In this document: one piece after another, positions 1 to 64,000 of the stretch | Numbering within the stretch: position 1 is the stretch's first letter | Layout of the letters: the number at the start of each line of letters is the position of its first letter | NCBI GenBank assembly: GCA_030605795.1 | Contig: JAUWHR010000014.1 | Location: forward strand, 1 to 64,000 | Direction: 5' to 3' | DNA from: Anaerolineae bacterium | GTDB lineage: Bacteria; Chloroflexota; Anaerolineae; Anaerolineales; E44-bin32 | Length of the DNA stretch: 64,000 nt | Translations under genes and position numbers: made by a program | Notes under the pieces: model-generated | What the model saw: the letters and a program-made list of their open reading frames with translations, nothing else | Database searches by the model: none | Told to the model about the DNA's origin: nothing

Positions 1-827
1 CCCACCATACTAGGACCAGTATGGGCGCCTAGCACCAGAGACATAGGACCAACTGGTCGCCAAGTGCAATCAAATCGTTGATCTACTAGCTCGCGCAGCA
101 TAGCCGCCCCTTCGAGATTGTATGAATGGAGCACCTGCACCCGCAATGCACTGCCAGGCGCATGCTGTTTAGCCATCAGATCCACTAACCCTTTTACCGC
201 TCCCTTGAATGTTCGTACCTGACCAAGTTGCACATAAGTACCGTTCACTTTTTCCACCCCGATTAGCGGCTTGATATTCAGCACCGAGGCGATTAACCCT
301 TTCATGTGACTGATGCGTCCGCCGTGAATCAAGTACTTGAGTTCTTTCAGTGTGTACATGCTGTCGCTGGCAGCACCGATACGCTCCATCAAAGCCAGAA
401 TTTGCTCTTTCGGCCAACCAGCTTTCGCTGCTCGGGCCGCCGCCTCCACCTGCCACCCCGCTGCAGCTGACAGTGTCTTGGTATCTACGATGGTGATGTT
501 CGCCTTTTCCACTAGCGCCGCTCCTGCCTGAGCGGCGTTGAATGTGCCGCTTAGACCTGAAGTCAAATGAATGGACAGAATGTCTGGGTCGGCGACTGCC
601 AACTGCCGATAAGTCTCGGCAAAATCGCCCGCCGAGGGCTGCGACGTGATAGGGAGGCTGTCAGTCGCTGCCAACAAGCGATAGAATTCGTCCGGTTGGA
701 TGTCCACGCCTTCGCGGTAGGATTTGTCTTCAAGGGTAACGATGAGAGGCACAACGTGAATACCTAATTCGGATATTTGCTCAGGGGATAGGCTTATGTC
801 TGTTCCACTATCAGTTACTATTTGCAT
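1..827 (-). CDS. DegV family protein (fatty-acid-binding), partial: C-terminus runs off window start
   Basis: Manual translation of the minus strand from ATG at 827: MQIVTDSGTDISLSPEQISELGIHVVPLIVTLEDKSYREGVDIQPDEFYRLLAATDSLPITSQPSAGDFAETY...ILSIHLTSGLSGTFNAA...; typical DegV N-terminus. Absent from ORF track because no stop lies inside the window. Confidence 0.9.
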   Translation of the reverse strand, partial: MQIVTDSGTDISLSPEQISELGIHVVPLIVTLEDKSYREGVDIQPDEFYRLLAATDSLPITSQPSAGDFAETYRQLAVADPDILSIHLTSGLSGTFNAAQAGAALVEKANITIVDTKTLSAAAGWQVEAAARAAKAGWPKEQILALMERIGAASDSMYTLKELKYLIHGGRISHMKGLIASVLNIKPLIGVEKVNGTYVQLGQVRTFKGAVKGLVDLMAKQHAPGSALRVQVLHSYNLEGAAMLRELVDQRFDCTWRPVGPMSLVLGAHTGPSMV

Positions 828-977
828 CTTTACTCTCCTTTGCGAGCTAATCTCAGTTCCAACTGTCACTGTTCAAGAATGACATCCAAGTGTAGCAGCT
901 TTTCCGACAACAGACGCCTGCCAACGTCGATGCGCCCTTCACTCTTAATTAAAATTCCTAACTACAAACGACTAAAT

Positions 978-3668
978 CTACTCCTTCAACACCGCATGCG
1001 CCGCAGCCAACCTGGCCACCGGCACCCGGAAAGGTGAACAGGACACATAATTAAGCCCAATCATATGGCAGAACTCGACCGAGCTGGGCTCACCGCCGTG
1101 CTCACCACAAATGCCTATCTCCAGATCAGGCTTAACGCTACGCCCTTTCTCCACGGTCATCTTCATTAAGACACCTACGCCATCTCGGTCCACAACCTCA
1201 AAGGGGTTCTTTGGCAAAATCCCCCGTTCCACATAGTCAAGCAGGAATTTTCCCTCGGCATCATCCCGGGAGACACCGTAAGTCATTTGGGTCAAATCGT
1301 TGGTGCCAAAAGAGAAGAAATCAGCGTATTCGGCGATCTCGTTGGCAGTGATGGCCGCTCGTGGGATCTCGATCATTGTGCCAAATTTGTAGGTCACTTC
1401 TATGCCCTTCTCGGCCATTACATCCTTGGCTACCCTCTCCAACTTCTCCCGCTCTAGTTTCAGTTCGTTGACATGACTCGTCAAGGGGATCATGATCTCA
1501 GGATGAACCTTTATCCCCTCTTCGGTCATGTTGCATGCCGCCTCAAAAATGGCGCGCACCTGCATCTCGGTGAGTCCCTTGTACATGATCCCCGCTCGAC
1601 AACCACGCAGACCCATCATGGGGTTGACTTCCCACATGCTGTTGACTACCTGGAGCATATTTTCTTTCTCTGCCAGTTCATCAGGATCATCTTTGCTGAA
1701 GCGCAATCGAGCTACCTCCTCAATCAGCTCCTCTCGCGGTGGTAGGAACTCGTGCATTGGTGGGTCAATAAGACGGATGATTACCGGCAGGCCAGACATG
1801 GCTCGGAAGATGCCCTCGAAATCCTCCCGCTGGAATGGCAGCAGTTTGTCCAGGCAGGCTTGACGTTCTTCATCGTTCTCAGCCATGATCATCTTTACAA
1901 CAATGGGCCGCCGTTCCTCCTCAAAGAACATGTGCTCAGTGCGGCACAAACCAATCCCTTCCGCACCGAAAGCCCGACCTTTAGCCGCGTCTTTAGGGTA
2001 GTCGGCATTGGTCCACACCCCCAATCGCCGCACCTCATCAGCCCAACCGAGAAGTGTGATCAACTCTCGCTCCTCCTCAAAACTAGCTTCTATGGTGGGG
2101 AGGCTGCCGGTGAAGACCTCGCCTGTAGCGCCGTCTATGGATACTAACTCACCTTCCTGGATTTCTTTGTCGTCGACGCTGAACATACGGGCATCCAGAT
2201 CGATCTTGATGGCTTCGCAACCCGCCACACAGGGCTTGCCCCACCCTCGGGCTACTACTGCCGCATGGGAGGTCATGCCTCCATGCTGGGTGAGGACTCC
2301 CCTAGCCTGTTCCATGCCGTGTATATCATCGGGGTTGGTTTCCGGCCGGATTAAAATTACCGCCTCCCCAGACTTGCCTCGTTCTGCAGCTGTGTCGGCA
2401 TCGAAGATGGCAATACCAGTGGCCGCTCCAGGTGAAGCGTTCAGTCCTGTTGCCAGTAGTTTGCCCGCCTTCCTAGCTTTCTCTACTTCGTCTGGATCGA
2501 ACCGGGGGTGAAGAAATTGGTTAACATGCTCTGGAGCAACCCGCATCAGAGCTTCTTCTTTGGTGATCAGACCTTCGTTTACCATGTCCACAGCTATTTT
2601 TGCCGCGGCTGCTGCGGTGCGCTTGCCAGTACGAGTCTGGAGCATCCACAATTTACCTCGCTCAACTGTGAACTCCACATCCTGTACATCCCGGTAGTGC
2701 TGTTCCAACAGGTCGCATATCCTTAGGAATTCTCTATGCTGCTCTGGCATGTCTTCAGCCATGTCAGCAATGGGGCTTGGGGTACGAATGCCTGCCACCA
2801 CGTCCTCACCTTGGGCATTCAGCAGATACTCGCCGTAAACCTCTTCCTCTCCAGTAGCAGGATTGCGAGTAAAAGCAACACCAGTTCCACTGTCCTTGCC
2901 CATGTTGCCAAAGACCATGGTCACTACGTTAACCGCGGTACCCAAATCGTGAGCTAAGCCTTCGACATTCCGATAAGTTGTGGCCGGCGCGCCGAACCAC
3001 GAATCGAAGACGGCGGCAATGGCCTGACGCATTTGTTCGTAGGGATCATCAGGGAATGCCTCTCCAAGCTCTTTTTTGTACAACGCTTTGAAATCCTTAA
3101 CCACGTCTTTTAACATATTGGCGGTAAGGTCAACGTCTTGACCACCTTCGGTCTTGGTCTTGTATTCATCCAGAATGCGTTCGAAGGCATGACGATCCAT
3201 GCCTTTAACAATATCGCCGAACATCTGGATGAGACGGCGATAAGCATCCAAGGCAAAGCGTTCGTTGTCAGTCAGCTTAATAATGGACTTGAGCGTTTCA
3301 GGGTTGAGTCCAATATTCAGCACGGTATCCATCATGCCCGGCATGGAAACCCGTGCCCCAGAGCGGCAAGATACGAGCAAAGGATCGGATGGATCGCCGA
3401 ACTTCTTGCCGGATTGCTTTTCAACTTCCTTCATCGCCTCCAGCACCTGATCCCACAATCCTTCAGGTAGCTTCTTGCCTGCGTCGAAATAAGCATTACA
3501 TGCCTCTGTCGTCACTGTGAAGCCCGGAGGCACCGGCACTCCGATGCGGGTCATCTCGGCAAGATTGGCGCCCTTGCCTCCCAATAACGACCTGACCCCG
3601 TCCCAAGACCCGGCTTTCTCTTCAGCCTGATCGATTTCATCGAACAGATAAACCCATTTCTGTGACAT
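978..3668 (-). CDS. ppdK: pyruvate, phosphate dikinase
   Basis: 896 aa; GGKGANLAEMTRIGVPVPPGFTVTTEAC, LTQHGGMTSHAAVVARGWGKPCVAG phosphohistidine motif, C-terminal PEP-binding domain. Confidence 0.97.
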   Translation of the reverse strand: MSQKWVYLFDEIDQAEEKAGSWDGVRSLLGGKGANLAEMTRIGVPVPPGFTVTTEACNAYFDAGKKLPEGLWDQVLEAMKEVEKQSGKKFGDPSDPLLVSCRSGARVSMPGMMDTVLNIGLNPETLKSIIKLTDNERFALDAYRRLIQMFGDIVKGMDRHAFERILDEYKTKTEGGQDVDLTANMLKDVVKDFKALYKKELGEAFPDDPYEQMRQAIAAVFDSWFGAPATTYRNVEGLAHDLGTAVNVVTMVFGNMGKDSGTGVAFTRNPATGEEEVYGEYLLNAQGEDVVAGIRTPSPIADMAEDMPEQHREFLRICDLLEQHYRDVQDVEFTVERGKLWMLQTRTGKRTAAAAAKIAVDMVNEGLITKEEALMRVAPEHVNQFLHPRFDPDEVEKARKAGKLLATGLNASPGAATGIAIFDADTAAERGKSGEAVILIRPETNPDDIHGMEQARGVLTQHGGMTSHAAVVARGWGKPCVAGCEAIKIDLDARMFSVDDKEIQEGELVSIDGATGEVFTGSLPTIEASFEEERELITLLGWADEVRRLGVWTNADYPKDAAKGRAFGAEGIGLCRTEHMFFEEERRPIVVKMIMAENDEERQACLDKLLPFQREDFEGIFRAMSGLPVIIRLIDPPMHEFLPPREELIEEVARLRFSKDDPDELAEKENMLQVVNSMWEVNPMMGLRGCRAGIMYKGLTEMQVRAIFEAACNMTEEGIKVHPEIMIPLTSHVNELKLEREKLERVAKDVMAEKGIEVTYKFGTMIEIPRAAITANEIAEYADFFSFGTNDLTQMTYGVSRDDAEGKFLLDYVERGILPKNPFEVVDRDGVGVLMKMTVEKGRSVKPDLEIGICGEHGGEPSSVEFCHMIGLNYVSCSPFRVPVARLAAAHAVLKE

Positions 3669-3785
3669 TATTCAAATCCTCCCAAGGAGAAATCATTTCC
3701 AGGATTCAGGATGTGCGCCGCGTCCGTCACGACTGCGGGCACGGCGCAAAGCATCCGCTAATAATACATCAAAATTGTTGTGATG

Positions 3786-4145
3786 TCAGGATATTATCGG
3801 AAGGCCAATCCGGATCTCGTCCCCCTCCACCCGCACCGGATAGGCCGGTATATCAACCACCGCCGGTAGTGTCAACGCTTGGCCGGTCTCCAGGTCAAAG
3901 CGGGCTCCATGACGAGGACATTCGATACCCTGCCCGTCTATCTCCCCCTCAGCCACTGGCCCATCATCATGGGAGCAGATGTCGGCGATGGCATAATACC
4001 GCCCGGCAATGTTGAATACCGCGATTAGATTACCAGCAACATCAAAGATCAGTCGCTCACCGTTCCTGATCTCATCCGTCGAAGCGATAGTCACATACTC
4101 TAATCGATCGTCGTCAAGCTGCCGATAGTTGAACATACCTCTCAC
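3786..4145 (-). CDS. Rieske-type [2Fe-2S] ferredoxin (non-heme), suf-linked
   Basis: CSHDDGPVAEGEIDGQGIECPRHGARFDLETG matches CxH...CxxH Rieske motif; adjacent to sufU. Confidence 0.9.
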   Translation of the reverse strand: MRGMFNYRQLDDDRLEYVTIASTDEIRNGERLIFDVAGNLIAVFNIAGRYYAIADICSHDDGPVAEGEIDGQGIECPRHGARFDLETGQALTLPAVVDIPAYPVRVEGDEIRIGLPIIS

Positions 4146-4202
4146 CTAAAAAACGCCGTACAATGCCAGCGAAAAATATACATCCCATTCAAGCTCTCTA
4201 TT

Positions 4203-4598
4203 TCAGGCCCATTCCTCTTCGAGCTCTTCAATCCCATAGACGCCAGCTTTCAGAACTTTTAGCGAAAGCAGCGCACACTTGAGACGGGCCGGTCCTAATT
4301 CAATTCCCAGCATCTCCAGGATGTCTTCTTTGCCCAACCCCTTGATCTCATCCAGTGTCTTTCCAACCACCGATTCAACCAGTAGATCCGCTGAAGCCTG
4401 CGCGATGGCACAGCCAACACCGGAGAAGGCGGCTTCAGTGATGCGGTCATCGTCACCCACCCGCAGATCGATCCGGATCCGATCACCACAGAGTGGGTTG
4501 TCATCTTCATAGGAATAATCATGCGGGTCGAGAGTGCCCCGCATGAGGGGATGCTTATATCGATCAATAATCTGTTCCCGATAAAGGTCTTCCATCAT
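4203..4598 (-). CDS. sufU: SUF system Fe-S scaffold / sulfurtransferase SufU
   Basis: MMEDLYREQIIDRYKHPLMRGTL...NPLCGDRIRIDL...GVGCAIAQASADLL...; start set at the internal ATG with upstream GGAG. The longer ORF (to 4847) runs into dispersed repeats. Confidence 0.9.
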   Translation of the reverse strand: MMEDLYREQIIDRYKHPLMRGTLDPHDYSYEDDNPLCGDRIRIDLRVGDDDRITEAAFSGVGCAIAQASADLLVESVVGKTLDEIKGLGKEDILEMLGIELGPARLKCALLSLKVLKAGVYGIEELEEEWA

Positions 4599-4610
4599 CA
4601 AACTCCTACC

Positions 4611-4835
4611 CCCGACCGCTCGTCCCGCGAGCGGAGCGAGACGGGACCGTTCGTCCCGCGAGCGTCGCGTAGCACCGTTCGTCCAGCTTGACTGGATCCC
4701 GTAGCCCCTCGACGGAGCCTGTCCTGAGCTTGACGAAGGGCTCGGGACCTTCGGCATAGCGGAGGGGTAGCGAGATCGTTCATCAAGCTTGACTTGACGG
4801 GACCGCTCGTCCCGCGAGCTGAGCGAGACGGGATT
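4611..4835. repeat. cluster of short dispersed palindromic repeats (GACCG(C/T)TCGTCCCGCGAGC units and related)
   Basis: GACCGYTCGTCCCGCGAGC at 4614-4632, 4645-4663, 4801-4819; CCGTTCGTCCAGCTTGACTGGATCCC at about 4675-4700; CCTGTCCTGAGCTTGACGAAGGGCTC at about 4719-4744. Confidence 0.8.
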
Positions 4836-4872
4836 ACTGATCTCCATCCCCCTCTCCCCCCAATTCTACCAG

Positions 4873-6132
4873 CTAACTAAAAATCTCCTTCACCTTATAC
4901 AAGCCATCGACCAACTGGTCAATCTCCTCCAGTGTGTTGTACAGGTAGAACGAAGCGCGGGTGGTCGCAAGCAAGTTGAACTTTTCGTGGATCGGCATGG
5001 CACAGTGGTGACCGGCGCGCACCGCGATCCCCCGATCATCGAGGATCTGGGCCACATCATGTGGGTGCACACCCTCTAACGTGAAAGAGGCCACACCGCC
5101 ACGATGCTCTGCGCTGGGTCCATAGACTCGCACACCAGGGATCTCTTCCAGCCGATCCAAGGCTCTCGCGATCAGATGTTGTTCGTGTTGGCGTACGGCC
5201 TGCATACCGAGTGAACTTAAATAATCGACTGCCGCACCAAGACCGATGCCTTGAGCGATGGGCGGCGTGCCCGCTTCGAACTTATAGGGGAGATCATTAA
5301 CCGTGAAGGAGTCCAGCCGGACTCGCTTGATCATATCACCGCCCCCCTGGAAAGGAGGCATTGCGTCCAACAACTCCTCACGACCGTATAGGATACCGAT
5401 ACCGGTTGGACCACACATCTTATGACTGGAGAACGCGAAAAAATCAACCCCAAGATTCGAGATATCCACCGGTAAGTGAGGGACGGACTGCGCCGCATCA
5501 ATCAGAACTACCGCCCCCGCCTGGTGGGCCATTTGGGTCATCTCGGTCACCGGGTTGATCGTCCCCAGCATATTGGACATATGGGTGAAGGCGACCAGCT
5601 GGGGACAGCCCTCGAGTAAGTCCTTATAGACTTCTAGATCGAGTAATCCGTCCTCGGTGACGGGGATGAAAGCCAGACGCAGTTCACGCTCCGCCGCCAG
5701 CATCTGCCATGGCACTAGATTAGAGTGGTGCTCCATTTCGGTCAGTATGATCAGGTCGCCCCGCTTTAGGTTGGCTCGACCCCAGGAGTAAGCCACCAGG
5801 TTGATCGCTTCTGTGGCGTTGCGGGTGAAGATCACCTGGCGGGGCGATGGCGCGCCGATGAAATCAGCCACTCGCTGCCGAGCATCCTCGAAGGCTTCAG
5901 TGGCTTCCTCCGCCAGACGGTGGATCCCACGGTGGATGTTGGCGTTCTGATGTTGGTAAAAAGAAGTCACCGCCTCAATCACCTGGCTCGGTTTCTGTGT
6001 GGTCGCGGCTGAGTCGAGGTAGACCAAGGGTACCCCAGGATGTATCTCCCGCGATATCACCGGAAAATCAGCTCGAATACTATCAACATCCAATACAGCA
6101 ATTTCAGAACCATTAGGCATTACTAGCTCCAT
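4873..6132 (-). CDS. sufS: cysteine desulfurase SufS
   Basis: VYLDSAATTQKP, HHSNLVPWQ, SSHKMCGPTGIGILYG, RAGHHCAMP; class-V aminotransferase of SufS type. Confidence 0.96.
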   Translation of the reverse strand: MELVMPNGSEIAVLDVDSIRADFPVISREIHPGVPLVYLDSAATTQKPSQVIEAVTSFYQHQNANIHRGIHRLAEEATEAFEDARQRVADFIGAPSPRQVIFTRNATEAINLVAYSWGRANLKRGDLIILTEMEHHSNLVPWQMLAAERELRLAFIPVTEDGLLDLEVYKDLLEGCPQLVAFTHMSNMLGTINPVTEMTQMAHQAGAVVLIDAAQSVPHLPVDISNLGVDFFAFSSHKMCGPTGIGILYGREELLDAMPPFQGGGDMIKRVRLDSFTVNDLPYKFEAGTPPIAQGIGLGAAVDYLSSLGMQAVRQHEQHLIARALDRLEEIPGVRVYGPSAEHRGGVASFTLEGVHPHDVAQILDDRGIAVRAGHHCAMPIHEKFNLLATTRASFYLYNTLEEIDQLVDGLYKVKEIFS

Positions 6133-6135
6133 CCC

Positions 6136-6441
6136 TTATTTCCGTCGTGATCGGGAACGGCGTCTGGTCGCCGGTCGTATTTTATCGCTATTTTGTAGAT
6201 ACCAAAGAACTCGATCCGGGACCATCCAGCCGTTTGTGAGGTAAATATCCTCGACAAACTGAACGGCGACCATCTTCCTGTCCGCTTGTACGACCACCCC
6301 CCTAAGCCAGTCGCGAACGCGCTCGCCCTCACGGTTATGATCACAGTAGACTTCAACCCGGTCACCCACCTTGTAGGGTTTTTTCTGGATTCGGCTCACT
6401 TCCATCGGATTGATACTAATTTTCGTCACTATCTCCCCCAA
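6136..6441 (-). CDS. small basic hypothetical protein within suf operon (possible SH3/Tudor-like fold)
   Basis: 101-aa ORF tightly spaced between sufD and sufS on the same strand; VGDRVEVYCDHNREGERVRDWLRGVVVQADRKMVAVQF; Arg/Lys-rich C-terminus. Confidence 0.7.
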   Translation of the reverse strand: MGEIVTKISINPMEVSRIQKKPYKVGDRVEVYCDHNREGERVRDWLRGVVVQADRKMVAVQFVEDIYLTNGWMVPDRVLWYLQNSDKIRPATRRRSRSRRK

Positions 6442-6477
6442 GGAGAATATAAGGCAAGCCCGTTCGCCTGCCGACGG

Positions 6478-7830
6478 TTACATCTTCGCTAGCTTTTTGT
6501 CGATCATGCGCTGAAAGCGATCTCGCACACTTTCGAAGGGAATGCGCTCCATGATTGGCGTGAAGAAGCCATCAATGACCATCCGTTCCGCTTCTCTACG
6601 TGGCAGACCACGCGACATGAGGTAGAAAATCGGTTCATCCTCTAACTGCCCAACCGTCGCACCGTGGGTACAACGGACATCGTCAGCTAGGATCTCAAGA
6701 CCTGGGATCGAATCAGCTCGAGCCTGTTTACTTAAGATCAAATTGCGGTTAGCCTGGTAGCCATCCGTTTGCTGCGCACCAGGCGCGACGTAAATCATCC
6801 CTTGCCACACCGAACGGCTTCGATCCAACAGCGCCCCCTTGAAAAGCAAGTCGCTGGTGGTGCGCGGCGCCGAGTGGTTCTGCTGGGTATCGTGATCCAG
6901 GTGTTGAACCCCGTCGGCGAAGTAGAAGGCTGACATGCGGCTCTCGGCCCCCTCACCTAAGAGGTTAATCTCACTGAAATTTTTTGTCAAATGGCTACCC
7001 ACACCACCATAGATCCAATCCAGGCGAGCATCGCGGCCTACATGCGCCCGTTCATGGGTGAAATTCCACACATGCTGGCCAAGACTTTGTACTTCGATGA
7101 AAGTCAAACTGGCGCCATCTCCGACGCCAATCTCGACAATTCCTGCATGCGCCGATTGTCCACTAGGCGCCGTTGGCGAAGCTGTTTCGTGCATGTAGGT
7201 TACCGATGCCCCCTCCCCAACAATCAACAGCACGCGGCTGAAATACGCCGCCTGCGATCCTGGAGCCCAAAAGATCGAGTGCAACGGCTGCTTAACCTCG
7301 ACCCCTGGAGGCACATAGAGTAGAACCCCATGCTCACTCATGGTTGCTGCCAGGGCTGAAAATTTTCCCTCCTCGTCAGGGACTATCGCTCCTAGGTGGG
7401 CTTTCAGCAGGTCATCGTGCTCCCGCACAGCGGTAGCCCAATCCACCGCGATCACACTATTTTCTGCCAGCTCTTGGCCACCCTCTACAATGGAAGGGAA
7501 TCCAGGGCGCAAAACAAGCAACCAACCGTGCGGGTCGTTGGTCAATGGCTTGAGCAGCTCCGGATCCACCGAGATATCTTCCGCCGGCTTTAGCACCAAT
7601 TCGTCAGCCGGCAGATTACGGATATCGGTACGTCGCCAGGGCTCATCCTTCAGGTTTGGCATTGGCATTGAGCGATATGCCTGCCAAGCATCCCAGCGAC
7701 GTTCCGCCAACCATGTGGGTTCTTCCAAACGTTTAGATACGCTTATCACGTCGGCTTCTGTGAAGGGAAATTCAGGCGCGACTGTTGGGCGAACCTTGTG
7801 CTTCCGACGGATAATGGTGCTAGTACTCAT
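6478..7830 (-). CDS. sufD: Fe-S cluster assembly protein SufD
   Basis: 450 aa SufB/SufD fold; DHDTQQNHSAPRTTSDLLFKGALLDRSRSVWQGMIYV; C-terminal YLMSRGLPRREAERMVIDGFF. Confidence 0.95.
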   Translation of the reverse strand: MSTSTIIRRKHKVRPTVAPEFPFTEADVISVSKRLEEPTWLAERRWDAWQAYRSMPMPNLKDEPWRRTDIRNLPADELVLKPAEDISVDPELLKPLTNDPHGWLLVLRPGFPSIVEGGQELAENSVIAVDWATAVREHDDLLKAHLGAIVPDEEGKFSALAATMSEHGVLLYVPPGVEVKQPLHSIFWAPGSQAAYFSRVLLIVGEGASVTYMHETASPTAPSGQSAHAGIVEIGVGDGASLTFIEVQSLGQHVWNFTHERAHVGRDARLDWIYGGVGSHLTKNFSEINLLGEGAESRMSAFYFADGVQHLDHDTQQNHSAPRTTSDLLFKGALLDRSRSVWQGMIYVAPGAQQTDGYQANRNLILSKQARADSIPGLEILADDVRCTHGATVGQLEDEPIFYLMSRGLPRREAERMVIDGFFTPIMERIPFESVRDRFQRMIDKKLAKM

Positions 7831-7898
7831 TCCGGTGTCTTCCTCAATTGACCGCTTAAAAAATACGGCCGGTCCCTGTCGGCTTGCAGGGACAACGG

Positions 7899-9311
7899 CT
7901 AACCGATCGAACCTTCCATCTGTATCTGAATCAAACGGTTCATTTCAACCGCATACTCCATTGGCAACTCTTTCACCAATGGCTCGATGAATCCCGAGAC
8001 AACCATCGTGGTCGCCTCTCCCACACTCAAACCACGGCTCATCAGATAAAACAATTGCTCCTCGCCCACCCTGCTCACCGAAGCCTCATGGCCGATGTTC
8101 ACCTCGTCCACGTCAATTTCGATGTAGGGATAGGTATCAGAACGCGATTGTGGGTCGAGCAACAGAGCGTCACAGACTACTTTAGAGCGCGATCCCACTG
8201 CGTTCTTCTGAACCTTGAGCAGACCGCGGTAAGAAGCCCTCCCACCGCCTTGGCTGATTGACTTGGAGGTAATCTTGCTCGATGTGTTAGCCGCGGCATG
8301 GATAACCTTACCCCCGGTGTCCTGATGCTGCCCATTTGTGGCGAAGGCCATTGAAAGGATCTCGCCATGTGCCCCTTCACCCACCAAATAGCAAGATGGA
8401 TACTTCATCGTCAGCTTACTGCCGATGTTGGCGTCAATCCATTCCATCGTGGCATCTTCGTGGACTATCGCCCGTTGGGTAACCAGGTTGTAAACATTGG
8501 TCGACCAGTTCTGGATCGTGGTATAGCGACAGCGAGCACCTTTCTTGACCACGATCTCAATCACACCGCTGTGAAAAGAGTTGGTAGTATAAGTCGGCGC
8601 CGTGCAACCCTCTACGTAGTGTACCCGCGCACCCTCATCGACGATGATCAGTGTGCGTTCAAATTGACCGATGTTGGCTACATTAAGCCGGAAGTAAGCC
8701 TGCAGCGGAAGTTCGACATTCACTCCCGGCGGCACGTAGACGAAGGAACCTCCTGACCACACGGCGCTATTCAGGGCCGCAAATTTGTTGTCGCTGATCG
8801 GGACCACTTTGCTGAAGTACTCTCGGAACAGGTCCTCATGTTGTTGCAGGCCTTCTTCGATCCTGACGAAGATTACCCCCTGCTCCTGGAGGTGCTCCTG
8901 TATGCTGTGGTAAACCATCTCCGACTCGTATTGAGCTCCCACCCCCGCCAGGAACTTCTGTTCCGCTTCTGGGATCCCCAACCTGTCGAAGGTCTCTTTG
9001 ATCGTATCGGGCACATCATCCCAGGATCGACTCTCCTGCTCGGCTGGCCGAACGTAATAATAAATATCGTCCAGGTCGAGCTTGGAGATGTCCCCACCCC
9101 AGACGGGCATCGGACGGGATTGATAGTGCTCAAGTGCCTTGAGCCGGAACTCAAGCATCCAATCTGGTTCACCCTTTATCCGTGATATTTGCTCCACCAC
9201 CCCACGGTCGAGCCCTTTGCCGGTTTTAAAGACCGAAACATCTGGATCACTAAAACCGTACTTATTTCGATCGATCCCTTCTAAGTACTCTAGATCCGTA
9301 TCTGCCGGCAT
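7899..9311 (-). CDS. sufB: Fe-S cluster assembly protein SufB
   Basis: 470 aa; [49 protein letters not shown]; canonical SufB motifs. Confidence 0.97.
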
Positions 9312-9314
9312 TTA

Positions 9315-10094
9315 TTACTCCACCACGCTACCGTTGTGTCTCTCACGAATCCAATCGTAACCATGTTCTTCTAAGTGCTCAGCCAGATCTGCGCCTCCGG
9401 ATTCAACGATCCGTCCATCGAGCATGATATGGACATGGTCAGGCTTGATATAGTTTAATATCCGCTGGTAGTGGGTGATAATCAGCACGCCCAACTCGGG
9501 ACCGGCAAGCGCATCTACACCTGAGGCTACAATACGCAGCGCATCGATGTCAAGTCCCGAATCGGTTTCGTCCAGAACGGCGATTTCCGGTTCCAGGACC
9601 GCCATCTGCAGGATCTCGGCCCGCTTCTTCTCGCCTCCCGAAAAACCCTCATTCAGATAGCGACCGGCAAACTCATGAGGCATTTGGAGCAGATCCATCT
9701 TCTCCTTTAACATCTTGCGGAACTTGGGGATGGAAATACCTTTCTCGTCTGGGTTATCAGCCCTGAGTCGGGCGTTGATTGCCGATCGCAGAAAGTTGGC
9801 CAGCGATACGCCGGGGATCGCCACTGGATATTGAAAAGCTAGGAAAAGACCCAACCGAGCACGTTCATCAGGCTCCAGGTCTTCCAGGTCTCGACCATTG
9901 AAAAGCATCTGTCCCTGAGTTACGTCGTACTTGGGGTGCCCCATCAAGGCGTAAGCGAGAGTGGATTTTCCTGTACCGTTCGGGCCCATCAAGGCATGGA
10001 TTTCACCTTGACCTACCATAAGATCAACCCCCTTTAATATCTTGGTATCCTCGACAGCAACGTGAAGATCACGTATCTCCAGAGTGGCAGCCAT
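9315..10094 (-). CDS. sufC: Fe-S cluster assembly ATPase SufC
   Basis: GPNGTGKSTLAYALMGHPKYDVTQG, EGFSGGEKKRAEILQMAVLEPEIAVLDETDSGLDIDAL. Confidence 0.98.
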   Translation of the reverse strand: MAATLEIRDLHVAVEDTKILKGVDLMVGQGEIHALMGPNGTGKSTLAYALMGHPKYDVTQGQMLFNGRDLEDLEPDERARLGLFLAFQYPVAIPGVSLANFLRSAINARLRADNPDEKGISIPKFRKMLKEKMDLLQMPHEFAGRYLNEGFSGGEKKRAEILQMAVLEPEIAVLDETDSGLDIDALRIVASGVDALAGPELGVLIITHYQRILNYIKPDHVHIMLDGRIVESGGADLAEHLEEHGYDWIRERHNGSVVE

Positions 10095-10182
10095 TCACAA
10101 ACCTCCAGCCGCGGCTCGCGCGGCTTATTGCCTGGGTATTAGGGCGGATTATAGCACGTCGATTCCAACGTGTCAATAATTG

Positions 10183-10272
10183 TGATAAATATCATAAATA
10201 TTCATCCTTTGGTGTCCTGTTAGTGTATAAATAAGCCTCAATTGTATATAAATGATAAATATCTGAAATATT
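10183..10272. promoter_or_regulatory. paired candidate operator sites in the sufC/sufR divergent intergenic region
   Basis: TGATAAATATCATAAATATT (10183-10202) and TGATAAATATCTGAAATATT (10253-10272), 18/20 identical, AT-rich, partly palindromic. Confidence 0.5.
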
Positions 10273-10308
10273 GACGTTTCATGATCATCCGGTTATACTG
10301 CTAAGTAT

Positions 10309-10935
10309 ATGGCATCGACAACGCGTGAGACCATCCTGCGCTCACTACGGGAGCAGGGTCAGTGTACGGTAAAAGAGTTGGCTGAAATCGTGGGGATCTC
10401 ACCGGTTTCCGTGCGTCATCACCTGTCTCACCTCCAGGTAGATAGGCTGGTGATCGCTGAGGAGATTCGGCATGGTGTAGGCCGACCACACCACATGTTT
10501 TCGTTAACCGAAGAGGCCCTCGAGCTGTTCCCCACCCGCTATTTCCGATTAATCAGCCGCCTACTTGAAGAAATCAAGGATGGTCTATCGCAGAAGCAAG
10601 TAGAGACGATTTTCAAAAGAATAGCGAAGTCGATCACCGAGAATTACGATGAGTCGTTTGAAAATCTTCCGATGGAAGAGCGGTTTCAACGCCTAGTAAG
10701 CCTACTTTCCAACGAGGGCTTCGATGCTAAATACGAGAAGCAAAAGGGGCAGATTATCATTCACATGTTCAGTTGCCCGTATCTCAAGCTCGTCCAGCAG
10801 CACCCTGAGATCTGCTTAGTCGGCCAGGCCCTCATCTCCGAGGCGCTCGCTCTTCCGTCTGAGCGTATCACTTGCATTTATGATGGCGATGCCCACTGCA
10901 CCTTTTCCGTACCACTGAATGCCGGAGATTGGTAA
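10309..10935 (+). CDS. sufR: iron-sulfur cluster biosynthesis transcriptional regulator, SufR-like
   Basis: N-terminal winged HTH (TRETILRSLREQGQCTVKELAEIVGISPVSVRHHLSHL); C-terminal cysteines FSCPYL...EICLVG...ITCIYDGDAHC as in SufR; divergent from sufC. Confidence 0.88.
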   Translation: MASTTRETILRSLREQGQCTVKELAEIVGISPVSVRHHLSHLQVDRLVIAEEIRHGVGRPHHMFSLTEEALELFPTRYFRLISRLLEEIKDGLSQKQVETIFKRIAKSITENYDESFENLPMEERFQRLVSLLSNEGFDAKYEKQKGQIIIHMFSCPYLKLVQQHPEICLVGQALISEALALPSERITCIYDGDAHCTFSVPLNAGDW

Positions 10936-10937
10936 GT

Positions 10938-11279
10938 GTGACCGAAGAAACCCCGGAACTACTGTGGGAAGCTGATTCGACCCACCCCCAGCAAGCCAAG
11001 AACATCCGCCAAATGTTGCGCCAGGTTATGGATCCTGAGATCAGGATGAATATCATTGAGCTGGGTCTGGTACGTGAGGTCTCATTAAGCGACGCAGGAC
11101 TTCACTTGAGAATGATCCTGACTACACCCTTTTGCCCCTATGGACCCGCCATTCTCGAAATGGCCCGCGCCAAGGCGGAAGAGACCGCCGGGGTGCCGAC
11201 TACGATCGAACTCGGGATGGAAATGTGGGAACCGAGCATGATGGAGAACGGTTCCGCAGCTGATTGGGGCCTCTTATGA
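10938..11279 (+). CDS. sufT: SufT-like / MIP18 family (DUF59) metal-sulfur cluster assembly factor
   Basis: RQVMDPEIRMNIIELGLVREV...TTPFCPYGPAILEM; probable GTG start at 10938; next to sufR. Confidence 0.82.
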   Translation: MTEETPELLWEADSTHPQQAKNIRQMLRQVMDPEIRMNIIELGLVREVSLSDAGLHLRMILTTPFCPYGPAILEMARAKAEETAGVPTTIELGMEMWEPSMMENGSAADWGLL

Positions 11280-11298
11280 ACTTCCCTGCGTTGAATTA

Positions 11299-11565
11299 TG
11301 TAGCGCACGGATCGGGAACTACACCCCCGATAAATTCACCGGGACGAACGGTCCAGTCAAGCTGGACGAACGGCCGGCATCTGTGACCGTGCACACTTAC
11401 GATATCAACATGATTATTACGGGTTAATGTCATTCCGAGGCGTGAAACGCCGAGGAATCTAGTTTTTTGTTGAATAACATTCTGCAATTGAAGCAACGAG
11501 ATTCCACGTAGGGGCGTACGGTCACAGATGCCGGGTGTAGTTCCCGGTCCGTACGCCCCTACTAT
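11299..11565. repeat. mosaic of dispersed palindromic repeats: two inverted copies of one element, one interrupted, plus a REP-like unit between them
   Basis: GTAGGGGCGTACGG (11508-11521)/CCGTACGCCCCTAC (11549-11562) 14-bp perfect IR; CGGGAACTACACCC...CCGGCATCTGTGACCG at 11313-11389 is the reverse complement of its interior; GTCATTCCGAGGCGTGAAACGCCGAGGAATCT between. Confidence 0.8.
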
Positions 11566-11616
11566 GGGTTATTGTCATTTTAATGCCTGTACCATGAGAC
11601 ATTAAAGCCAAGGGGG

Positions 11617-11934
11617 TCACCTAGTTGTTACCGTTACTGTCTGTGGATCTACAGATCCTCGCTTTTTTCGCCCAATCATGCCAATTAGATTAAGCCAACC
11701 AAGAAGAAGCCGAAGAAGCAGCCCAACCATAGTAATCGCCAACAGCAGGGCTGTAGCCAGGACGACCACCATCATCCAGCCCGAAAACAACCCTCCACCC
11801 TGGTAGGTCACCAAACGAGCACGCAGGCGCCGGAGGAAGCGGGGATTAGGCTCGACCGGGACTAGGACCTGAGCCAGCCATGCCTCCAACTGTTTCTTTT
11901 CCAATCTTTTTCCCCCTCGTCCGGCTTCCATCAT
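11617..11934 (-). CDS. small membrane protein downstream of ECF sigma factor
   Basis: 105 aa with hydrophobic segment MMVVVLATALLLAITMVGLLLRLLLGW; same strand as the sigma-factor gene. Confidence 0.6.
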   Translation of the reverse strand: MMEAGRGGKRLEKKQLEAWLAQVLVPVEPNPRFLRRLRARLVTYQGGGLFSGWMMVVVLATALLLAITMVGLLLRLLLGWLNLIGMIGRKKRGSVDPQTVTVTTR

Positions 11935-12045
11935 TCACCCTCCATAATCCCGTATTTACCTGACAGAACCCATCACCGATTACATCAAAGGGTGGGTCGA
12001 TTTATTCCGAAATTACTTTACGCTACCACCACAAAAGCGTGATAC

Positions 12046-12600
12046 TTAATTCCCCGAAGGTATTATCTCCTCCCTTAAAGTATTGAGCGTCCGGTGATAG
12101 AGGCTTTTAATAGCACCTTCCGTTCGACCCATGATTTCACCAATCTGCGCATTCGACAGCCGCTCAACGAACTTAAGAATAAGCAATTGCTGACGATCTG
12201 GCGGCAACTGGCTAACAGCGGCTAACATCATCCGTTGCTCCTCCTCAGCGATGGCCTCAGATTCGGGATGTTCACTCTCCCGGATGTTAGCTAGATGGAA
12301 TTCCAGAGGGACGACTGGGCGGCGACTTCGGTCGCGATGCCAGTTAGCCACTAGATTATGCGCAATGCGATATAACCACGCGGAGAAGGGTACGCCTTGA
12401 TCCTCAAAGTTAATCACATGGCTCATCGCCCTCTGGAACACCCGCGCCGTTAGGTCCTCGGCGTCGTGGTGGTTCCCGGTGCGATAGTAAATATAGTTGT
12501 AGATCCGGAGGACATGCCTCTCATATAATTCGCCGAAAGCTTCAGGATCCGATGCCGTTCTTCGGACGAGTTCCATGTCACCTACGTCTGGCTTGGTCAT
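12046..12600 (-). CDS. RNA polymerase sigma factor, sigma-70/ECF type
   Basis: DPEAFGELYERHVLRIYNYIYYRTGNHHDAEDLTARVFQRAM (region 2), LPPDRQQLLILKFVERLSNAQIGEIMGRTEGAIKSLYHRTLNTL (region 4). Confidence 0.93.
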   Translation of the reverse strand: MTKPDVGDMELVRRTASDPEAFGELYERHVLRIYNYIYYRTGNHHDAEDLTARVFQRAMSHVINFEDQGVPFSAWLYRIAHNLVANWHRDRSRRPVVPLEFHLANIRESEHPESEAIAEEEQRMMLAAVSQLPPDRQQLLILKFVERLSNAQIGEIMGRTEGAIKSLYHRTLNTLREEIIPSGN

Positions 12601-12745
12601 CGGACCCGATTCACCGGGATATGCCTTTCATTACGGAAAACCCCACTGTTTATGGATCGTTACCCTATCGAGAGTACCTCTGATCCCTCACAATTTGGAG
12701 TATAGCATGGATGATCCGGCTTGATGCTATAATGCCTCCACCCCT

Positions 12746-15538
12746 ATGATGCAAACACTGGTCGCACTTGATCTAGAAACTACTGGATTGGACCCAGAAC
12801 GAGATACGGTAATTGAAATCGGTGCCGTTCGGTTTCGCCAATCCCGTATTGAGGACACATGGTCCACGTTAGTCAATCCAGGCCGCCCGCTCAATCCATC
12901 GATCATCGCGCTCACCGGAATCAATGACGATATGCTCTCCAACGCCCCTCGATTGTCGAAGGTGTTGGGCGAATTAAGTTCCTTCGTCGGTGACCTGCCT
13001 CTCTTGGGCCACAGCATCAGCTTCGACATGGCTTTTCTCCAACCCAAAGGGCTATTCAGGTACAACCAGACACTGGACACCCTTGACCTGGCCTCTGTTT
13101 TGCTTCCTAATGCTGGTCGATACGGTTTAACATCTCTGGCACACGCGCTAGGAGTCCCGGTTCGAACCGCCCACCGCGCTCTGGATGATGCACACACCAC
13201 CCATCAAATTTTCCTTAGGTTATACGAAAGAGCCCTTAATCTCCCCCCGATCTTAGTGGAGGAGATCAGCCGCCTTAGCGCTGAAATTGAATGGGGTGCG
13301 GGATGGGTATTTGACTCAATCCAGCGCCATCCCTCCCGAACAGAAGACCCTGAAGCTTATCCGCTTCAGAGCCCCTACCACTACTTTCCACCCTTAGATA
13401 AGCAACCTGAACCCCTCATGCCAACTAGAGATATTAGCCCCCTGGATGTGGAGGAAATCGCCGCCACCCTCGAACCGGGAGGCCCCTTTGCCCACCAGTT
13501 TCCCGCGTATGAACATCGCCCACAACAGATCACCATGCTGCGTGCGGTGGCCGAAGCCCTTTCCAATGAACGTCACCTGCTGGTTGAAGCAGGCACAGGA
13601 ACGGGAAAATCTATAGCTTATCTAGTGCCCGCCTTCGCCTGGGCAGCCCAAAACGGTGAACGGGTGGTCATCTCCACTAACACCATCAACCTGCAAGACC
13701 AATTAATCCATAAAGATATCCCTGACCTCTGCCGGACCTTAAAGACAGACTACCGGGCAGCTGTTTTAAAAGGGCGTTCCAACTACCTCTGCCCACGCCA
13801 CCTTGCGAGTTTACGCCAGTTAGGACCACGATCTGCTGATGAGATGCGCCTGCTCGCTAAAGTCCTGGTTTGGCTGCATAGTGGAGGCACAGGTGACCGC
13901 GGGGAGATTAATCTCCTACCGAGAGAAAAGGCTACCTGGTCCCGTCTATCCGCGGACAATGAAGGCTGCTCCCTGGAAGCTTGCCTCGAACACACCGCAG
14001 GCGGTTGCCCATATTACAAAGCCCGCGTAGCAGCTGAGAACGCCCATGTTGTCATCGTCAATCACGCCTTGCTGCTGGCCGACATCGCAACCGGTAACCG
14101 TGTAATCCCGAAGTATCGTTACCTGATCGTCGACGAAGCTCACCATTTAGAAGCGGCTACCACAAACGGTTTAAGTTTTCATGTCAGCCAACGTGAAGTA
14201 ATGCATCTCTTGAGAGACCTCGGTGGACGGTCAGGTGGGCTGCTCGGTCAGATGCTTGTTGTAGCTCGGGCTCAACTTACTCCTGATGTATTCTCTCAAG
14301 TCGAACGGGCAGTGGCCACTATTTCTGATCGAACGCTTGATTGCATCCATTTGGCGCGGCGCACATTCGAAGCCCTTTCAGAATTCATGACCCATCATCG
14401 CGAGGGGAAACCGATTGGGCCTTATGGTCATCGGCTGCGCATTGTCCCAGCCACGCGTACGTTGCCCGAATGGTCGGAGGTCGAAATTGTCTGGGAGGAT
14501 CTTCGCCGCCCACTCTCAACCGTGGTTGAATCGCTGGCTGAGATAAGTGAAGGCCTGGAAGAGCTCGCCCTGGCCGGCTCGGCGTCAACTGAAAACCTGG
14601 CCATCGCCGCCAGAATCGCTTCGCGGAGCCTGAGCGAGGCTTTCACCAACCTCGATCGGATGATCTTCGAGCCGGATCCTCAGACGATTTATTGGCTCTA
14701 CGCACAGATAGGCCAGGGCAGGCTATCCATGCACGCGGCACCTCTTGAGGTGGGCCCCCTCATCGAGCGATATCTGTGGCATGAAAAAGAATCGGTCGTG
14801 ATGACCTCAGCTACATTGACGACTGGCGGTGAATTCGATTACATCCGTCGCAGACTCAACGCTGAAGATGCGGAAGAAATCGCCCTTGGCTCTCCATTTG
14901 ACTACGAGACCTCCACCCTGCTCTACCTGGTCAACGACATTCCCGAACCGACCAATCGGCAGGCATACCAACGAGCGGTCGAAAGAGGTTTATTGGCCCT
15001 TTGCCGCGAGACGGGTGGGCGAACTTTAGTCCTCTTTACCTCTAATGACCAATTGCGACGCACGGCTCGAGCTATTGCTGAGCCCTTGGCAATGGAGGGT
15101 ATTCAGACCTTCGAGCAGAGCTCGGGTGCATCACGGCACACGTTGCTTAAAGATTTCCGCTCCACAGAGCAAGCGGTGTTGCTAGGAACGCGATCCTTTT
15201 GGGAGGGAGTGGATGTCCCTGGAGAGGCGCTCTCGGTCCTGGTCATCGTCCGCCTCCCCTTCAGTGTCCCCAGCGACCCAATCGTCGCTGCACGATCTGA
15301 GACGTACGAATCTCCGTTTTACGAATACACCGTACCAGAAGCCATCTTACCCTTCCGTCAAGGCTTCGGACGCCTGATCCGCACCAAGTCCGATCGAGGG
15401 ATTGTGGTCGTACTCGATCGCCGCATACTTACCAAGCCCTATGGGCGCGCCTTTGTAGATTCACTCCCCCAATGCACCGTTCGTCTCGGGAAACTAGCGG
15501 ATCTGCCCACTTCCGCTGCTCGCTGGCTGGGCGTGTAA
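12746..15538 (+). CDS. dinG: DnaQ-like 3'-5' exonuclease fused to DinG-type helicase
   Basis: N-term ALDLETTGLDPERDTVIEIGAVRF exonuclease motif; VEAGTGTGKSIAYLVPA Walker A; VDEAHH; C-terminal FRQGFGRLIRTKSDRG helicase motif. Confidence 0.92.
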   Translation: MMQTLVALDLETTGLDPERDTVIEIGAVRFRQSRIEDTWSTLVNPGRPLNPSIIALTGINDDMLSNAPRLSKVLGELSSFVGDLPLLGHSISFDMAFLQPKGLFRYNQTLDTLDLASVLLPNAGRYGLTSLAHALGVPVRTAHRALDDAHTTHQIFLRLYERALNLPPILVEEISRLSAEIEWGAGWVFDSIQRHPSRTEDPEAYPLQSPYHYFPPLDKQPEPLMPTRDISPLDVEEIAATLEPGGPFAHQFPAYEHRPQQITMLRAVAEALSNERHLLVEAGTGTGKSIAYLVPAFAWAAQNGERVVISTNTINLQDQLIHKDIPDLCRTLKTDYRAAVLKGRSNYLCPRHLASLRQLGPRSADEMRLLAKVLVWLHSGGTGDRGEINLLPREKATWSRLSADNEGCSLEACLEHTAGGCPYYKARVAAENAHVVIVNHALLLADIATGNRVIPKYRYLIVDEAHHLEAATTNGLSFHVSQREVMHLLRDLGGRSGGLLGQMLVVARAQLTPDVFSQVERAVATISDRTLDCIHLARRTFEALSEFMTHHREGKPIGPYGHRLRIVPATRTLPEWSEVEIVWEDLRRPLSTVVESLAEISEGLEELALAGSASTENLAIAARIASRSLSEAFTNLDRMIFEPDPQTIYWLYAQIGQGRLSMHAAPLEVGPLIERYLWHEKESVVMTSATLTTGGEFDYIRRRLNAEDAEEIALGSPFDYETSTLLYLVNDIPEPTNRQAYQRAVERGLLALCRETGGRTLVLFTSNDQLRRTARAIAEPLAMEGIQTFEQSSGASRHTLLKDFRSTEQAVLLGTRSFWEGVDVPGEALSVLVIVRLPFSVPSDPIVAARSETYESPFYEYTVPEAILPFRQGFGRLIRTKSDRGIVVVLDRRILTKPYGRAFVDSLPQCTVRLGKLADLPTSAARWLGV

Positions 15539-15723
15539 TCCTTTATAGATCACTCCCCACCTTTCAGTGAACCGGTGGATTACCACCTTTACCACCCCAC
15601 ATATAGTCCCTTTTCCTGCTGGCGGCTGCTTTCATAGCAGACTTAATTGATGTAATATAAACCGCAACGTATTCGAGTCGAAATGGTTAAGGAGACACAT
15701 CATCCACGGAGGTCTACCTTACA

Positions 15724-16344
15724 ATGACTGAGGTCTTCTACGGATATGTTTATGTCGCAGGACGTCACGATGGCCCAAAACGGCTGGAGGGCATCGAGAG
15801 CTTGGTGCCTTTTGTGACGAAATATCTGTTCAGCGAAGAATTGCGTATCACCGATTCTTCCGATAACTTGATCCTGCACGTTTTGGATGGGGTGGACCTT
15901 TTCTCCACCCTTCACGAGTATGACGTGGACCTTCCTCAAATTTATCAAAGCCTCCGAAGGGATATCTTGGGCGTGGGCTTAAATATGGACGACCAGTGGG
16001 GCGACTGGCAGGATGATTACGACAGAATCAGCCCCTCCCCGAGTGAAGTAAGAACGCGTTTAGCTATAAAGAAAGCTTGCAAAGCCGCTCAAACCGTAGC
16101 TGATGTGGCCAAACTGCTGGAGGACAATTGCTTCATCGCATTCTTCGAAAGCCAGGATGGAAGCCGAGCTTGGGGCGATTTCGACCCCATCGATCATTCT
16201 GTTGTGGAGATGAACGAGACGGGAAAGTGGGGCTCGCAAAAGAAGTTGGGCAGAGTAACCCTGGAGCCTGCGGCAAAAGTGCACCATGATGGTTCTGGGG
16301 AGGACATCCACGTCTTTATCCTTCTTGATCCACCCCCCGATTGA
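15724..16344 (+). CDS. hypothetical protein
   Basis: 206-aa ORF downstream of the dinG-like gene; no family recognised. Confidence 0.65.
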   Translation: MTEVFYGYVYVAGRHDGPKRLEGIESLVPFVTKYLFSEELRITDSSDNLILHVLDGVDLFSTLHEYDVDLPQIYQSLRRDILGVGLNMDDQWGDWQDDYDRISPSPSEVRTRLAIKKACKAAQTVADVAKLLEDNCFIAFFESQDGSRAWGDFDPIDHSVVEMNETGKWGSQKKLGRVTLEPAAKVHHDGSGEDIHVFILLDPPPD

Positions 16345-16446
16345 CGGCCAGGGCTAAGGTGAAGATCAAATGATCCCTCCGGCCGGTTGACGTACCCGGT
16401 TCGGCAGGGCTATAATCTCATCACTCCATTGGAAGGACGGACTTTC

Positions 16447-17004
16447 ATGATCGACGTCAACGAATTGCGCAACGGCGTTACATTTATGTTGGAGGGGGAT
16501 CTCTACAAGGTATTGGATTATTCCCATCATAAACCTGGACGCGGCAAGGCCACGATCCGGACTAAGGTACGCAATCTGCGTAGTGGCGCTGTACTGGAAA
16601 AGTCGTTCAATTCCGGTGATCGGGTTCAGGACATCCGGCTCGACCACCATATTGTTCAATTCCTTTACCAGGACGGCGAACTTTTCCACTTCATGGATAC
16701 AGAAACTTACGAGCAACCAGCGTTAAATGCCTCTATGCTCGGCGAGACGATTAATTACTTGACCGAAGGCCTTGAAGTGAAACTAACTTTCTACCAGGAT
16801 GAAACATTGGATATCGAGCTTCCCACCGCGGTTGATCTCAAAATCGAGGAATCCGAGCTCGCTATTAAAGGCGATACCGCTACCGGTGCCAACAAGACTG
16901 TCACCACCCAAACTGGCCTTAAGGTCCAAGTGCCCCTGTTTGTCGAAGCCGGCGACACGATTCGTGTTGATACTCGCACCGGCAACTACCTAACCCGAGT
17001 TTAA
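16447..17004 (+). CDS. efp: elongation factor P
   Basis: MIDVNELRNGVTFMLEGDLYKVLDYSHHKPGRGKATIRTKVRNL; start at internal ATG. Confidence 0.96.
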   Translation: MIDVNELRNGVTFMLEGDLYKVLDYSHHKPGRGKATIRTKVRNLRSGAVLEKSFNSGDRVQDIRLDHHIVQFLYQDGELFHFMDTETYEQPALNASMLGETINYLTEGLEVKLTFYQDETLDIELPTAVDLKIEESELAIKGDTATGANKTVTTQTGLKVQVPLFVEAGDTIRVDTRTGNYLTRV

Positions 17005-17026
17005 AGATACCCCAACCCTATTGGCT

Positions 17027-17368
17027 ATGCGCAACCCGTCCGGCACTGTATGCCCCTTTTACTACCAAGACTTCCATCGCGGCCGCTCTCGGCAGGAGTG
17101 CCGACTCATCGACCGCACCCCAGGTGGAGGCACCTATACTCCTGACCTTTGCACCAAATGCCGAGTACCGCGCATCTTAATGGCCAACGCCTGCCCCAAT
17201 ATGGTGCTTGAGGCTAAGGTTGCCTCGAGTTTTTTCGGTCTCCGCAAGCGGATACAAGTCGCTGCCTATTGCACTCGCTCATTGCAAATCGTTAAGGAAC
17301 CTGAAATCGGCTGTGGTCAGTGTCACCTTGCCTTTGCCCCATTAGATCCATCTAAGGAAGAAATATGA
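17027..17368 (+). CDS. cysteine-rich hypothetical protein (possible metal/Fe-S binding)
   Basis: CxxC pairs CTKC and CGQC plus C11, C27, CP; between efp and a HAD gene; overlaps next start. Confidence 0.65.
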   Translation: MRNPSGTVCPFYYQDFHRGRSRQECRLIDRTPGGGTYTPDLCTKCRVPRILMANACPNMVLEAKVASSFFGLRKRIQVAAYCTRSLQIVKEPEIGCGQCHLAFAPLDPSKEEI

Positions 17369-18552
17369 TCACTGCCCTGCTAATAGACCTTGATAATACG
17401 CTGCTCGGGAACAACATGGAAGATTTCATCCCAACCTACCTCAACCGGCTGGGAGCCTACATGGCCGATATGGTGCCGCCTGATCGTTTCATTACCGAAT
17501 TACTGCACGGCACACGAGCGATGATGGAGAACCTCGATCCAACTGTCAGTATGGAACAAGCCTTTGCCGAGGCTTTCTACCCTGCTTTAGGCTTACCCGA
17601 GTCGGCTGTTAGGTCTCAAATCGGTGATTTCTACGCGACAGTCTTCCCAACCCTTCAGACAATTACCACCCATCTTCCTGAAGCCGAACAGCTTGTCCAA
17701 AGTGCGCTAGAGGCCGGACTTGAAGTTGCCATCGCTACAAGCCCACTCTTTCCACGTACAGCTATTGAACAACGCCTCGACTGGGCTGGTGTACCTGTAG
17801 AGCGCTATAACTATGCCTTGATCACCAGCTATGAATACTTCCATTTCTCCAAACCCCACCCGGAGTTCTATGCTGAAATCCTGGGAAGATTGGGTATATC
17901 CCCCCACGAAGCCGTTATGATCGGCAACGACCCTGAAAACGATATCGCTCCTGCTCAAACCATGGGGATGTCCGTCTTCCACGTAAGCCGTTCCCCACTC
18001 GATGCCTTTCCTGGAGGTCAGTTAATCGATGTTATTCCATGGCTGGAACGGGTCACAAATCAAAACCGCCCAGAAGCGGCTAACCACTCGAAAATACTCA
18101 TAGCACGACTCCGCGGCTACCTAGCCGCCTTGATCGGTATGGTCACTTCTCTCGATGAAAAAATTTGGACCCGACGACCGGCGGAGGATGAATGGGCACC
18201 CATCGAAATCGTTTGCCACCTGAGGGATGTCGAAAAGGAAGTCACTCTCCCCCGGGTTAAGACGATCTTGACCGAAACCGACCCTCACCTTCCCCCCTTC
18301 GACACAGATCGTTGGGCAGAAGAGCGGGATTACATCCACCAATCAAGTCCTGATGTGTTGGCTGATTTCATCCAAGTTCGAAAACAAACTATCTCCCTGC
18401 TAACAACGCTCAATATGGAGGATTGGTCTCGCTCAGCCCGTCATTCTTTATTCGGACCGACGGCTTTGGCAGAGATCGTTAACATTGCCACCGAACATGA
18501 TCTGATCCATTTGGGTCAAATGCGATCGGCTTTGGAGAGTAAGGTGGTCTGA
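17365..18552 (+). CDS. HAD-family hydrolase with C-terminal DinB-like domain
   Basis: ALLIDLDNTLLGNN (motif I), IATSPLFP, IGNDPENDIAPAQTMGM (motif IV); C-terminal DinB-like helices (DEWAPIEIVCHLRDVEKEV...EHDLIHLGQM). Confidence 0.82.
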   Translation: MITALLIDLDNTLLGNNMEDFIPTYLNRLGAYMADMVPPDRFITELLHGTRAMMENLDPTVSMEQAFAEAFYPALGLPESAVRSQIGDFYATVFPTLQTITTHLPEAEQLVQSALEAGLEVAIATSPLFPRTAIEQRLDWAGVPVERYNYALITSYEYFHFSKPHPEFYAEILGRLGISPHEAVMIGNDPENDIAPAQTMGMSVFHVSRSPLDAFPGGQLIDVIPWLERVTNQNRPEAANHSKILIARLRGYLAALIGMVTSLDEKIWTRRPAEDEWAPIEIVCHLRDVEKEVTLPRVKTILTETDPHLPPFDTDRWAEERDYIHQSSPDVLADFIQVRKQTISLLTTLNMEDWSRSARHSLFGPTALAEIVNIATEHDLIHLGQMRSALESKVV

Positions 18553-18878
18553 TAGCAATCCCTTTTTCGCCCCCCCAACCATTCCATAAAAATCGCCTCA
18601 ATATTCTTGGGTGGGGTGTGGTGTGTAGTGGAGGGACGTGAGGATATTTCGAGGAGATGTTATCGGTAAGATTGGGGAAATCTATTGAGAGCCAATGTGG
18701 ACAATTGTTTAATCTCATTAGACCAATATTGATAGGTTATCTGACCAATGATTTCACTTGAATTTTGTATAGGCCACGAGATGACCATTTCTCGATTTAT
18801 AAATTCGTTATCGGACATTTATTTATATAGTTATAAATCTCAACCATCTTCTTGATAAATCTGTGAATAGTCTCATTG

Positions 18879-21800
18879 TCATTGTGTACCTCGACGTGAT
18901 AATAACCTGCGAAGGTCACCAAGCAAACTAGTCTTCTTTCTAGGTGGTATTCTTTTATCTTTGGCGATAATATTTACCATGATATTCTCTAACCTTCGTT
19001 GTTCACGAATTGTGAAGCTACGAGTACCGTATAGGTATCTCAGCCGAAAATAGATGATCTCTCGCAAAAACCGAATATCGATAATCTCTTTAGTCAAAGC
19101 ATCCATCTTATCTAAGTATCGAGGAAGACGTAGTTCTGTATAAATAGCTAAATAAAATACTTTTAGGTATATTGGTAAATCGCCACTGTCAATTTCCTCT
19201 TCAAGTATTAGTGCAAGTTTCGGAGTACCCAACGAAAAGCTTAAAAGCGACTGCACAAGCATTGTTGGAACTATTTTCATAAACCAAAGGAAGGTTTCCA
19301 CAACTACTTCGGAATCAACAGCTTGTTCTTGTATGTCATCTCCCGTAACCTCCTTTACCCTCTCTTCGAACTTTCGCATGTCCTCTTCGTCAAAGGACTC
19401 GCTAAATGATTCAACCGTAAGGATTAGTAGGTAAAGTAGTTCTATGCTAGTTTCCAAGCAAAATCTAATATGCTCCTTTTTCAGTTGCTTACTATCAATC
19501 AATTCGCAATTTCTTATTAGCCGTGCATATAGTACAAGAATTTCGAGTGCGTTTGACTGAGAAGCAACAGCATCATCCGTTAATTCTTCCGAAGTTCGTA
19601 GGTCATCCTCTTCTTCGCTATCAAGTATCTGGGCTTCGATTACTCTGTCATATATAGCATCCTTAATTTCTTCAGTTAGTCTAGATGCTCGAAGCTTTTC
19701 AACGAAGTTTTCTTTCTCATCTTCTGGAATTGATTCTATAAGACTTTTGTTAAGTTCGATTTCACCAAACTTGGAGATACTAATTTCATGTAAACCCAAT
19801 CTCTCATATAACATTTCAATGTTCTTTTTGAGCCTTTCCATGATAAGCGACAGGAGGTCTTCATTTTTACGGACTAATCCTGTGAGATAATCTATTGAAT
19901 TTGCATATTTCAGGTATCCATCCTCTCCGATAATTACTTCATAAAACTCGGTGTCCTCAATCATCTGCTTTGCCACGAAATATTCAAAGAACGCAATCGA
20001 CCTAAATGAAACCAAATCACCTTGTTGTACAAGTACACCTCTCTGGATTAGAAAATCAAGGATTGTTTGAACTCCTCCTCTAATTGGTAGGCCACGACTT
20101 GAAAAGTAGTCATTCAAGTGCATAAGAGCATCATCGAGAGATATCCTAATTTCGCTGGTTTCTACAAGGTATTTAGCCATATTCGCAAGAAGATCTTCAA
20201 TATTTCTGAAGTCAATGCCACCTGGAAGTAATTCCTCTTGGGGGGATTTGCTTATTAGGATTTCAATGAAATCTTGGATAAGCGTTGCTTTATTTATAGG
20301 TTGGTATTCTCTTTCATGCTCAATTACAAATAGGATAATAGAGATGATAAATGGTGTGCGAGGTAAATTTAAATCGATTAGCTGGTAAAGAATAGTATCT
20401 GCAACTTCACTTGGAGTAAAATCAAGCGTGCTCTTCTCATACCATTTCTTAGCTAATAGCCGAATCTGCTTTCGTCCAAACGAATGTATATAAATCTGGT
20501 TTACCTCAATGCCTAAATCTGGAATCTTATCAACTTGCAATTCAAGCAGTAGATCTTCATTGAGAGTAAACATGTATTGTTGATTTGGATATTCCTCAAT
20601 GAAAGAAACTAATAACACTAATCCCTTTTTATCGTGCAAATCGAAGTCATCAATAAGCAATATCCATTTCTCGTTGCTAAGAAAATCGTTCACATCGATT
20701 TCAATTCCGTAATTATGAAGGTAGTTATTGATTGCGTGTCGGATGCTATCACTGCTTTTTGGTAGATCTCTCCAATTCAATAATAATGGCACCTTTGCTG
20801 CACTCATATTCGCAGGCTCTAGATACCTTGAACTAATGAAGTTCAATAAAGTAGTTTTTCCACTCTCCTGATCTCCAATAAATACGACATTCTTTTCTTC
20901 CTCAATAAGTTCATCGAGAGTTATGGCTACGTCATCTGCCTTCTTCGTTTGTTCTGACCTCAATGAAAGAGGGGGTTCGACAAATACCTCTTCTAATTCT
21001 CTTGGCAAGCTATATGGATGAGTAGAAGGTAGAAGGATGCTGTTGATACCTTTTACAGCAATTTCACGAATTCTTGTTATTATGCTTAGATTAACAGGTA
21101 TTGGTGTAGTGCTTGATTTTGACAATTCGAAACTTACCTGACCGGATGTTTGATCATAAGCTAGAGCCGGCACAAAGCTCCGACTTCGGTCAATGTACTC
21201 TCTAAGATTAACAGTGCCATTATTCTCGTCAAGGGAGTAGTTGATTATCGAATAGCCATTGAAATACTCTCTCCTGAAAAATAATGAGCCACCACTGATG
21301 AGTATTATCTTGTTATTATCAATTGGTTGAACTAAGTCGATGTCAGGTTCATGTGAATGTCCAGTTAGCAAAAAGCTGAATGCGCCATAGACTCTTCGCT
21401 TGATTTCATTCCGCTCAAAATCTCGTAAGTAACTAATAGGATGATGCATGGTCAATATTCGCAAGTCGCAATCTGACAACTCTTCTATGCATCTATCAAC
21501 TACCCTTTCACCAACAATTAATTGACCGTAGTCTTCGTCCCCTCCGTAAGCTCGCCAAGCAGTATTAATACATGCAATTCCGATTTTCCTCTCTCCGTGA
21601 GAGAATTCATATGTGTAGTGAAATACATCCCTGGTCAGTAAATGTTCATTTGGTATGCTGTTAAGAAAATTATCAAAATTCGTCATTCTTTCGAAGAATT
21701 CAGGGTATTCTGAATAATTATCGATTAGTGTATTAACCTTGTCACGATCTGTTAAGTATGATGTCATTCCTTCTTCATGAATTGTTTTGATTTTAGATCT

Positions 21801-22097
21801 TTGGATATCGTGATTGCCTGGACAAAAGAAGATGTTGTTTAAATCCAATCCAAGATGATCGAGGAGGGGGTTAATAAATTGCTCTAGAACCTCCTCATAA
21901 TCAGATCGACCTTTTGTATATCCAAAATCTCCGTTAATTATTAAATCACCAGAAAAAACTACAATGTCAGGTGAAAGTCCTTGATTCTTATGGAGTAACA
22001 AATCATTGAATAATGCTTCAGTAACTATCTTAAATTCCTCAATACCTTCTAATTTGAAGTGCAAGTCTGATAGGTGGAGAATCCTTAAATATGCCAT
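18879..22097 (-). CDS. calcineurin-like metallophosphoesterase fused to STAND/NACHT-like NTPase; candidate defence protein
   Basis: Start MAYLRILHLSDLHF with upstream AGGAG. MPE motifs DLH, FSGDLIINGD, PGNHDIQ, MHHP, GHSHEPD; Walker A FIGDQESGKTTLL, Walker B WILLIDDFD; long helical acidic C-terminus. Confidence 0.85.
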   Translation of the reverse strand: MAYLRILHLSDLHFKLEGIEEFKIVTEALFNDLLLHKNQGLSPDIVVFSGDLIINGDFGYTKGRSDYEEVLEQFINPLLDHLGLDLNNIFFCPGNHDIQRSKIKTIHEEGMTSYLTDRDKVNTLIDNYSEYPEFFERMTNFDNFLNSIPNEHLLTRDVFHYTYEFSHGERKIGIACINTAWRAYGGDEDYGQLIVGERVVDRCIEELSDCDLRILTMHHPISYLRDFERNEIKRRVYGAFSFLLTGHSHEPDIDLVQPIDNNKIILISGGSLFFRREYFNGYSIINYSLDENNGTVNLREYIDRSRSFVPALAYDQTSGQVSFELSKSSTTPIPVNLSIITRIREIAVKGINSILLPSTHPYSLPRELEEVFVEPPLSLRSEQTKKADDVAITLDELIEEEKNVVFIGDQESGKTTLLNFISSRYLEPANMSAAKVPLLLNWRDLPKSSDSIRHAINNYLHNYGIEIDVNDFLSNEKWILLIDDFDLHDKKGLVLLVSFIEEYPNQQYMFTLNEDLLLELQVDKIPDLGIEVNQIYIHSFGRKQIRLLAKKWYEKSTLDFTPSEVADTILYQLIDLNLPRTPFIISIILFVIEHEREYQPINKATLIQDFIEILISKSPQEELLPGGIDFRNIEDLLANMAKYLVETSEIRISLDDALMHLNDYFSSRGLPIRGGVQTILDFLIQRGVLVQQGDLVSFRSIAFFEYFVAKQMIEDTEFYEVIIGEDGYLKYANSIDYLTGLVRKNEDLLSLIMERLKKNIEMLYERLGLHEISISKFGEIELNKSLIESIPEDEKENFVEKLRASRLTEEIKDAIYDRVIEAQILDSEEEDDLRTSEELTDDAVASQSNALEILVLYARLIRNCELIDSKQLKKEHIRFCLETSIELLYLLILTVESFSESFDEEDMRKFEERVKEVTGDDIQEQAVDSEVVVETFLWFMKIVPTMLVQSLLSFSLGTPKLALILEEEIDSGDLPIYLKVFYLAIYTELRLPRYLDKMDALTKEIIDIRFLREIIYFRLRYLYGTRSFTIREQRRLENIMVNIIAKDKRIPPRKKTSLLGDLRRLLSRRGTQ

Positions 22098-22418
22098 TGA
22101 TAGTCTCCTCTTTAAATATTTTGAAGATTGCAAGCCTGTTTCTCTTAGATATTATCGTTAGATCTATTTGCCTCTTGGCTCTCTGTTTTTAAGATATACC
22201 CGACCTCAATCGAAGTCGGGCTTAGTTTTGCGATGTAAGTGCCTGGCACCCCACTACGCCGAGGCTGAACTGTGTAGATATAGATTACATCAGGTGAAAA
22301 CCTGATTCAAGGAGAAAACAATTCTCCATCTGAATACATGATACACAAACCAACCTTAGGAAACCCTCAAGATAATATTACTAGTTCTCAATTGAATTAA
22401 TCACTAGGAAAAGATACC

Positions 22419-22451
22419 GCCCCAGCACACCGGAGGGGGGCCGGCTGGGGC
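22419..22451 (-). terminator. probable terminator downstream of DUF4145-like gene
   Basis: GCCCCAGC (22419-22426)/GCTGGGGC (22444-22451) inverted repeat; T-rich sequence follows on the minus strand. Confidence 0.5.
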
Positions 22452-22517
22452 TTTGGCGTGCTCGCAAAGCCACGCCTTGGTCATTTTATTTACAGAGATA
22501 GGTTATGTCAAACGGAT

Positions 22518-23231
22518 TTATTGCGTTTGTGGTGGTGTTTGTGATTGCGCTTTGTTGTTAGTCGGATGCGGCATTTCTTTTATATATTTATCCGAAATCT
22601 TAATGGACACGATAAAATTCACAACCAAACCTATCAAATCCTTAAGTTCGTCCAATCCCATCTCTTCCCATTTTCTAGTATAGTGTGTCTCATCATTTCC
22701 AAGCCAGGTTGCCCTTTCTGCTAATGCTTTAATTCTACGGTCCTCAATATGATCTGATATAACCTTTCCAAGTGGTACCTTCCTTGCAATCTTCTCCTTC
22801 AGTTCTTCATCTTCCACCTGATCAATCACAAAGTCCTTTACTAAGAATTCAAGCGCCTTACGATAGCCACAACCACAAACCTGTTCTAATCCTCTCGCTT
22901 CAGCTGCTTCAGCATCGTTATAAATTCCTTGAAATTTGGGCGAGATTTTATTTATCTCATCAGAAAAGGATGTCCCAATATAAGCCTTTGGTGCAGAATT
23001 CAAATATATATATGAAGTTCTACCAAGACAGCTGTAATAGGCGATAAATAGCTTTTGACACTTTAATCTTGTGCAGCGGCAAACCAATTGCAGGTCATAA
23101 TAAGTATCATAAGCATATATCACCACCGGATCGATTCCATGGTTGCACAAGGGACACGTATCTGGTTTATGCTCAATCATTCTTGAATTTTTTTCGCCTT
23201 CGACGTCTACTGATGGTATAGAAATCGTCAT
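22518..23231 (-). CDS. DUF4145-like zinc-ribbon protein
   Basis: CPLCNHGIDPVVIYAYDTYYDLQLVCRCTRLKCQKLFIAYYSC then ARGLEQVCGCGYRKALEFLVKDFVID...LGNDETHYTRKWEEMGLDELKDLIGLVVNFI; resembles DUF4145 layout. Confidence 0.65.
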   Translation of the reverse strand: MTISIPSVDVEGEKNSRMIEHKPDTCPLCNHGIDPVVIYAYDTYYDLQLVCRCTRLKCQKLFIAYYSCLGRTSYIYLNSAPKAYIGTSFSDEINKISPKFQGIYNDAEAAEARGLEQVCGCGYRKALEFLVKDFVIDQVEDEELKEKIARKVPLGKVISDHIEDRRIKALAERATWLGNDETHYTRKWEEMGLDELKDLIGLVVNFIVSIKISDKYIKEMPHPTNNKAQSQTPPQTQ

Positions 23232-23512
23232 TATTCACTTCCTAGAAATACTCATGATGACTACGCAAATAAGAGTCTATCCCACATTAGAGCAAGTGCA
23301 AAGTACTTCAATGCACCTCATAGTGATAAGCACACAGGGATGAAAATAAGTTGCCCCCAACCTGAGGGGGAACAGGCTGAGGGCTTCAGGCGTACTTGCT
23401 TATGCTCGCTTGTTAAAGAGTAAAAAGGTCAGTCACAAATCTAGGGGATTGTTCTGAAGGTCTATGCTTGGAATTATGCGGACAATGAAGGTGCCTACAC
23501 GATGCTGCCAAC

Positions 23513-24301
23513 TCAGCCAATCGCTTCTTCGAAAGCCACAGCTTCCAATTCCGCCATTCCTATTTTAAGTAGGAACATTTCGATCGACTCTTCTTTAGGT
23601 AGCTTTCTTTTTCTCCTTGATAGGAACCTGGCAAACGTCGCTGCTGGACTAACCAGTGAAATCAAATCATCGATTCTTCGAGCTTTGTATAACCCTCTAA
23701 GTTGATCAATCCAGCTTCTTGGTTTTCTCACATTGACAGTCCCAAACTTGACCCCTCTGACCATCACACGTGCAATAGCTGTAACCCATTCATCATACGT
23801 TGGATAGTCTGAAGCTCCTTTCTCATAACCGAGGTCGCCCAATAATATCTGATGGCCCTCGCTTCTATTATTATCAAACATCTTTGGATGATTCCACCAA
23901 TTTAAGAGTAAATAATTCATAAAGATTTCCTTCTTTTCACTTCTTCGGATTATTTCACCGATAACTTCAGGTCGCCTATCTTTTAACGGGTATCTTTCTC
24001 GCACTTCATTATCGGATTCATTTATGGCATTAATATAGGTTCGATATTGTTGGACAATTTTATCAATCTCGTTATCAGTTGATTGGAATGTTCTACTAGA
24101 ATCGCTTTCCAAACTCTCCTTTGCACTCAACTCCCTCCCACAATATCGGCATTTAATAGCATCCGATCGAATCCACTCAGCACAGTAAGGACATTTTTTA
24201 CGGTCTTCTGAGGGCAACTCTGTTTCTAACTCACGACCGCAATAACGACAAACAATTGCTTCATTTTGGATTTCTTCAGCACAGAAGGGGCATTTCTTCA
24301 T
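23513..24301 (-). CDS. tandem double-zinc-ribbon hypothetical protein
   Basis: KKCPFCAEEIQNEAIVCRYCGREL...KKCPYCAEWIRSDAIKCRYCGREL followed by an uncharacterised region. Confidence 0.72.
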   Translation of the reverse strand: MKKCPFCAEEIQNEAIVCRYCGRELETELPSEDRKKCPYCAEWIRSDAIKCRYCGRELSAKESLESDSSRTFQSTDNEIDKIVQQYRTYINAINESDNEVRERYPLKDRRPEVIGEIIRRSEKKEIFMNYLLLNWWNHPKMFDNNRSEGHQILLGDLGYEKGASDYPTYDEWVTAIARVMVRGVKFGTVNVRKPRSWIDQLRGLYKARRIDDLISLVSPAATFARFLSRRKRKLPKEESIEMFLLKIGMAELEAVAFEEAIG

Positions 24302-24373
24302 TGGAGGTCCCCTGGAGGTCGAGCAACTACAGTCTATAATCCTTGGTCGGAAGGAGTCTGGCTGAGGTCTGAG

Positions 24374-24742
24374 TTACTTCGGCGTTGAACTAGAGCCTTC
24401 TTCTACTGGTAGTTCCCGGCCACAATAGCGACACACAATAGCTTTAGCTTTTATTATTTCTGCACAAAATGGACATTCTTTTATTTCTGGGAGTTTTGGT
24501 CCAGGTTCAGAATATCCACTCCTAAGAGTTTGTCTAGTAATTCTATTAATCTCGGTATCTCTTTTATTTTTTTGCCGACGAATTACTACTGTTTTAAATA
24601 CCCAAAACCCCAACATAAATAGAATCCCGAAAATCCCGTTACTGTAATCCCCTTCAAACATTAGAATGATGCTGAAAATTATAACCAATGCGAAAATGCC
24701 CACTTCTCTTGCTGTCCATCCTGACATTGGCTCCTCCTTCAA
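24374..24742 (-). CDS. membrane protein with C-terminal zinc ribbon
   Basis: Two hydrophobic segments then ECPFCAEIIKAKAIVCRYCGREL, near-identical module to the neighbouring ORF. Confidence 0.7.
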   Translation of the reverse strand: MKEEPMSGWTAREVGIFALVIIFSIILMFEGDYSNGIFGILFMLGFWVFKTVVIRRQKNKRDTEINRITRQTLRSGYSEPGPKLPEIKECPFCAEIIKAKAIVCRYCGRELPVEEGSSSTPK

Positions 24743-24966
24743 TTTAAACGAGTAACGCTACGAATATCGCAATTCCAGCCCACTTCCCCTTGATGTACCA
24801 ATGGCTGCCCCTATAATAAAATATTCTTCCTACTGTTCTGTAATGCCAGGGTGTCACTCGTGAGTACAATAGTCACAAATCGCCACTCGATCTAAGGGGG
24901 GCACGCCAATGAGTTGAACGTCCTACTTTCCCCTTTGGTACTAGTTGGACGCCTGATTTCATTCTA

Positions 24967-25233
24967 CTACAGGAATCTATCAATTGGGCCATGCTCCCTA
25001 TGAGCCTCTGACAAATCATCCTTCACCATTTCCACATACCGTCTGGTCATTTCCAGGGTTGAATGACCCAATAAACTCTGAAGGTGAAGGACATTCATTC
25101 CTGCTTTCAAACTTAGTATAGCAAGGTGTGTGAGGTCACTATTGATTGTAGAGCCCTTAGAAGCCCTCCTGGTTCTTTGTGGGTGAAGTATAGGGGCATT
25201 CTCATTTATTGAGAAAAGTGTCAATAGGTCCAT
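24967..25233 (-). pseudogene. degraded tyrosine recombinase C-terminal remnant (1)
   Basis: DLTHLAILSLKAGMNVLHLQSLLGHSTLEMTRRYVEMVKDDLSEAHREHGPIDRFL; the normal HxLRHTFA box is eroded to LTHLAIL. Confidence 0.78.
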
Positions 25234-25291
25234 GTAACCTATGAGCCTCTACCAAATCATCATCCAACATTTGGACATACCGACGAGTCAT
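25202..25291 (-). pseudogene. degraded tyrosine recombinase C-terminal remnant (2)
   Basis: Manual translation: MTRRYVQMLDDDLVEAHRLHGPIDTFLNK*, homologous to the ends of remnant 1 and the intact recombinase. Confidence 0.78.
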
Positions 25292-25298
25292 CAAAACT

Positions 25299-26141
25299 TC
25301 AATTCAAGAATCGGTCCACTGGTGAATGATCCCTATGTGCTTGAAGCAAGTCCTCATCAACTTGGGCGACGTAGACACGAACCATATCCAAGGTACGGTG
25401 ACCGAGTAGCCTCTGTAAAGCTATCAGATTAATTCCACTCCGAAGCGCCATAGTAGCAAAGCTTCGTCGACATTTGTGGCAACTTATTTTCACCCCTGAA
25501 CTCTTGCTGATCCTTTCCATTGCGGAGGCTAACCCAGAACCGGTTAGATTGAAGATTCGTCCATTGTCATCAGGAGCTTTCATTCTCCACTTCAAGAGAG
25601 CACGGCGGGCTTTGACCCCAATTACTGCTGTACGGGCTTTACCACCCTTCCCGTTGCGTACAAGTATGCTTCCTGTCTTTATGTCAACATCATCCCAAGT
25701 CAGGTCCAATAGCTCAGCCCTCCTTAGCCCACTATCAATCAAAACAAGGATGATTGCCTTATCTCTAAAATTACAGACTGTCAAGACCTTCTTGATCTCA
25801 GCGGGGGTAAGAACTTCCATCCGCTTTTCGTGTACCTTGGGCATATCAACCGTGAAGATGTTAGCAAGATACCCCTCAGCATGTGCAAAGCGTACGAATG
25901 CTCTAATTGCCCTTGCATGGGCGTGAACGGTGGCGCTTGAAACTCCCCGTTTTGCCACACTAGCCAGAAACCTTCGCACATCCTGTGATGTGATATCATC
26001 TGTCTGCAAGCTCTCAATGAAAGGGGTCAGCATTCGTTGGTAAAAGTCTAGGGTGTCTTCACTGCACAGCTTCGCTTCTCTACTTAGTAAGAAGTCTGTC
26101 AGAATCACGTGCCCGTTCATGCTGGTAGCCTCCTGTTCCAC
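25299..26141 (-). CDS. tyrosine recombinase/integrase (XerC/D-like)
   Basis: DSGLRRAELLDLTWDDV (Arg I), CHKCRRSFATMALRSG (HxxR), LLGHRTLDMVRVYV (GH...Y); N-terminal SAM-like core-binding domain. Confidence 0.9.
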   Translation of the reverse strand: MEQEATSMNGHVILTDFLLSREAKLCSEDTLDFYQRMLTPFIESLQTDDITSQDVRRFLASVAKRGVSSATVHAHARAIRAFVRFAHAEGYLANIFTVDMPKVHEKRMEVLTPAEIKKVLTVCNFRDKAIILVLIDSGLRRAELLDLTWDDVDIKTGSILVRNGKGGKARTAVIGVKARRALLKWRMKAPDDNGRIFNLTGSGLASAMERISKSSGVKISCHKCRRSFATMALRSGINLIALQRLLGHRTLDMVRVYVAQVDEDLLQAHRDHSPVDRFLN

Positions 26142-26238
26142 CAGCGACGAGGCTCAAATTTCCTGTCCCTCACTTTTTCAACCCCCCGACATAAGTCTAC
26201 TTTACATCACTAGTAGCGCCAGATATAATCAATTGAGC

Positions 26239-26320
26239 GGGGAAGTGCTGGAATTGGCAGACAGGCGTGACTTAGGATCACGTGCCGTAAGGCGTGAGGG
26301 TTCAAATCCCTCCTTCCCCA
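26239..26320 (+). tRNA. tRNA-Leu (anticodon UAG)
   Basis: Acceptor GGGGAAG/CTTCCCC, anticodon arm CGTGA-CTTAGGA-TCACG, long variable arm, T-arm GAGGG-TTCAAAT-CCCTC; no encoded CCA. Confidence 0.93.
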
Positions 26321-26408
26321 TTCATGCGCTTGGACTGGATACCACCCCTACACCAGTACAAACGACAGTCCGTGCCCACCAAAGGCGCGCTCTTGGAGGA
26401 TAGACACG

Positions 26409-27797
26409 TTGAAAATTAATACCGAGACCCTGGAAGACCGCCAAGTACAGCTCACCGTGGAGATCCCCGGCGAACGTCTGCAGGCGGCGATGCGTTCCAC
26501 AGCTCGACGCTTGAGCCGCGAGACTCGCATCCCTGGTTTCCGCCCAGGTAAGGCGCCATACAACATAATCATTAACAAATTTGGCGAACAGGTTGTATTC
26601 GAAGAGACGTTAGACGACCTCGGCAAGGAAATCTATCATCAGGCGCTGGAGGAAACAGAGCTCGACCCCTATGGCCCTGGCTCGCTTGATGAAGTGGTCA
26701 GTCGTGATCCGCTCGTAATACGCTATACCGTACCGCTCCCTCCCGAAGTTAACCTAGGAAACTACCGAGAGATACGTATCCCGTACGAAGACCCCCAGGT
26801 CACCGATGACACCTTAGAGGCGGTCTTGGAGGATCTACAACAGAGACAGGCCCTGATCGAACCAGCTGATCGCCCAGCTCAACTCTCCGACGTAGTAGTT
26901 CTGGATATCCGTGGCGAGCTTCGTGAACCACCGGATGAAGAAGACGCCATTCTACTTGATAAAAAAGGAGTGGGGGTATTGATTGCTGAAGAATCTGACT
27001 GGCCCGTTCCTGGGATAGCCGAGCATCTCATAGGACTTGAGGTCGGAGACGACCGCCACTTTGAGTATATCTTTCCGGAGGACTATCCCTCAGAGGACTT
27101 ACACAATCTCACCGCTGATTTCCATCTCACTTGCCTCGAAGTCAAATCTCGAATCGTCCCCGATTGGTCGGATGACCTAGCTCGAAACGTTGGGGACTAC
27201 AACGACCTTCTCGATCTACGCTTGAAAATCCGTGGGGAGTTGCTTGAACGAGCCCAACGCCAGGCCGATGCGGAGTACGCCCAACGGGTAATCGAAGCTA
27301 CGATTGAAGGCGCCACAATCAGCTACCCACCAATGCTGCTGCAAGACGAAGTGAACGAAATGCTGACAGAGTTGGGACGACGTTTGATGAGACAGAACCT
27401 CAATCTGGAAGACTACTTAAAGATCGAGAAAAAAACCAAAGAGGAACTTCGCTCCGAGCTTGAACCGCGAGCCCTAGAACGCCTCACTCAAGCTCTCGCC
27501 CTGGGGAAATTAGTCGAGGTCGAGGAACTTGAGGTGGGGGAGGAGGAAGTTAGTACCGAAATCGATCGAATCATCGCACCTTTCAAAGACCAGTCGGAAG
27601 AGATCCGGAAGTCGTTTGACGACCCGATGAGTCGCCGTCACCTCACCCTTGATCTGCTTACTAATAAAGCCATTAAAAAAATTGTCGCTATCGCTAAGGG
27701 TGAGCTAAACTCTGCCGAAGAGACCTCTGCCGAAGAGACCTCTGAGGTACCCAAGCAGGAAAGTATACCTGATGAGGGTAACCCAAATAAGGAGTAA
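26409..27797 (+). CDS. tig: trigger factor
   Basis: Trigger-factor N-terminal domain ([32 protein letters not shown]), PPIase and C-terminal domains; upstream of clpP-clpX. Confidence 0.94.
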
Positions 27798-27808
27798 ATG
27801 AAAATATC

Positions 27809-28441
27809 ATGTCAGATATAAACCCTCAATTTCTCGTCCCCATGGTCATCGAAACCAGCGGCCGAGGGGAACGAGCATACGATATCTATTCTTTACTTCT
27901 CCGAGAGCGTATCATCTTTCTCGGAACACCGATAAACGACCAAGTCTCTAATTTGATCATTGCCCAATTGCTTTATCTCGACCGTGAGGACGCAGATAAG
28001 CAAATCTACATGTACATCAACTGTCCTGGCGGCGGTATTTATTCCGGTTTGGCAATCTATGATACGATGCAGCAGCTTAGTGCCCCAATTTCAACCGTTG
28101 CCGTAGGGGTCACAGCATCTTTTGGGACTGTACTCTTGGCCGCGGGCACCAAGGATATGCGCTACGCGCTGCCTCACGCGACTATCCACCTTCACCAACC
28201 AATGGGTGGAACACAAGGTCAGGCGACCGATATTGAGATTCAGGCCAAAGAGATATTGCGCCTTCGTGAAAAATTGAATATTATTATTGCCAAACATACC
28301 GAGCAGTCGCTGGAAACAATTGAACGTGACACCGAGCGGGATTTCTACATGGATGGCGAAGCTGCCAAGGAGTACGGCCTGATCGATCACGTTCTCTACC
28401 CCTCCGACGAGAAGAAGAGTAAAGAAGAGGGAGACGAGTAG
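27809..28441 (+). CDS. clpP: ATP-dependent Clp protease proteolytic subunit
   Basis: [44 protein letters not shown], catalytic Ser/His/Asp context. Confidence 0.97.
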
Positions 28442-28446
28442 TTAAA

Positions 28447-29748
28447 ATGTCGGTTAAGCACCCTACCTCACCGGAGACGCGCCGGTGCTCATTCTGCAAT
28501 CGGGATGAAGGCGAGGTCCAGCGCCTGATCGCTGGACCCGAAGGCGTTTTCATCTGCAATGAGTGTGTCGACCTTTGTCGGGACATCCTCGAAGGTGAAA
28601 CTCCATGGCCTGCTACTGCAGGAACTCCCTCCGACCGGCCACCACTACCCCCCCAAGAGATTTACGGCCGATTGGATGAGTACGTTGTCGGTCAGGATAA
28701 TGCTAAACGCGTGCTTTCCGTTGCCGTTTACAATCACTATAAACGGATCGCACACCGGGGCCGCACGGATGTTGAGTTGGAGAAGGCTAATATCCTTCTC
28801 ATGGGCCCCACCGGCTGTGGCAAGACCTTGCTTGCCCAGACCTTAGCAAAGAGTCTCGATGTTCCCTTTTGCATCGCCGATGCGACCGCCTTAACCGAGG
28901 CCGGCTATGTGGGTGAGGACGTTGAGAACATCCTGCTACGATTACTGCAAGCTGCTGATTTTATTGTCCCGCGTGCCGAACGGGGGATTGTCTATATTGA
29001 TGAGATCGATAAGACCGCGCGCAAAACGGGCCACAATCCGAGCATCACCCGCGATGTTTCTGGTGAAGGCGTGCAGCAGGCTCTTCTGAAGATCATCGAA
29101 GGCGCCGTGGTTAATGTGCCCCCTCAGGGCGGTCGAAAGCACCCTCAACAGGAGTTTATCCAGGTCGACACTAAAGATATCCTCTTCATCTGCGGCGGCA
29201 CCTTCAATAGCTTGCCCGACATCATCGCCGAACGAATCGGTCGTCGAGGCAAACTGGGCTTCTCCGGCACGGTGGAAGACCGGGCAGTGAGCAGTGCGGA
29301 CGACAGTCTCTTGTTGCGCCTGGTCACCCCCGACGATTTGATGCGCTTTGGCATGATACCCGAACTCGTCGGACGACTGCCGATGGCGATTAGTGTGGAC
29401 CCCCTCGATTTTACCGCCCTGCGTACCATTCTCACCAGACCGCGTAATGCCCTAGTGCGCCAATACCAGCGCCTGTTCGAGATGGACAACGTCGAGCTCC
29501 ACTTTACCACTGAGGCTTTGGATTCGGCGGCTGAATTAGCGTTAGACCGAGAAACCGGTGCCCGTGGTCTGCGGGCCATCATTGAAACCACCCTGCTCGA
29601 CGTGATGTACGAGATCCCCTCACGCCCCGAGATCCATAAGGTTACAGTGGGCGAAGACGCGATTACTGGCACTGGTCGACCCCGGCTGCTCGACGCCCAA
29701 GGTAAGCAACTCCCCTTCGGAGACGAAATTCTGTCAGACGCTGCCTGA
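28447..29748 (+). CDS. clpX: ATP-dependent Clp protease ATP-binding subunit ClpX
   Basis: Zinc finger [63 protein letters not shown]. Confidence 0.97.
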
Positions 29749-29994
29749 TCCCACCTTTGCCAGCCAAAGGATGGCTCGGTTGTATGAATAGCTTATCTTC
29801 TGATTTTATCTTGCCGCGTTATAGAGCTATCAAGAGAATCGCTGTCGTTATCTGCCCCCCGTTCACAGCACTGCCTTTCCCTAGAGCACCCAGGCCATAA
29901 AGTTCTAGGTGAAACCTATGTTCAGATCCCCTAGCCAAGGGCGGAAGTGAGCATTATCCTCTCACCCCACCCTAGGCCACGAGCTGGAGTATGT

Positions 29995-30798
29995 ATGGGT
30001 GAACTAAACCAAATACAGGCCATGATCATCGATCTTGACGGAGTCTTATGGCTCGGCGATACTCCTCTTCCAGGTGTTGTGGATCTATTTAACTTGCTCC
30101 ACCGAAAATCGATCCAATACATTTTAGCGACAAACAATGCCACCGCCGACCCCAATAGCGTATGCAACCGCTTAGCAACGTTAGGGGTTAATGTAGAGCC
30201 CGACAGGATCCTTACCTCCGGTCAGGCATCTGCCCAATTCCTCCAACTGCAATTGCCTCAGGGAGCTCTTGTATACACCATTGGCGAGTCAGCCCTTAGG
30301 ATAGCCCTAACCCAAGTGGGTTTTACTCTCACCGATGCTGCAGACGGCGCGCAGGCTGTCGTGGTTGGCCTTGATCGCCAGTTATCATGGAACACAATGT
30401 CTGAGGCTGCCCTGGCGATCCAAGCAGGCGCCATTTTCATAGGTACCAATCCTGATGTTTCCTTCCCCATGGAACGCGGTCAGGTGCCAGGCGTCGGCGC
30501 CACACTGGCCGCGCTGAAAGCGGCTACTGGAGTCCAGCCAACAATTGTCGGTAAGCCAGAACCACATCTCTACCTCCAAGCGCTGCAGCGCCTAGACACC
30601 GAACCCGAACGAGCCCTCATGCTTGGCGACCGTCTTGAAACGGACATCCTCGGTGGCCAACATGCTGGGATGGTGACCTGTCTCGTCCTGACCGGCATTA
30701 CCCAGCGCCAAGATCTGGTCGACTCCTCAATCCAACCTGATTATGTCTTCGAGGACTTGCCCCAGCTGTGCCGCGCGCTGGTAGGCGAAATGCCTTGA
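29995..30798 (+). CDS. HAD-superfamily (NagD/4-nitrophenylphosphatase-like) hydrolase
   Basis: AMIIDLDGVLWLGDTPLPG, TNNATADP, VGKPEPHLY, MLGDRLETDILGG. Confidence 0.88.
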   Translation: MGELNQIQAMIIDLDGVLWLGDTPLPGVVDLFNLLHRKSIQYILATNNATADPNSVCNRLATLGVNVEPDRILTSGQASAQFLQLQLPQGALVYTIGESALRIALTQVGFTLTDAADGAQAVVVGLDRQLSWNTMSEAALAIQAGAIFIGTNPDVSFPMERGQVPGVGATLAALKAATGVQPTIVGKPEPHLYLQALQRLDTEPERALMLGDRLETDILGGQHAGMVTCLVLTGITQRQDLVDSSIQPDYVFEDLPQLCRALVGEMP

Positions 30799-31859
30799 AC
30801 AAGCGTCCATTATTCTACGACCTGACCCCCGAGGACCTCACACAACGCATGTTGACCTGGGGTGAACCGGCTTACCGGGGTCGTCAACTTTGGCGCGGCG
30901 TCTACCGGCAATTAGCTGGGGGGCCAGAAGCGATAACTAACCTGCCACACAATCTTCAACACCGCCTTTCCGAAGCCTTTTCCTTCTGTTCTATGAAAGT
31001 TAAAACAACGGTGCGTTCGACCGATAACAACACCCAAAAGGTTCTTCTCGGTCTCACCGACGGTCAATCGATCGAGGTGGTTCTTATGCGCTATGAACGA
31101 CGCCGAACAGTCTGCATCTCCACCCAGGTCGGATGCGCGCTGGGCTGCGTCTTCTGCGCCACCGGTCAAATGGGCTTCGTGCGCGATCTCACCGCTGGGG
31201 AGATCGTTGAACAGGTTATATACTTCGCACGAAAACTTGCCCGGAACGGAGAGCGCCTGACCAACATTGTTGTCATGGGTATGGGCGAGCCGTTCCTCAA
31301 CTACCAGGCAACTATCCAGGCGATCGACACGCTCAATAATCCTGATGGGTTCAACTTCGGGGCTCGACGATTCACAATCTCTACTATCGGCCTGACGCCG
31401 ATGATCGAACGCTTCACTCAAGAGCGACGGCAAGTTAACCTCGCTGTTTCTCTCCACGCCGCTACAGACGAGTTACGCCAACAGTTGCTGCCGATCAACC
31501 GCCGCTATCCATTAGAAAGCCTCATCCCTGCTTGCCGTAATTATGTCGAGCAAACCGGCCGTCGGATAACATTCGAATGGGCACTCATTCACCAAGTCAA
31601 CGATGGATTAGACCAAGCGGAGGCGCTGGCAGACCTGATCCAAGGTTTAAACTGTCATATCAACATAATCCCCCTCAACCCAACCAATGGCTACGCAGGT
31701 GAAACCACACCCCAGCAACAAGTGAAAACCTTTTACCACTACCTCACCGGCCGAAAGATCCATTGCACGATTCGGATGCGGCGGGGGATTAGTATTAACG
31801 CAGGCTGTGGCCAGCTGGTGACCGAACGAAAGGCTGATACTAAACCAAGTATCGTTTAG
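30795..31859 (+). CDS. rlmN: 23S rRNA (adenine2503-C2)-methyltransferase
   Basis: Radical SAM CALGCVFCATGQ; VVMGMGEP; GRRITFEWALIHQVND; probable TTG start overlapping the preceding stop. Confidence 0.95.
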   Translation: MNKRPLFYDLTPEDLTQRMLTWGEPAYRGRQLWRGVYRQLAGGPEAITNLPHNLQHRLSEAFSFCSMKVKTTVRSTDNNTQKVLLGLTDGQSIEVVLMRYERRRTVCISTQVGCALGCVFCATGQMGFVRDLTAGEIVEQVIYFARKLARNGERLTNIVVMGMGEPFLNYQATIQAIDTLNNPDGFNFGARRFTISTIGLTPMIERFTQERRQVNLAVSLHAATDELRQQLLPINRRYPLESLIPACRNYVEQTGRRITFEWALIHQVNDGLDQAEALADLIQGLNCHINIIPLNPTNGYAGETTPQQQVKTFYHYLTGRKIHCTIRMRRGISINAGCGQLVTERKADTKPSIV

Positions 31860-32081
31860 CACCGAGCCTGATCGATTCCCCTCTAATCTACTATTAGGTG
31901 AAGTTGGGTAAAGAGTATCAGATCCGCCTGTCCCTAGAACTGAGTTACGATCCAGTTCCTGATAGCGGTGCGTTTCAAGTGCGCCTGCTTTTTTTATTTC
32001 ATGAGCCATTTGAACGTCGTACTGGCAACCATCAAACCCTTTACCTTGTCAATTACCCCCTGGAAAGGTATCATTGCCAAG

Positions 32082-32759
32082 ATGATAAAAGAATACATTC
32101 TTGCTCCATCGATTCTGATGGCAGACCTCACATGCTTAAGCGAGATGATCCAAGAAGTAGAAGCTGCGGGAGCCGATTGGATTCACATCGATGTTATGGA
32201 TGGGCATTTCGTCCCTAATATCACCATGGGGCCTGTGTTGGTAAAAGTTTTTCGGCAGGTCACCAAGCTCCCGTTAGACGTCCAGCTGATGATTGAGAAG
32301 CCGGAAAGGTACCTCCAGGCATTTGCCGATGCTGGTGCTGACTCACTTACCGTCCACGTCGAGGCCTCCACTCATCTACACTCCACTCTTCATATGATCG
32401 GTGAACTCGGTTTGCGTGCAGGGGTTGCTCTGAATCCTGGAACACCGGTTGAAGCCATTACGGAGGTTTTATCGCTGGTGGATTTGGTTCTTGTGATGAC
32501 GGTCAATCCTGGCTTCGCCGGGCAAACCTTTATTCACTCCACCCTGGGCAAAATACGCCGGGTACGCGCACTATTAGATGAGTTGGATCTGGGAGCCAGG
32601 ATTCAGGTCGACGGAGGGATAACGGCGAAGACGGCACCACTGGCAGCAGCCGAAGGCGCAGATGTGTTCGTTGCCTCAAAGGCCATATTCAACCATCCGG
32701 AAGGGATAAGTGGCGGGATAGCTGCTCTCAGGATTTCACTCTCAACCACGCCTGAATAA
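32082..32759 (+). CDS. rpe: ribulose-phosphate 3-epimerase
   Basis: ILAPSILMADLTCL, WIHIDVMDGHFVPNITMGP, VMTVNPGFAGQTFI, QVDGGI. Confidence 0.95.
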   Translation: MIKEYILAPSILMADLTCLSEMIQEVEAAGADWIHIDVMDGHFVPNITMGPVLVKVFRQVTKLPLDVQLMIEKPERYLQAFADAGADSLTVHVEASTHLHSTLHMIGELGLRAGVALNPGTPVEAITEVLSLVDLVLVMTVNPGFAGQTFIHSTLGKIRRVRALLDELDLGARIQVDGGITAKTAPLAAAEGADVFVASKAIFNHPEGISGGIAALRISLSTTPE

Positions 32760-32826
32760 TTCGCCGAATGGCCGCCGAGGCGGCGGCCATTTATGGTGTT
32801 AATACAAATAGGAGATAAAACCAGTG

Positions 32827-33006
32827 CTATACGCGTGTCAGCCGTTTAATACATTTAGTGCAGAGTGTCTTCTGGACCAAACGGCCATGTTCCATAACCC
32901 GTACTTTCTGAAGGTTGGGTCGAAATTTGCGCTTGGTCGCATTCATCGAGAAACTTCGTCTATGTCCGAACGAAGTCGTCTTACCACAATTCTCACACCT
33001 AGCCAT
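32827..33006 (-). CDS. rpmB: 50S ribosomal protein L28
   Basis: Manual translation: MARCENCGKTTSFGHRRSFSMNATKRKFRPNLQKVRVMEHGRLVQKTLCTKCIKRLTRV* (59 aa); absent from ORF track (shortest listed ORF is 60 aa); canonical rpmB-asp23-dak2 neighbourhood. Confidence 0.95.
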   Translation of the reverse strand: MARCENCGKTTSFGHRRSFSMNATKRKFRPNLQKVRVMEHGRLVQKTLCTKCIKRLTRV

Positions 33007-33119
33007 CGGGCGATAATCCTTTCCAGGAAGTAATTAATTTCATTATTCAGATGGAATCTTACCACATGTCAGAAAGCTCATCAAACCTACTCGGAAAACG
33101 TTTTTAAAGGCAAATATAA

Positions 33120-33476
33120 ATGACTGACGAGATTACATCAATTGGTCGCATCACAATCTCACCTCGGGCGATTTCCACCATCGCATGTCAGGCAGCGATG
33201 CAATCCTACGGGGTTGTTGGTATGACCAGTAAGAATTTGGCCGATGGCATTGTCCATGTATTTGCCCGTGATCCTCGGCATGGTGTGCAGATCAATTCCC
33301 TTGGTGATCAAATCGCAATCGACCTGTTTGTCATCATCGAATATGGCACCCGCATCTCATCTGTGGCTGCCAGTGTTGCCAATTCGGTGCGCTACCAGGT
33401 CGAGCGAGCGATTGGTCTACCTGTGGCTGCGGTGAATGTACATGTACAAGACTTGCGGGTTAGCGATATCGATTGA
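33120..33476 (+). CDS. Asp23/Gls24 family envelope stress response protein
   Basis: GRITISPRAISTIACQAAMQSYGVVGM...VNVHVQDLRV; precedes DAK2-domain gene. Confidence 0.88.
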   Translation: MTDEITSIGRITISPRAISTIACQAAMQSYGVVGMTSKNLADGIVHVFARDPRHGVQINSLGDQIAIDLFVIIEYGTRISSVAASVANSVRYQVERAIGLPVAAVNVHVQDLRVSDID

Positions 33477-35191
33477 AAGATAATAGGCTATCAGGTATGG
33501 ACGAGGCACGAATCCAATCCGAAGGCGAGATGCGCCAACGATTAATCGAAAGGTACCGCGAGATCGATGGTCGAACGCTGCGTCGAGTCGCCGGCGCTGG
33601 TTTGAGTTGGTTAAGAACCAATCAGCAGTTGGTCAATTCGCTCAACGTATTTCCAGTTCCCGACGGTGATACTGGGACCAACATGGTGCTGACAATGCAA
33701 GCAGCCATAGACGAGATCGCTCCTTTAGGGGAACGCTCAATCAGCCAAGTCGCCCAAGCCATCGCCCACGGCACCTTGATGGGTGCTCGAGGGAACTCGG
33801 GCGTGATCCTGTCACAAATCTGGCGCGGCTTTGCTCGCGCGCTAGATGGACATGAGACGATGGACGCTGAAACCCTGGCAATTGCCCTGGATGAAGCTCG
33901 GGAAACAGCCTATAAAGGTGTGGTCCGGCCGGTGGAAGGCACCATCCTGACCGTCTCAAAAGATATCGCTCTAGCCGCGGAAGAGGCGGTCCGCGACGGC
34001 GTCCAATCTACCTTTGAAATGCTTGAGCGCATCGTGGAAGCGGCGGAAAAGTCTGTCCAACGAACTCCTGACCTTCTTCCAGTACTCAAAGAAGCGGGAG
34101 TGGTGGATAGTGGCGGCAAAGGCTTATTATTATTGTTCGAAGGTATTTTGCGAGCTATCTATCGCCTTCCCTTAGATCAGCCACTGACGGCTGTCCAACC
34201 GCTCAGCGCCCTTGTTCTGGACCGCGCTTCCGAGGCAATCGAACCCGGCCAGGATTGGGAGGTTATCGTCGATTTCCGGCCCCATACACCGCTTGATGTG
34301 ACCGACTTCTATCAACGCCTAGATGAGATGGGAACTTCCATCCAAGTTGGCGAAGGAGACGGGATGTACCGGATGCACATCCACGTTCCCGACGAAGTAA
34401 GGTTTGAGCCCATTGAATATATTGATCAGCTTGGGACAGTTACCAACGTCTCCCTCGAAAACCTGATGGTGCAAATGGCAGATAAGGCCAGTCAAGCAGA
34501 CATGCAGAGCATACTCCTGGAAACCGTCGAACCGGGCCAGATCGCCATTATTACGGTTGCGCCTGGTCCCGGTATTGCGCGTGTTTTCGCAAGTCTGGGA
34601 GTTGCGGCGATCGTCGAGGGTGGCCAAACAATGAACCCGAGCACACAAGAGATTCTCGACGCCTTCGAGAACTTACCCACCAATAAAATCATTATCCTAC
34701 CCAATAACAAGAACGTCATTTTAGCCGCGGAGCAGGCCACCGAACTAACCGTTAAACAAGTGGCAGTTGTCCCCTCGATCTCTGTCCCTCAGGGCATCAG
34801 TGCGATGTTTGCCCTGAATCACGAAGGTGACTTCGATGAAACCGTAGCCGCCATGACCAACGCTCTCGACGACGTCCAGTACGCGGAACTAACCACCGCA
34901 ACCCGCTCGATCGATATTGATGGGGTATCGGTAAGCCAAGGGCAGGTGATCTGCATGCTGAATGGGCGCCTTGTCGCTGCCAGTGACAATCTAGAGGAAA
35001 TTCTACATGAAACGCTCCGGCAAGCGAACACAGATCAGACCGAATTATTCACTCTATACTATGGTGCTGGCCTCACCGCGATGCAGGCAAACCAATTAGC
35101 TGACAACATACGCCAAAATTGGCCGCAACAAGAGGTCGAGGTCGTCGAAGGCGGACAACCTCACTATCAATTAATCCTATCCATCGAGTAA
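33473..35191 (+). CDS. DAK2 domain / fatty acid kinase FakA-like (YloV) protein
   Basis: NVFPVPDGDTGTNMVLTMQAA, GARGNSGVILSQIWRGFA; C-terminal DegV-like domain. Confidence 0.9.
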   Translation: MKDNRLSGMDEARIQSEGEMRQRLIERYREIDGRTLRRVAGAGLSWLRTNQQLVNSLNVFPVPDGDTGTNMVLTMQAAIDEIAPLGERSISQVAQAIAHGTLMGARGNSGVILSQIWRGFARALDGHETMDAETLAIALDEARETAYKGVVRPVEGTILTVSKDIALAAEEAVRDGVQSTFEMLERIVEAAEKSVQRTPDLLPVLKEAGVVDSGGKGLLLLFEGILRAIYRLPLDQPLTAVQPLSALVLDRASEAIEPGQDWEVIVDFRPHTPLDVTDFYQRLDEMGTSIQVGEGDGMYRMHIHVPDEVRFEPIEYIDQLGTVTNVSLENLMVQMADKASQADMQSILLETVEPGQIAIITVAPGPGIARVFASLGVAAIVEGGQTMNPSTQEILDAFENLPTNKIIILPNNKNVILAAEQATELTVKQVAVVPSISVPQGISAMFALNHEGDFDETVAAMTNALDDVQYAELTTATRSIDIDGVSVSQGQVICMLNGRLVAASDNLEEILHETLRQANTDQTELFTLYYGAGLTAMQANQLADNIRQNWPQQEVEVVEGGQPHYQLILSIE

Positions 35192-35193
35192 TC

Positions 35194-36057
35194 ATGTCCC
35201 GGGTGCGAATTGTCACCGACAGCACAACCCGCTTCTCAACCCCCAGCTTTATCGAACACTATCTGGTTACCATCGCCCCAACGATAGTTCGCTGTGGGCC
35301 TGTAAGGATACAGGACGGTCCACAGGTGGATTTAGCGATGATGCATCGCCTACTTGAGGATTGCCAGACCAATCTCACGACCGAAGCACCAACTCAGGCG
35401 CAATTGGCGCAAATTTATGCTCAGCTCCAATCGAGCGCTGATCAGATTCTCTCTATCCACACCTCCGCCGGGTTGAGCGACGCGGTCGCCAATGCGCATG
35501 CTGCCAGTCAACAATTCCTCGGTCGATTAGACATCCAGGTGATCGACTCTCAGTCGGCGTCGATCGGGCTCGGATTGCTTGTCCAGGCTGCTGCTGAGGC
35601 AGCCTCACGCGGCGAAGAGTTCGATACCCTGGTCCACATTGTTCGCGGGATGATCCCCCGCCTTTATATGATTTTTTTCCTCAGCGACCTGTATTACCTG
35701 GTCCGATACGGTCTAATCAGCCGCTCGCAAGCCATATTAGGCAACATGCTGGGGATCGTTTCCTTTCTGACTATGGAAGAAGGGCGGATGATCCCGATGG
35801 AAAAGGTTCGTTCAAGATCGCGAGCAATTGATAAACTGATTGAATTTGTATGCGAATTTTCCGATGTTGAGCACCTGGCGATCCTACAGGCTAATTCCCG
35901 CCCGAGCCAGGAGAGCATGTCGATAAAAGATCGATTGCGGGTGTACCACCCGAGCACCCCCATTACGACCGTCAGCTATGGCCCCACCATCTCAACCATA
36001 GTTGGACTTGACAGCTTGGGGGTCGTTGTCTTGGAAGCAGAAAGGAGTACCCCTTGA
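35194..36057 (+). CDS. DegV family protein
   Basis: MSRVRIVTDSTTRF...ILSIHTSAGLSDAVANAHAA...IQVIDSQSASIGLGLLVQAAAE. Confidence 0.85.
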   Translation: MSRVRIVTDSTTRFSTPSFIEHYLVTIAPTIVRCGPVRIQDGPQVDLAMMHRLLEDCQTNLTTEAPTQAQLAQIYAQLQSSADQILSIHTSAGLSDAVANAHAASQQFLGRLDIQVIDSQSASIGLGLLVQAAAEAASRGEEFDTLVHIVRGMIPRLYMIFFLSDLYYLVRYGLISRSQAILGNMLGIVSFLTMEEGRMIPMEKVRSRSRAIDKLIEFVCEFSDVEHLAILQANSRPSQESMSIKDRLRVYHPSTPITTVSYGPTISTIVGLDSLGVVVLEAERSTP

Positions 36058-36899
36058 TGGTACTTAAACGTTCCGTCGCCGTCGTCACCGACAGCATCGC
36101 CGACATTCCGCCCGAGGAGGCGGAAGCCTTACACATCACTGTTGTGCCAGCACTGGTCACGGTCGAGGGGGTATCATACCTGGATGGGGAAGAGCTCTCG
36201 CGGGATGAATTTTATCACCGGATGCCGTCCCTATCGGAACCAGCAACCACCGCTGCTCCATCCCCGTTAGCCTTCGAAAATGTATATCGGCGGTTATTAA
36301 GCTCAGGTGTCGAACGGATTCTTTCCATCCATGTTGCCGCTAACTTAAGCGGAATGCTCAACACCGTCCACCAGGCAGCCCAGGCTTTCGGCGATCGTAT
36401 TTATTTATTCGATAGTAAACAGCTTTCATTGGGCCAAGGCTTCCAGGTGATGGAAGCCGCAGCTGCCGCGCTTAAGGGCATGCCCTTCGAATCCGTGCTC
36501 GAAACCACCCACTTCGCTCGTAGGAAAGTACATTTTGTCGCTATGATCAACACCCTTGAATACCTGAAACGCAGCGGACGTATAGGTTGGCTGAGTGCAG
36601 GTATGGGTAATTTACTGCACCTTAAGCTCCTGGTCAGGGTCGTCGATGGGGTTATTGAACGGCTGGGGATTACCCGAACCCGGAGCAAAGCCATCAGCCA
36701 ACTTCTATCTCTAACCAATTCCTGGGGACCGCTAAAGCGACTGGCTGTCCTTCACTCAGCCGCCCCTGAAGAAGCAGCGAATGTGGCTGATAAAATCCGC
36801 CACCAGTCCTCATCTCCGCCGTTGGTTGTGGGTATCACTACGGCGCTCGGTGTCCATGTCGGACCCAACGCCATCGGCCTGGTGGGGTTGAGCAAGTAG
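36054..36899 (+). CDS. DegV family protein
   Basis: VAVVTDSIADIPPEEAEALHITVVPALVTVEGVSYLDGEELSRDEFY...ILSIHVAANLSGMLNTVHQAA. Confidence 0.92.
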   Translation: MMVLKRSVAVVTDSIADIPPEEAEALHITVVPALVTVEGVSYLDGEELSRDEFYHRMPSLSEPATTAAPSPLAFENVYRRLLSSGVERILSIHVAANLSGMLNTVHQAAQAFGDRIYLFDSKQLSLGQGFQVMEAAAAALKGMPFESVLETTHFARRKVHFVAMINTLEYLKRSGRIGWLSAGMGNLLHLKLLVRVVDGVIERLGITRTRSKAISQLLSLTNSWGPLKRLAVLHSAAPEEAANVADKIRHQSSSPPLVVGITTALGVHVGPNAIGLVGLSK

Positions 36900-36939
36900 C
36901 CTCTGGCACATTTCCGCCTTCCCTTTTATAGTTAACCTT

Positions 36940-39495
36940 ATGAACCCAGCCCTGAAAAAGTTGACCAAGTACCTGCGCCTGGAGGCCGATCGCGGTTATG
37001 ACAATCGTGCCGTGGTGGGTGGACTCCAACGTATGCTCGATCCATGGGAAGCGGAAGCACGCAAAACCGACCTACCAGAGAAGATCATTGAAGTTGTAAT
37101 TACCCACCTACAAGATTACTCTCATCTCACTCCAAACTCACGCCAAGAGACGCTGAAGGACTTGTGGAGCAGTTTGGGAGCCGAACTCCCAAACCTTTCA
37201 ATACATGATGCCCCTGCGCTAGTGAAGCCAAACGCACTAACCAAGGAAATTGCTGAATCAAAAGATCGAGCATCCTCTACTTTGGTCGCTGCCGAGGCTC
37301 AACCAATTAGTGAAACAACTGGAATAGAAGCTCAGAAACCACCCAGCCAACTACCCTCAACCCACCTTCCCCAGCCCGAGACGATCCGAGCACCAAAGAG
37401 TGATCAACTGGCTGAGCCTAAAGAACCACCAGCCGCCTTGGAAGCGCCACTGACCACCATTGCCGGGATCGGCCCAAAATCAGCTAAGACTCTGCGCAAG
37501 CTTAACCTTGAAACGCTGGGCGATCTCTTGTGGCACCTTCCTCGCCGGTATGACGACTACTCCCAGCTAAAAACCATCAACCGGCTTTGGTACGGCGAGG
37601 AAGTCACTGTGATCGGCACAGTAGAGGATGTTCAGGTCCGTACTGTTCGCAGCGGCCGGATGAAACTGGTCGAGGCGGTCATCAGCGATGGTACCGGGGC
37701 TCTTCGTGTTACCTGGTTCAACCAACCCTGGATCAATGATCGACTCCGCCCTGGTCGGCCCATAGTTCTCTCCGGCAAGGTGGACCAATACCTGGGTCGG
37801 CTAACAATGAACAACCCCGAATGGGAGGCGCTCGAACGTAAGCAATTGCACACTAACCGCATCGTCCCCGTTTACCCACTCACCTCTGGTGTGACCTCGA
37901 AATGGCTACGACGTGTGATCCATTCCGTAGTCACCCGACTGGCACCCCGGGTTCCTGATCCGCTGCCGAAATCTGTACAGGACTCAGCGGATCTGTTACC
38001 GCTGAACATCGCCTTACAGCAGATCCATTTTCCAGACAACTGGGAACGCCTCCGCTTGGCGCAGCATCGCTTAGCCTTTGACGAGATGTTCCTGCTTCAA
38101 CTCGGCGTCTTGCGCCAGAAGAGCGAGTGGGGGCAACTGAGTTGTCCGTCATTGACAATCGATGATACATGGATCACCCACTTCACCGAATCTCTTCCCT
38201 ACGAACTCACTAATTCTCAGCAGGCTGCTTTCAGAGATGTTCGTGAGGATCTAGCTGCTCCACATCCAATGAACCGCCTATTGCAGGGAGACGTGGGTTC
38301 TGGTAAAACGGTTATCGCGGCTGCGGCCATTGGTCTAGCAGCCGCCAACAACGCGCAATCAGCCGTCATGGCTCCAACCAGCATTCTGGCGGAGCAGCAC
38401 TACCAAACAATGTTGGATCTCTTGCCTCCCGCGACCGGTATCCCTGCAGAAGCGATCCAACTGCTGATAGGAGCAACGCCTGAAGCGGAGAAACAAGTGA
38501 TCCGTGAGGGATTGGCAAACGGGCGGATCCAAGTCGTCTTGGGAACACATGCCCTGCTGGAGGATCCGATAACCTTCGTTAACTTGGGCTTTGTGGTTAT
38601 CGACGAACAGCACCGTTTTGGTGTCGAACAGCGAGCTACATTACGCAACAAAGGCAAGAACCCTAACCTACTAGTCATGACCGCCACCCCCATTCCCCGC
38701 TCTTTGGCACTTACGATCTACGGCGATCTAGATCTCACCGTGATAGATGAGATGCCTCCTGGTCGTATACCGATCGAAACGCGTGTGTTACGACCCATCG
38801 AGAGATCACGAGCCCACAGCTTCATCACCGGCCAATTGGAGGCTGGTCACCAGGCTTTCATCATCTATCCCCTTGTGGAGGGCTCCGAGAAGATCCAGGC
38901 CAAGGCTGCAGTTGACGAACACCAACACCTACAGGAGAAAGTGTTCGTAGGCTATAAAGTGGGACTGTTGCACGGTCGTATGCGTCCAGATGAAAAAGAG
39001 ACCACCATGGCAAGTTTCAGAGCCGGTGAGTATGAGGTAATTGTCTCCACCTCAGTACTTGAGGTTGGGGTTGATATCCCCAATGCTACTGTGATGCTGA
39101 TTGAAGGCGCTAACCGCTTTGGCCTAACCCAGCTCCATCAGTTTCGAGGTCGTGTAGGACGCGGGGAGCACAAATCGTATTGCTTACTAATTCCTGATAG
39201 TGAGGATGAAGCTGACAACCAGCGTCTATCCGCTATGGAATCGACTAATGACGGTTTTGAATTAGCCGAACTTGATCTAAGTCAACGTGGGCCAGGTGAT
39301 TTCCTAGGAACGCGCCAGTCGGGCTTTGCTGAGTTACGAACTGCTCGACTAACAGACATCCATCTGATCGAGAAAGCCCGTCGAGAAGCAGTCCGCTTTT
39401 TTAACGCGGATCCTACATTGACCCAGTCGGAACACGCTCTGTTATCAAAGGAGATGAGCCGATTCTGGACAATCGGAAAAGGAGAGATCAGCTGA
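36940..39495 (+). CDS. recG: ATP-dependent DNA helicase RecG
   Basis: Wedge/OB domain; LLQGDVGSGKTVIAAAA, DEQHRFGVEQR, MTATPIPRSLALTIYGDLD, RGRVGRG. Confidence 0.96.
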   Translation: MNPALKKLTKYLRLEADRGYDNRAVVGGLQRMLDPWEAEARKTDLPEKIIEVVITHLQDYSHLTPNSRQETLKDLWSSLGAELPNLSIHDAPALVKPNALTKEIAESKDRASSTLVAAEAQPISETTGIEAQKPPSQLPSTHLPQPETIRAPKSDQLAEPKEPPAALEAPLTTIAGIGPKSAKTLRKLNLETLGDLLWHLPRRYDDYSQLKTINRLWYGEEVTVIGTVEDVQVRTVRSGRMKLVEAVISDGTGALRVTWFNQPWINDRLRPGRPIVLSGKVDQYLGRLTMNNPEWEALERKQLHTNRIVPVYPLTSGVTSKWLRRVIHSVVTRLAPRVPDPLPKSVQDSADLLPLNIALQQIHFPDNWERLRLAQHRLAFDEMFLLQLGVLRQKSEWGQLSCPSLTIDDTWITHFTESLPYELTNSQQAAFRDVREDLAAPHPMNRLLQGDVGSGKTVIAAAAIGLAAANNAQSAVMAPTSILAEQHYQTMLDLLPPATGIPAEAIQLLIGATPEAEKQVIREGLANGRIQVVLGTHALLEDPITFVNLGFVVIDEQHRFGVEQRATLRNKGKNPNLLVMTATPIPRSLALTIYGDLDLTVIDEMPPGRIPIETRVLRPIERSRAHSFITGQLEAGHQAFIIYPLVEGSEKIQAKAAVDEHQHLQEKVFVGYKVGLLHGRMRPDEKETTMASFRAGEYEVIVSTSVLEVGVDIPNATVMLIEGANRFGLTQLHQFRGRVGRGEHKSYCLLIPDSEDEADNQRLSAMESTNDGFELAELDLSQRGPGDFLGTRQSGFAELRTARLTDIHLIEKARREAVRFFNADPTLTQSEHALLSKEMSRFWTIGKGEIS

Positions 39496-40022
39496 TGGTA
39501 CGAGCCGTTTTTCCTGGCACTTTCGATCCTATCCACAACGGTCACATCGACATCGCCCGACGGGCGATGCGGCTCTTCGACGAATTGATCATCGCCGTGT
39601 ATGATAAACCCTCAAAGAGCTTGCTGCTTTCACCACCGGAGCGACTTAAACTTGTGCACCAGACCTTCGCAGACGATGACCGCGTGCGGGTTACTTTGTT
39701 CAGCGGATTGATCGTTAAATTCTGCCGGGAGGTAGAAGCCCAAGTGATTGTCCGCGGGCTGCGAGTCTTCTCAGACTTCGAGCTTGAATTTCGCATGGCC
39801 TTAGCTAACCATCGGCTGGCGCCTGAGATTGATGCCATTGCGTTGATCACCAGTGAAGAGAATAGCTTCCTGAGCGGTTCCACCGTAAAGGAGATCGCTT
39901 CACTCGGCGGAGACATCAGCAGCTTCGTGCCTGAATACGTTGCCGTAGCACTTAAAGAACGATTTAAAGAACTCGGCGAGGATGGACCCAATATGGTACC
40001 CATGACCTCGTTAAGGGATTGA
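39495..40022 (+). CDS. coaD: phosphopantetheine adenylyltransferase
   Basis: AVFPGTFDPIHNGHIDIARRA; VIVRGLRVFSDFELEFRMALANHRL; overlaps recG stop. Confidence 0.95.
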   Translation: MVRAVFPGTFDPIHNGHIDIARRAMRLFDELIIAVYDKPSKSLLLSPPERLKLVHQTFADDDRVRVTLFSGLIVKFCREVEAQVIVRGLRVFSDFELEFRMALANHRLAPEIDAIALITSEENSFLSGSTVKEIASLGGDISSFVPEYVAVALKERFKELGEDGPNMVPMTSLRD

Positions 40023-40122
40023 ACTGGGTTGACCACAATCGATGTATGGTGTACGCTTCGGCCTAAACCTTGCACCCTAGAAATGCGGTCCAATTAGTCG
40101 GAGCGGTGGACCGGAGGGAAAT

Positions 40123-40620
40123 ATGGATATCATGCACCTGGTGGATCGGCTAGAGGAGCTTTTCAACGAGAGCCGATTGATTCCTCTCACCCATAATGTG
40201 ATCGTGGATGAGGATCGCATGCTGGAGATCATCGACCAGATGCGTATATCGATCCCGGAGGAGGTCAAAAAAGCCCAGCAGGTGTTGGCCCAACGCGACC
40301 GGGTTCTCGCCCAATCTCAGGAAGAAGGCAACCGGACAATCGCCCTCTCCAAGAAAAAGGCTGAGGAGTTGGTGGCACGTGATGCTATCGTTGAGGCGGC
40401 GCAGGTTAGGGCCGAGCAAATCCTGGTTCAGGCTCGTGCGGACACAGAGGTTATTCGTCGTGACGCCGACGACTACATCATTGAGACGCTGGGGTCTTTG
40501 GAAGCAGAACTAACCCGCTTAATCGACCAAGCGCGGAACGGAATCGCCAAACTGACCGCCGAAAAGGAGCTATTACTTCAAGTTCAAGGGGATGTATCTG
40601 AAAACCCTGAAGAGGAATGA
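40123..40620 (+). CDS. coiled-coil hypothetical protein (ATP synthase B/DivIVA-like)
   Basis: 165 aa, rich in charged heptads (EEVKKAQQVLAQRDRVLAQSQEEGNRTIALSKKKAEELVARDAIVEAAQVRAEQIL). Confidence 0.75.
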   Translation: MDIMHLVDRLEELFNESRLIPLTHNVIVDEDRMLEIIDQMRISIPEEVKKAQQVLAQRDRVLAQSQEEGNRTIALSKKKAEELVARDAIVEAAQVRAEQILVQARADTEVIRRDADDYIIETLGSLEAELTRLIDQARNGIAKLTAEKELLLQVQGDVSENPEEE

Positions 40621-40672
40621 CAACTGTCACCATTCAGGTTGTTCCCTGAATTTGGGTAGTAATCGACCCTTG

Positions 40673-42346
40673 CTATTCCGCTGCCTCGGTCACTTCATTT
40701 GGTACTGCTTGAGTCAGGACCTTTGCCTTCACCGCAACTCTCTCTAGGAAGGCTCGGAACAACGGGTGAGGTTTATTCGGCCGTGAGAGGAACTCCGGGT
40801 GGAACTGACATCCCAGCATAAAGGGGTGGTCTGAGATTTCTACAATCTCGACCAGTCTTCCATCAGGTGAAAGACCTGAGAACACCATCCCGTGTTCACC
40901 CATGATTTCTAGGTAGGAGTTCTTGAATTCAAAGCGGTGACGATGGCGTTCCTCAACCAACGACTTATGGTAAGCTTTTTTAGCTAGTGTCCCAGGCACC
41001 AACTGGCATGGGTAGAGCCCCAGCCGCATCGTCCCTCCCTTTTCTGAGACGCTCACCTGCTCTGGAAGCAAGTCAATCACTGGATGAGGTGTATTACGGT
41101 CAAATTCAGTTGAATTGACACTTTCTGAGCCGAGTACATGACGGCCGAATTCGATCACCATGACATGCATCCCCAAACAGAGCCCTAAGTAAGGTACTTT
41201 CTCCTGCCGGGCAAATCGGGCGGCGGCGATTTTACCCTCAATACCCCGAGAGCCGAAGCCACCCGGTACGATCACTCCGTGGGCTGACTCAAGTTTCTTC
41301 CAACCCTTACCCTTTTCCAACTCAGCTGAGTGCAACCAAAGAATTTCAACCTCGACACCCACAGCGAGCGCTGCGTGCCGGAGGGCTTCCCGCACGCTCA
41401 TGTAGGCATCCTGAAGCTCAACATACTTCCCAACCAACGCAATGCGAACATTGGGACGCGCGCTGCGTTCGATGGCAATAAGACGCTCCAGATCCAGCCA
41501 ATCTGGTCTTTGCCGCTGCTTGAGCCCCAACCGATCGAGGATAATTCCACCCAGCCCTTCCTGTTCTAATATGAGTGGAATCTCATAAAGAATCGAACAT
41601 GTCGTGAGAGGGATCACAGCCCGAGCATCCACATCACAGAATAAGGCAATCTTATCGCACAAGTTTTTATCGATAACATAGTCGGACCGAGCGATGATGA
41701 CATCTGGTTGGATACCAATCGAACGTAGTTCGCGTACCGAATGTTGAGTTGGCTTGGTTTTCAACTCTCCAGTTGCACCAATGCGTGGCAACCACGTCAC
41801 ATGTACGTACATCGTATTCTCACGACCGACATCAGAGCGCATCTGACGCAGCGCCTCCAGGAAAGGGAGCGACTCTATATCACCCACCGTACCGCCGACC
41901 TCGACGATGATAATTTCCGCCTTGGTTGTGTGAGGGACGAGTCCAATACAACGCTTGATCTCATTGGTTATATGCGGGACGACCTGAATAGTACCGCCCA
42001 GAAAATCACCCCGTCTTTCCTGTGAGATCACCTCAGAGTAGATCTGGCCCGTGGTTACATTACATACTGCATTCAGGCTTGTATCGATAAACCGCTCGTA
42101 ATGGCCAAGATCGAGGTCGGTCTCTGAGCCATCGTCGAGGACAAACACCTCACCATGTTGATAAGGGCTCATTGTCCCCGGATCGACGTTGATATAGGGA
42201 TCCAGCTTCTGGATCGAAACGCTGAAGCCTCGCTCCTTGAGCAGTTTCCCAATTGCTGCTGCTGACACCCCCTTGCCTACCGAGCTAACGACCCCGCCAG
42301 TGATAAAGATATATTTGATCATCACCACCTCCATAACCAGACTCAC
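40673..42346 (-). CDS. pyrG: CTP synthase
   Basis: [45 protein letters not shown] glutaminase motif. Confidence 0.97.
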
Positions 42347-42440
42347 CGTGGCAACAAAAGGGCGATGGGGAGGGCCGATTTACGGCGACCTCCCCACCAA
42401 ATGCTGGAATAATCCAGATCATCTATAGGTGTTGTCCGCA

Positions 42441-42815
42441 TTAACCCACCAATTGCTCTAAGTCCTCCGCCGCACGACGTATCTCCAAGAAGACCAAGCC
42501 AAGCTTGGCCTGTCGGCGTGTCAAGACAGTAAGAACGGCGTCTGAACCCACGGAGGTGAGAAGAACGTACCCTTGTTCACCGTGAATGTAGATCTCACTC
42601 AGCCCACCCCGCGCAAGCTCTCCTGCTATCCGCTCGCCCAGACTGAGCATGGCTGCCGCCATGGCTGCAACCCGATCTTCCTCAAGCTCCACTGGCAACG
42701 CGGAAGCTATAGTCAATCCATCCATGCTGACCACCGCAGAAGCTTCAATGTCTGGGGTCCTTGACTGCAGATCACGTAGGCGATCAACCATTAAATCGGT
42801 TCGCGATTTCTCCAT
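42441..42815 (-). CDS. roadblock/LC7 domain protein
   Basis: TPDIEASAVVSMDGLTIASALP...MAAAMLSLGERIAGELARGGLSEIYIHGEQGYVLLTSVGSDAVLTVLT. Confidence 0.86.
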   Translation of the reverse strand: MEKSRTDLMVDRLRDLQSRTPDIEASAVVSMDGLTIASALPVELEEDRVAAMAAAMLSLGERIAGELARGGLSEIYIHGEQGYVLLTSVGSDAVLTVLTRRQAKLGLVFLEIRRAAEDLEQLVG

Positions 42816-42966
42816 CGTGGTTTTTTTTCCATGCCGGATGCTTAATATTTGGAGTTTACCATAGGCGTGAGGGGCGAGCAAGCACCATGGTTGGAAGTAA
42901 AAGGAATGTAACCTCATTGAGAGAGATGGGATATTTATCTACTGGATCAAACCTGACCGGCAAGAT

Positions 42967-43527
42967 TCAACGGGGAGAATCAGGACGCAGGCCTGGAAGC
43001 AGGTTCACTACCATCCGAGACAACTCCAGGTCCACTTCCAAGATGACTGCCTCGATGGCCGGGAGTAAAAGTTCAGCGCCGTTTTGGTCCTGGACTATAT
43101 AGACATCGTTAGCGCCAGTCTCAATGATTTGTACGACCTTGCCGAGGGGTTCGCCCTCTGATGTGACAACGTGCAAATCAAGGATTTGCCAGTGGTAATA
43201 AACATCTGCAGTGAGCGGCCCGGCTTCATCGAAGCGGATATGCACAATCTCACCCCGCCAGCGTTCTGCCGCGTCGTAATCCTCGCATCCCTCTATGGCA
43301 AGTAGGAAGCGAGCCTTATGAGATTGGAAGTTACGGATAACAACCGGAATTCGCTTAGATCCAATGTAGACCGTGTTCGAAGGAACTAGGTTTTGGACGA
43401 GATCGGAAAAGGGGTAAACAACCATCACCCCACGTAAACCGTGAGGACGCACAATACGCCCGACAGCCAGATATTCTGGTGGCTGTCGGGCGTCAGATTT
43501 CCTTCTCGAAGAATCAGATGAACCCAT
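42967..43527 (-). CDS. rimM: ribosome maturation factor RimM
   Basis: YLAVGRIVRPHGLRGVMVVYP; VQDQNGAELLLPAIEAVILEVDLELSRMVVNLLPGL. Confidence 0.94.
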   Translation of the reverse strand: MGSSDSSRRKSDARQPPEYLAVGRIVRPHGLRGVMVVYPFSDLVQNLVPSNTVYIGSKRIPVVIRNFQSHKARFLLAIEGCEDYDAAERWRGEIVHIRFDEAGPLTADVYYHWQILDLHVVTSEGEPLGKVVQIIETGANDVYIVQDQNGAELLLPAIEAVILEVDLELSRMVVNLLPGLRPDSPR

Positions 43528-43532
43528 AAGCG

Positions 43533-43760
43533 CTAAATGATATCAAGGTCAGCGCGGATCCCTTTGCGGGAAGCGACGACTCGCAATAATGTGCGCATTG
43601 CATTCGCCACCCGGCCATTACGTCCGATTACTCGACCCATATCCTCATCGGCGACACTCAGTTGCAGGTGCACAACTCTCTGCCGATGCTGCTCGGTTAC
43701 TACCACTTCCATGGGATCATCCACTAGCGATTTGGCGATGAACTCAATCAGGGTCTTCAT
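43533..43760 (-). CDS. KH domain RNA-binding protein (KhpA-like)
   Basis: MKTLIEFIAKSLVDDPMEVVV...DMGRVIGRNGRVANAMRTLLRV. Confidence 0.92.
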   Translation of the reverse strand: MKTLIEFIAKSLVDDPMEVVVTEQHRQRVVHLQLSVADEDMGRVIGRNGRVANAMRTLLRVVASRKGIRADLDII

Positions 43761-43900
43761 GATTACATACCCTTTTTATTACTAGAGAAAACCTGTCTCA
43801 TGCTGCGTCATTTGGAAATTAACGGCTTGAGTCTGCTGAAAAAAGCAGCCGCCAGCAGGAAATTCTCTGTATTGAGTGTCCGGCTCTCCAGCGTAGGCGT

Positions 43901-44671
43901 CTAAGCTGTTTCTTCCTCTGAGGTTGTAACCTCTGAGGCATCCTCGTCCGAACTTGCTTCGGCTTCATCATCCTCTGCCTCGACTTCGTGGGCCTCTTCC
44001 TCGACGCTTTCCTTGGAGGTTTCTACCTCAAGAGACTCCTCGGGGGTTATTTCGGTATCAGGTTCTTCTGAGGGTTCATCGGCAGCGACCTCCACTGCGG
44101 GTTCTTCCTCGGGAGCTTCCTCTGATTCCCCTTCAGCAACGGTGTCTTCAGTAGGCTCCTCCGTGGGGACATCTTCCGAGGCTTCAATCTCAGCCGTCGC
44201 CTCTGAAATCTCCTCCGGTAGGTCGTCCTCAGGTGCCTCCTCTTCCGGAGTTGGTTTTACCTCTGGGGGCGGTTTAGCAGGAACCTTTTCTTTCTTAGCA
44301 GAGGTCTGCTTAGCACGTCGTTTTTGAATTAGGTCATCTCGCCGAGTGCGTGGGTCTACTTCGGGCATGGCAGCTTGGGCCTCTGCAAGCAGGTTCTCCA
44401 GCGGCTCACCCCCTTTATAACGCTCCCAACGATCCAAGGTGCCAAGCGGTTTGAGGATCTTCATTACCGCATCGGAGGGTTGCGCACCATGCTGAAGCCA
44501 ATGAAACAGGCGGGCCTCGTCGATCTTTACCGTCGACGGCTCCGTGCGTGGATTGTAATGACCCAGGATCTCAAGGAAGCGACCATCACGCGGGCTCTCC
44601 TTGTCGGCAGCTACAATGCGATAGCTAGGTTGATGCCGGGCGCCAACCCGGCGTAATCGTATCCGAACCAT
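43901..44671 (-). CDS. rpsP: 30S ribosomal protein S16 with long acidic C-terminal extension
   Basis: MVRIRLRRVGARHQPSYRIVAADKESPRDGRFLEILGHYNPRTEPSTVKIDEARLFHWLQHGAQPSDAV then Glu-rich tail; 256 aa total. Confidence 0.92.
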   Translation of the reverse strand: MVRIRLRRVGARHQPSYRIVAADKESPRDGRFLEILGHYNPRTEPSTVKIDEARLFHWLQHGAQPSDAVMKILKPLGTLDRWERYKGGEPLENLLAEAQAAMPEVDPRTRRDDLIQKRRAKQTSAKKEKVPAKPPPEVKPTPEEEAPEDDLPEEISEATAEIEASEDVPTEEPTEDTVAEGESEEAPEEEPAVEVAADEPSEEPDTEITPEESLEVETSKESVEEEAHEVEAEDDEAEASSDEDASEVTTSEEETA

Positions 44672-44784
44672 AATTTTTGTCTCTCTCCTATCTTTCCTCG
44701 AGTTGTCTGTCGGGGCGCTAGGTGGAGAGGGTCGTGCCTAGAAGGAAAGCACAGTCCATCCGGCGCACAGCCGATTGGCCAGGG

Positions 44785-45069
44785 TCACCGCGGCCAGGAT
44801 GGAAGCCCGGCCACACCGCGTGTCCCCATTTTCTTGAATATCCTGCGTATTTGCCTATATTGTCGCAGGAGCTGATTAACTTCTTGCACCGATGTTCCTG
44901 AACCAGCGGCGATACGACGCTTTCTATTTGCGTTGAGTACCTTGGGTTTGCGGCGCTCGACTGCTGTCATTGATTGAATTATAGCCTGAGTTCGAATTAA
45001 TTGGCCTTCGGCGATTTCTTCATCCAATTGCCTCTGCGCGGCTGCTCCGTCCAAACCGACCGGTAACAT
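44785..45069 (-). pseudogene. ffh: Ffh (SRP54) C-terminal M-domain fragment; N and G domains absent
   Basis: DEEIAEGQLIRTQAIIQSMTAVERRKPKVLNANRKRRIAAGSGTSVQEVNQLLRQYRQIRRIFKKM; in-frame stop just upstream of the ATG; no upstream Ffh NG sequence seen. Confidence 0.82.
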
Positions 45070-45351
45070 TTCCGCTAATCACCGCCGACACACAAGCCGC
45101 CGAACGGGCTGTTTGAAGCAGCTACCGGCCGGCGGAATACGATGTCGCACAATGCCATAGACCATAATCATTGTAGCCTCTAATAGAAGGACGGTCAAGG
45201 GAAGCGGGTAAAGGACTTTACTGCGTAGTTCAGTCATCAAACTTTATACAGTAGAATATTAGCCACTTCACTGAAAATGACCCAAATGCGAGAAAGAGAA
45301 CATACCCTTTTACTAATGGCGGCTGGTATAAATTTAAGCAAACGTATTAAT

Positions 45352-45468
45352 GCACTGAAAAAACTACCTTCGATGAGTAGGGAGGGGTATATGTGGGAGT
45401 GCGGGCGCAGCCCGCACCCCCACATATACCGGTCATCTTCTCGCGGTTGACCTTTTTTCAGTGGAGTC
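45352..45468. mobile_element. MITE-like element copy 1 (~117 bp)
   Basis: TIRs CACTGAAAAAA (45353-45363)/TTTTTTCAGTG (45453-45463); internal hairpin 45386-45430 (one mismatch); flanking ATTAAT direct repeats; second copy at 62191-62306. Confidence 0.75.
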
Positions 45469-45479
45469 ATTAATAGACG

Positions 45480-46346
45480 TCAAGATAGATATCGATCAAC
45501 TAGAAGCGAGAGCTTGTCGCGTGTCTCTGAGGGGATCATCCCTGGGTTGGTTATGAACGCACCCTCGAGAGCCTGCCCACAGTCACAACTACGTTCGTCG
45601 GGGAGATTTATTACCAGGTGTGCAATCGATTTCTGCGCCAATTGGTTGTTGGCTTTTAGGATACGAACGACCATTTCAACCGTAACCGGCTCTTCCGCCA
45701 AATGCCAGACATCATAGTCCGTCACATGAGCCATGACTGCATAGCACATTTCAGCTTCGCGGGCCAGGAATGCTTCCGGCGAGGTTGTCATCCCGATGAT
45801 CGACATACCCCAGGCACGATAGGTGTTCGATTCAGCGCGTGTTGAGAAGCGAGGGCCTTCGATGGTGATATATGCTCCACCCAAATGGAACTTGCCACCG
45901 ACAGTAGAGACACTTTCTGATAAATGACGGGAAAGATCAGCACAGAGGGGATCTCCGACGCTGATATGCGCCACCAGACCGTTACCGAAAAACGACCGCC
46001 TCCGACCATGGGTGTGGTCAAACAGCTGGTCTGGAATTACAATTTCCCCCGGTGCGTAATCCTCGCGTAGAGATCCACAAGCGCTCACCGAGACGATCCG
46101 CTCGACACCTAACATCTTGAGCGCATAAATGTTCGCATGATAATTAACCTCACCAGGGGTGTATATGTGACCAATGCCATGCCGTGCGAGGAAAGCAATG
46201 CCCCGACCCTCAAGTTCGCCTAACATGACTGGCGAACTGGGCTTTCCGAAAGGTGTATCCAACTCACGGACCTCAACCCTCTCTAAACCTTCCATTTCAT
46301 ACAGCCCCGAGCCACCGATCACCCCTAATACGGGTCTTGCATCCAT
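45480..46346 (-). CDS. mtnP: S-methyl-5'-thioadenosine phosphorylase
   Basis: PVLGVIGGSGLYEMEGLE, FLARHGIGH, VSACGSLREDYAPGEIVIPDQLFDHTHGR, ITIEGPRFSTRAES. Confidence 0.94.
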   Translation of the reverse strand: MDARPVLGVIGGSGLYEMEGLERVEVRELDTPFGKPSSPVMLGELEGRGIAFLARHGIGHIYTPGEVNYHANIYALKMLGVERIVSVSACGSLREDYAPGEIVIPDQLFDHTHGRRRSFFGNGLVAHISVGDPLCADLSRHLSESVSTVGGKFHLGGAYITIEGPRFSTRAESNTYRAWGMSIIGMTTSPEAFLAREAEMCYAVMAHVTDYDVWHLAEEPVTVEMVVRILKANNQLAQKSIAHLVINLPDERSCDCGQALEGAFITNPGMIPSETRDKLSLLVDRYLS

Positions 46347-46581
46347 GCGATCTCCTCCCAGCGGGAATGGCGTTATCTTAGCATAGGTGGAATGACTTGT
46401 CAGGAAACTAATTTCTCAACGAATTCTCACTACTTGCCTCGACATGTGTCAAAGAGTGCTAGTAGTCAATCAAGATGATTGTGATTATTAGTTAGATATT
46501 TTAGGGGCGGACCCTCTAAAGTCACCCAGGCATGGGGTTTAAACCAAGCCCGCGTGGAGGGTGTTATGAATCATTTTGATC

Positions 46582-47421
46582 TTAGCTATCGAGAATAGCA
46601 GTCTCTTCTTCAGGCACCGTCTTCAGATCTAGCGGGGTTACTCTATGACGATCTTTTACTGGTTTGAATGGAGGCGCGTACGGAGGGGTCACGTCCGGTG
46701 GACCACTTGGATCCTGCCCATAGATGAGTTCAACCTTGGCGATCAAGATCACATCCCCCGGGCGAAGGAAATGTTTCTTAATCAGGCGCCTATTAACTTG
46801 TGTCCCCGCGCTTGATTTTAGATCGACAATCACATAACCATTTTCCCTAGCACGCAATTGGGCATGACGCCTGGAGACATGGCGGTCGTTGAGAACCAGA
46901 TCGTTGTCGGGTAAGCGACCGATGTTGACAACCTCTTTGTTCAGCGGAAAGTGACGCTTACCTTCAACAACGAGAAAGGCGTTGGCAAGCGGTCTTCTTT
47001 CAACTTCTTTAGCTGGTTCTTTATGTTCTTTAGTGAACTCCAGGGGATCGCTACTATGCCAGGCGATGACCCGGATATCTCCAATTGATAAGGTTGGATC
47101 GGTGGCAAGGGTGATATGCGGCTCCCGGGCAAGAATAAACCCGGTATTCTGTAGGACTTTTTGCATGTCGAGAGCTAATTGCCTCTGTACCTCGGGAGGG
47201 GCTCTTTGCAACTCCCCTGTCTCACGTGGATGGATGCTCAAAGTATATTGATCTGGAGCGTAAGCACGACCGTCTTCGTCTATACGCGAGCATTCAATAA
47301 CCTCTTTAGCGAGGTGACGGGCGACGGCGCTAACCGAAAAGGTGCGCCACGGCAGTCCCTCCAAACTACCTCGTATAGAGGCTTTGAGAGCCCGTTCAAG
47401 CGAATCCGCCCGAATTTCCAT
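46582..47421 (-). CDS. FhaA-like protein: DUF3662 plus FHA domain
   Basis: N-terminal DUF3662-like region; FHA VNIGRLPDNDLVLNDRHVSRRHAQLRARENGYVIVDLKSSAGTQVN. Confidence 0.88.
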   Translation of the reverse strand: MEIRADSLERALKASIRGSLEGLPWRTFSVSAVARHLAKEVIECSRIDEDGRAYAPDQYTLSIHPRETGELQRAPPEVQRQLALDMQKVLQNTGFILAREPHITLATDPTLSIGDIRVIAWHSSDPLEFTKEHKEPAKEVERRPLANAFLVVEGKRHFPLNKEVVNIGRLPDNDLVLNDRHVSRRHAQLRARENGYVIVDLKSSAGTQVNRRLIKKHFLRPGDVILIAKVELIYGQDPSGPPDVTPPYAPPFKPVKDRHRVTPLDLKTVPEEETAILDS

Positions 47422-47483
47422 GAACTACATTATACGCTAGTGTATAAGGACTACAAGCAGTAATTCGTACTATACTAGATAAT

Positions 47484-47894
47484 ATGAAGGGACCATATTT
47501 CGAAGAGGTCGAACATACCGCTGATCGGGCACTCCTGGTGCGAGGGGCGGACCTCAAAGAGTTGCTACACAACGCCGCTCTGGGGATGCTCCAATTAATC
47601 GGCGCCATACCTCGTTCTGGCCCTTCACGGGAGCGGGAAATCGAGGTTCAAGCGCCAGACCGTGAAAGCTTGCTCGTCACTTGGCTAGAAGAATTACTCT
47701 TTGCAATGGAAACCCGCGGGGTGACGTACACAAAGTTTGAACTTCAAATCACTGGCGACACCCATCTGTTCGCCAAGGTACAAGAGATGCCCATTATGGT
47801 AATTACCAGACATATCAAGGCCGTGACCTATCATGACCTTGAGATTGAAAAAACCGAAGATGGCTTGGTGACAACCGTGGTGTTTGATGTATGA
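47484..47894 (+). CDS. archease
   Basis: YFEEVEHTADRALLVRGADLKELLHNAALGML; immediately upstream of rtcB. Confidence 0.92.
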   Translation: MKGPYFEEVEHTADRALLVRGADLKELLHNAALGMLQLIGAIPRSGPSREREIEVQAPDRESLLVTWLEELLFAMETRGVTYTKFELQITGDTHLFAKVQEMPIMVITRHIKAVTYHDLEIEKTEDGLVTTVVFDV

Positions 47895-47908
47895 GAGCGA
47901 GGTGAAAG

Positions 47909-49360
47909 ATGATTCAAAAACAAGATTTCCACAAATTGGGACCGGTTCTTTGGGAAATTCCCACCTCCTACCGACAGGATATGAGAGTACCGGTACGCAT
48001 CATCGCCGACGACCGCTTATTGGAAGCCGCTCTTAGCGATAAATCTATGCTGCAAGCCGTTAATGCATCCACCCTTCCAGGTTTAGTGAGCTACATCATA
48101 GTGATGCCAGATGTCCATCAGGGGTATGGCTTCCCGATTGGCGGTGTGGCAGCAACCCGCTTACCCCACGGGGTGATTTCCCCCGGTGGTATCGGATACG
48201 ACATCAATTGCGGGGTTCGGCTTCTTTCCAGCCACATCTCAGCCAAAGTGGCTGAACCCCACTTGGGGGATCTAGCCAACGCGCTCTATGCTAATTGCCC
48301 CAGCGGCGTGGGGGTCGGGGGCAGCTTGCGTCTTAGTATCAAACAACTTGATCAGATCTGTCGCCAAGGCGCTGAGTGGACGCTCAAGAACGGGTACGCC
48401 CGGCAAAAAGACCTGGAACGCACGGAGGGAGGCGGCCGCATCGAAGGCGCCAACCCCGCTCATGTGAGCCCCCGCGCCAAGCAACGTGGCCGCCCGCAAC
48501 TGGGGACCTTGGGAGCAGGGAACCACTTTATTGAGGTTGATGTCGTAGAGCAGGTATTTCACCCGGAAGCTGCCCAAGCCATGGGACTCGAAGAAGGCAT
48601 GCTATCGCTTCAGATCCACTGTGGCTCACGTGGCTTCGGCCATCAGATTTGTTCCGACTATGTGCGGGAACTTCAGGGCGCCGTCAAGCGCTATCAGATT
48701 CAGCTTCCGGACCGTGAGTTAGTATGTGCACCGTTGGATTCACCTGAAGGTAAGCGTTATCTTTCAGCCATGACTTGCGCAGCAAACTACGCATTCGCTA
48801 ACCGGCAAGTCCTCGTCCATCATGCCCGTAGGGCCTTCGAACAGGCTTTGGCTGGCAAAGTTAGCGACTGGGAGCTACATCAGGTCTATGATATCGCACA
48901 CAATATCGGAAAGATCGAAGAGCATGTAGTAGATGGGGAGAAAGTCCGCGTCTGTGTGCACCGTAAGGGAGCGACACGCGCCTTCGGGCCTGGTTTCGAG
49001 GAGTTGCCAGATGAGTATCGAGATCTTGGTCAACCGGTCCTAGTTCCAGGGAGCATGGCGACTTCCTCATGGGTTCTCCTCGGCACGGAAGGCAGCATGG
49101 CGCTCTCTTTTGGCTCCACTTGCCACGGCGCGGGACGGACGATGAGCCGCAAACGAGCGAAACGAATGGTGCGTGGTGATCGGTTGCGGGAGGAAATGGA
49201 AAGCAGTGGCATTCACGTTCGTGCCCGTTCAATGCCAGGCTTGGCAGAGGAGGCTCCGCAAGCCTACAAGGATGTAGATGCGGTTGTTGAAGTAGTCGTA
49301 CGCGCCGGAATTGCCAAAAAGGTTGCTCGTTTACGACCTTTAGCTGTAATTAAAGGGTAA
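47909..49360 (+). CDS. rtcB: RNA-splicing ligase RtcB
   Basis: [72 protein letters not shown]. Confidence 0.96.
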
Positions 49361-49536
49361 CTATCAGCTAATATTCGAGGCCTATGCTCAGAAACCAAAT
49401 TTGACTGTACCGAAAAAGCCCGAGCGCGTGAAAACCCTTTTCCTTCTATTGCTTTATCAAACATCAATAGGCATGTTTGTGAAGCTTTGATTCCACTAGA
49501 TTGGTATTCAACCTAACGGTGTAAGAGCGGTAGCGT

Positions 49537-49657
49537 CCTTCGACTACACTTGCCACTTCGTGGCTCGTGGAGTTTATCCTGAGTGTAGTCGAAGGGCTCA
49601 GGATGCTCACCGCTTACTATTTGCATCCTGAGCGGAGGCCTGAGAGAAGCTCAGGCC
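49537..49657. repeat. dispersed palindromic repeat cluster
   Basis: CCTTCGACTACACT (49537-49550)/AGTGTAGTCGAAGG (49582-49595); GGCCTGAG/CTCAGGCC hairpin 49637-49657. Confidence 0.7.
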
Positions 49658-49731
49658 GAAGTTGAAGGATAGCTAAAGACACCAATCAGAATTGATAAAA
49701 CAATAACGGCTGCTTTTTCAACAGACTCATA

Positions 49732-50970
49732 TTACTCTTCGGGCGGTAGCAACCTCAGGAAATGTCGCTTGCCAACACGCAGCACCTTTGGTTCATCCAA
49801 TTCGAGAATTTCCTTTGGGTCCTCGACAACCACACCGTCCAGTCGCACACCTCTTTGATCCACTAACCGTCGGGCTTCACTCTTGCTCTTTGTCAATCCC
49901 GCTTCAACTATGATTTCGACTAGCTTTATACCATGTCGTGTATGGAAATCCGGCATCTCCTCCGGTTTTTCCCGCTCCTGAAACACTCGCCGGAAGGCTG
50001 CCTCCGCCGGCTCGACGGATTCCTCCCCATAGTAGATACCGACAATCTCACGTGCCATGCGCATCTTGACATCCCGGGGATGAAGTTCACCCGATTCCAA
50101 TCCGGCTTCGATCTCGTCGATCTCGGTCGGCGTCAAACGGGTCACCAAACGGAAGTAGTCTCCCATTGCGATGTCGGGTACGCTCATAACCTTACCATAC
50201 ATGTCTTCCGGATCGGTTTGGAGCGGGATATGGTTCCCTAACGACTTGCTCATTTTCACCACCCCATCGGTCCCAGGGAGGATACCGAGGATAATGGCAA
50301 TGTTAGGCTTCTCACCCAGGGCTTCCATAAGCTTTCGCGCGGCGGTGACGATGTTGAACAATTGATCTGTTCCCCCGATCTGAACGTCAGTCTTCAAGTG
50401 ATACGCGTCGTACCCTTGCATCAGGGTATAGAAGAACTCGTGCAGATAGATCGGATCCTCTGCCTTCCATCGCTTACGGAAAGCCTCCCGGGTGAGGAAT
50501 TGCTGCAGGGTGAAATGCGAGGCCAACTCAATCAGATCCTGAAAAGTCAGCTTTGAGAGCCAAGTATCATTGTATGCAATACGGGTCTGATTCGGGTCCA
50601 GGATCTTAAATGCCTGCTCGGCATAAGTCTCAGCGTTGAGGGTTGCATCTTCCATGCTGATTTGAGCTCGGACACTATTTTTATCGGAGGGATCGCCGAC
50701 AAGCGAGGTAAACCGACCGATGACAAAGGTCACATCGTGCCCCAATTCCTGGAACTGGCGCATTTTGCGTATCGGGACGGTGTGTCCCAAATGCAGATCA
50801 GAGGTGCGGGGGTCGAAGCCACAATATACCCGCAACTTACGCCCCTCCTTCTCTACCTCAAGCAGGCGCATGCGAAGTTCCTGCGCCATGGCTTGTTTAA
50901 GGGTCTCATCGCCATACTTGGTGCCCTGCATTAGCAGGGAAACTTGTGTATCAAGTTCTGTTTTATTCAC
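49732..50970 (-). CDS. tyrS: tyrosyl-tRNA synthetase
   Basis: YCGFDPRTSDLHLGHTVPIRKMRQFQELGH; KMSKSLGNHI; C-terminal S4 domain. Confidence 0.95.
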   Translation of the reverse strand: MNKTELDTQVSLLMQGTKYGDETLKQAMAQELRMRLLEVEKEGRKLRVYCGFDPRTSDLHLGHTVPIRKMRQFQELGHDVTFVIGRFTSLVGDPSDKNSVRAQISMEDATLNAETYAEQAFKILDPNQTRIAYNDTWLSKLTFQDLIELASHFTLQQFLTREAFRKRWKAEDPIYLHEFFYTLMQGYDAYHLKTDVQIGGTDQLFNIVTAARKLMEALGEKPNIAIILGILPGTDGVVKMSKSLGNHIPLQTDPEDMYGKVMSVPDIAMGDYFRLVTRLTPTEIDEIEAGLESGELHPRDVKMRMAREIVGIYYGEESVEPAEAAFRRVFQEREKPEEMPDFHTRHGIKLVEIIVEAGLTKSKSEARRLVDQRGVRLDGVVVEDPKEILELDEPKVLRVGKRHFLRLLPPEE

Positions 50971-51000
50971 CGGCTATGCTCCTCTATTAGAGTGGAGGAT

Positions 51001-51039
51001 TAAAAAAAGTAATCAGCGTTGGCTGCGCAGCCCACGCTG
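51001..51039 (-). terminator. Rho-independent terminator/attenuator between glycosyltransferase gene and tyrS
   Basis: CAGCGTTGGCTGCGCAGCCCACGCTG hairpin (51014-51039) followed on the minus strand by TTTTTTT (51002-51008). Confidence 0.75.
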
Positions 51040-51263
51040 GTTTCATCAGAAAAACGGTGACAATGGACAACTCACTCGGCGTTGAGCGCGCAGCAGACTC
51101 CGGAGGTGGGGCGGCAACCGCCCCTGGTATAGATATACCGTCGTGCGCCTAGGACCATGAGGAAATCCAAATCGATACAATCATATCACATTGATTTTAA
51201 TACCTGCAAACGAAAACAACAACGATTGTAGGTCACGAAAAAGGACAAAACGGGTGATCCTTA

Positions 51264-52871
51264 TTACCGTACCCATAATACTATTTCATCCGAGACGATT
51301 TCTGTTGAGAGGGTAACTGCTTCATAGCCATGTTGGATCGCAAAACGAGTAAGTGGTTTTTCAAGTCCACCACGATCTCCAAAGCCAAATCCATCATTTT
51401 TACTCTCAAATCCAACCAGTATCGCGTCTGGCGGATTATTCTCCAAGTAACCGTCTAAGTCCAGATACGAAATTACACCGTACTCCTCTCTCTTTTCCTC
51501 AGATAACAAGAAAGCAGTCCTCCAGGTGAAGGGACCTGTAGCAAAAGCCTCATAAATATCCAACCCCCCTTCCAGAGGCATAATAGGTGCGAGTGTTAAA
51601 ATTTTTCCTTCACCCAACAAGGATTTAATATCCATTCCAAAATTGTGTACTTGAATAGTGAGCAATTGATTGGGGTGGTTCATCAGTTTAATATCATCAA
51701 AACTAACGATACGAGCACTGCCAATAATTATGGCTGGAAGAAGAGGAATAATAATCAGAAACCAGCTCAACTGCCTCCGTTTACCAAATAAGGTACTGAA
51801 ACCAAAGAATATTCCCAGGATGAGGAATGGGATTGGCGCATAATAATATTGATACCATGAGGGGGTAGGACCAAATGACCCGATTAAAAGGAACAAGCTT
51901 AACCCAAAGGCAAACACAAGCGACATTTTAGTGCTCGTTTTCGTCACCATGCTCTTCACGGTAGCGGTGACCATAATGACGAACAAACCCAGGTAAAGGA
52001 GCATATTCAGGGGAGAGGAAATCACATCAGTAAGAAAGTAGATTATTTTCCCCGCAATTGTCATACCAGTTCGGTGTCTCAATAATTTCCGATAGACAGG
52101 ATTTAGTTTTGGATAAATAACATTTCCGAAGATAAAGAATTTTGGATTAGCGATGAATAATACAATAGCTGGTAATAACCCCAGAAACACCCCAATAGAA
52201 AATGCAATGATATGCAAGTGCTTTGAAGTTCTCGACCGTTGGGAAGGAAAAATAAGAAAAGCCCCGAGATATGGGATTATTACCGTTGCATAAGACAGAC
52301 GAGCCCCAATTGCCAGCCCTAAGAAAATCCCGCTCAAGAAGACCTTTCGCGTTGAAATATCTTGATTATCGTAACGATAGAGGAATGCAAACGATAATAG
52401 GACAAACAAGGTTGGAAGATCATGGTTCCATGCCTTACCACTGACACTGTCAAAGAGTGGGTTCGTTATTAGTAGGACTACACAAGCAACTGCTAGTAGG
52501 TTTCGGATAAGTGAACCTTGACCATAAAAATGCTGATACGTGATATAGAAGAGTATCCCTGCACTTATAGTTGCACAAACTACGGAAAAAACTCGGGCAC
52601 CTAATAGACAATAATTTGTTAGTTTAAATAATAATGCGTAGATTAAAACCAGATTAGGCATATGATGAAATGGATAATCTATGTAAGGAAAAGAAAACTG
52701 ATCTGCAAGTAGTTTCCCACCGGCTACAAATTGATGCTCATCATGATTTATTTCCGCGTTCAGGGATTTGCTGAGAAGTAGAATGAAAATAGCTAAAAAG
52801 AACAACGAAACACCGATAAATTGAAGTACTCTTGATGAGATTCGTAGTCCGGGTTTCCACTTCTTACTCAT
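51264..52871 (-). CDS. multi-pass membrane glycosyltransferase (GT39/PMT-like)
   Basis: 535 aa, many TM segments; early NHDEHQFVAGGKLLADQFSFPYIDYPFHHMPN resembles the acidic loop of GT-C enzymes. Confidence 0.75.
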   Translation of the reverse strand: MSKKWKPGLRISSRVLQFIGVSLFFLAIFILLLSKSLNAEINHDEHQFVAGGKLLADQFSFPYIDYPFHHMPNLVLIYALLFKLTNYCLLGARVFSVVCATISAGILFYITYQHFYGQGSLIRNLLAVACVVLLITNPLFDSVSGKAWNHDLPTLFVLLSFAFLYRYDNQDISTRKVFLSGIFLGLAIGARLSYATVIIPYLGAFLIFPSQRSRTSKHLHIIAFSIGVFLGLLPAIVLFIANPKFFIFGNVIYPKLNPVYRKLLRHRTGMTIAGKIIYFLTDVISSPLNMLLYLGLFVIMVTATVKSMVTKTSTKMSLVFAFGLSLFLLIGSFGPTPSWYQYYYAPIPFLILGIFFGFSTLFGKRRQLSWFLIIIPLLPAIIIGSARIVSFDDIKLMNHPNQLLTIQVHNFGMDIKSLLGEGKILTLAPIMPLEGGLDIYEAFATGPFTWRTAFLLSEEKREEYGVISYLDLDGYLENNPPDAILVGFESKNDGFGFGDRGGLEKPLTRFAIQHGYEAVTLSTEIVSDEIVLWVR

Positions 52872-52956
52872 CTTTAGCTCTTATCAAGAAATGGTCAGGA
52901 AAAACTGATGATCGTATGGGTCTCTATAGTATGTAGCTTATTATGATCAGCTCGAC

Positions 52957-54396
52957 TTATGGTTCCGATAAGCATAATCCACATAATTTATCCCACCCCT
53001 GCAATATACCTTCACTGATCACCTCGACATCCTCTTGTTTAGCCTCAACCAGAGGCTGCCTCTGTCCACCTATGAGTTCGATTGGGTCTCCATGCACGAC
53101 GGAGACCAGGCACCGACCAAGAAGGCAATCCACAGCATAGGTACCATCCTCCGCGATGAATCCCATCACCCCGGCACCGAAACCGATGAGCGAAATAGTC
53201 TTTCCCTCCACGGTGACCTGGATCTCGCGATCCCCCTCACCGCGCACGACAAGTAGTCTCCCAGATATCAAATCTAAAACGGTACACATCGTCAGCGATA
53301 GCTGGTCCCCACTCGACGTTTCAGGATGTGGATCAAGGATCGTAAGCAGAGTTCGGCTCCCACCAGTCAGGTAGAAGGATGTGGCTGAGAGATCGAATGA
53401 GCCCTCATAGGTTGTCTGCAAGGCCAAACGGGACTCATTTAATGCGGTTAAAGTCGCTCCAGCTGGAATTGTCCCCAGGTTACTTACCATGCCGATAGAT
53501 TCCCCCTCCACGGCTTTGTCCACCCTCACCGAACCATGTATCAGAACCGCATAGCCATAGTCTACCGGTGGGGGAGGAATCCGACTTTCCCGGAGCCAAT
53601 TGATCCCCACCACGCTTAAGGCGAGGACCAACAGAACTCCAACAATGGCGGCTGAGATTGTAACTGGTCCTCGACCCCCTCGCGCCCGACCTCCTGGCAA
53701 CTGCACAACCACTACAGATACATTGTCGTCTACGTCCCGCCCCATGGCGATGCTGAGCAAGTGACGGGCTGCCTCTAATGGCGTGTTTCCTTCGACATAG
53801 TCTGCGATGTCCTCCGGATGAACGAAAGGTTTCCCATCCTCCGGGCTGACCCGGGTCAGGCCATCTGAAGCGAGCACGACACTATCGCCAGGATTGAGGG
53901 CCATTCCCTGTGGATCCCCAGTTTGAATAACCGGTGGATCTAAGGAGCCCAGCAGTTGATCCCCCACACCAGTTAATGGGATGGCTCGTCCCTCTCGCAC
54001 CAAGACAGCCATGGTGTGGCCCACCTGTGCGTAGAAAAGTCGATCTCTCCATATAGCGATGGCAGTTAGGGCGACCTCCCCCAACCCTTCTCCGCTTATG
54101 CTGGCATCCATCAAGAACCGACCGCTATCTTCCAATTGACCACGCAGCACAGAATTCAGATCACGATCGCGCGAGCGGGTTACTCCTTCAAACAGCTGCG
54201 CTACCACCATCTCGGCTGACTCACCTGCTTGGGGGTGTCCTTCGCCATCGGCCACAACCGCCAAGATAAGGTCCTGGCCAACACCCGTGCGTACAGTCTC
54301 AACCCTTACTCTGTCCTGTTGTGGGAGTTCAGGTGAAACCGCCCCTGGGCTTCGTTCGCTTGCATATGATCCCCGTTGGCGGCGAATGGACATCAT
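52957..54396 (-). CDS. PP2C-like protein (degenerate active site) with TM and FecR-like extracytoplasmic domain
   Basis: VVADGEGHPQAGESAEMVVAQL, VVLASDGLTRV, DDNVSVVVVQLPGG; canonical GDSR replaced by VGHTM; TM VGVLLVLALSVVGINWL. Confidence 0.8.
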   Translation of the reverse strand: MMSIRRQRGSYASERSPGAVSPELPQQDRVRVETVRTGVGQDLILAVVADGEGHPQAGESAEMVVAQLFEGVTRSRDRDLNSVLRGQLEDSGRFLMDASISGEGLGEVALTAIAIWRDRLFYAQVGHTMAVLVREGRAIPLTGVGDQLLGSLDPPVIQTGDPQGMALNPGDSVVLASDGLTRVSPEDGKPFVHPEDIADYVEGNTPLEAARHLLSIAMGRDVDDNVSVVVVQLPGGRARGGRGPVTISAAIVGVLLVLALSVVGINWLRESRIPPPPVDYGYAVLIHGSVRVDKAVEGESIGMVSNLGTIPAGATLTALNESRLALQTTYEGSFDLSATSFYLTGGSRTLLTILDPHPETSSGDQLSLTMCTVLDLISGRLLVVRGEGDREIQVTVEGKTISLIGFGAGVMGFIAEDGTYAVDCLLGRCLVSVVHGDPIELIGGQRQPLVEAKQEDVEVISEGILQGWDKLCGLCLSEP

Positions 54397-54503
54397 TTCT
54401 CTATCCTCAACCCTCTTCTAAGTTGTGTATCCCAACAAAGTTCGAGACAAATGCATAATGACTCGTCTGACTCGATCATCCATTTATTACCCAAGCAAGG
54501 CGG

Positions 54504-56351
54504 TCACTCCTCTGTGGGGGCTACCGTAATCTCGGTTGGCGGCGGTGGCTCGGTTGACGGCGGCGGTTCGGTTGACGGCGGTTCGGTTGGCGGTTTTGTC
54601 GGTATTGGCGTATCCGTCGGCACTGGAGCCTGAGTCGCAGTCGGGATTGGAGGTGGCTGAGGTATCTCCGTATCGCGTGGTGGGGGGGAAGTGCGGGTAG
54701 CAGATGGGGGGACGAAGAGCGGGCCGAGCTGCGTTCGGGTCGGGGTTGCCGGCATGCTGGCAGAAGTTGAGGTGGCCAACGCAACCGTCGGTGTCAGCAC
54801 CAACCCCCCTCCATACCCCCCAAAGGCATACAGCTGGTTACGCGTCGCATCCGGCGGGCTAAACTCTCCTGCTGTATTCACCCAGATATGTTGCCCACCC
54901 TCCAATACATGACCAAGCCCACCCGAAATTTCATCAACCACCTCACACAAACCACTGAAACAATCCAGGTCAAAGCGCTGCTCGCCAGAATTGAAGGTCA
55001 ACCCCATAACGGCTGACTTCGATCTCGCCAACGTCCCTGCTGGAGATCTGACGATCAATGTTGACATCCCACCCACATCACACGCGACCAGGATTACTCC
55101 TTCTTCAATTACGAGGATCGTCTGTTGAGTGTCGATCCCATCGGCGATAGCCATCAATTCCACTTGCGTGTCAGGTCCAATGTATACGATGTTCCCATCC
55201 GCTAAACCCAACCGAGCATACGAATCCGATCCATAAACGACGACATAGACTCCCTCACCGGAGGCGATTAAATCCTCCGCATGCAGAGGACGCCTGCCTC
55301 CTCCAGGGCTCACCACCTCAGCTCTCCCTTCGAGTTCCGACACAAAAGAAACACCCGAGGGCAGAGAAGGGATGGTCGGTCCTGCAGATGGACCAGCAGT
55401 CGGATTTATAAGCCTCGGCAGGAGCCAAACACCAGCGACGACCAGGAGAAGCACGCTTGCAGCCACACCGAAGGCTGGCAGGAGTGTTCGAGGTATACGC
55501 AACCCACCGGGAACCGCCAGGACGACCACCGAAACGTTATCATCCACTTTTCGATCGAGAGCTCGTTTCACAAGTAAATCAGCAGCCTGCTTCGGCGACC
55601 GACCTACGGTCAGGTTGGCAAACTCGCGTTCCTCAACGTAGTGCTCCAATGGATGGTCGTGGCGAGCCTTCGTCAGACCATCCGAGCAAATCACAACCCG
55701 ATCCCCCGGCTTAAGTGGAAGTCCTTGAGCCGCTCGCGCTTCCGCCTCATCCTCCTTCCCACCCTGCAACCACATTCCGAGGTCCACATTCAAGATGGCA
55801 TCGTATCCAATTGAGCGGACAATTTCATCTTTTCGAGGATGGCGGGCAACTTCCTCGGCGGTTAGCTTTCCTGATCGTAGGATTTCGTTTTCCCATGTGT
55901 GATCCATTGTCAATCGCAGCACCTGCTTGCCGCGTATGAGATAGATACGGCTGTCGCCAACATTGGCGACATACAAGTGGTTATCAACAATGGCGGCGAC
56001 AGCTGCAGTTGAGCCCATGTTCATCTTCCGTCGGCTGCGTCTGGCATCGGTGAATACTTGCTGGTTGGCAACCTTCATCGCCCCCTCGAGTATCAAGGGG
56101 AGGTTCCTCCCAACCGAGTGAGTACAATGCTCAATGACGGCGTTGACAGTTATCTCTGCAGCCCGTTCCCCTGCGTTTTCACCTCCGATGCCGTCAGCTA
56201 CAACACCCAGCGTCATCACCAAGCCACCTGCAGTGGTTATTGACTCAGCCCGACATCGATCTTCAAGCAGGGTCCGTCTGGTAGATGCACCGATATGGGA
56301 GACAGCTGCCACACGAACCTCACCCACCGTTTGTGTTGAGGAAGCCGCCAT
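54504..56351 (-). CDS. PP2C-family Ser/Thr phosphatase with TM, FecR-like domain and Pro/Thr-rich tail
   Basis: GVVADGIGGENAGERAAEI, VANVGDSRIYLIRG, TMDHTWENEI, VVICSDGLTK, DNVSVVVLAVPGG; tail PTEPPSTEPPPSTEPPPPTE. Confidence 0.9.
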   Translation of the reverse strand: MAASSTQTVGEVRVAAVSHIGASTRRTLLEDRCRAESITTAGGLVMTLGVVADGIGGENAGERAAEITVNAVIEHCTHSVGRNLPLILEGAMKVANQQVFTDARRSRRKMNMGSTAAVAAIVDNHLYVANVGDSRIYLIRGKQVLRLTMDHTWENEILRSGKLTAEEVARHPRKDEIVRSIGYDAILNVDLGMWLQGGKEDEAEARAAQGLPLKPGDRVVICSDGLTKARHDHPLEHYVEEREFANLTVGRSPKQAADLLVKRALDRKVDDNVSVVVLAVPGGLRIPRTLLPAFGVAASVLLLVVAGVWLLPRLINPTAGPSAGPTIPSLPSGVSFVSELEGRAEVVSPGGGRRPLHAEDLIASGEGVYVVVYGSDSYARLGLADGNIVYIGPDTQVELMAIADGIDTQQTILVIEEGVILVACDVGGMSTLIVRSPAGTLARSKSAVMGLTFNSGEQRFDLDCFSGLCEVVDEISGGLGHVLEGGQHIWVNTAGEFSPPDATRNQLYAFGGYGGGLVLTPTVALATSTSASMPATPTRTQLGPLFVPPSATRTSPPPRDTEIPQPPPIPTATQAPVPTDTPIPTKPPTEPPSTEPPPSTEPPPPTEITVAPTEE

Positions 56352-56398
56352 TAGTTGAGTTCCTGATACCCAGACCTAATTTGTCCGTCGATTCAAGA

Positions 56399-57370
56399 TT
56401 AACGTTGCCAGGGAAACCGTCGCTTCGACTTAGCTACTCTCAACACTCGACGATTTCCGCCATAATACTTGATGATACGGTTGAATTGCTCCATCGTCAC
56501 CCTCAATTGAGGGTCCTTAGAGAGACATCCCTCAATGATATATTCATCCAGCTCTTTGGGAACATCGCTGCGCTCACTAGCAATAGGCGCCGGCATCGCG
56601 CGCAGAATGGCGGAGGTTATACTCCGATCGGTGACGCCCATGAAAGGTTCTCTACCGACCAGCAAACGATAGAGTAAAATCCCCATACTCCATACATCAG
56701 CTTTTGCCGGGTCATACCTCTGCACAACTTCAGGTGCGCTAGGATCACGTGTTTCCTGTAGCCTCTCCGGCGCCATGTAGACCACCGAGCCATCCAGTTG
56801 TTGTTTGATAAGCTTGGCGGCGACGCCGAAGTCAATGAGCACCGGATCATACTGTTGGCCAACTTTAAGCGAACTGCGGAAGAGGATATTATCAGGCTTG
56901 ACATCGTTATGGGCAAAGCCCCGACGATGGATATGGGCAAGCGTGACCCCCACCTGGTGACAAATGGCAGCGGCCTCATCCAACCGCAAAGGACCCAGCG
57001 CGCGTATATAACTCTCTAGCGATCCACCTCGTAGACATTCCATCCCGAAAAACCACGGACCGCCTTCGATCTCGACAGCCCGTTCCTTATACGGGTTCTT
57101 GCCACTTGATACAGGCACTAGACGGACCACGCCCGGGTGGTCTAATTTCTGGAGAATCTCAACTTCCTTCTGAATCGCAGCGAAAAAGAATTGCTGGTTG
57201 GGACCGCCAACCCGGCTAATTTTTAATGCGACATCAGATCCGCCTCCCCCTTTGGGCGCTGCCCTTACGACACGCGCCATACCGCCCCGCCCTTCCGGAT
57301 AAACCTCACTTACCTTATAGGCGCCAATGGGATACCCGGGTTTCACGTTAGGCAATCGATAAAGTGCCAA
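56399..57370 (-). CDS. serine/threonine protein kinase
   Basis: VALKISR, GFAHNDVKPDNILF, LIDFGVAAKL, YMAPERL, DVWSMGILLYRLLVGREPF. Confidence 0.93.
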   Translation of the reverse strand: MALYRLPNVKPGYPIGAYKVSEVYPEGRGGMARVVRAAPKGGGGSDVALKISRVGGPNQQFFFAAIQKEVEILQKLDHPGVVRLVPVSSGKNPYKERAVEIEGGPWFFGMECLRGGSLESYIRALGPLRLDEAAAICHQVGVTLAHIHRRGFAHNDVKPDNILFRSSLKVGQQYDPVLIDFGVAAKLIKQQLDGSVVYMAPERLQETRDPSAPEVVQRYDPAKADVWSMGILLYRLLVGREPFMGVTDRSITSAILRAMPAPIASERSDVPKELDEYIIEGCLSKDPQLRVTMEQFNRIIKYYGGNRRVLRVAKSKRRFPWQR

Positions 57371-57406
57371 GAATCCTCTCCCAATGCGACATCGCTCAAT
57401 TACAAA

Positions 57407-59353
57407 CTAAGAGCTTTGCTCTATTATGCGCCGTGGCTTTGTGCGGCGAATATCGTCATCCATACCTGGTGGCTGACCATCCGGTCTGGCCAATTGGAAC
57501 AAGAAGCGAAGGCCACCCCGTTCAAGTGGTGCGACATCGATGACATCGCCATCTTGAAGCATCAGAGGCTCTAAAGGGGGCAACTTCTCGTCATTGACTA
57601 GGGTCCCATTGGTACTATCTTCATCGCGAATGGTGAAGTGATCATCTTCATCGAGGATGGTGCAATGAAGCCGGCTGATGGGGCTGTCTTCGTCATTAAT
57701 ATGGAAAAGTAGATCAGCATGACGACGCGAACGACCAATAGCCGTCGTGCCATAAATTTCGTAGGGCTTGGACGGAAGCTTGTCAAATCCTTCAAGTGGA
57801 ACCAGGTAGGCTCTAGCGATAAGTGCTGTCCTTCTACCGGTCACCCTCTCGACAAAATCAATAATGTTTTCTCCTGCCTGTTGGATGGCAGGTACCAGTC
57901 GCGAGCGGTTGAAGAAGAGAAATACGGCCAGTGCAACCGCGACCAGCGCTACACCCAAAGCGACATAGACTAGCATCGATTCTGTGGGTTTAAAGCCGGT
58001 AGCAGGGGGAGGGATATATTCAATCGCAATCGTGACCGATGATGAGATGCCCGGCATACCGAGTTCATCCTCAACCCGCACTTTCAACTCCGCCGGCACC
58101 TGTCCTTCGATCTGATAAGAACGAATGTCCCAAGCGAACTCCACCCGTCCATCCACCACCTGAGATTGGGCGACAGTGATGTCGTCCACCAGCAACCGAG
58201 CTTGTCCTAAACTCCTGGGGTATTCATCCCCCCAGCTCACCTCCGCTTCAACTATGATGAACGTCGGGACAGCTTCAGTCGGTGTCCCGGGTTCTTCCTG
58301 TCCTTGGCGGGTGATCAGAGTTCCCACGCTAGGGGAAATAATTTCAACCTGTGGGTTTTCCAGTTCGACGCTGTATTGGCTGAATGCCTGATAAATTTGG
58401 CCGGCTTGATTCAATTCTAGAGCCACCTCACGCATGCTCGGGGAAGAAGAAGTAGAGCGAAAGGACACAAGATACTCGCCTCTTGGTGCTGTTAAGGACT
58501 CGAACAGCTGCTCCAAACCCTCTACCTCGTAAAGGGCGATGAACTTCCCTCCGGTTACCTCAGCCAATGGGCGCAAGGCTTCGTCCCAATAATGCGTTTC
58601 TTTTGGTCGGGTAAGGATGACGTGAATCGGAATACCAACATTGATTGCCCGCTCTGCCACGTCTGCGAGATCGGCCCTTACGCCCGGTGTGAAGATAACC
58701 AGGGCTTGTGGTTTTAATTCCCCTCCTGCTGAATATAGCAATTCATCCAGCCCATGCTCCAAGGCAGCTCTGGTGAAGTCGCCATACTTTGGGGATCTCG
58801 AAAAGCCGTAGTCAGGAGGCGGTATGTACCCGGTAAGGATCTCTCCTATCTCCTGCGGGTCATCCCCCATCGGCGCGAGGATGATAGTCGAAGTGCCTTC
58901 TTGAACCAGGATTGTGACCTCGTCGACGCCGGCGACCATCCATGGTCGGCCTAAGATGAAGGTCTGAATATGTTCCCGAGCGGCATCATAGACTGATGCC
59001 AAGCTGACGCCGGTATGTAACACACCATCGCCGGGATCAATAACGAATGCCAGTCGAACACCCGCCTCAACCGATTCAACCGAAATAACTGAAAGTTCAA
59101 CGCCATCTTCAAGAACAATAAAGCTAACATCTGACAATATATCTACCGAAGCACCCGACCTCTCCCGGGCAGCCACCTGCAATCGAACCAATGGAAATTC
59201 CTCTGTATTCACGTCTGTGATAGTAAATACCTCAACCTCCCCCTGCGACATGACGACTATAGGAAGAAAGATCAATGTTCCAGCCAAAATAAAGATCAGT
59301 CCGATCCGCCAAATTTTCCTATTACCTTTTATAAAGGCTGGAGCTATATACAT
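57407..59353 (-). CDS. VWA-like plus FHA domain membrane protein
   Basis: N-terminal TM; VWA-like region with degenerate MIDAS (FVIDPGDGV); TM LVYVALGVALVAVALAVFLFF; FHA TAIGRSRRHADLLFH...SRLHCTILDEDDHFTIRDEDSTNGTLVND. Confidence 0.85.
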   Translation of the reverse strand: MYIAPAFIKGNRKIWRIGLIFILAGTLIFLPIVVMSQGEVEVFTITDVNTEEFPLVRLQVAARERSGASVDILSDVSFIVLEDGVELSVISVESVEAGVRLAFVIDPGDGVLHTGVSLASVYDAAREHIQTFILGRPWMVAGVDEVTILVQEGTSTIILAPMGDDPQEIGEILTGYIPPPDYGFSRSPKYGDFTRAALEHGLDELLYSAGGELKPQALVIFTPGVRADLADVAERAINVGIPIHVILTRPKETHYWDEALRPLAEVTGGKFIALYEVEGLEQLFESLTAPRGEYLVSFRSTSSSPSMREVALELNQAGQIYQAFSQYSVELENPQVEIISPSVGTLITRQGQEEPGTPTEAVPTFIIVEAEVSWGDEYPRSLGQARLLVDDITVAQSQVVDGRVEFAWDIRSYQIEGQVPAELKVRVEDELGMPGISSSVTIAIEYIPPPATGFKPTESMLVYVALGVALVAVALAVFLFFNRSRLVPAIQQAGENIIDFVERVTGRRTALIARAYLVPLEGFDKLPSKPYEIYGTTAIGRSRRHADLLFHINDEDSPISRLHCTILDEDDHFTIRDEDSTNGTLVNDEKLPPLEPLMLQDGDVIDVAPLERGGLRFLFQLARPDGQPPGMDDDIRRTKPRRIIEQSS

Positions 59354-59565
59354 TCACAACCTCCCCAAATGTTCTGCATGAATAAGTCGCCGAGTCTCGC
59401 AATTCTCATTATCACGACCTTCGGGCAGGAACAAAATAGGCTACGCGCCGGGTTTTGTGAACATGCATTTGTGAATTCATCTGCCCCTTGCTACTGCTAG
59501 AACAGGTATGGTTCCATCTTATATTAAACCTCACTTCAGTTGCAAGCATTGCGACATGACCGACG

Positions 59566-60609
59566 TCAATCACTACTCAAAGCTTGACGAAAAGACTCAA
59601 CTGTATATTCAACCGCTTGGTCGTCGATCCAGTAATGCACGACAAGCCGCATGCGATTAGTCCCGATTGAACTGACCTTAATCCCTTTATGCGCCAGCGC
59701 ATCCACAAGCATGGGAGCATTGAGGGGAGCCTGTGGCGTAAGTTGGATATAGACCATATTGGTCGGTGGTATCGCGGTCTCCAGAGACAGTGCCCGGATC
59801 TCTCGCAAGCCATCCGCTAGCAACCTGGCGCGGGCGTGATCATCAGCTAAGCGATCGACCATACTCTCCAGCGCTACAATCCCCGCCGCAGCCAAGACGC
59901 CCGCTTGACGCATACCGCCACCCAATTGCTTGCGCATGCGGCGCGCACGCTGGATAAATTCCTCGTCACCGCATAACATCGATCCCACTGGGGCGCAGAG
60001 TGCTTTGGAAAAGCAGATCATCACCGAATCCGCCGGAGCGACCAGCTCAGCAGTTGACACCCCAAGCGCTACAGCAGCGTTAAAAATGCGTGCCCCGTCG
60101 ATGTGCAGTCTCAGCGAATTGCGCTGCGCCAGCTCGCCAACCTGCCGGGTGTATGCAACGGTTAGTGGAATACCGCCACAGCGGTTATGGGTGTTTTCCA
60201 GGCATATCAAACGGCTGATGGGAAAATGAGGATTGTCCGGGCGGATTGCAGCGGCTATATCCTCTAGCGCGAGCGTGCCATCGGTTTGGTTCGGAACGGT
60301 ATGGGGATGAACACCACCCAACGCCGCCATACCGCCGGCTTCGTAGAGAAAGGTATGCGAGAGATCTCCGAGGATCACTTCGTCCCCTCGCCCACAATGC
60401 GCCAGCACAGCCGCCAGGTTGCCCATCGTTCCAGAAGGAACGAACAAACCGGCTTGCTTGCCGAGATGCTCGGCGACTAAAGCTTCAAGACGGTTGACGG
60501 TTGGGTCCTCACCATAGACATCATCACCAAGTTCAGCGTTGGCCATCGCCTGGCGCATCTCCGGTGTAGGCAGGGTGATAGTGTCGGAGCGTAGATCAAT
60601 CCAATCCAT
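59566..60609 (-). CDS. ltaE: low-specificity L-threonine aldolase
   Basis: DLRSDTITLPTPEMRQAMANAELGDDVYGEDPTVNRLE; LHIDGARIFNAAVALG; SKALCAPVGSMLCG. Confidence 0.93.
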   Translation of the reverse strand: MDWIDLRSDTITLPTPEMRQAMANAELGDDVYGEDPTVNRLEALVAEHLGKQAGLFVPSGTMGNLAAVLAHCGRGDEVILGDLSHTFLYEAGGMAALGGVHPHTVPNQTDGTLALEDIAAAIRPDNPHFPISRLICLENTHNRCGGIPLTVAYTRQVGELAQRNSLRLHIDGARIFNAAVALGVSTAELVAPADSVMICFSKALCAPVGSMLCGDEEFIQRARRMRKQLGGGMRQAGVLAAAGIVALESMVDRLADDHARARLLADGLREIRALSLETAIPPTNMVYIQLTPQAPLNAPMLVDALAHKGIKVSSIGTNRMRLVVHYWIDDQAVEYTVESFRQALSSD

Positions 60610-60621
60610 CGAAACCCTCGC

Positions 60622-61542
60622 TTAACGTCTGCGTAAATCGTCCAAGACCGCTTCCAGCTCAGATGGTAATGAAGTTTCAAAGCTGCTAGAGGTCGCTTCT
60701 CCGGGCAGCCTGACAGTAAGACTAGCAGCGTGAAGGAACTGCCGCTCAATCGGCAACGTCGGACGCCTCCGCCCATACTCCCGATCCCCCACCACCGGGC
60801 AATTAATAAAAGCCAGATGGACGCGAATCTGATGGGTACGCCCGGTCTTGGGATGCACCTCAAGCAAGCTGTGTTCACTGAACGACTCTATTGTATGGTA
60901 GATCGTAATTGCCTCACGCCCCTTTTCTACATTTACAACTGCCATCCGCTTGCGATGTCGTGGGTCGCGCCCAATGGGAGCTTCAATGCGCCCGGAAGGG
61001 GTTGGCGGCCGTCCATCCACTAACGCCAAATAAACCTTCTCCACTGAGCGGTCCTTAAATTGCCGCTGGAGCTGCTGATGAGCGGCGTCGTTCTTGGCCA
61101 GCAAGATCAAACCGGAGGTGTCTTTATCCAGGCGATGGACGACGCCAGGTCGGACCTCTCCCCCAACGCCCTCCATGTCCGGTGAATGCCCCAGCGCGGC
61201 GTGGACCAAGGTGCCAGTATAATGTCCAACCGAGGGGTGAACGACCATCCCCGCTGGTTTGTTTACTAGCAAGAGATCATCGTTCTCAAAAATGATGTCT
61301 AGTGGAATTTGCTCCGCTTGCAGCTTAGGCAGTGTTGGAGCAGGGATTATGACCTCCACCACCTCCCCACCATCGAGACGCAACCCGGGTTTAGTGATAA
61401 CTACACCATCGATTTTCACCAAACCCGAGCGGATAAGTTGCTGCAGGCGGGTGCGGGATAGATCGGGGACATGCACCACCAGGGCTAGATCAAGCCTACC
61501 CCCTGGTAGCGGAACCTCAAATCGAACCTGTCGTTCGCTCAC
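60622..61542 (-). CDS. rluD: pseudouridine synthase, RluD family
   Basis: S4 domain; VNKPAGMVVHPSVGHYTGTLVHAAL; GVVHRLDKDTSGLILLAKND; PKTGRTHQIRVHL. Confidence 0.92.
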   Translation of the reverse strand: MSERQVRFEVPLPGGRLDLALVVHVPDLSRTRLQQLIRSGLVKIDGVVITKPGLRLDGGEVVEVIIPAPTLPKLQAEQIPLDIIFENDDLLLVNKPAGMVVHPSVGHYTGTLVHAALGHSPDMEGVGGEVRPGVVHRLDKDTSGLILLAKNDAAHQQLQRQFKDRSVEKVYLALVDGRPPTPSGRIEAPIGRDPRHRKRMAVVNVEKGREAITIYHTIESFSEHSLLEVHPKTGRTHQIRVHLAFINCPVVGDREYGRRRPTLPIERQFLHAASLTVRLPGEATSSSFETSLPSELEAVLDDLRRR

Positions 61543-62144
61543 TCAACCAGGCGCTCTCCTTCCGATGCGCCTTCTCCTGCATCACTCTGCATGGATGTGT
61601 GCTCTTTAACTTCCTCAAACCGACCACGCCTTTCCTCGACCCACATCGCGGCTATGAGGATAGCGACGCCAATCGAGATGCATGCATCAGCCACATTGAA
61701 GACCGGAAAAGATCCCACAGAGATGAAATCGGTTACTGTGCCATGGATTAGTCGATCAATCAAATTCCCCACCGCCCCGCCTAATTGCATCGCTAATGCG
61801 GATCGCAACGCCACTTGCGCAGCGGGCACCCGTGGAAAGTAGTACAGGATTGCCAGGGAGACCAAGATCGCAATAACCGTTATAACCAGACCTCCTGATT
61901 TGAACAATCCGAAAGCCGCTCCGGTGTTGGTCCAATGAATAATTCTCGCGTAGGGCATCAGCCAATTAAAAGGCGACCAAGAGGCCCCCTGCTCTAGATT
62001 AAACCGCACCAGATATTTGGTCCACTGATCCAGTGCGATCACTATTCCTGCGATGCCAAGCAAGGTGAAGTAATCACGTACTTTAGACAAAATTGCCTCC
62101 ATGAGACCAATATTCATCAGCGAGGTAGGATTGTACCTTATCAT
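61539..62144 (-). CDS. lspA: lipoprotein signal peptidase (SPase II)
   Basis: IVIALDQWTKYLVR; GGAVGNLIDRLIHGTVTDFI; FPVFNVADACISIGVAILI; true start may be about 62102. Confidence 0.93.
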   Translation of the reverse strand: MIRYNPTSLMNIGLMEAILSKVRDYFTLLGIAGIVIALDQWTKYLVRFNLEQGASWSPFNWLMPYARIIHWTNTGAAFGLFKSGGLVITVIAILVSLAILYYFPRVPAAQVALRSALAMQLGGAVGNLIDRLIHGTVTDFISVGSFPVFNVADACISIGVAILIAAMWVEERRGRFEEVKEHTSMQSDAGEGASEGERLVE

Positions 62145-62190
62145 TTCATTCTTGCGAAACGTAATCCGTTGGACTGATCCACAAATGAGT

Positions 62191-62306
62191 GCACTGAAAA
62201 ACTACCCTCGAGGAGTGGGGAGGGGTATATGTGGGGGTGCGGGCGCAGCCCGCACCCCCACATATACCGGTTCCCGTCTCGCGGTTGACCTTTTTTCAGT
62301 GGAGTC
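62191..62306. mobile_element. MITE-like element copy 2 (~116 bp)
   Basis: TIRs CACTGAAAAA (62192-62201)/TTTTTCAGTG (62292-62301); perfect 21-bp hairpin GGTATATGTGGGGGTGCGGGC-GCA-GCCCGCACCCCCACATATACC (62224-62268); flanks ACAAATGAGT/ACAAATGAAT. Confidence 0.8.
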
Positions 62307-62330
62307 ACAAATGAATTTATCGTAATCGCG

Positions 62331-64000
62331 TTAGCACTCGACCAGAACTAACCACACCTCCAACTTCTCTCCATCAAATGTGTGCTTGGCAGAGGCTTGG
62401 CCGGTAGGATGATCGACCTGTTCCAATGCCAGAGCGAGTGTTTCCCCCATGATGTATTCGCGATGCTTCGCAACCGCCGTAATCAGTCGTTCACTGGCGG
62501 TGAATTGGACATTAATCCGGTCATCCACCATTAGATCTGCCGTCTTGCGCAGCTCCTGCACTCGACGGACAAACTCACGCGCTAAGCCTTCATGCTCTAG
62601 TTCAGGTGTCAAATCGGTTGCCAACGCGGCTAAGTAGACTCCTTCAGCTACAGCAGAGAACCCCTCGTGGGCTTCTACCTGGACTTCTACCTCATCAGAT
62701 AGAATCTGGTGGTGCCCACTCTCGATTTGTACCTCGATTGATGAACCACCGGAAAGCAAGTGTGCTGCTGCTTCTTGTGTCTCTGTAGGATCCATGTCGA
62801 GGATCGCTTTACGCAGCGCCGGGAAACGTTCCTTGTACTTCTGGCCCAGTTGTTTCGGTAATGGATGAAGCCGGAAGTCGGCTGCTTCAGAAACGGCGTC
62901 CAGCAGACGGACCTTCTTGACATTAAGCTCATTTCCGATCAGATTGGCGTAGCGATTGACGACCTTCCGCTCATGAGCGGTTCCGACAGCGAAAGCCGCT
63001 TCTGCCAAGGGCTGGCGCAACTTTCGGTTGGCTTTATTGCGCGCCGCGTGTCCCATCGAGACCAGACGCATCACCAGCGCCATATCCTTGGTTAGATCCA
63101 TATCCATTGCCGAGAGGTCAACAGTCGGCCAATCGCAGTGGTGCACACTCTCCGGCGCTTGTGAATCGACGGTGCGAACCAGGTTCTGGTACATGATTTC
63201 AGTCACAAAGGGGACAAAAGGCGCCAGTAAACGGGAGAGCGTCACTAGAACGCGGTGGAGTGTGCTATAGGCGGCATGTTTATCAGCATCGGAAGCCTTA
63301 CTGGCACCAGCCTTGACCCAGAAGCGACGTCGACTGCGCCTCAGATACCAATTGCTTAGATCGTCCAGCAGACGGTTCACCGCGGCGGTCGCCTTGTCGG
63401 GCTCGAAGGTTTCCAACCGGAGGGTGACTTCTTCCACTACTTGATTCAACCGCGAGAGGACCCAACGATCAAGATCGCTGAACGTTACCGGCTTGTTCTC
63501 GTTGGGCACCCAACCATCGATATTAGCGTAGGTCACAAAGAACGAGTAAACGTTCCAAAGCGGAAGCAGAAACTGACGACGGACCTCATCGGCTCGATGG
63601 TAGCCGAAAAGTAGGTCTTTCTCCGGTTTGTGGTTGCAATATAACCAACGCATCACGTCAACACCCATTTTATCAGCTGCCTCATTGAAATCGATCGAAT
63701 TTCCCCAAGACTTGTGCATCGGTCGACCATCCTCAGCCAGCAAGGTCGAATAGGTGAAAACGTGCTTAAACGGCGCTCGCCGCTCAAGTATCGTACTCAT
63801 TGCAAGTAGACTGTAGAACCAATTGCGGAACTGCCCGGGAAAGCTCTCACTGATCATGTCCGCTGGAAACCACTTTCTCCAATATTCCCGATCCGTGTTG
63901 TAGCGCATTGTGCTCATCCCTACGATGCCTGCATCAAGCCAGGGATCGCCCACATCTGGGATGCGGCTCACCCGTCCGCCGCACTGGCTGCATTCGATCT
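62331..64000 (-). CDS. ileS: isoleucyl-tRNA synthetase, C-terminal part (N-terminus beyond window)
   Basis: DPWLDAGIVGMSTMRY, HKSWGNSIDFNEAADKMGVDVMRWLY (HxSWGN variant of KMSKS region); frame continues to the window edge (IECSQCGGRVSRIPDVG). Confidence 0.93.
   Translation of the reverse strand, partial: IECSQCGGRVSRIPDVGDPWLDAGIVGMSTMRYNTDREYWRKWFPADMISESFPGQFRNWFYSLLAMSTILERRAPFKHVFTYSTLLAEDGRPMHKSWGNSIDFNEAADKMGVDVMRWLYCNHKPEKDLLFGYHRADEVRRQFLLPLWNVYSFFVTYANIDGWVPNENKPVTFSDLDRWVLSRLNQVVEEVTLRLETFEPDKATAAVNRLLDDLSNWYLRRSRRRFWVKAGASKASDADKHAAYSTLHRVLVTLSRLLAPFVPFVTEIMYQNLVRTVDSQAPESVHHCDWPTVDLSAMDMDLTKDMALVMRLVSMGHAARNKANRKLRQPLAEAAFAVGTAHERKVVNRYANLIGNELNVKKVRLLDAVSEAADFRLHPLPKQLGQKYKERFPALRKAILDMDPTETQEAAAHLLSGGSSIEVQIESGHHQILSDEVEVQVEAHEGFSAVAEGVYLAALATDLTPELEHEGLAREFVRRVQELRKTADLMVDDRINVQFTASERLITAVAKHREYIMGETLALALEQVDHPTGQASAKHTFDGEKLEVWLVLVEC

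What the first reader, a model, noticed from the sequence alone, without database searches (positions are those of the whole stretch)
18879..22097. Metallophosphoesterase-STAND/NACHT-like fusion: candidate undescribed defence effector
One ~1,070-aa protein joins a motif-complete calcineurin-like phosphoesterase (DLH, GD, GNHD, HH, GHSH) to a P-loop ATPase with Walker A (GDQESGKT) and hhhhDD Walker B in a NACHT/STAND-like context, followed by a long acidic helical C-terminus. Effector-STAND-sensor is the layout of known anti-phage STAND proteins (Avs, bacterial NACHT). Here the effector would be a nuclease- or nucleotide-phosphodiesterase-like MPE. It sits in an AT-richer, recombinase-bordered island. 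Defence function is inference.
Basis: partly seen in the sequence, partly recalled or inferred. Interest (0 to 1): 0.7.

Follow-up and report, generated by a model that had tools for sequence, protein, structure and literature searches.

The report
Distant relative of anti-phage protein DS-8
A bacterial gene on a small mobile DNA island encodes one large protein that joins a phosphate-cutting enzyme to an immune-receptor-like ATP switch; it is a distant, untested relative of the anti-virus protein DS-8, described in 2026, so it is a good defence candidate but not a new kind of system.

Summary
A 1,072-aa gene lies on the MINUS strand (start 22097, stop 18879). It joins a motif-complete metallophosphoesterase (1-310), a NACHT/STAND NTPase (about 391-730) and a helical C-terminus (731-1072). 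An AlphaFold model (mean pLDDT 82) matches NLRC4, NLRP3, NOD2, Avs4 and metallophosphoesterases such as Rv0805.

It is not an undescribed effector. The whole protein matches the PADLOC candidate PDC-S60 (E 2e-121) and, below cut-off, NCBIfam DS8_antiphage (239 of 790 bits). DS-8 (DefensePredictor, Science 2026) is a metallophosphatase-NACHT protein shown to stop phage in E. coli; mutating either domain abolishes defence. Calcineurin-STAND fusions were also predicted as immune proteins in 2021.

New here: (1) 36 full-length relatives from bacteria and prophages keep all seven metal ligands; (2) their neighbours match 174 PADLOC models against 2 for matched controls; (3) the gene lies on a 7.7-kb AT-rich island absent from three congeners; (4) a sister integrase island in the same genome carries another single-gene candidate, PDC-S06.

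Verdict: new member of a known kind, at family/architecture level rather than a DS-8 equivalog. Anti-phage activity of this protein is inferred, and the substrate of the whole family remains unknown.

The parts
18879..22097 (-). DS-8/PDC-S60-type metallophosphoesterase-STAND protein, 1,072 aa; the finding's gene
   Evidence: ORF; PADLOC PDC-S60 E 2.3e-121 over residues 4-1044; NCBIfam DS8_antiphage E 6.5e-71 over 8-1015, 239 bits, below its equivalog cut-off of 790
21168..22097 (-). Effector: calcineurin-like metallophosphoesterase domain, residues 1-310
   Evidence: PF00149 E 7.6e-15; metal ligands D11, H13, D51, N95, H218, H247, H249 identical in 37/37 relatives
19908..20927 (-). Switch: NACHT/STAND NTPase with helical/winged-helix part, residues about 391-730; Walker A 408-415, Walker B D483
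   Evidence: nSTAND_NTPase4 in 36/37 members; profile matches NLRC4; fold matches NLRC4, NLRP3, NOD2, Avs4
18882..19907 (-). Presumed sensor: all-helical C-terminal part, residues 731-1072
   Evidence: model secondary structure; less conserved than the effector (about 17-20% against 28% identity to relatives)
18534..26196 (.). 7.7-kb AT-rich integrated island between a HAD-DinB gene and the tRNA-Leu promoter
   Evidence: absent from congeners G001, G002 and G004, where the gap is about 61-69 bp; GC 40% against 53%
25299..26141 (-). Tyrosine recombinase of the island, 280 aa
   Evidence: PF00589 E 2.6e-26; also present beside tRNA-Leu in G003
24967..25291 (-). Two tandem C-terminal remnants of related recombinases (24970-25131 and 25208-25291)
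   Evidence: (D1)
22518..23231 (-). Island cargo: 237-aa protein, weak DUF4145 match, not shown to be linked to the main gene
   Evidence: PF13643 E 6e-4, below cut-off
23513..24742 (-). Island cargo: two zinc-ribbon proteins (262 and 122 aa), not shown to be linked to the main gene
   Evidence: PF13248 E 7.7e-12 and 4.2e-5

Best explanation
It is a single-protein anti-phage system of the metallophosphoesterase-NACHT kind (PADLOC PDC-S60; relatives of DS-8), acquired horizontally on a small integrase island. Proposed working: the C-terminal helical region and the STAND module hold the protein inactive with bound nucleotide; a phage component binds the sensor; ATP exchange drives oligomerisation as in Avs proteins and NLRs; clustering activates the N-terminal two-metal phosphoesterase, which hydrolyses a phosphodiester (most likely a nucleotide, possibly nucleic acid) and stops phage multiplication. 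Shown here: architecture, intact catalytic and Walker motifs, family relationship, defence-rich neighbourhoods of relatives, mobility. Shown by others for DS-8: phage protection that needs both domains. Inferred: that this protein defends, its trigger, oligomerisation and substrate.
For: Full-length PDC-S60 match E 2.3e-121 and DS8 model E 6.5e-71. All 37 aligned members match DS8_antiphage, 35 match PDLC05051 and 2 match PDLC05050. Seven metal ligands invariant in 37/37; Walker A lysine in 32/37 and here; Walker B D483 in 37/37. Profile matches LMO2642, Rv0805 and Mre11 for the enzyme and NLRC4 for the NTPase. Foldseek matches NLRC4 5e-10, NLRP3 2e-9, NOD2 1e-7, Rv0805 2e-7, Avs4 2e-6. Neighbours of 15 homologues match 174 PADLOC models, 116 control genes from the same contigs match 2, at E 1e-15. 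Homologues in an E. coli prophage between lysis and antitermination genes, in provirus contigs, beside methylase, restriction and Pycsar-type genes. DS-8 experiments: PMC13092281.
Against: Only 18-36% identity to relatives and far under the DS8 equivalog cut-off (239 of 790 bits), so DS-8's tested properties may not all transfer. Five of 37 relatives lack the Walker A lysine, so ATP use may not be universal. No known defence gene was recognised beside it on its own island. The 174 models come from relatively few genes, because PADLOC holds many overlapping models. No activity was tested.
Confidence: 0.8

Rival explanations
1. Same defence protein, but the effector is a nuclease of the Mre11/SbcD kind that cuts phage or host DNA or RNA, rather than a nucleotide phosphodiesterase. 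(This is a rival to one step of the best explanation, not to the whole.)
For: The profile also matches Mre11/SbcD chains at E 5e-7 to 4e-3; 23 of 37 members match a PADLOC effector model described as 'Endonuclease'; viral-fold hits include SbcD-like exonucleases.
Against: The best enzyme matches by profile and fold are LMO2642, Rv0805 and purple acid phosphatases; the DS-8 authors found SMPDL3A, a cGAMP phosphodiesterase, closest. The DNA-capping domain of Mre11 was not looked for.
Confidence: 0.3
2. A nucleotide-signalling regulator or stress protein with the same fold, not a defence protein.
For: Metallophosphoesterases are widespread housekeeping enzymes; this genome has eight Pfam Metallophos matches. 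This protein is untested.
Against: Patchy presence: only this genome has a match over the whole protein among 101 relatives and 396 class members sampled. Mobile island, defence-rich neighbourhoods of relatives, prophage carriage, and the validated relative DS-8.
Confidence: 0.08
3. It belongs to a multi-gene system with the neighbouring DUF4145-like and zinc-ribbon genes of the island.
For: All four genes are on the same strand of one island; zinc-ribbon proteins also lie downstream of the prophage relative L106.
Against: The gap to the next gene upstream is about 420 bp and contains a stretch repeated elsewhere in the genome; closest relatives have other neighbours; DS-8 works as a single protein.
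Confidence: 0.1

Closest known systems
DS-8 (DefensePredictor system; NCBIfam NF053861)
   Same: One protein; N-terminal metallophosphatase plus NACHT; match along nearly the whole model (1-967 of 994).
   Different: 239 bits against an equivalog cut-off of 790; not an equivalog. The E. coli DS-8 sequence itself could not be retrieved, so no direct pairwise identity is given.
PDC-S60 (PADLOC putative defence candidate; PDLC05051)
   Same: Full-length match, residues 4-1044 to positions 1-995 of 1027, E 2.3e-121.
   Different: Nothing in architecture; PDC families are predictions, described in PMC12988326 as mostly unvalidated.
DS-9 (NCBIfam NF053862)
   Same: Homologous metallophosphatase (E 9e-17, residues 5-236).
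   Different: DS-9 is two genes with a HAD phosphatase; the match here covers only the enzyme domain.
Avs and other bacterial NACHT/STAND proteins
   Same: Effector - STAND NTPase - C-terminal sensor layout; Avs4 is found by fold (E 2e-6).
   Different: Different effector; no Avs profile match; the helical C-terminus has no recognised repeat family.
Class III cyclic-nucleotide phosphodiesterases (Rv0805) and SMPDL3A
   Same: Two-metal calcineurin-like fold and ligand set.
   Different: Those are stand-alone enzymes; substrate here unknown. The SMPDL3A comparison is the DS-8 authors', not repeated here.

Membership tests
PDC-S60 / DS-8-like metallophosphoesterase-NACHT family | Full-length match to the family profile | tested here: met
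   PDLC05051 E 2.3e-121, residues 4-1044
PDC-S60 / DS-8-like metallophosphoesterase-NACHT family | Intact metal-binding motifs of the phosphoesterase | tested here: met
   all seven ligands, invariant in 37/37
PDC-S60 / DS-8-like metallophosphoesterase-NACHT family | NACHT/STAND NTPase with Walker A and B | tested here: met
   GDQESGKT, ILLIDD; fold and profile matches to NLRC4
DS-8 sensu stricto (NF053861 equivalog) | Score at or above the curated equivalog cut-off (790 bits) | tested here: not met
   239.3 bits
DS-8 sensu stricto (NF053861 equivalog) | Protects against phage, dependent on both domains | not testable with these tools
   shown for DS-8 only (PMC13092281)
Avs (anti-viral STAND) | STAND NTPase core | tested here: met
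   fold match to Avs4, E 2e-6
Avs (anti-viral STAND) | Match to an Avs protein profile | tested here: not met
   no Avs model among PADLOC hits up to E 1
STAND/NACHT (Pfam PF05729, PF24406) | Pfam score above gathering threshold | tested here: inconclusive
   15.8 of 26.7 bits and 26.0 of 27 bits in this protein; nSTAND_NTPase4 matches 36/37 relatives at E <= 0.01
Mre11/SbcD nuclease | Capping domain and SbcC/Rad50 partner | not tested
   no SbcC/Rad50-type gene was noticed on the island; the capping domain was not examined

The most novel reading that the evidence does not exclude
The clade of this protein (the window genome, Atribacterota, Nitrospirota and a prophage) recognises a phage trigger different from that of DS-8 and, when switched on, destroys a particular nucleotide as a bacterial counterpart of SMPDL3A. 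In this host it is one of several interchangeable single-gene defence cargoes of one integrase-island family (PDC-S60 beside tRNA-Leu, PDC-S06 beside tRNA-His).
Probability: 0.25. Interest if true: 0.55.

Novelty: new member of a known kind. Interest (0 to 1): 0.3.

Why it matters
It extends a defence family validated only in E. coli to a deep-branching environmental lineage and shows which parts are under strict conservation (the enzyme) and which vary (the presumed sensor). The family's substrate is the open question: an immune receptor whose effector destroys a nucleotide would link bacterial defence with human cGAMP control through SMPDL3A. A set of 37 diverse full-length members gives material for that biochemistry.

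Tried and rejected
(1) The first genome-contig search with the single protein found no relative; the profile search did. (2) Attempts to find the E. coli DS-8 gene by distant DNA search failed with four genes; a fifth found an E. coli prophage relative that is not the DS-8 equivalog (170 of 790 bits). (3) Phage records: no match. (4) Literature search for 'PDC-S60' by name: no paper. (5) att-site direct repeats at the island ends: none convincing. (6) Rfam found nothing in the island region except the tRNA. (7) Matches in class members G122, G147, G197, G263 and G285 cover only the enzyme part and were not counted as full-length members. (8) The idea that the GC-rich intergenic stretches are integron attC sites was considered but not tested; the recombinase was not compared with IntI.

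Full report
WHAT IS THERE. The gene is on the minus strand, 22097 down to 18879, 1,072 aa, with a good ribosome-binding site. A chance open frame of this length at 37% GC has a probability of about 10^-33. Residues 1-310 are a calcineurin-like metallophosphoesterase (PF00149, E 7.6e-15). Residues about 391-730 hold a P-loop NTPase with Walker A GDQESGKT and Walker B ILLIDD. Residues 731-1072 are helical in the model and mildly acidic.

IS THE NTPASE A STAND? In the single sequence the Pfam scores for NACHT and nSTAND_NTPase4 are below threshold, the latter by one bit. Over the family, nSTAND_NTPase4 appears in 36 of 37 members; a profile of the alignment finds NLRC4 and the plant NLR NRC2 among solved structures; and the AlphaFold2 model (mean pLDDT 82.3, pTM 0.70) matches NLRC4, NLRP3, NOD2 and Avs4. 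TM-scores over the whole query are low (0.16-0.29) because each match covers one part of a three-part protein. The top-ranked fold match by E-value is an integrative model of YydD-YydB; I searched the library once without a useful paper and did not follow it further. I take the STAND assignment as established at fold level.

IS IT KNOWN? Yes, as a kind. PADLOC's PDC-S60 model matches residues 4-1044 at E 2.3e-121. NCBIfam's DS8_antiphage matches residues 8-1015 at E 6.5e-71, but at 239 bits where the equivalog cut-off is 790. DS-8 is described in the DefensePredictor paper (PMC13092281): a single protein with a metallophosphatase domain resembling human SMPDL3A and a NACHT domain; it protects E. 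[quoted passage not shown] its substrate is unknown. A 2021 analysis had listed calcineurin domains among the N-terminal effectors of STAND proteins (PMC8195603). PDC families are described as putative candidates found by 'guilt by embedding' (PMC12988326). So 'undescribed effector' is not supported, while 'defence effector' is.

THE FAMILY. A profile search found full-length relatives in Atribacterota (36% identity), Nitrospirota (33%), Bacillota, Bacteroidota, Pseudomonadota, Thermodesulfobacteriota, Myxococcota, WOR-3 and several provirus contigs. In a 37-member alignment all seven metal ligands and Walker B D483 are invariant; the Walker A lysine is kept in 32. Mean identity to this protein falls from 28% in the enzyme to about 17-20% in the C-terminal half, as expected if the C-terminus senses varying phage proteins; faster drift of a scaffold would look the same. 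In the tree, this protein is sister to the Atribacterota one (support 100/99), then Nitrospirota (99/97), then prophage L106 (97/96). Together with its absence from nearly all sampled relatives this indicates horizontal transfer.

NEIGHBOURHOODS. For 15 homologues on long contigs I took four genes on each side (115 genes) and 116 genes from a place about 36-93 kb away on the same contigs. Neighbours matched 174 PADLOC models at E <= 1e-15, controls 2. Many models overlap, so the number of defence genes is much smaller than 174; individually seen are a type I methylase (L036), a type II restriction enzyme (L039), a methylase and a helicase-like gene (L033), and a DpdF-like protein (L032), while eight other large neighbours checked had no match. 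On plasmids, one relative lies next to an Eco57I-type gene and near a Pycsar-type effector, another near a cytosine methylase and Vsr. An E. coli relative (23% identity over the whole length) lies in a prophage between lysis and antitermination genes.

THE ISLAND. Three congeners have the same flanks, a HAD-DinB gene and tRNA-Leu plus trigger factor, with about 61-69 bp between the matched flanks where this genome has 7.7 kb (18534-26196). The island ends just upstream of the tRNA promoter. The closest relative G003 has the same recombinase beside its tRNA-Leu, but its contigs break inside the region, so its cargo is unknown. A second island of the same genome (contig C70, beside tRNA-His) has a 45%-identical recombinase, shares an 88%-identical 255-bp stretch with this island, and carries an 867-aa PDC-S06 protein (E 8.7e-147). 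Two islands with one candidate defence gene each is suggestive, but two is a small number.

HOW IT PROBABLY WORKS. Sensor binding, nucleotide exchange, oligomerisation and activation of the enzyme are inferred from STAND proteins in general. Whether the outcome is loss of a nucleotide or a cut nucleic acid is open: the enzyme part resembles both class III phosphodiesterases and Mre11/SbcD, with the best scores for LMO2642 and Rv0805. I put about two to one on a nucleotide substrate.

VERDICT. A real and intact gene, very probably anti-phage, from a family already in PADLOC with a validated relative. A new, deep-branching member of a known kind; not a DS-8 equivalog.

Noticed in passing
L161 (own genome contig C70, 2300-7940): A second AT-rich integrase island beside tRNA-His with a related recombinase (45%) and a full-length PDC-S06 candidate defence protein (E 8.7e-147); shares a 255-bp 88%-identical intergenic stretch with the window island.
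   Followed up: partly
24970-25131 and 25208-25291: Two tandem C-terminal remnants of tyrosine recombinases behind the intact one, as if several insertions had followed each other at this site.
   Followed up: partly
22196-22450: Intergenic stretch with partial copies on at least five other contigs of the genome (C46, C14, C35, C51, C22), possibly a dispersed repeat.
   Followed up: no
alignment A2 rows L046, L053, L058, L108, L109: Relatives with intact metallophosphoesterase motifs but a degenerate Walker A lysine; they could be nucleotide-independent or switch differently.
   Followed up: no
L022 (K. grimontii plasmid record CP079755): The neighbouring annotated genes (YueH family, M4 peptidase) look Bacillus-like and the gene's N-terminus is nearly identical to provirus L107; possibly a misassigned record.
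   Followed up: no
51001-53000: A second AT-rich stretch of the window (41% GC), not examined.
   Followed up: no
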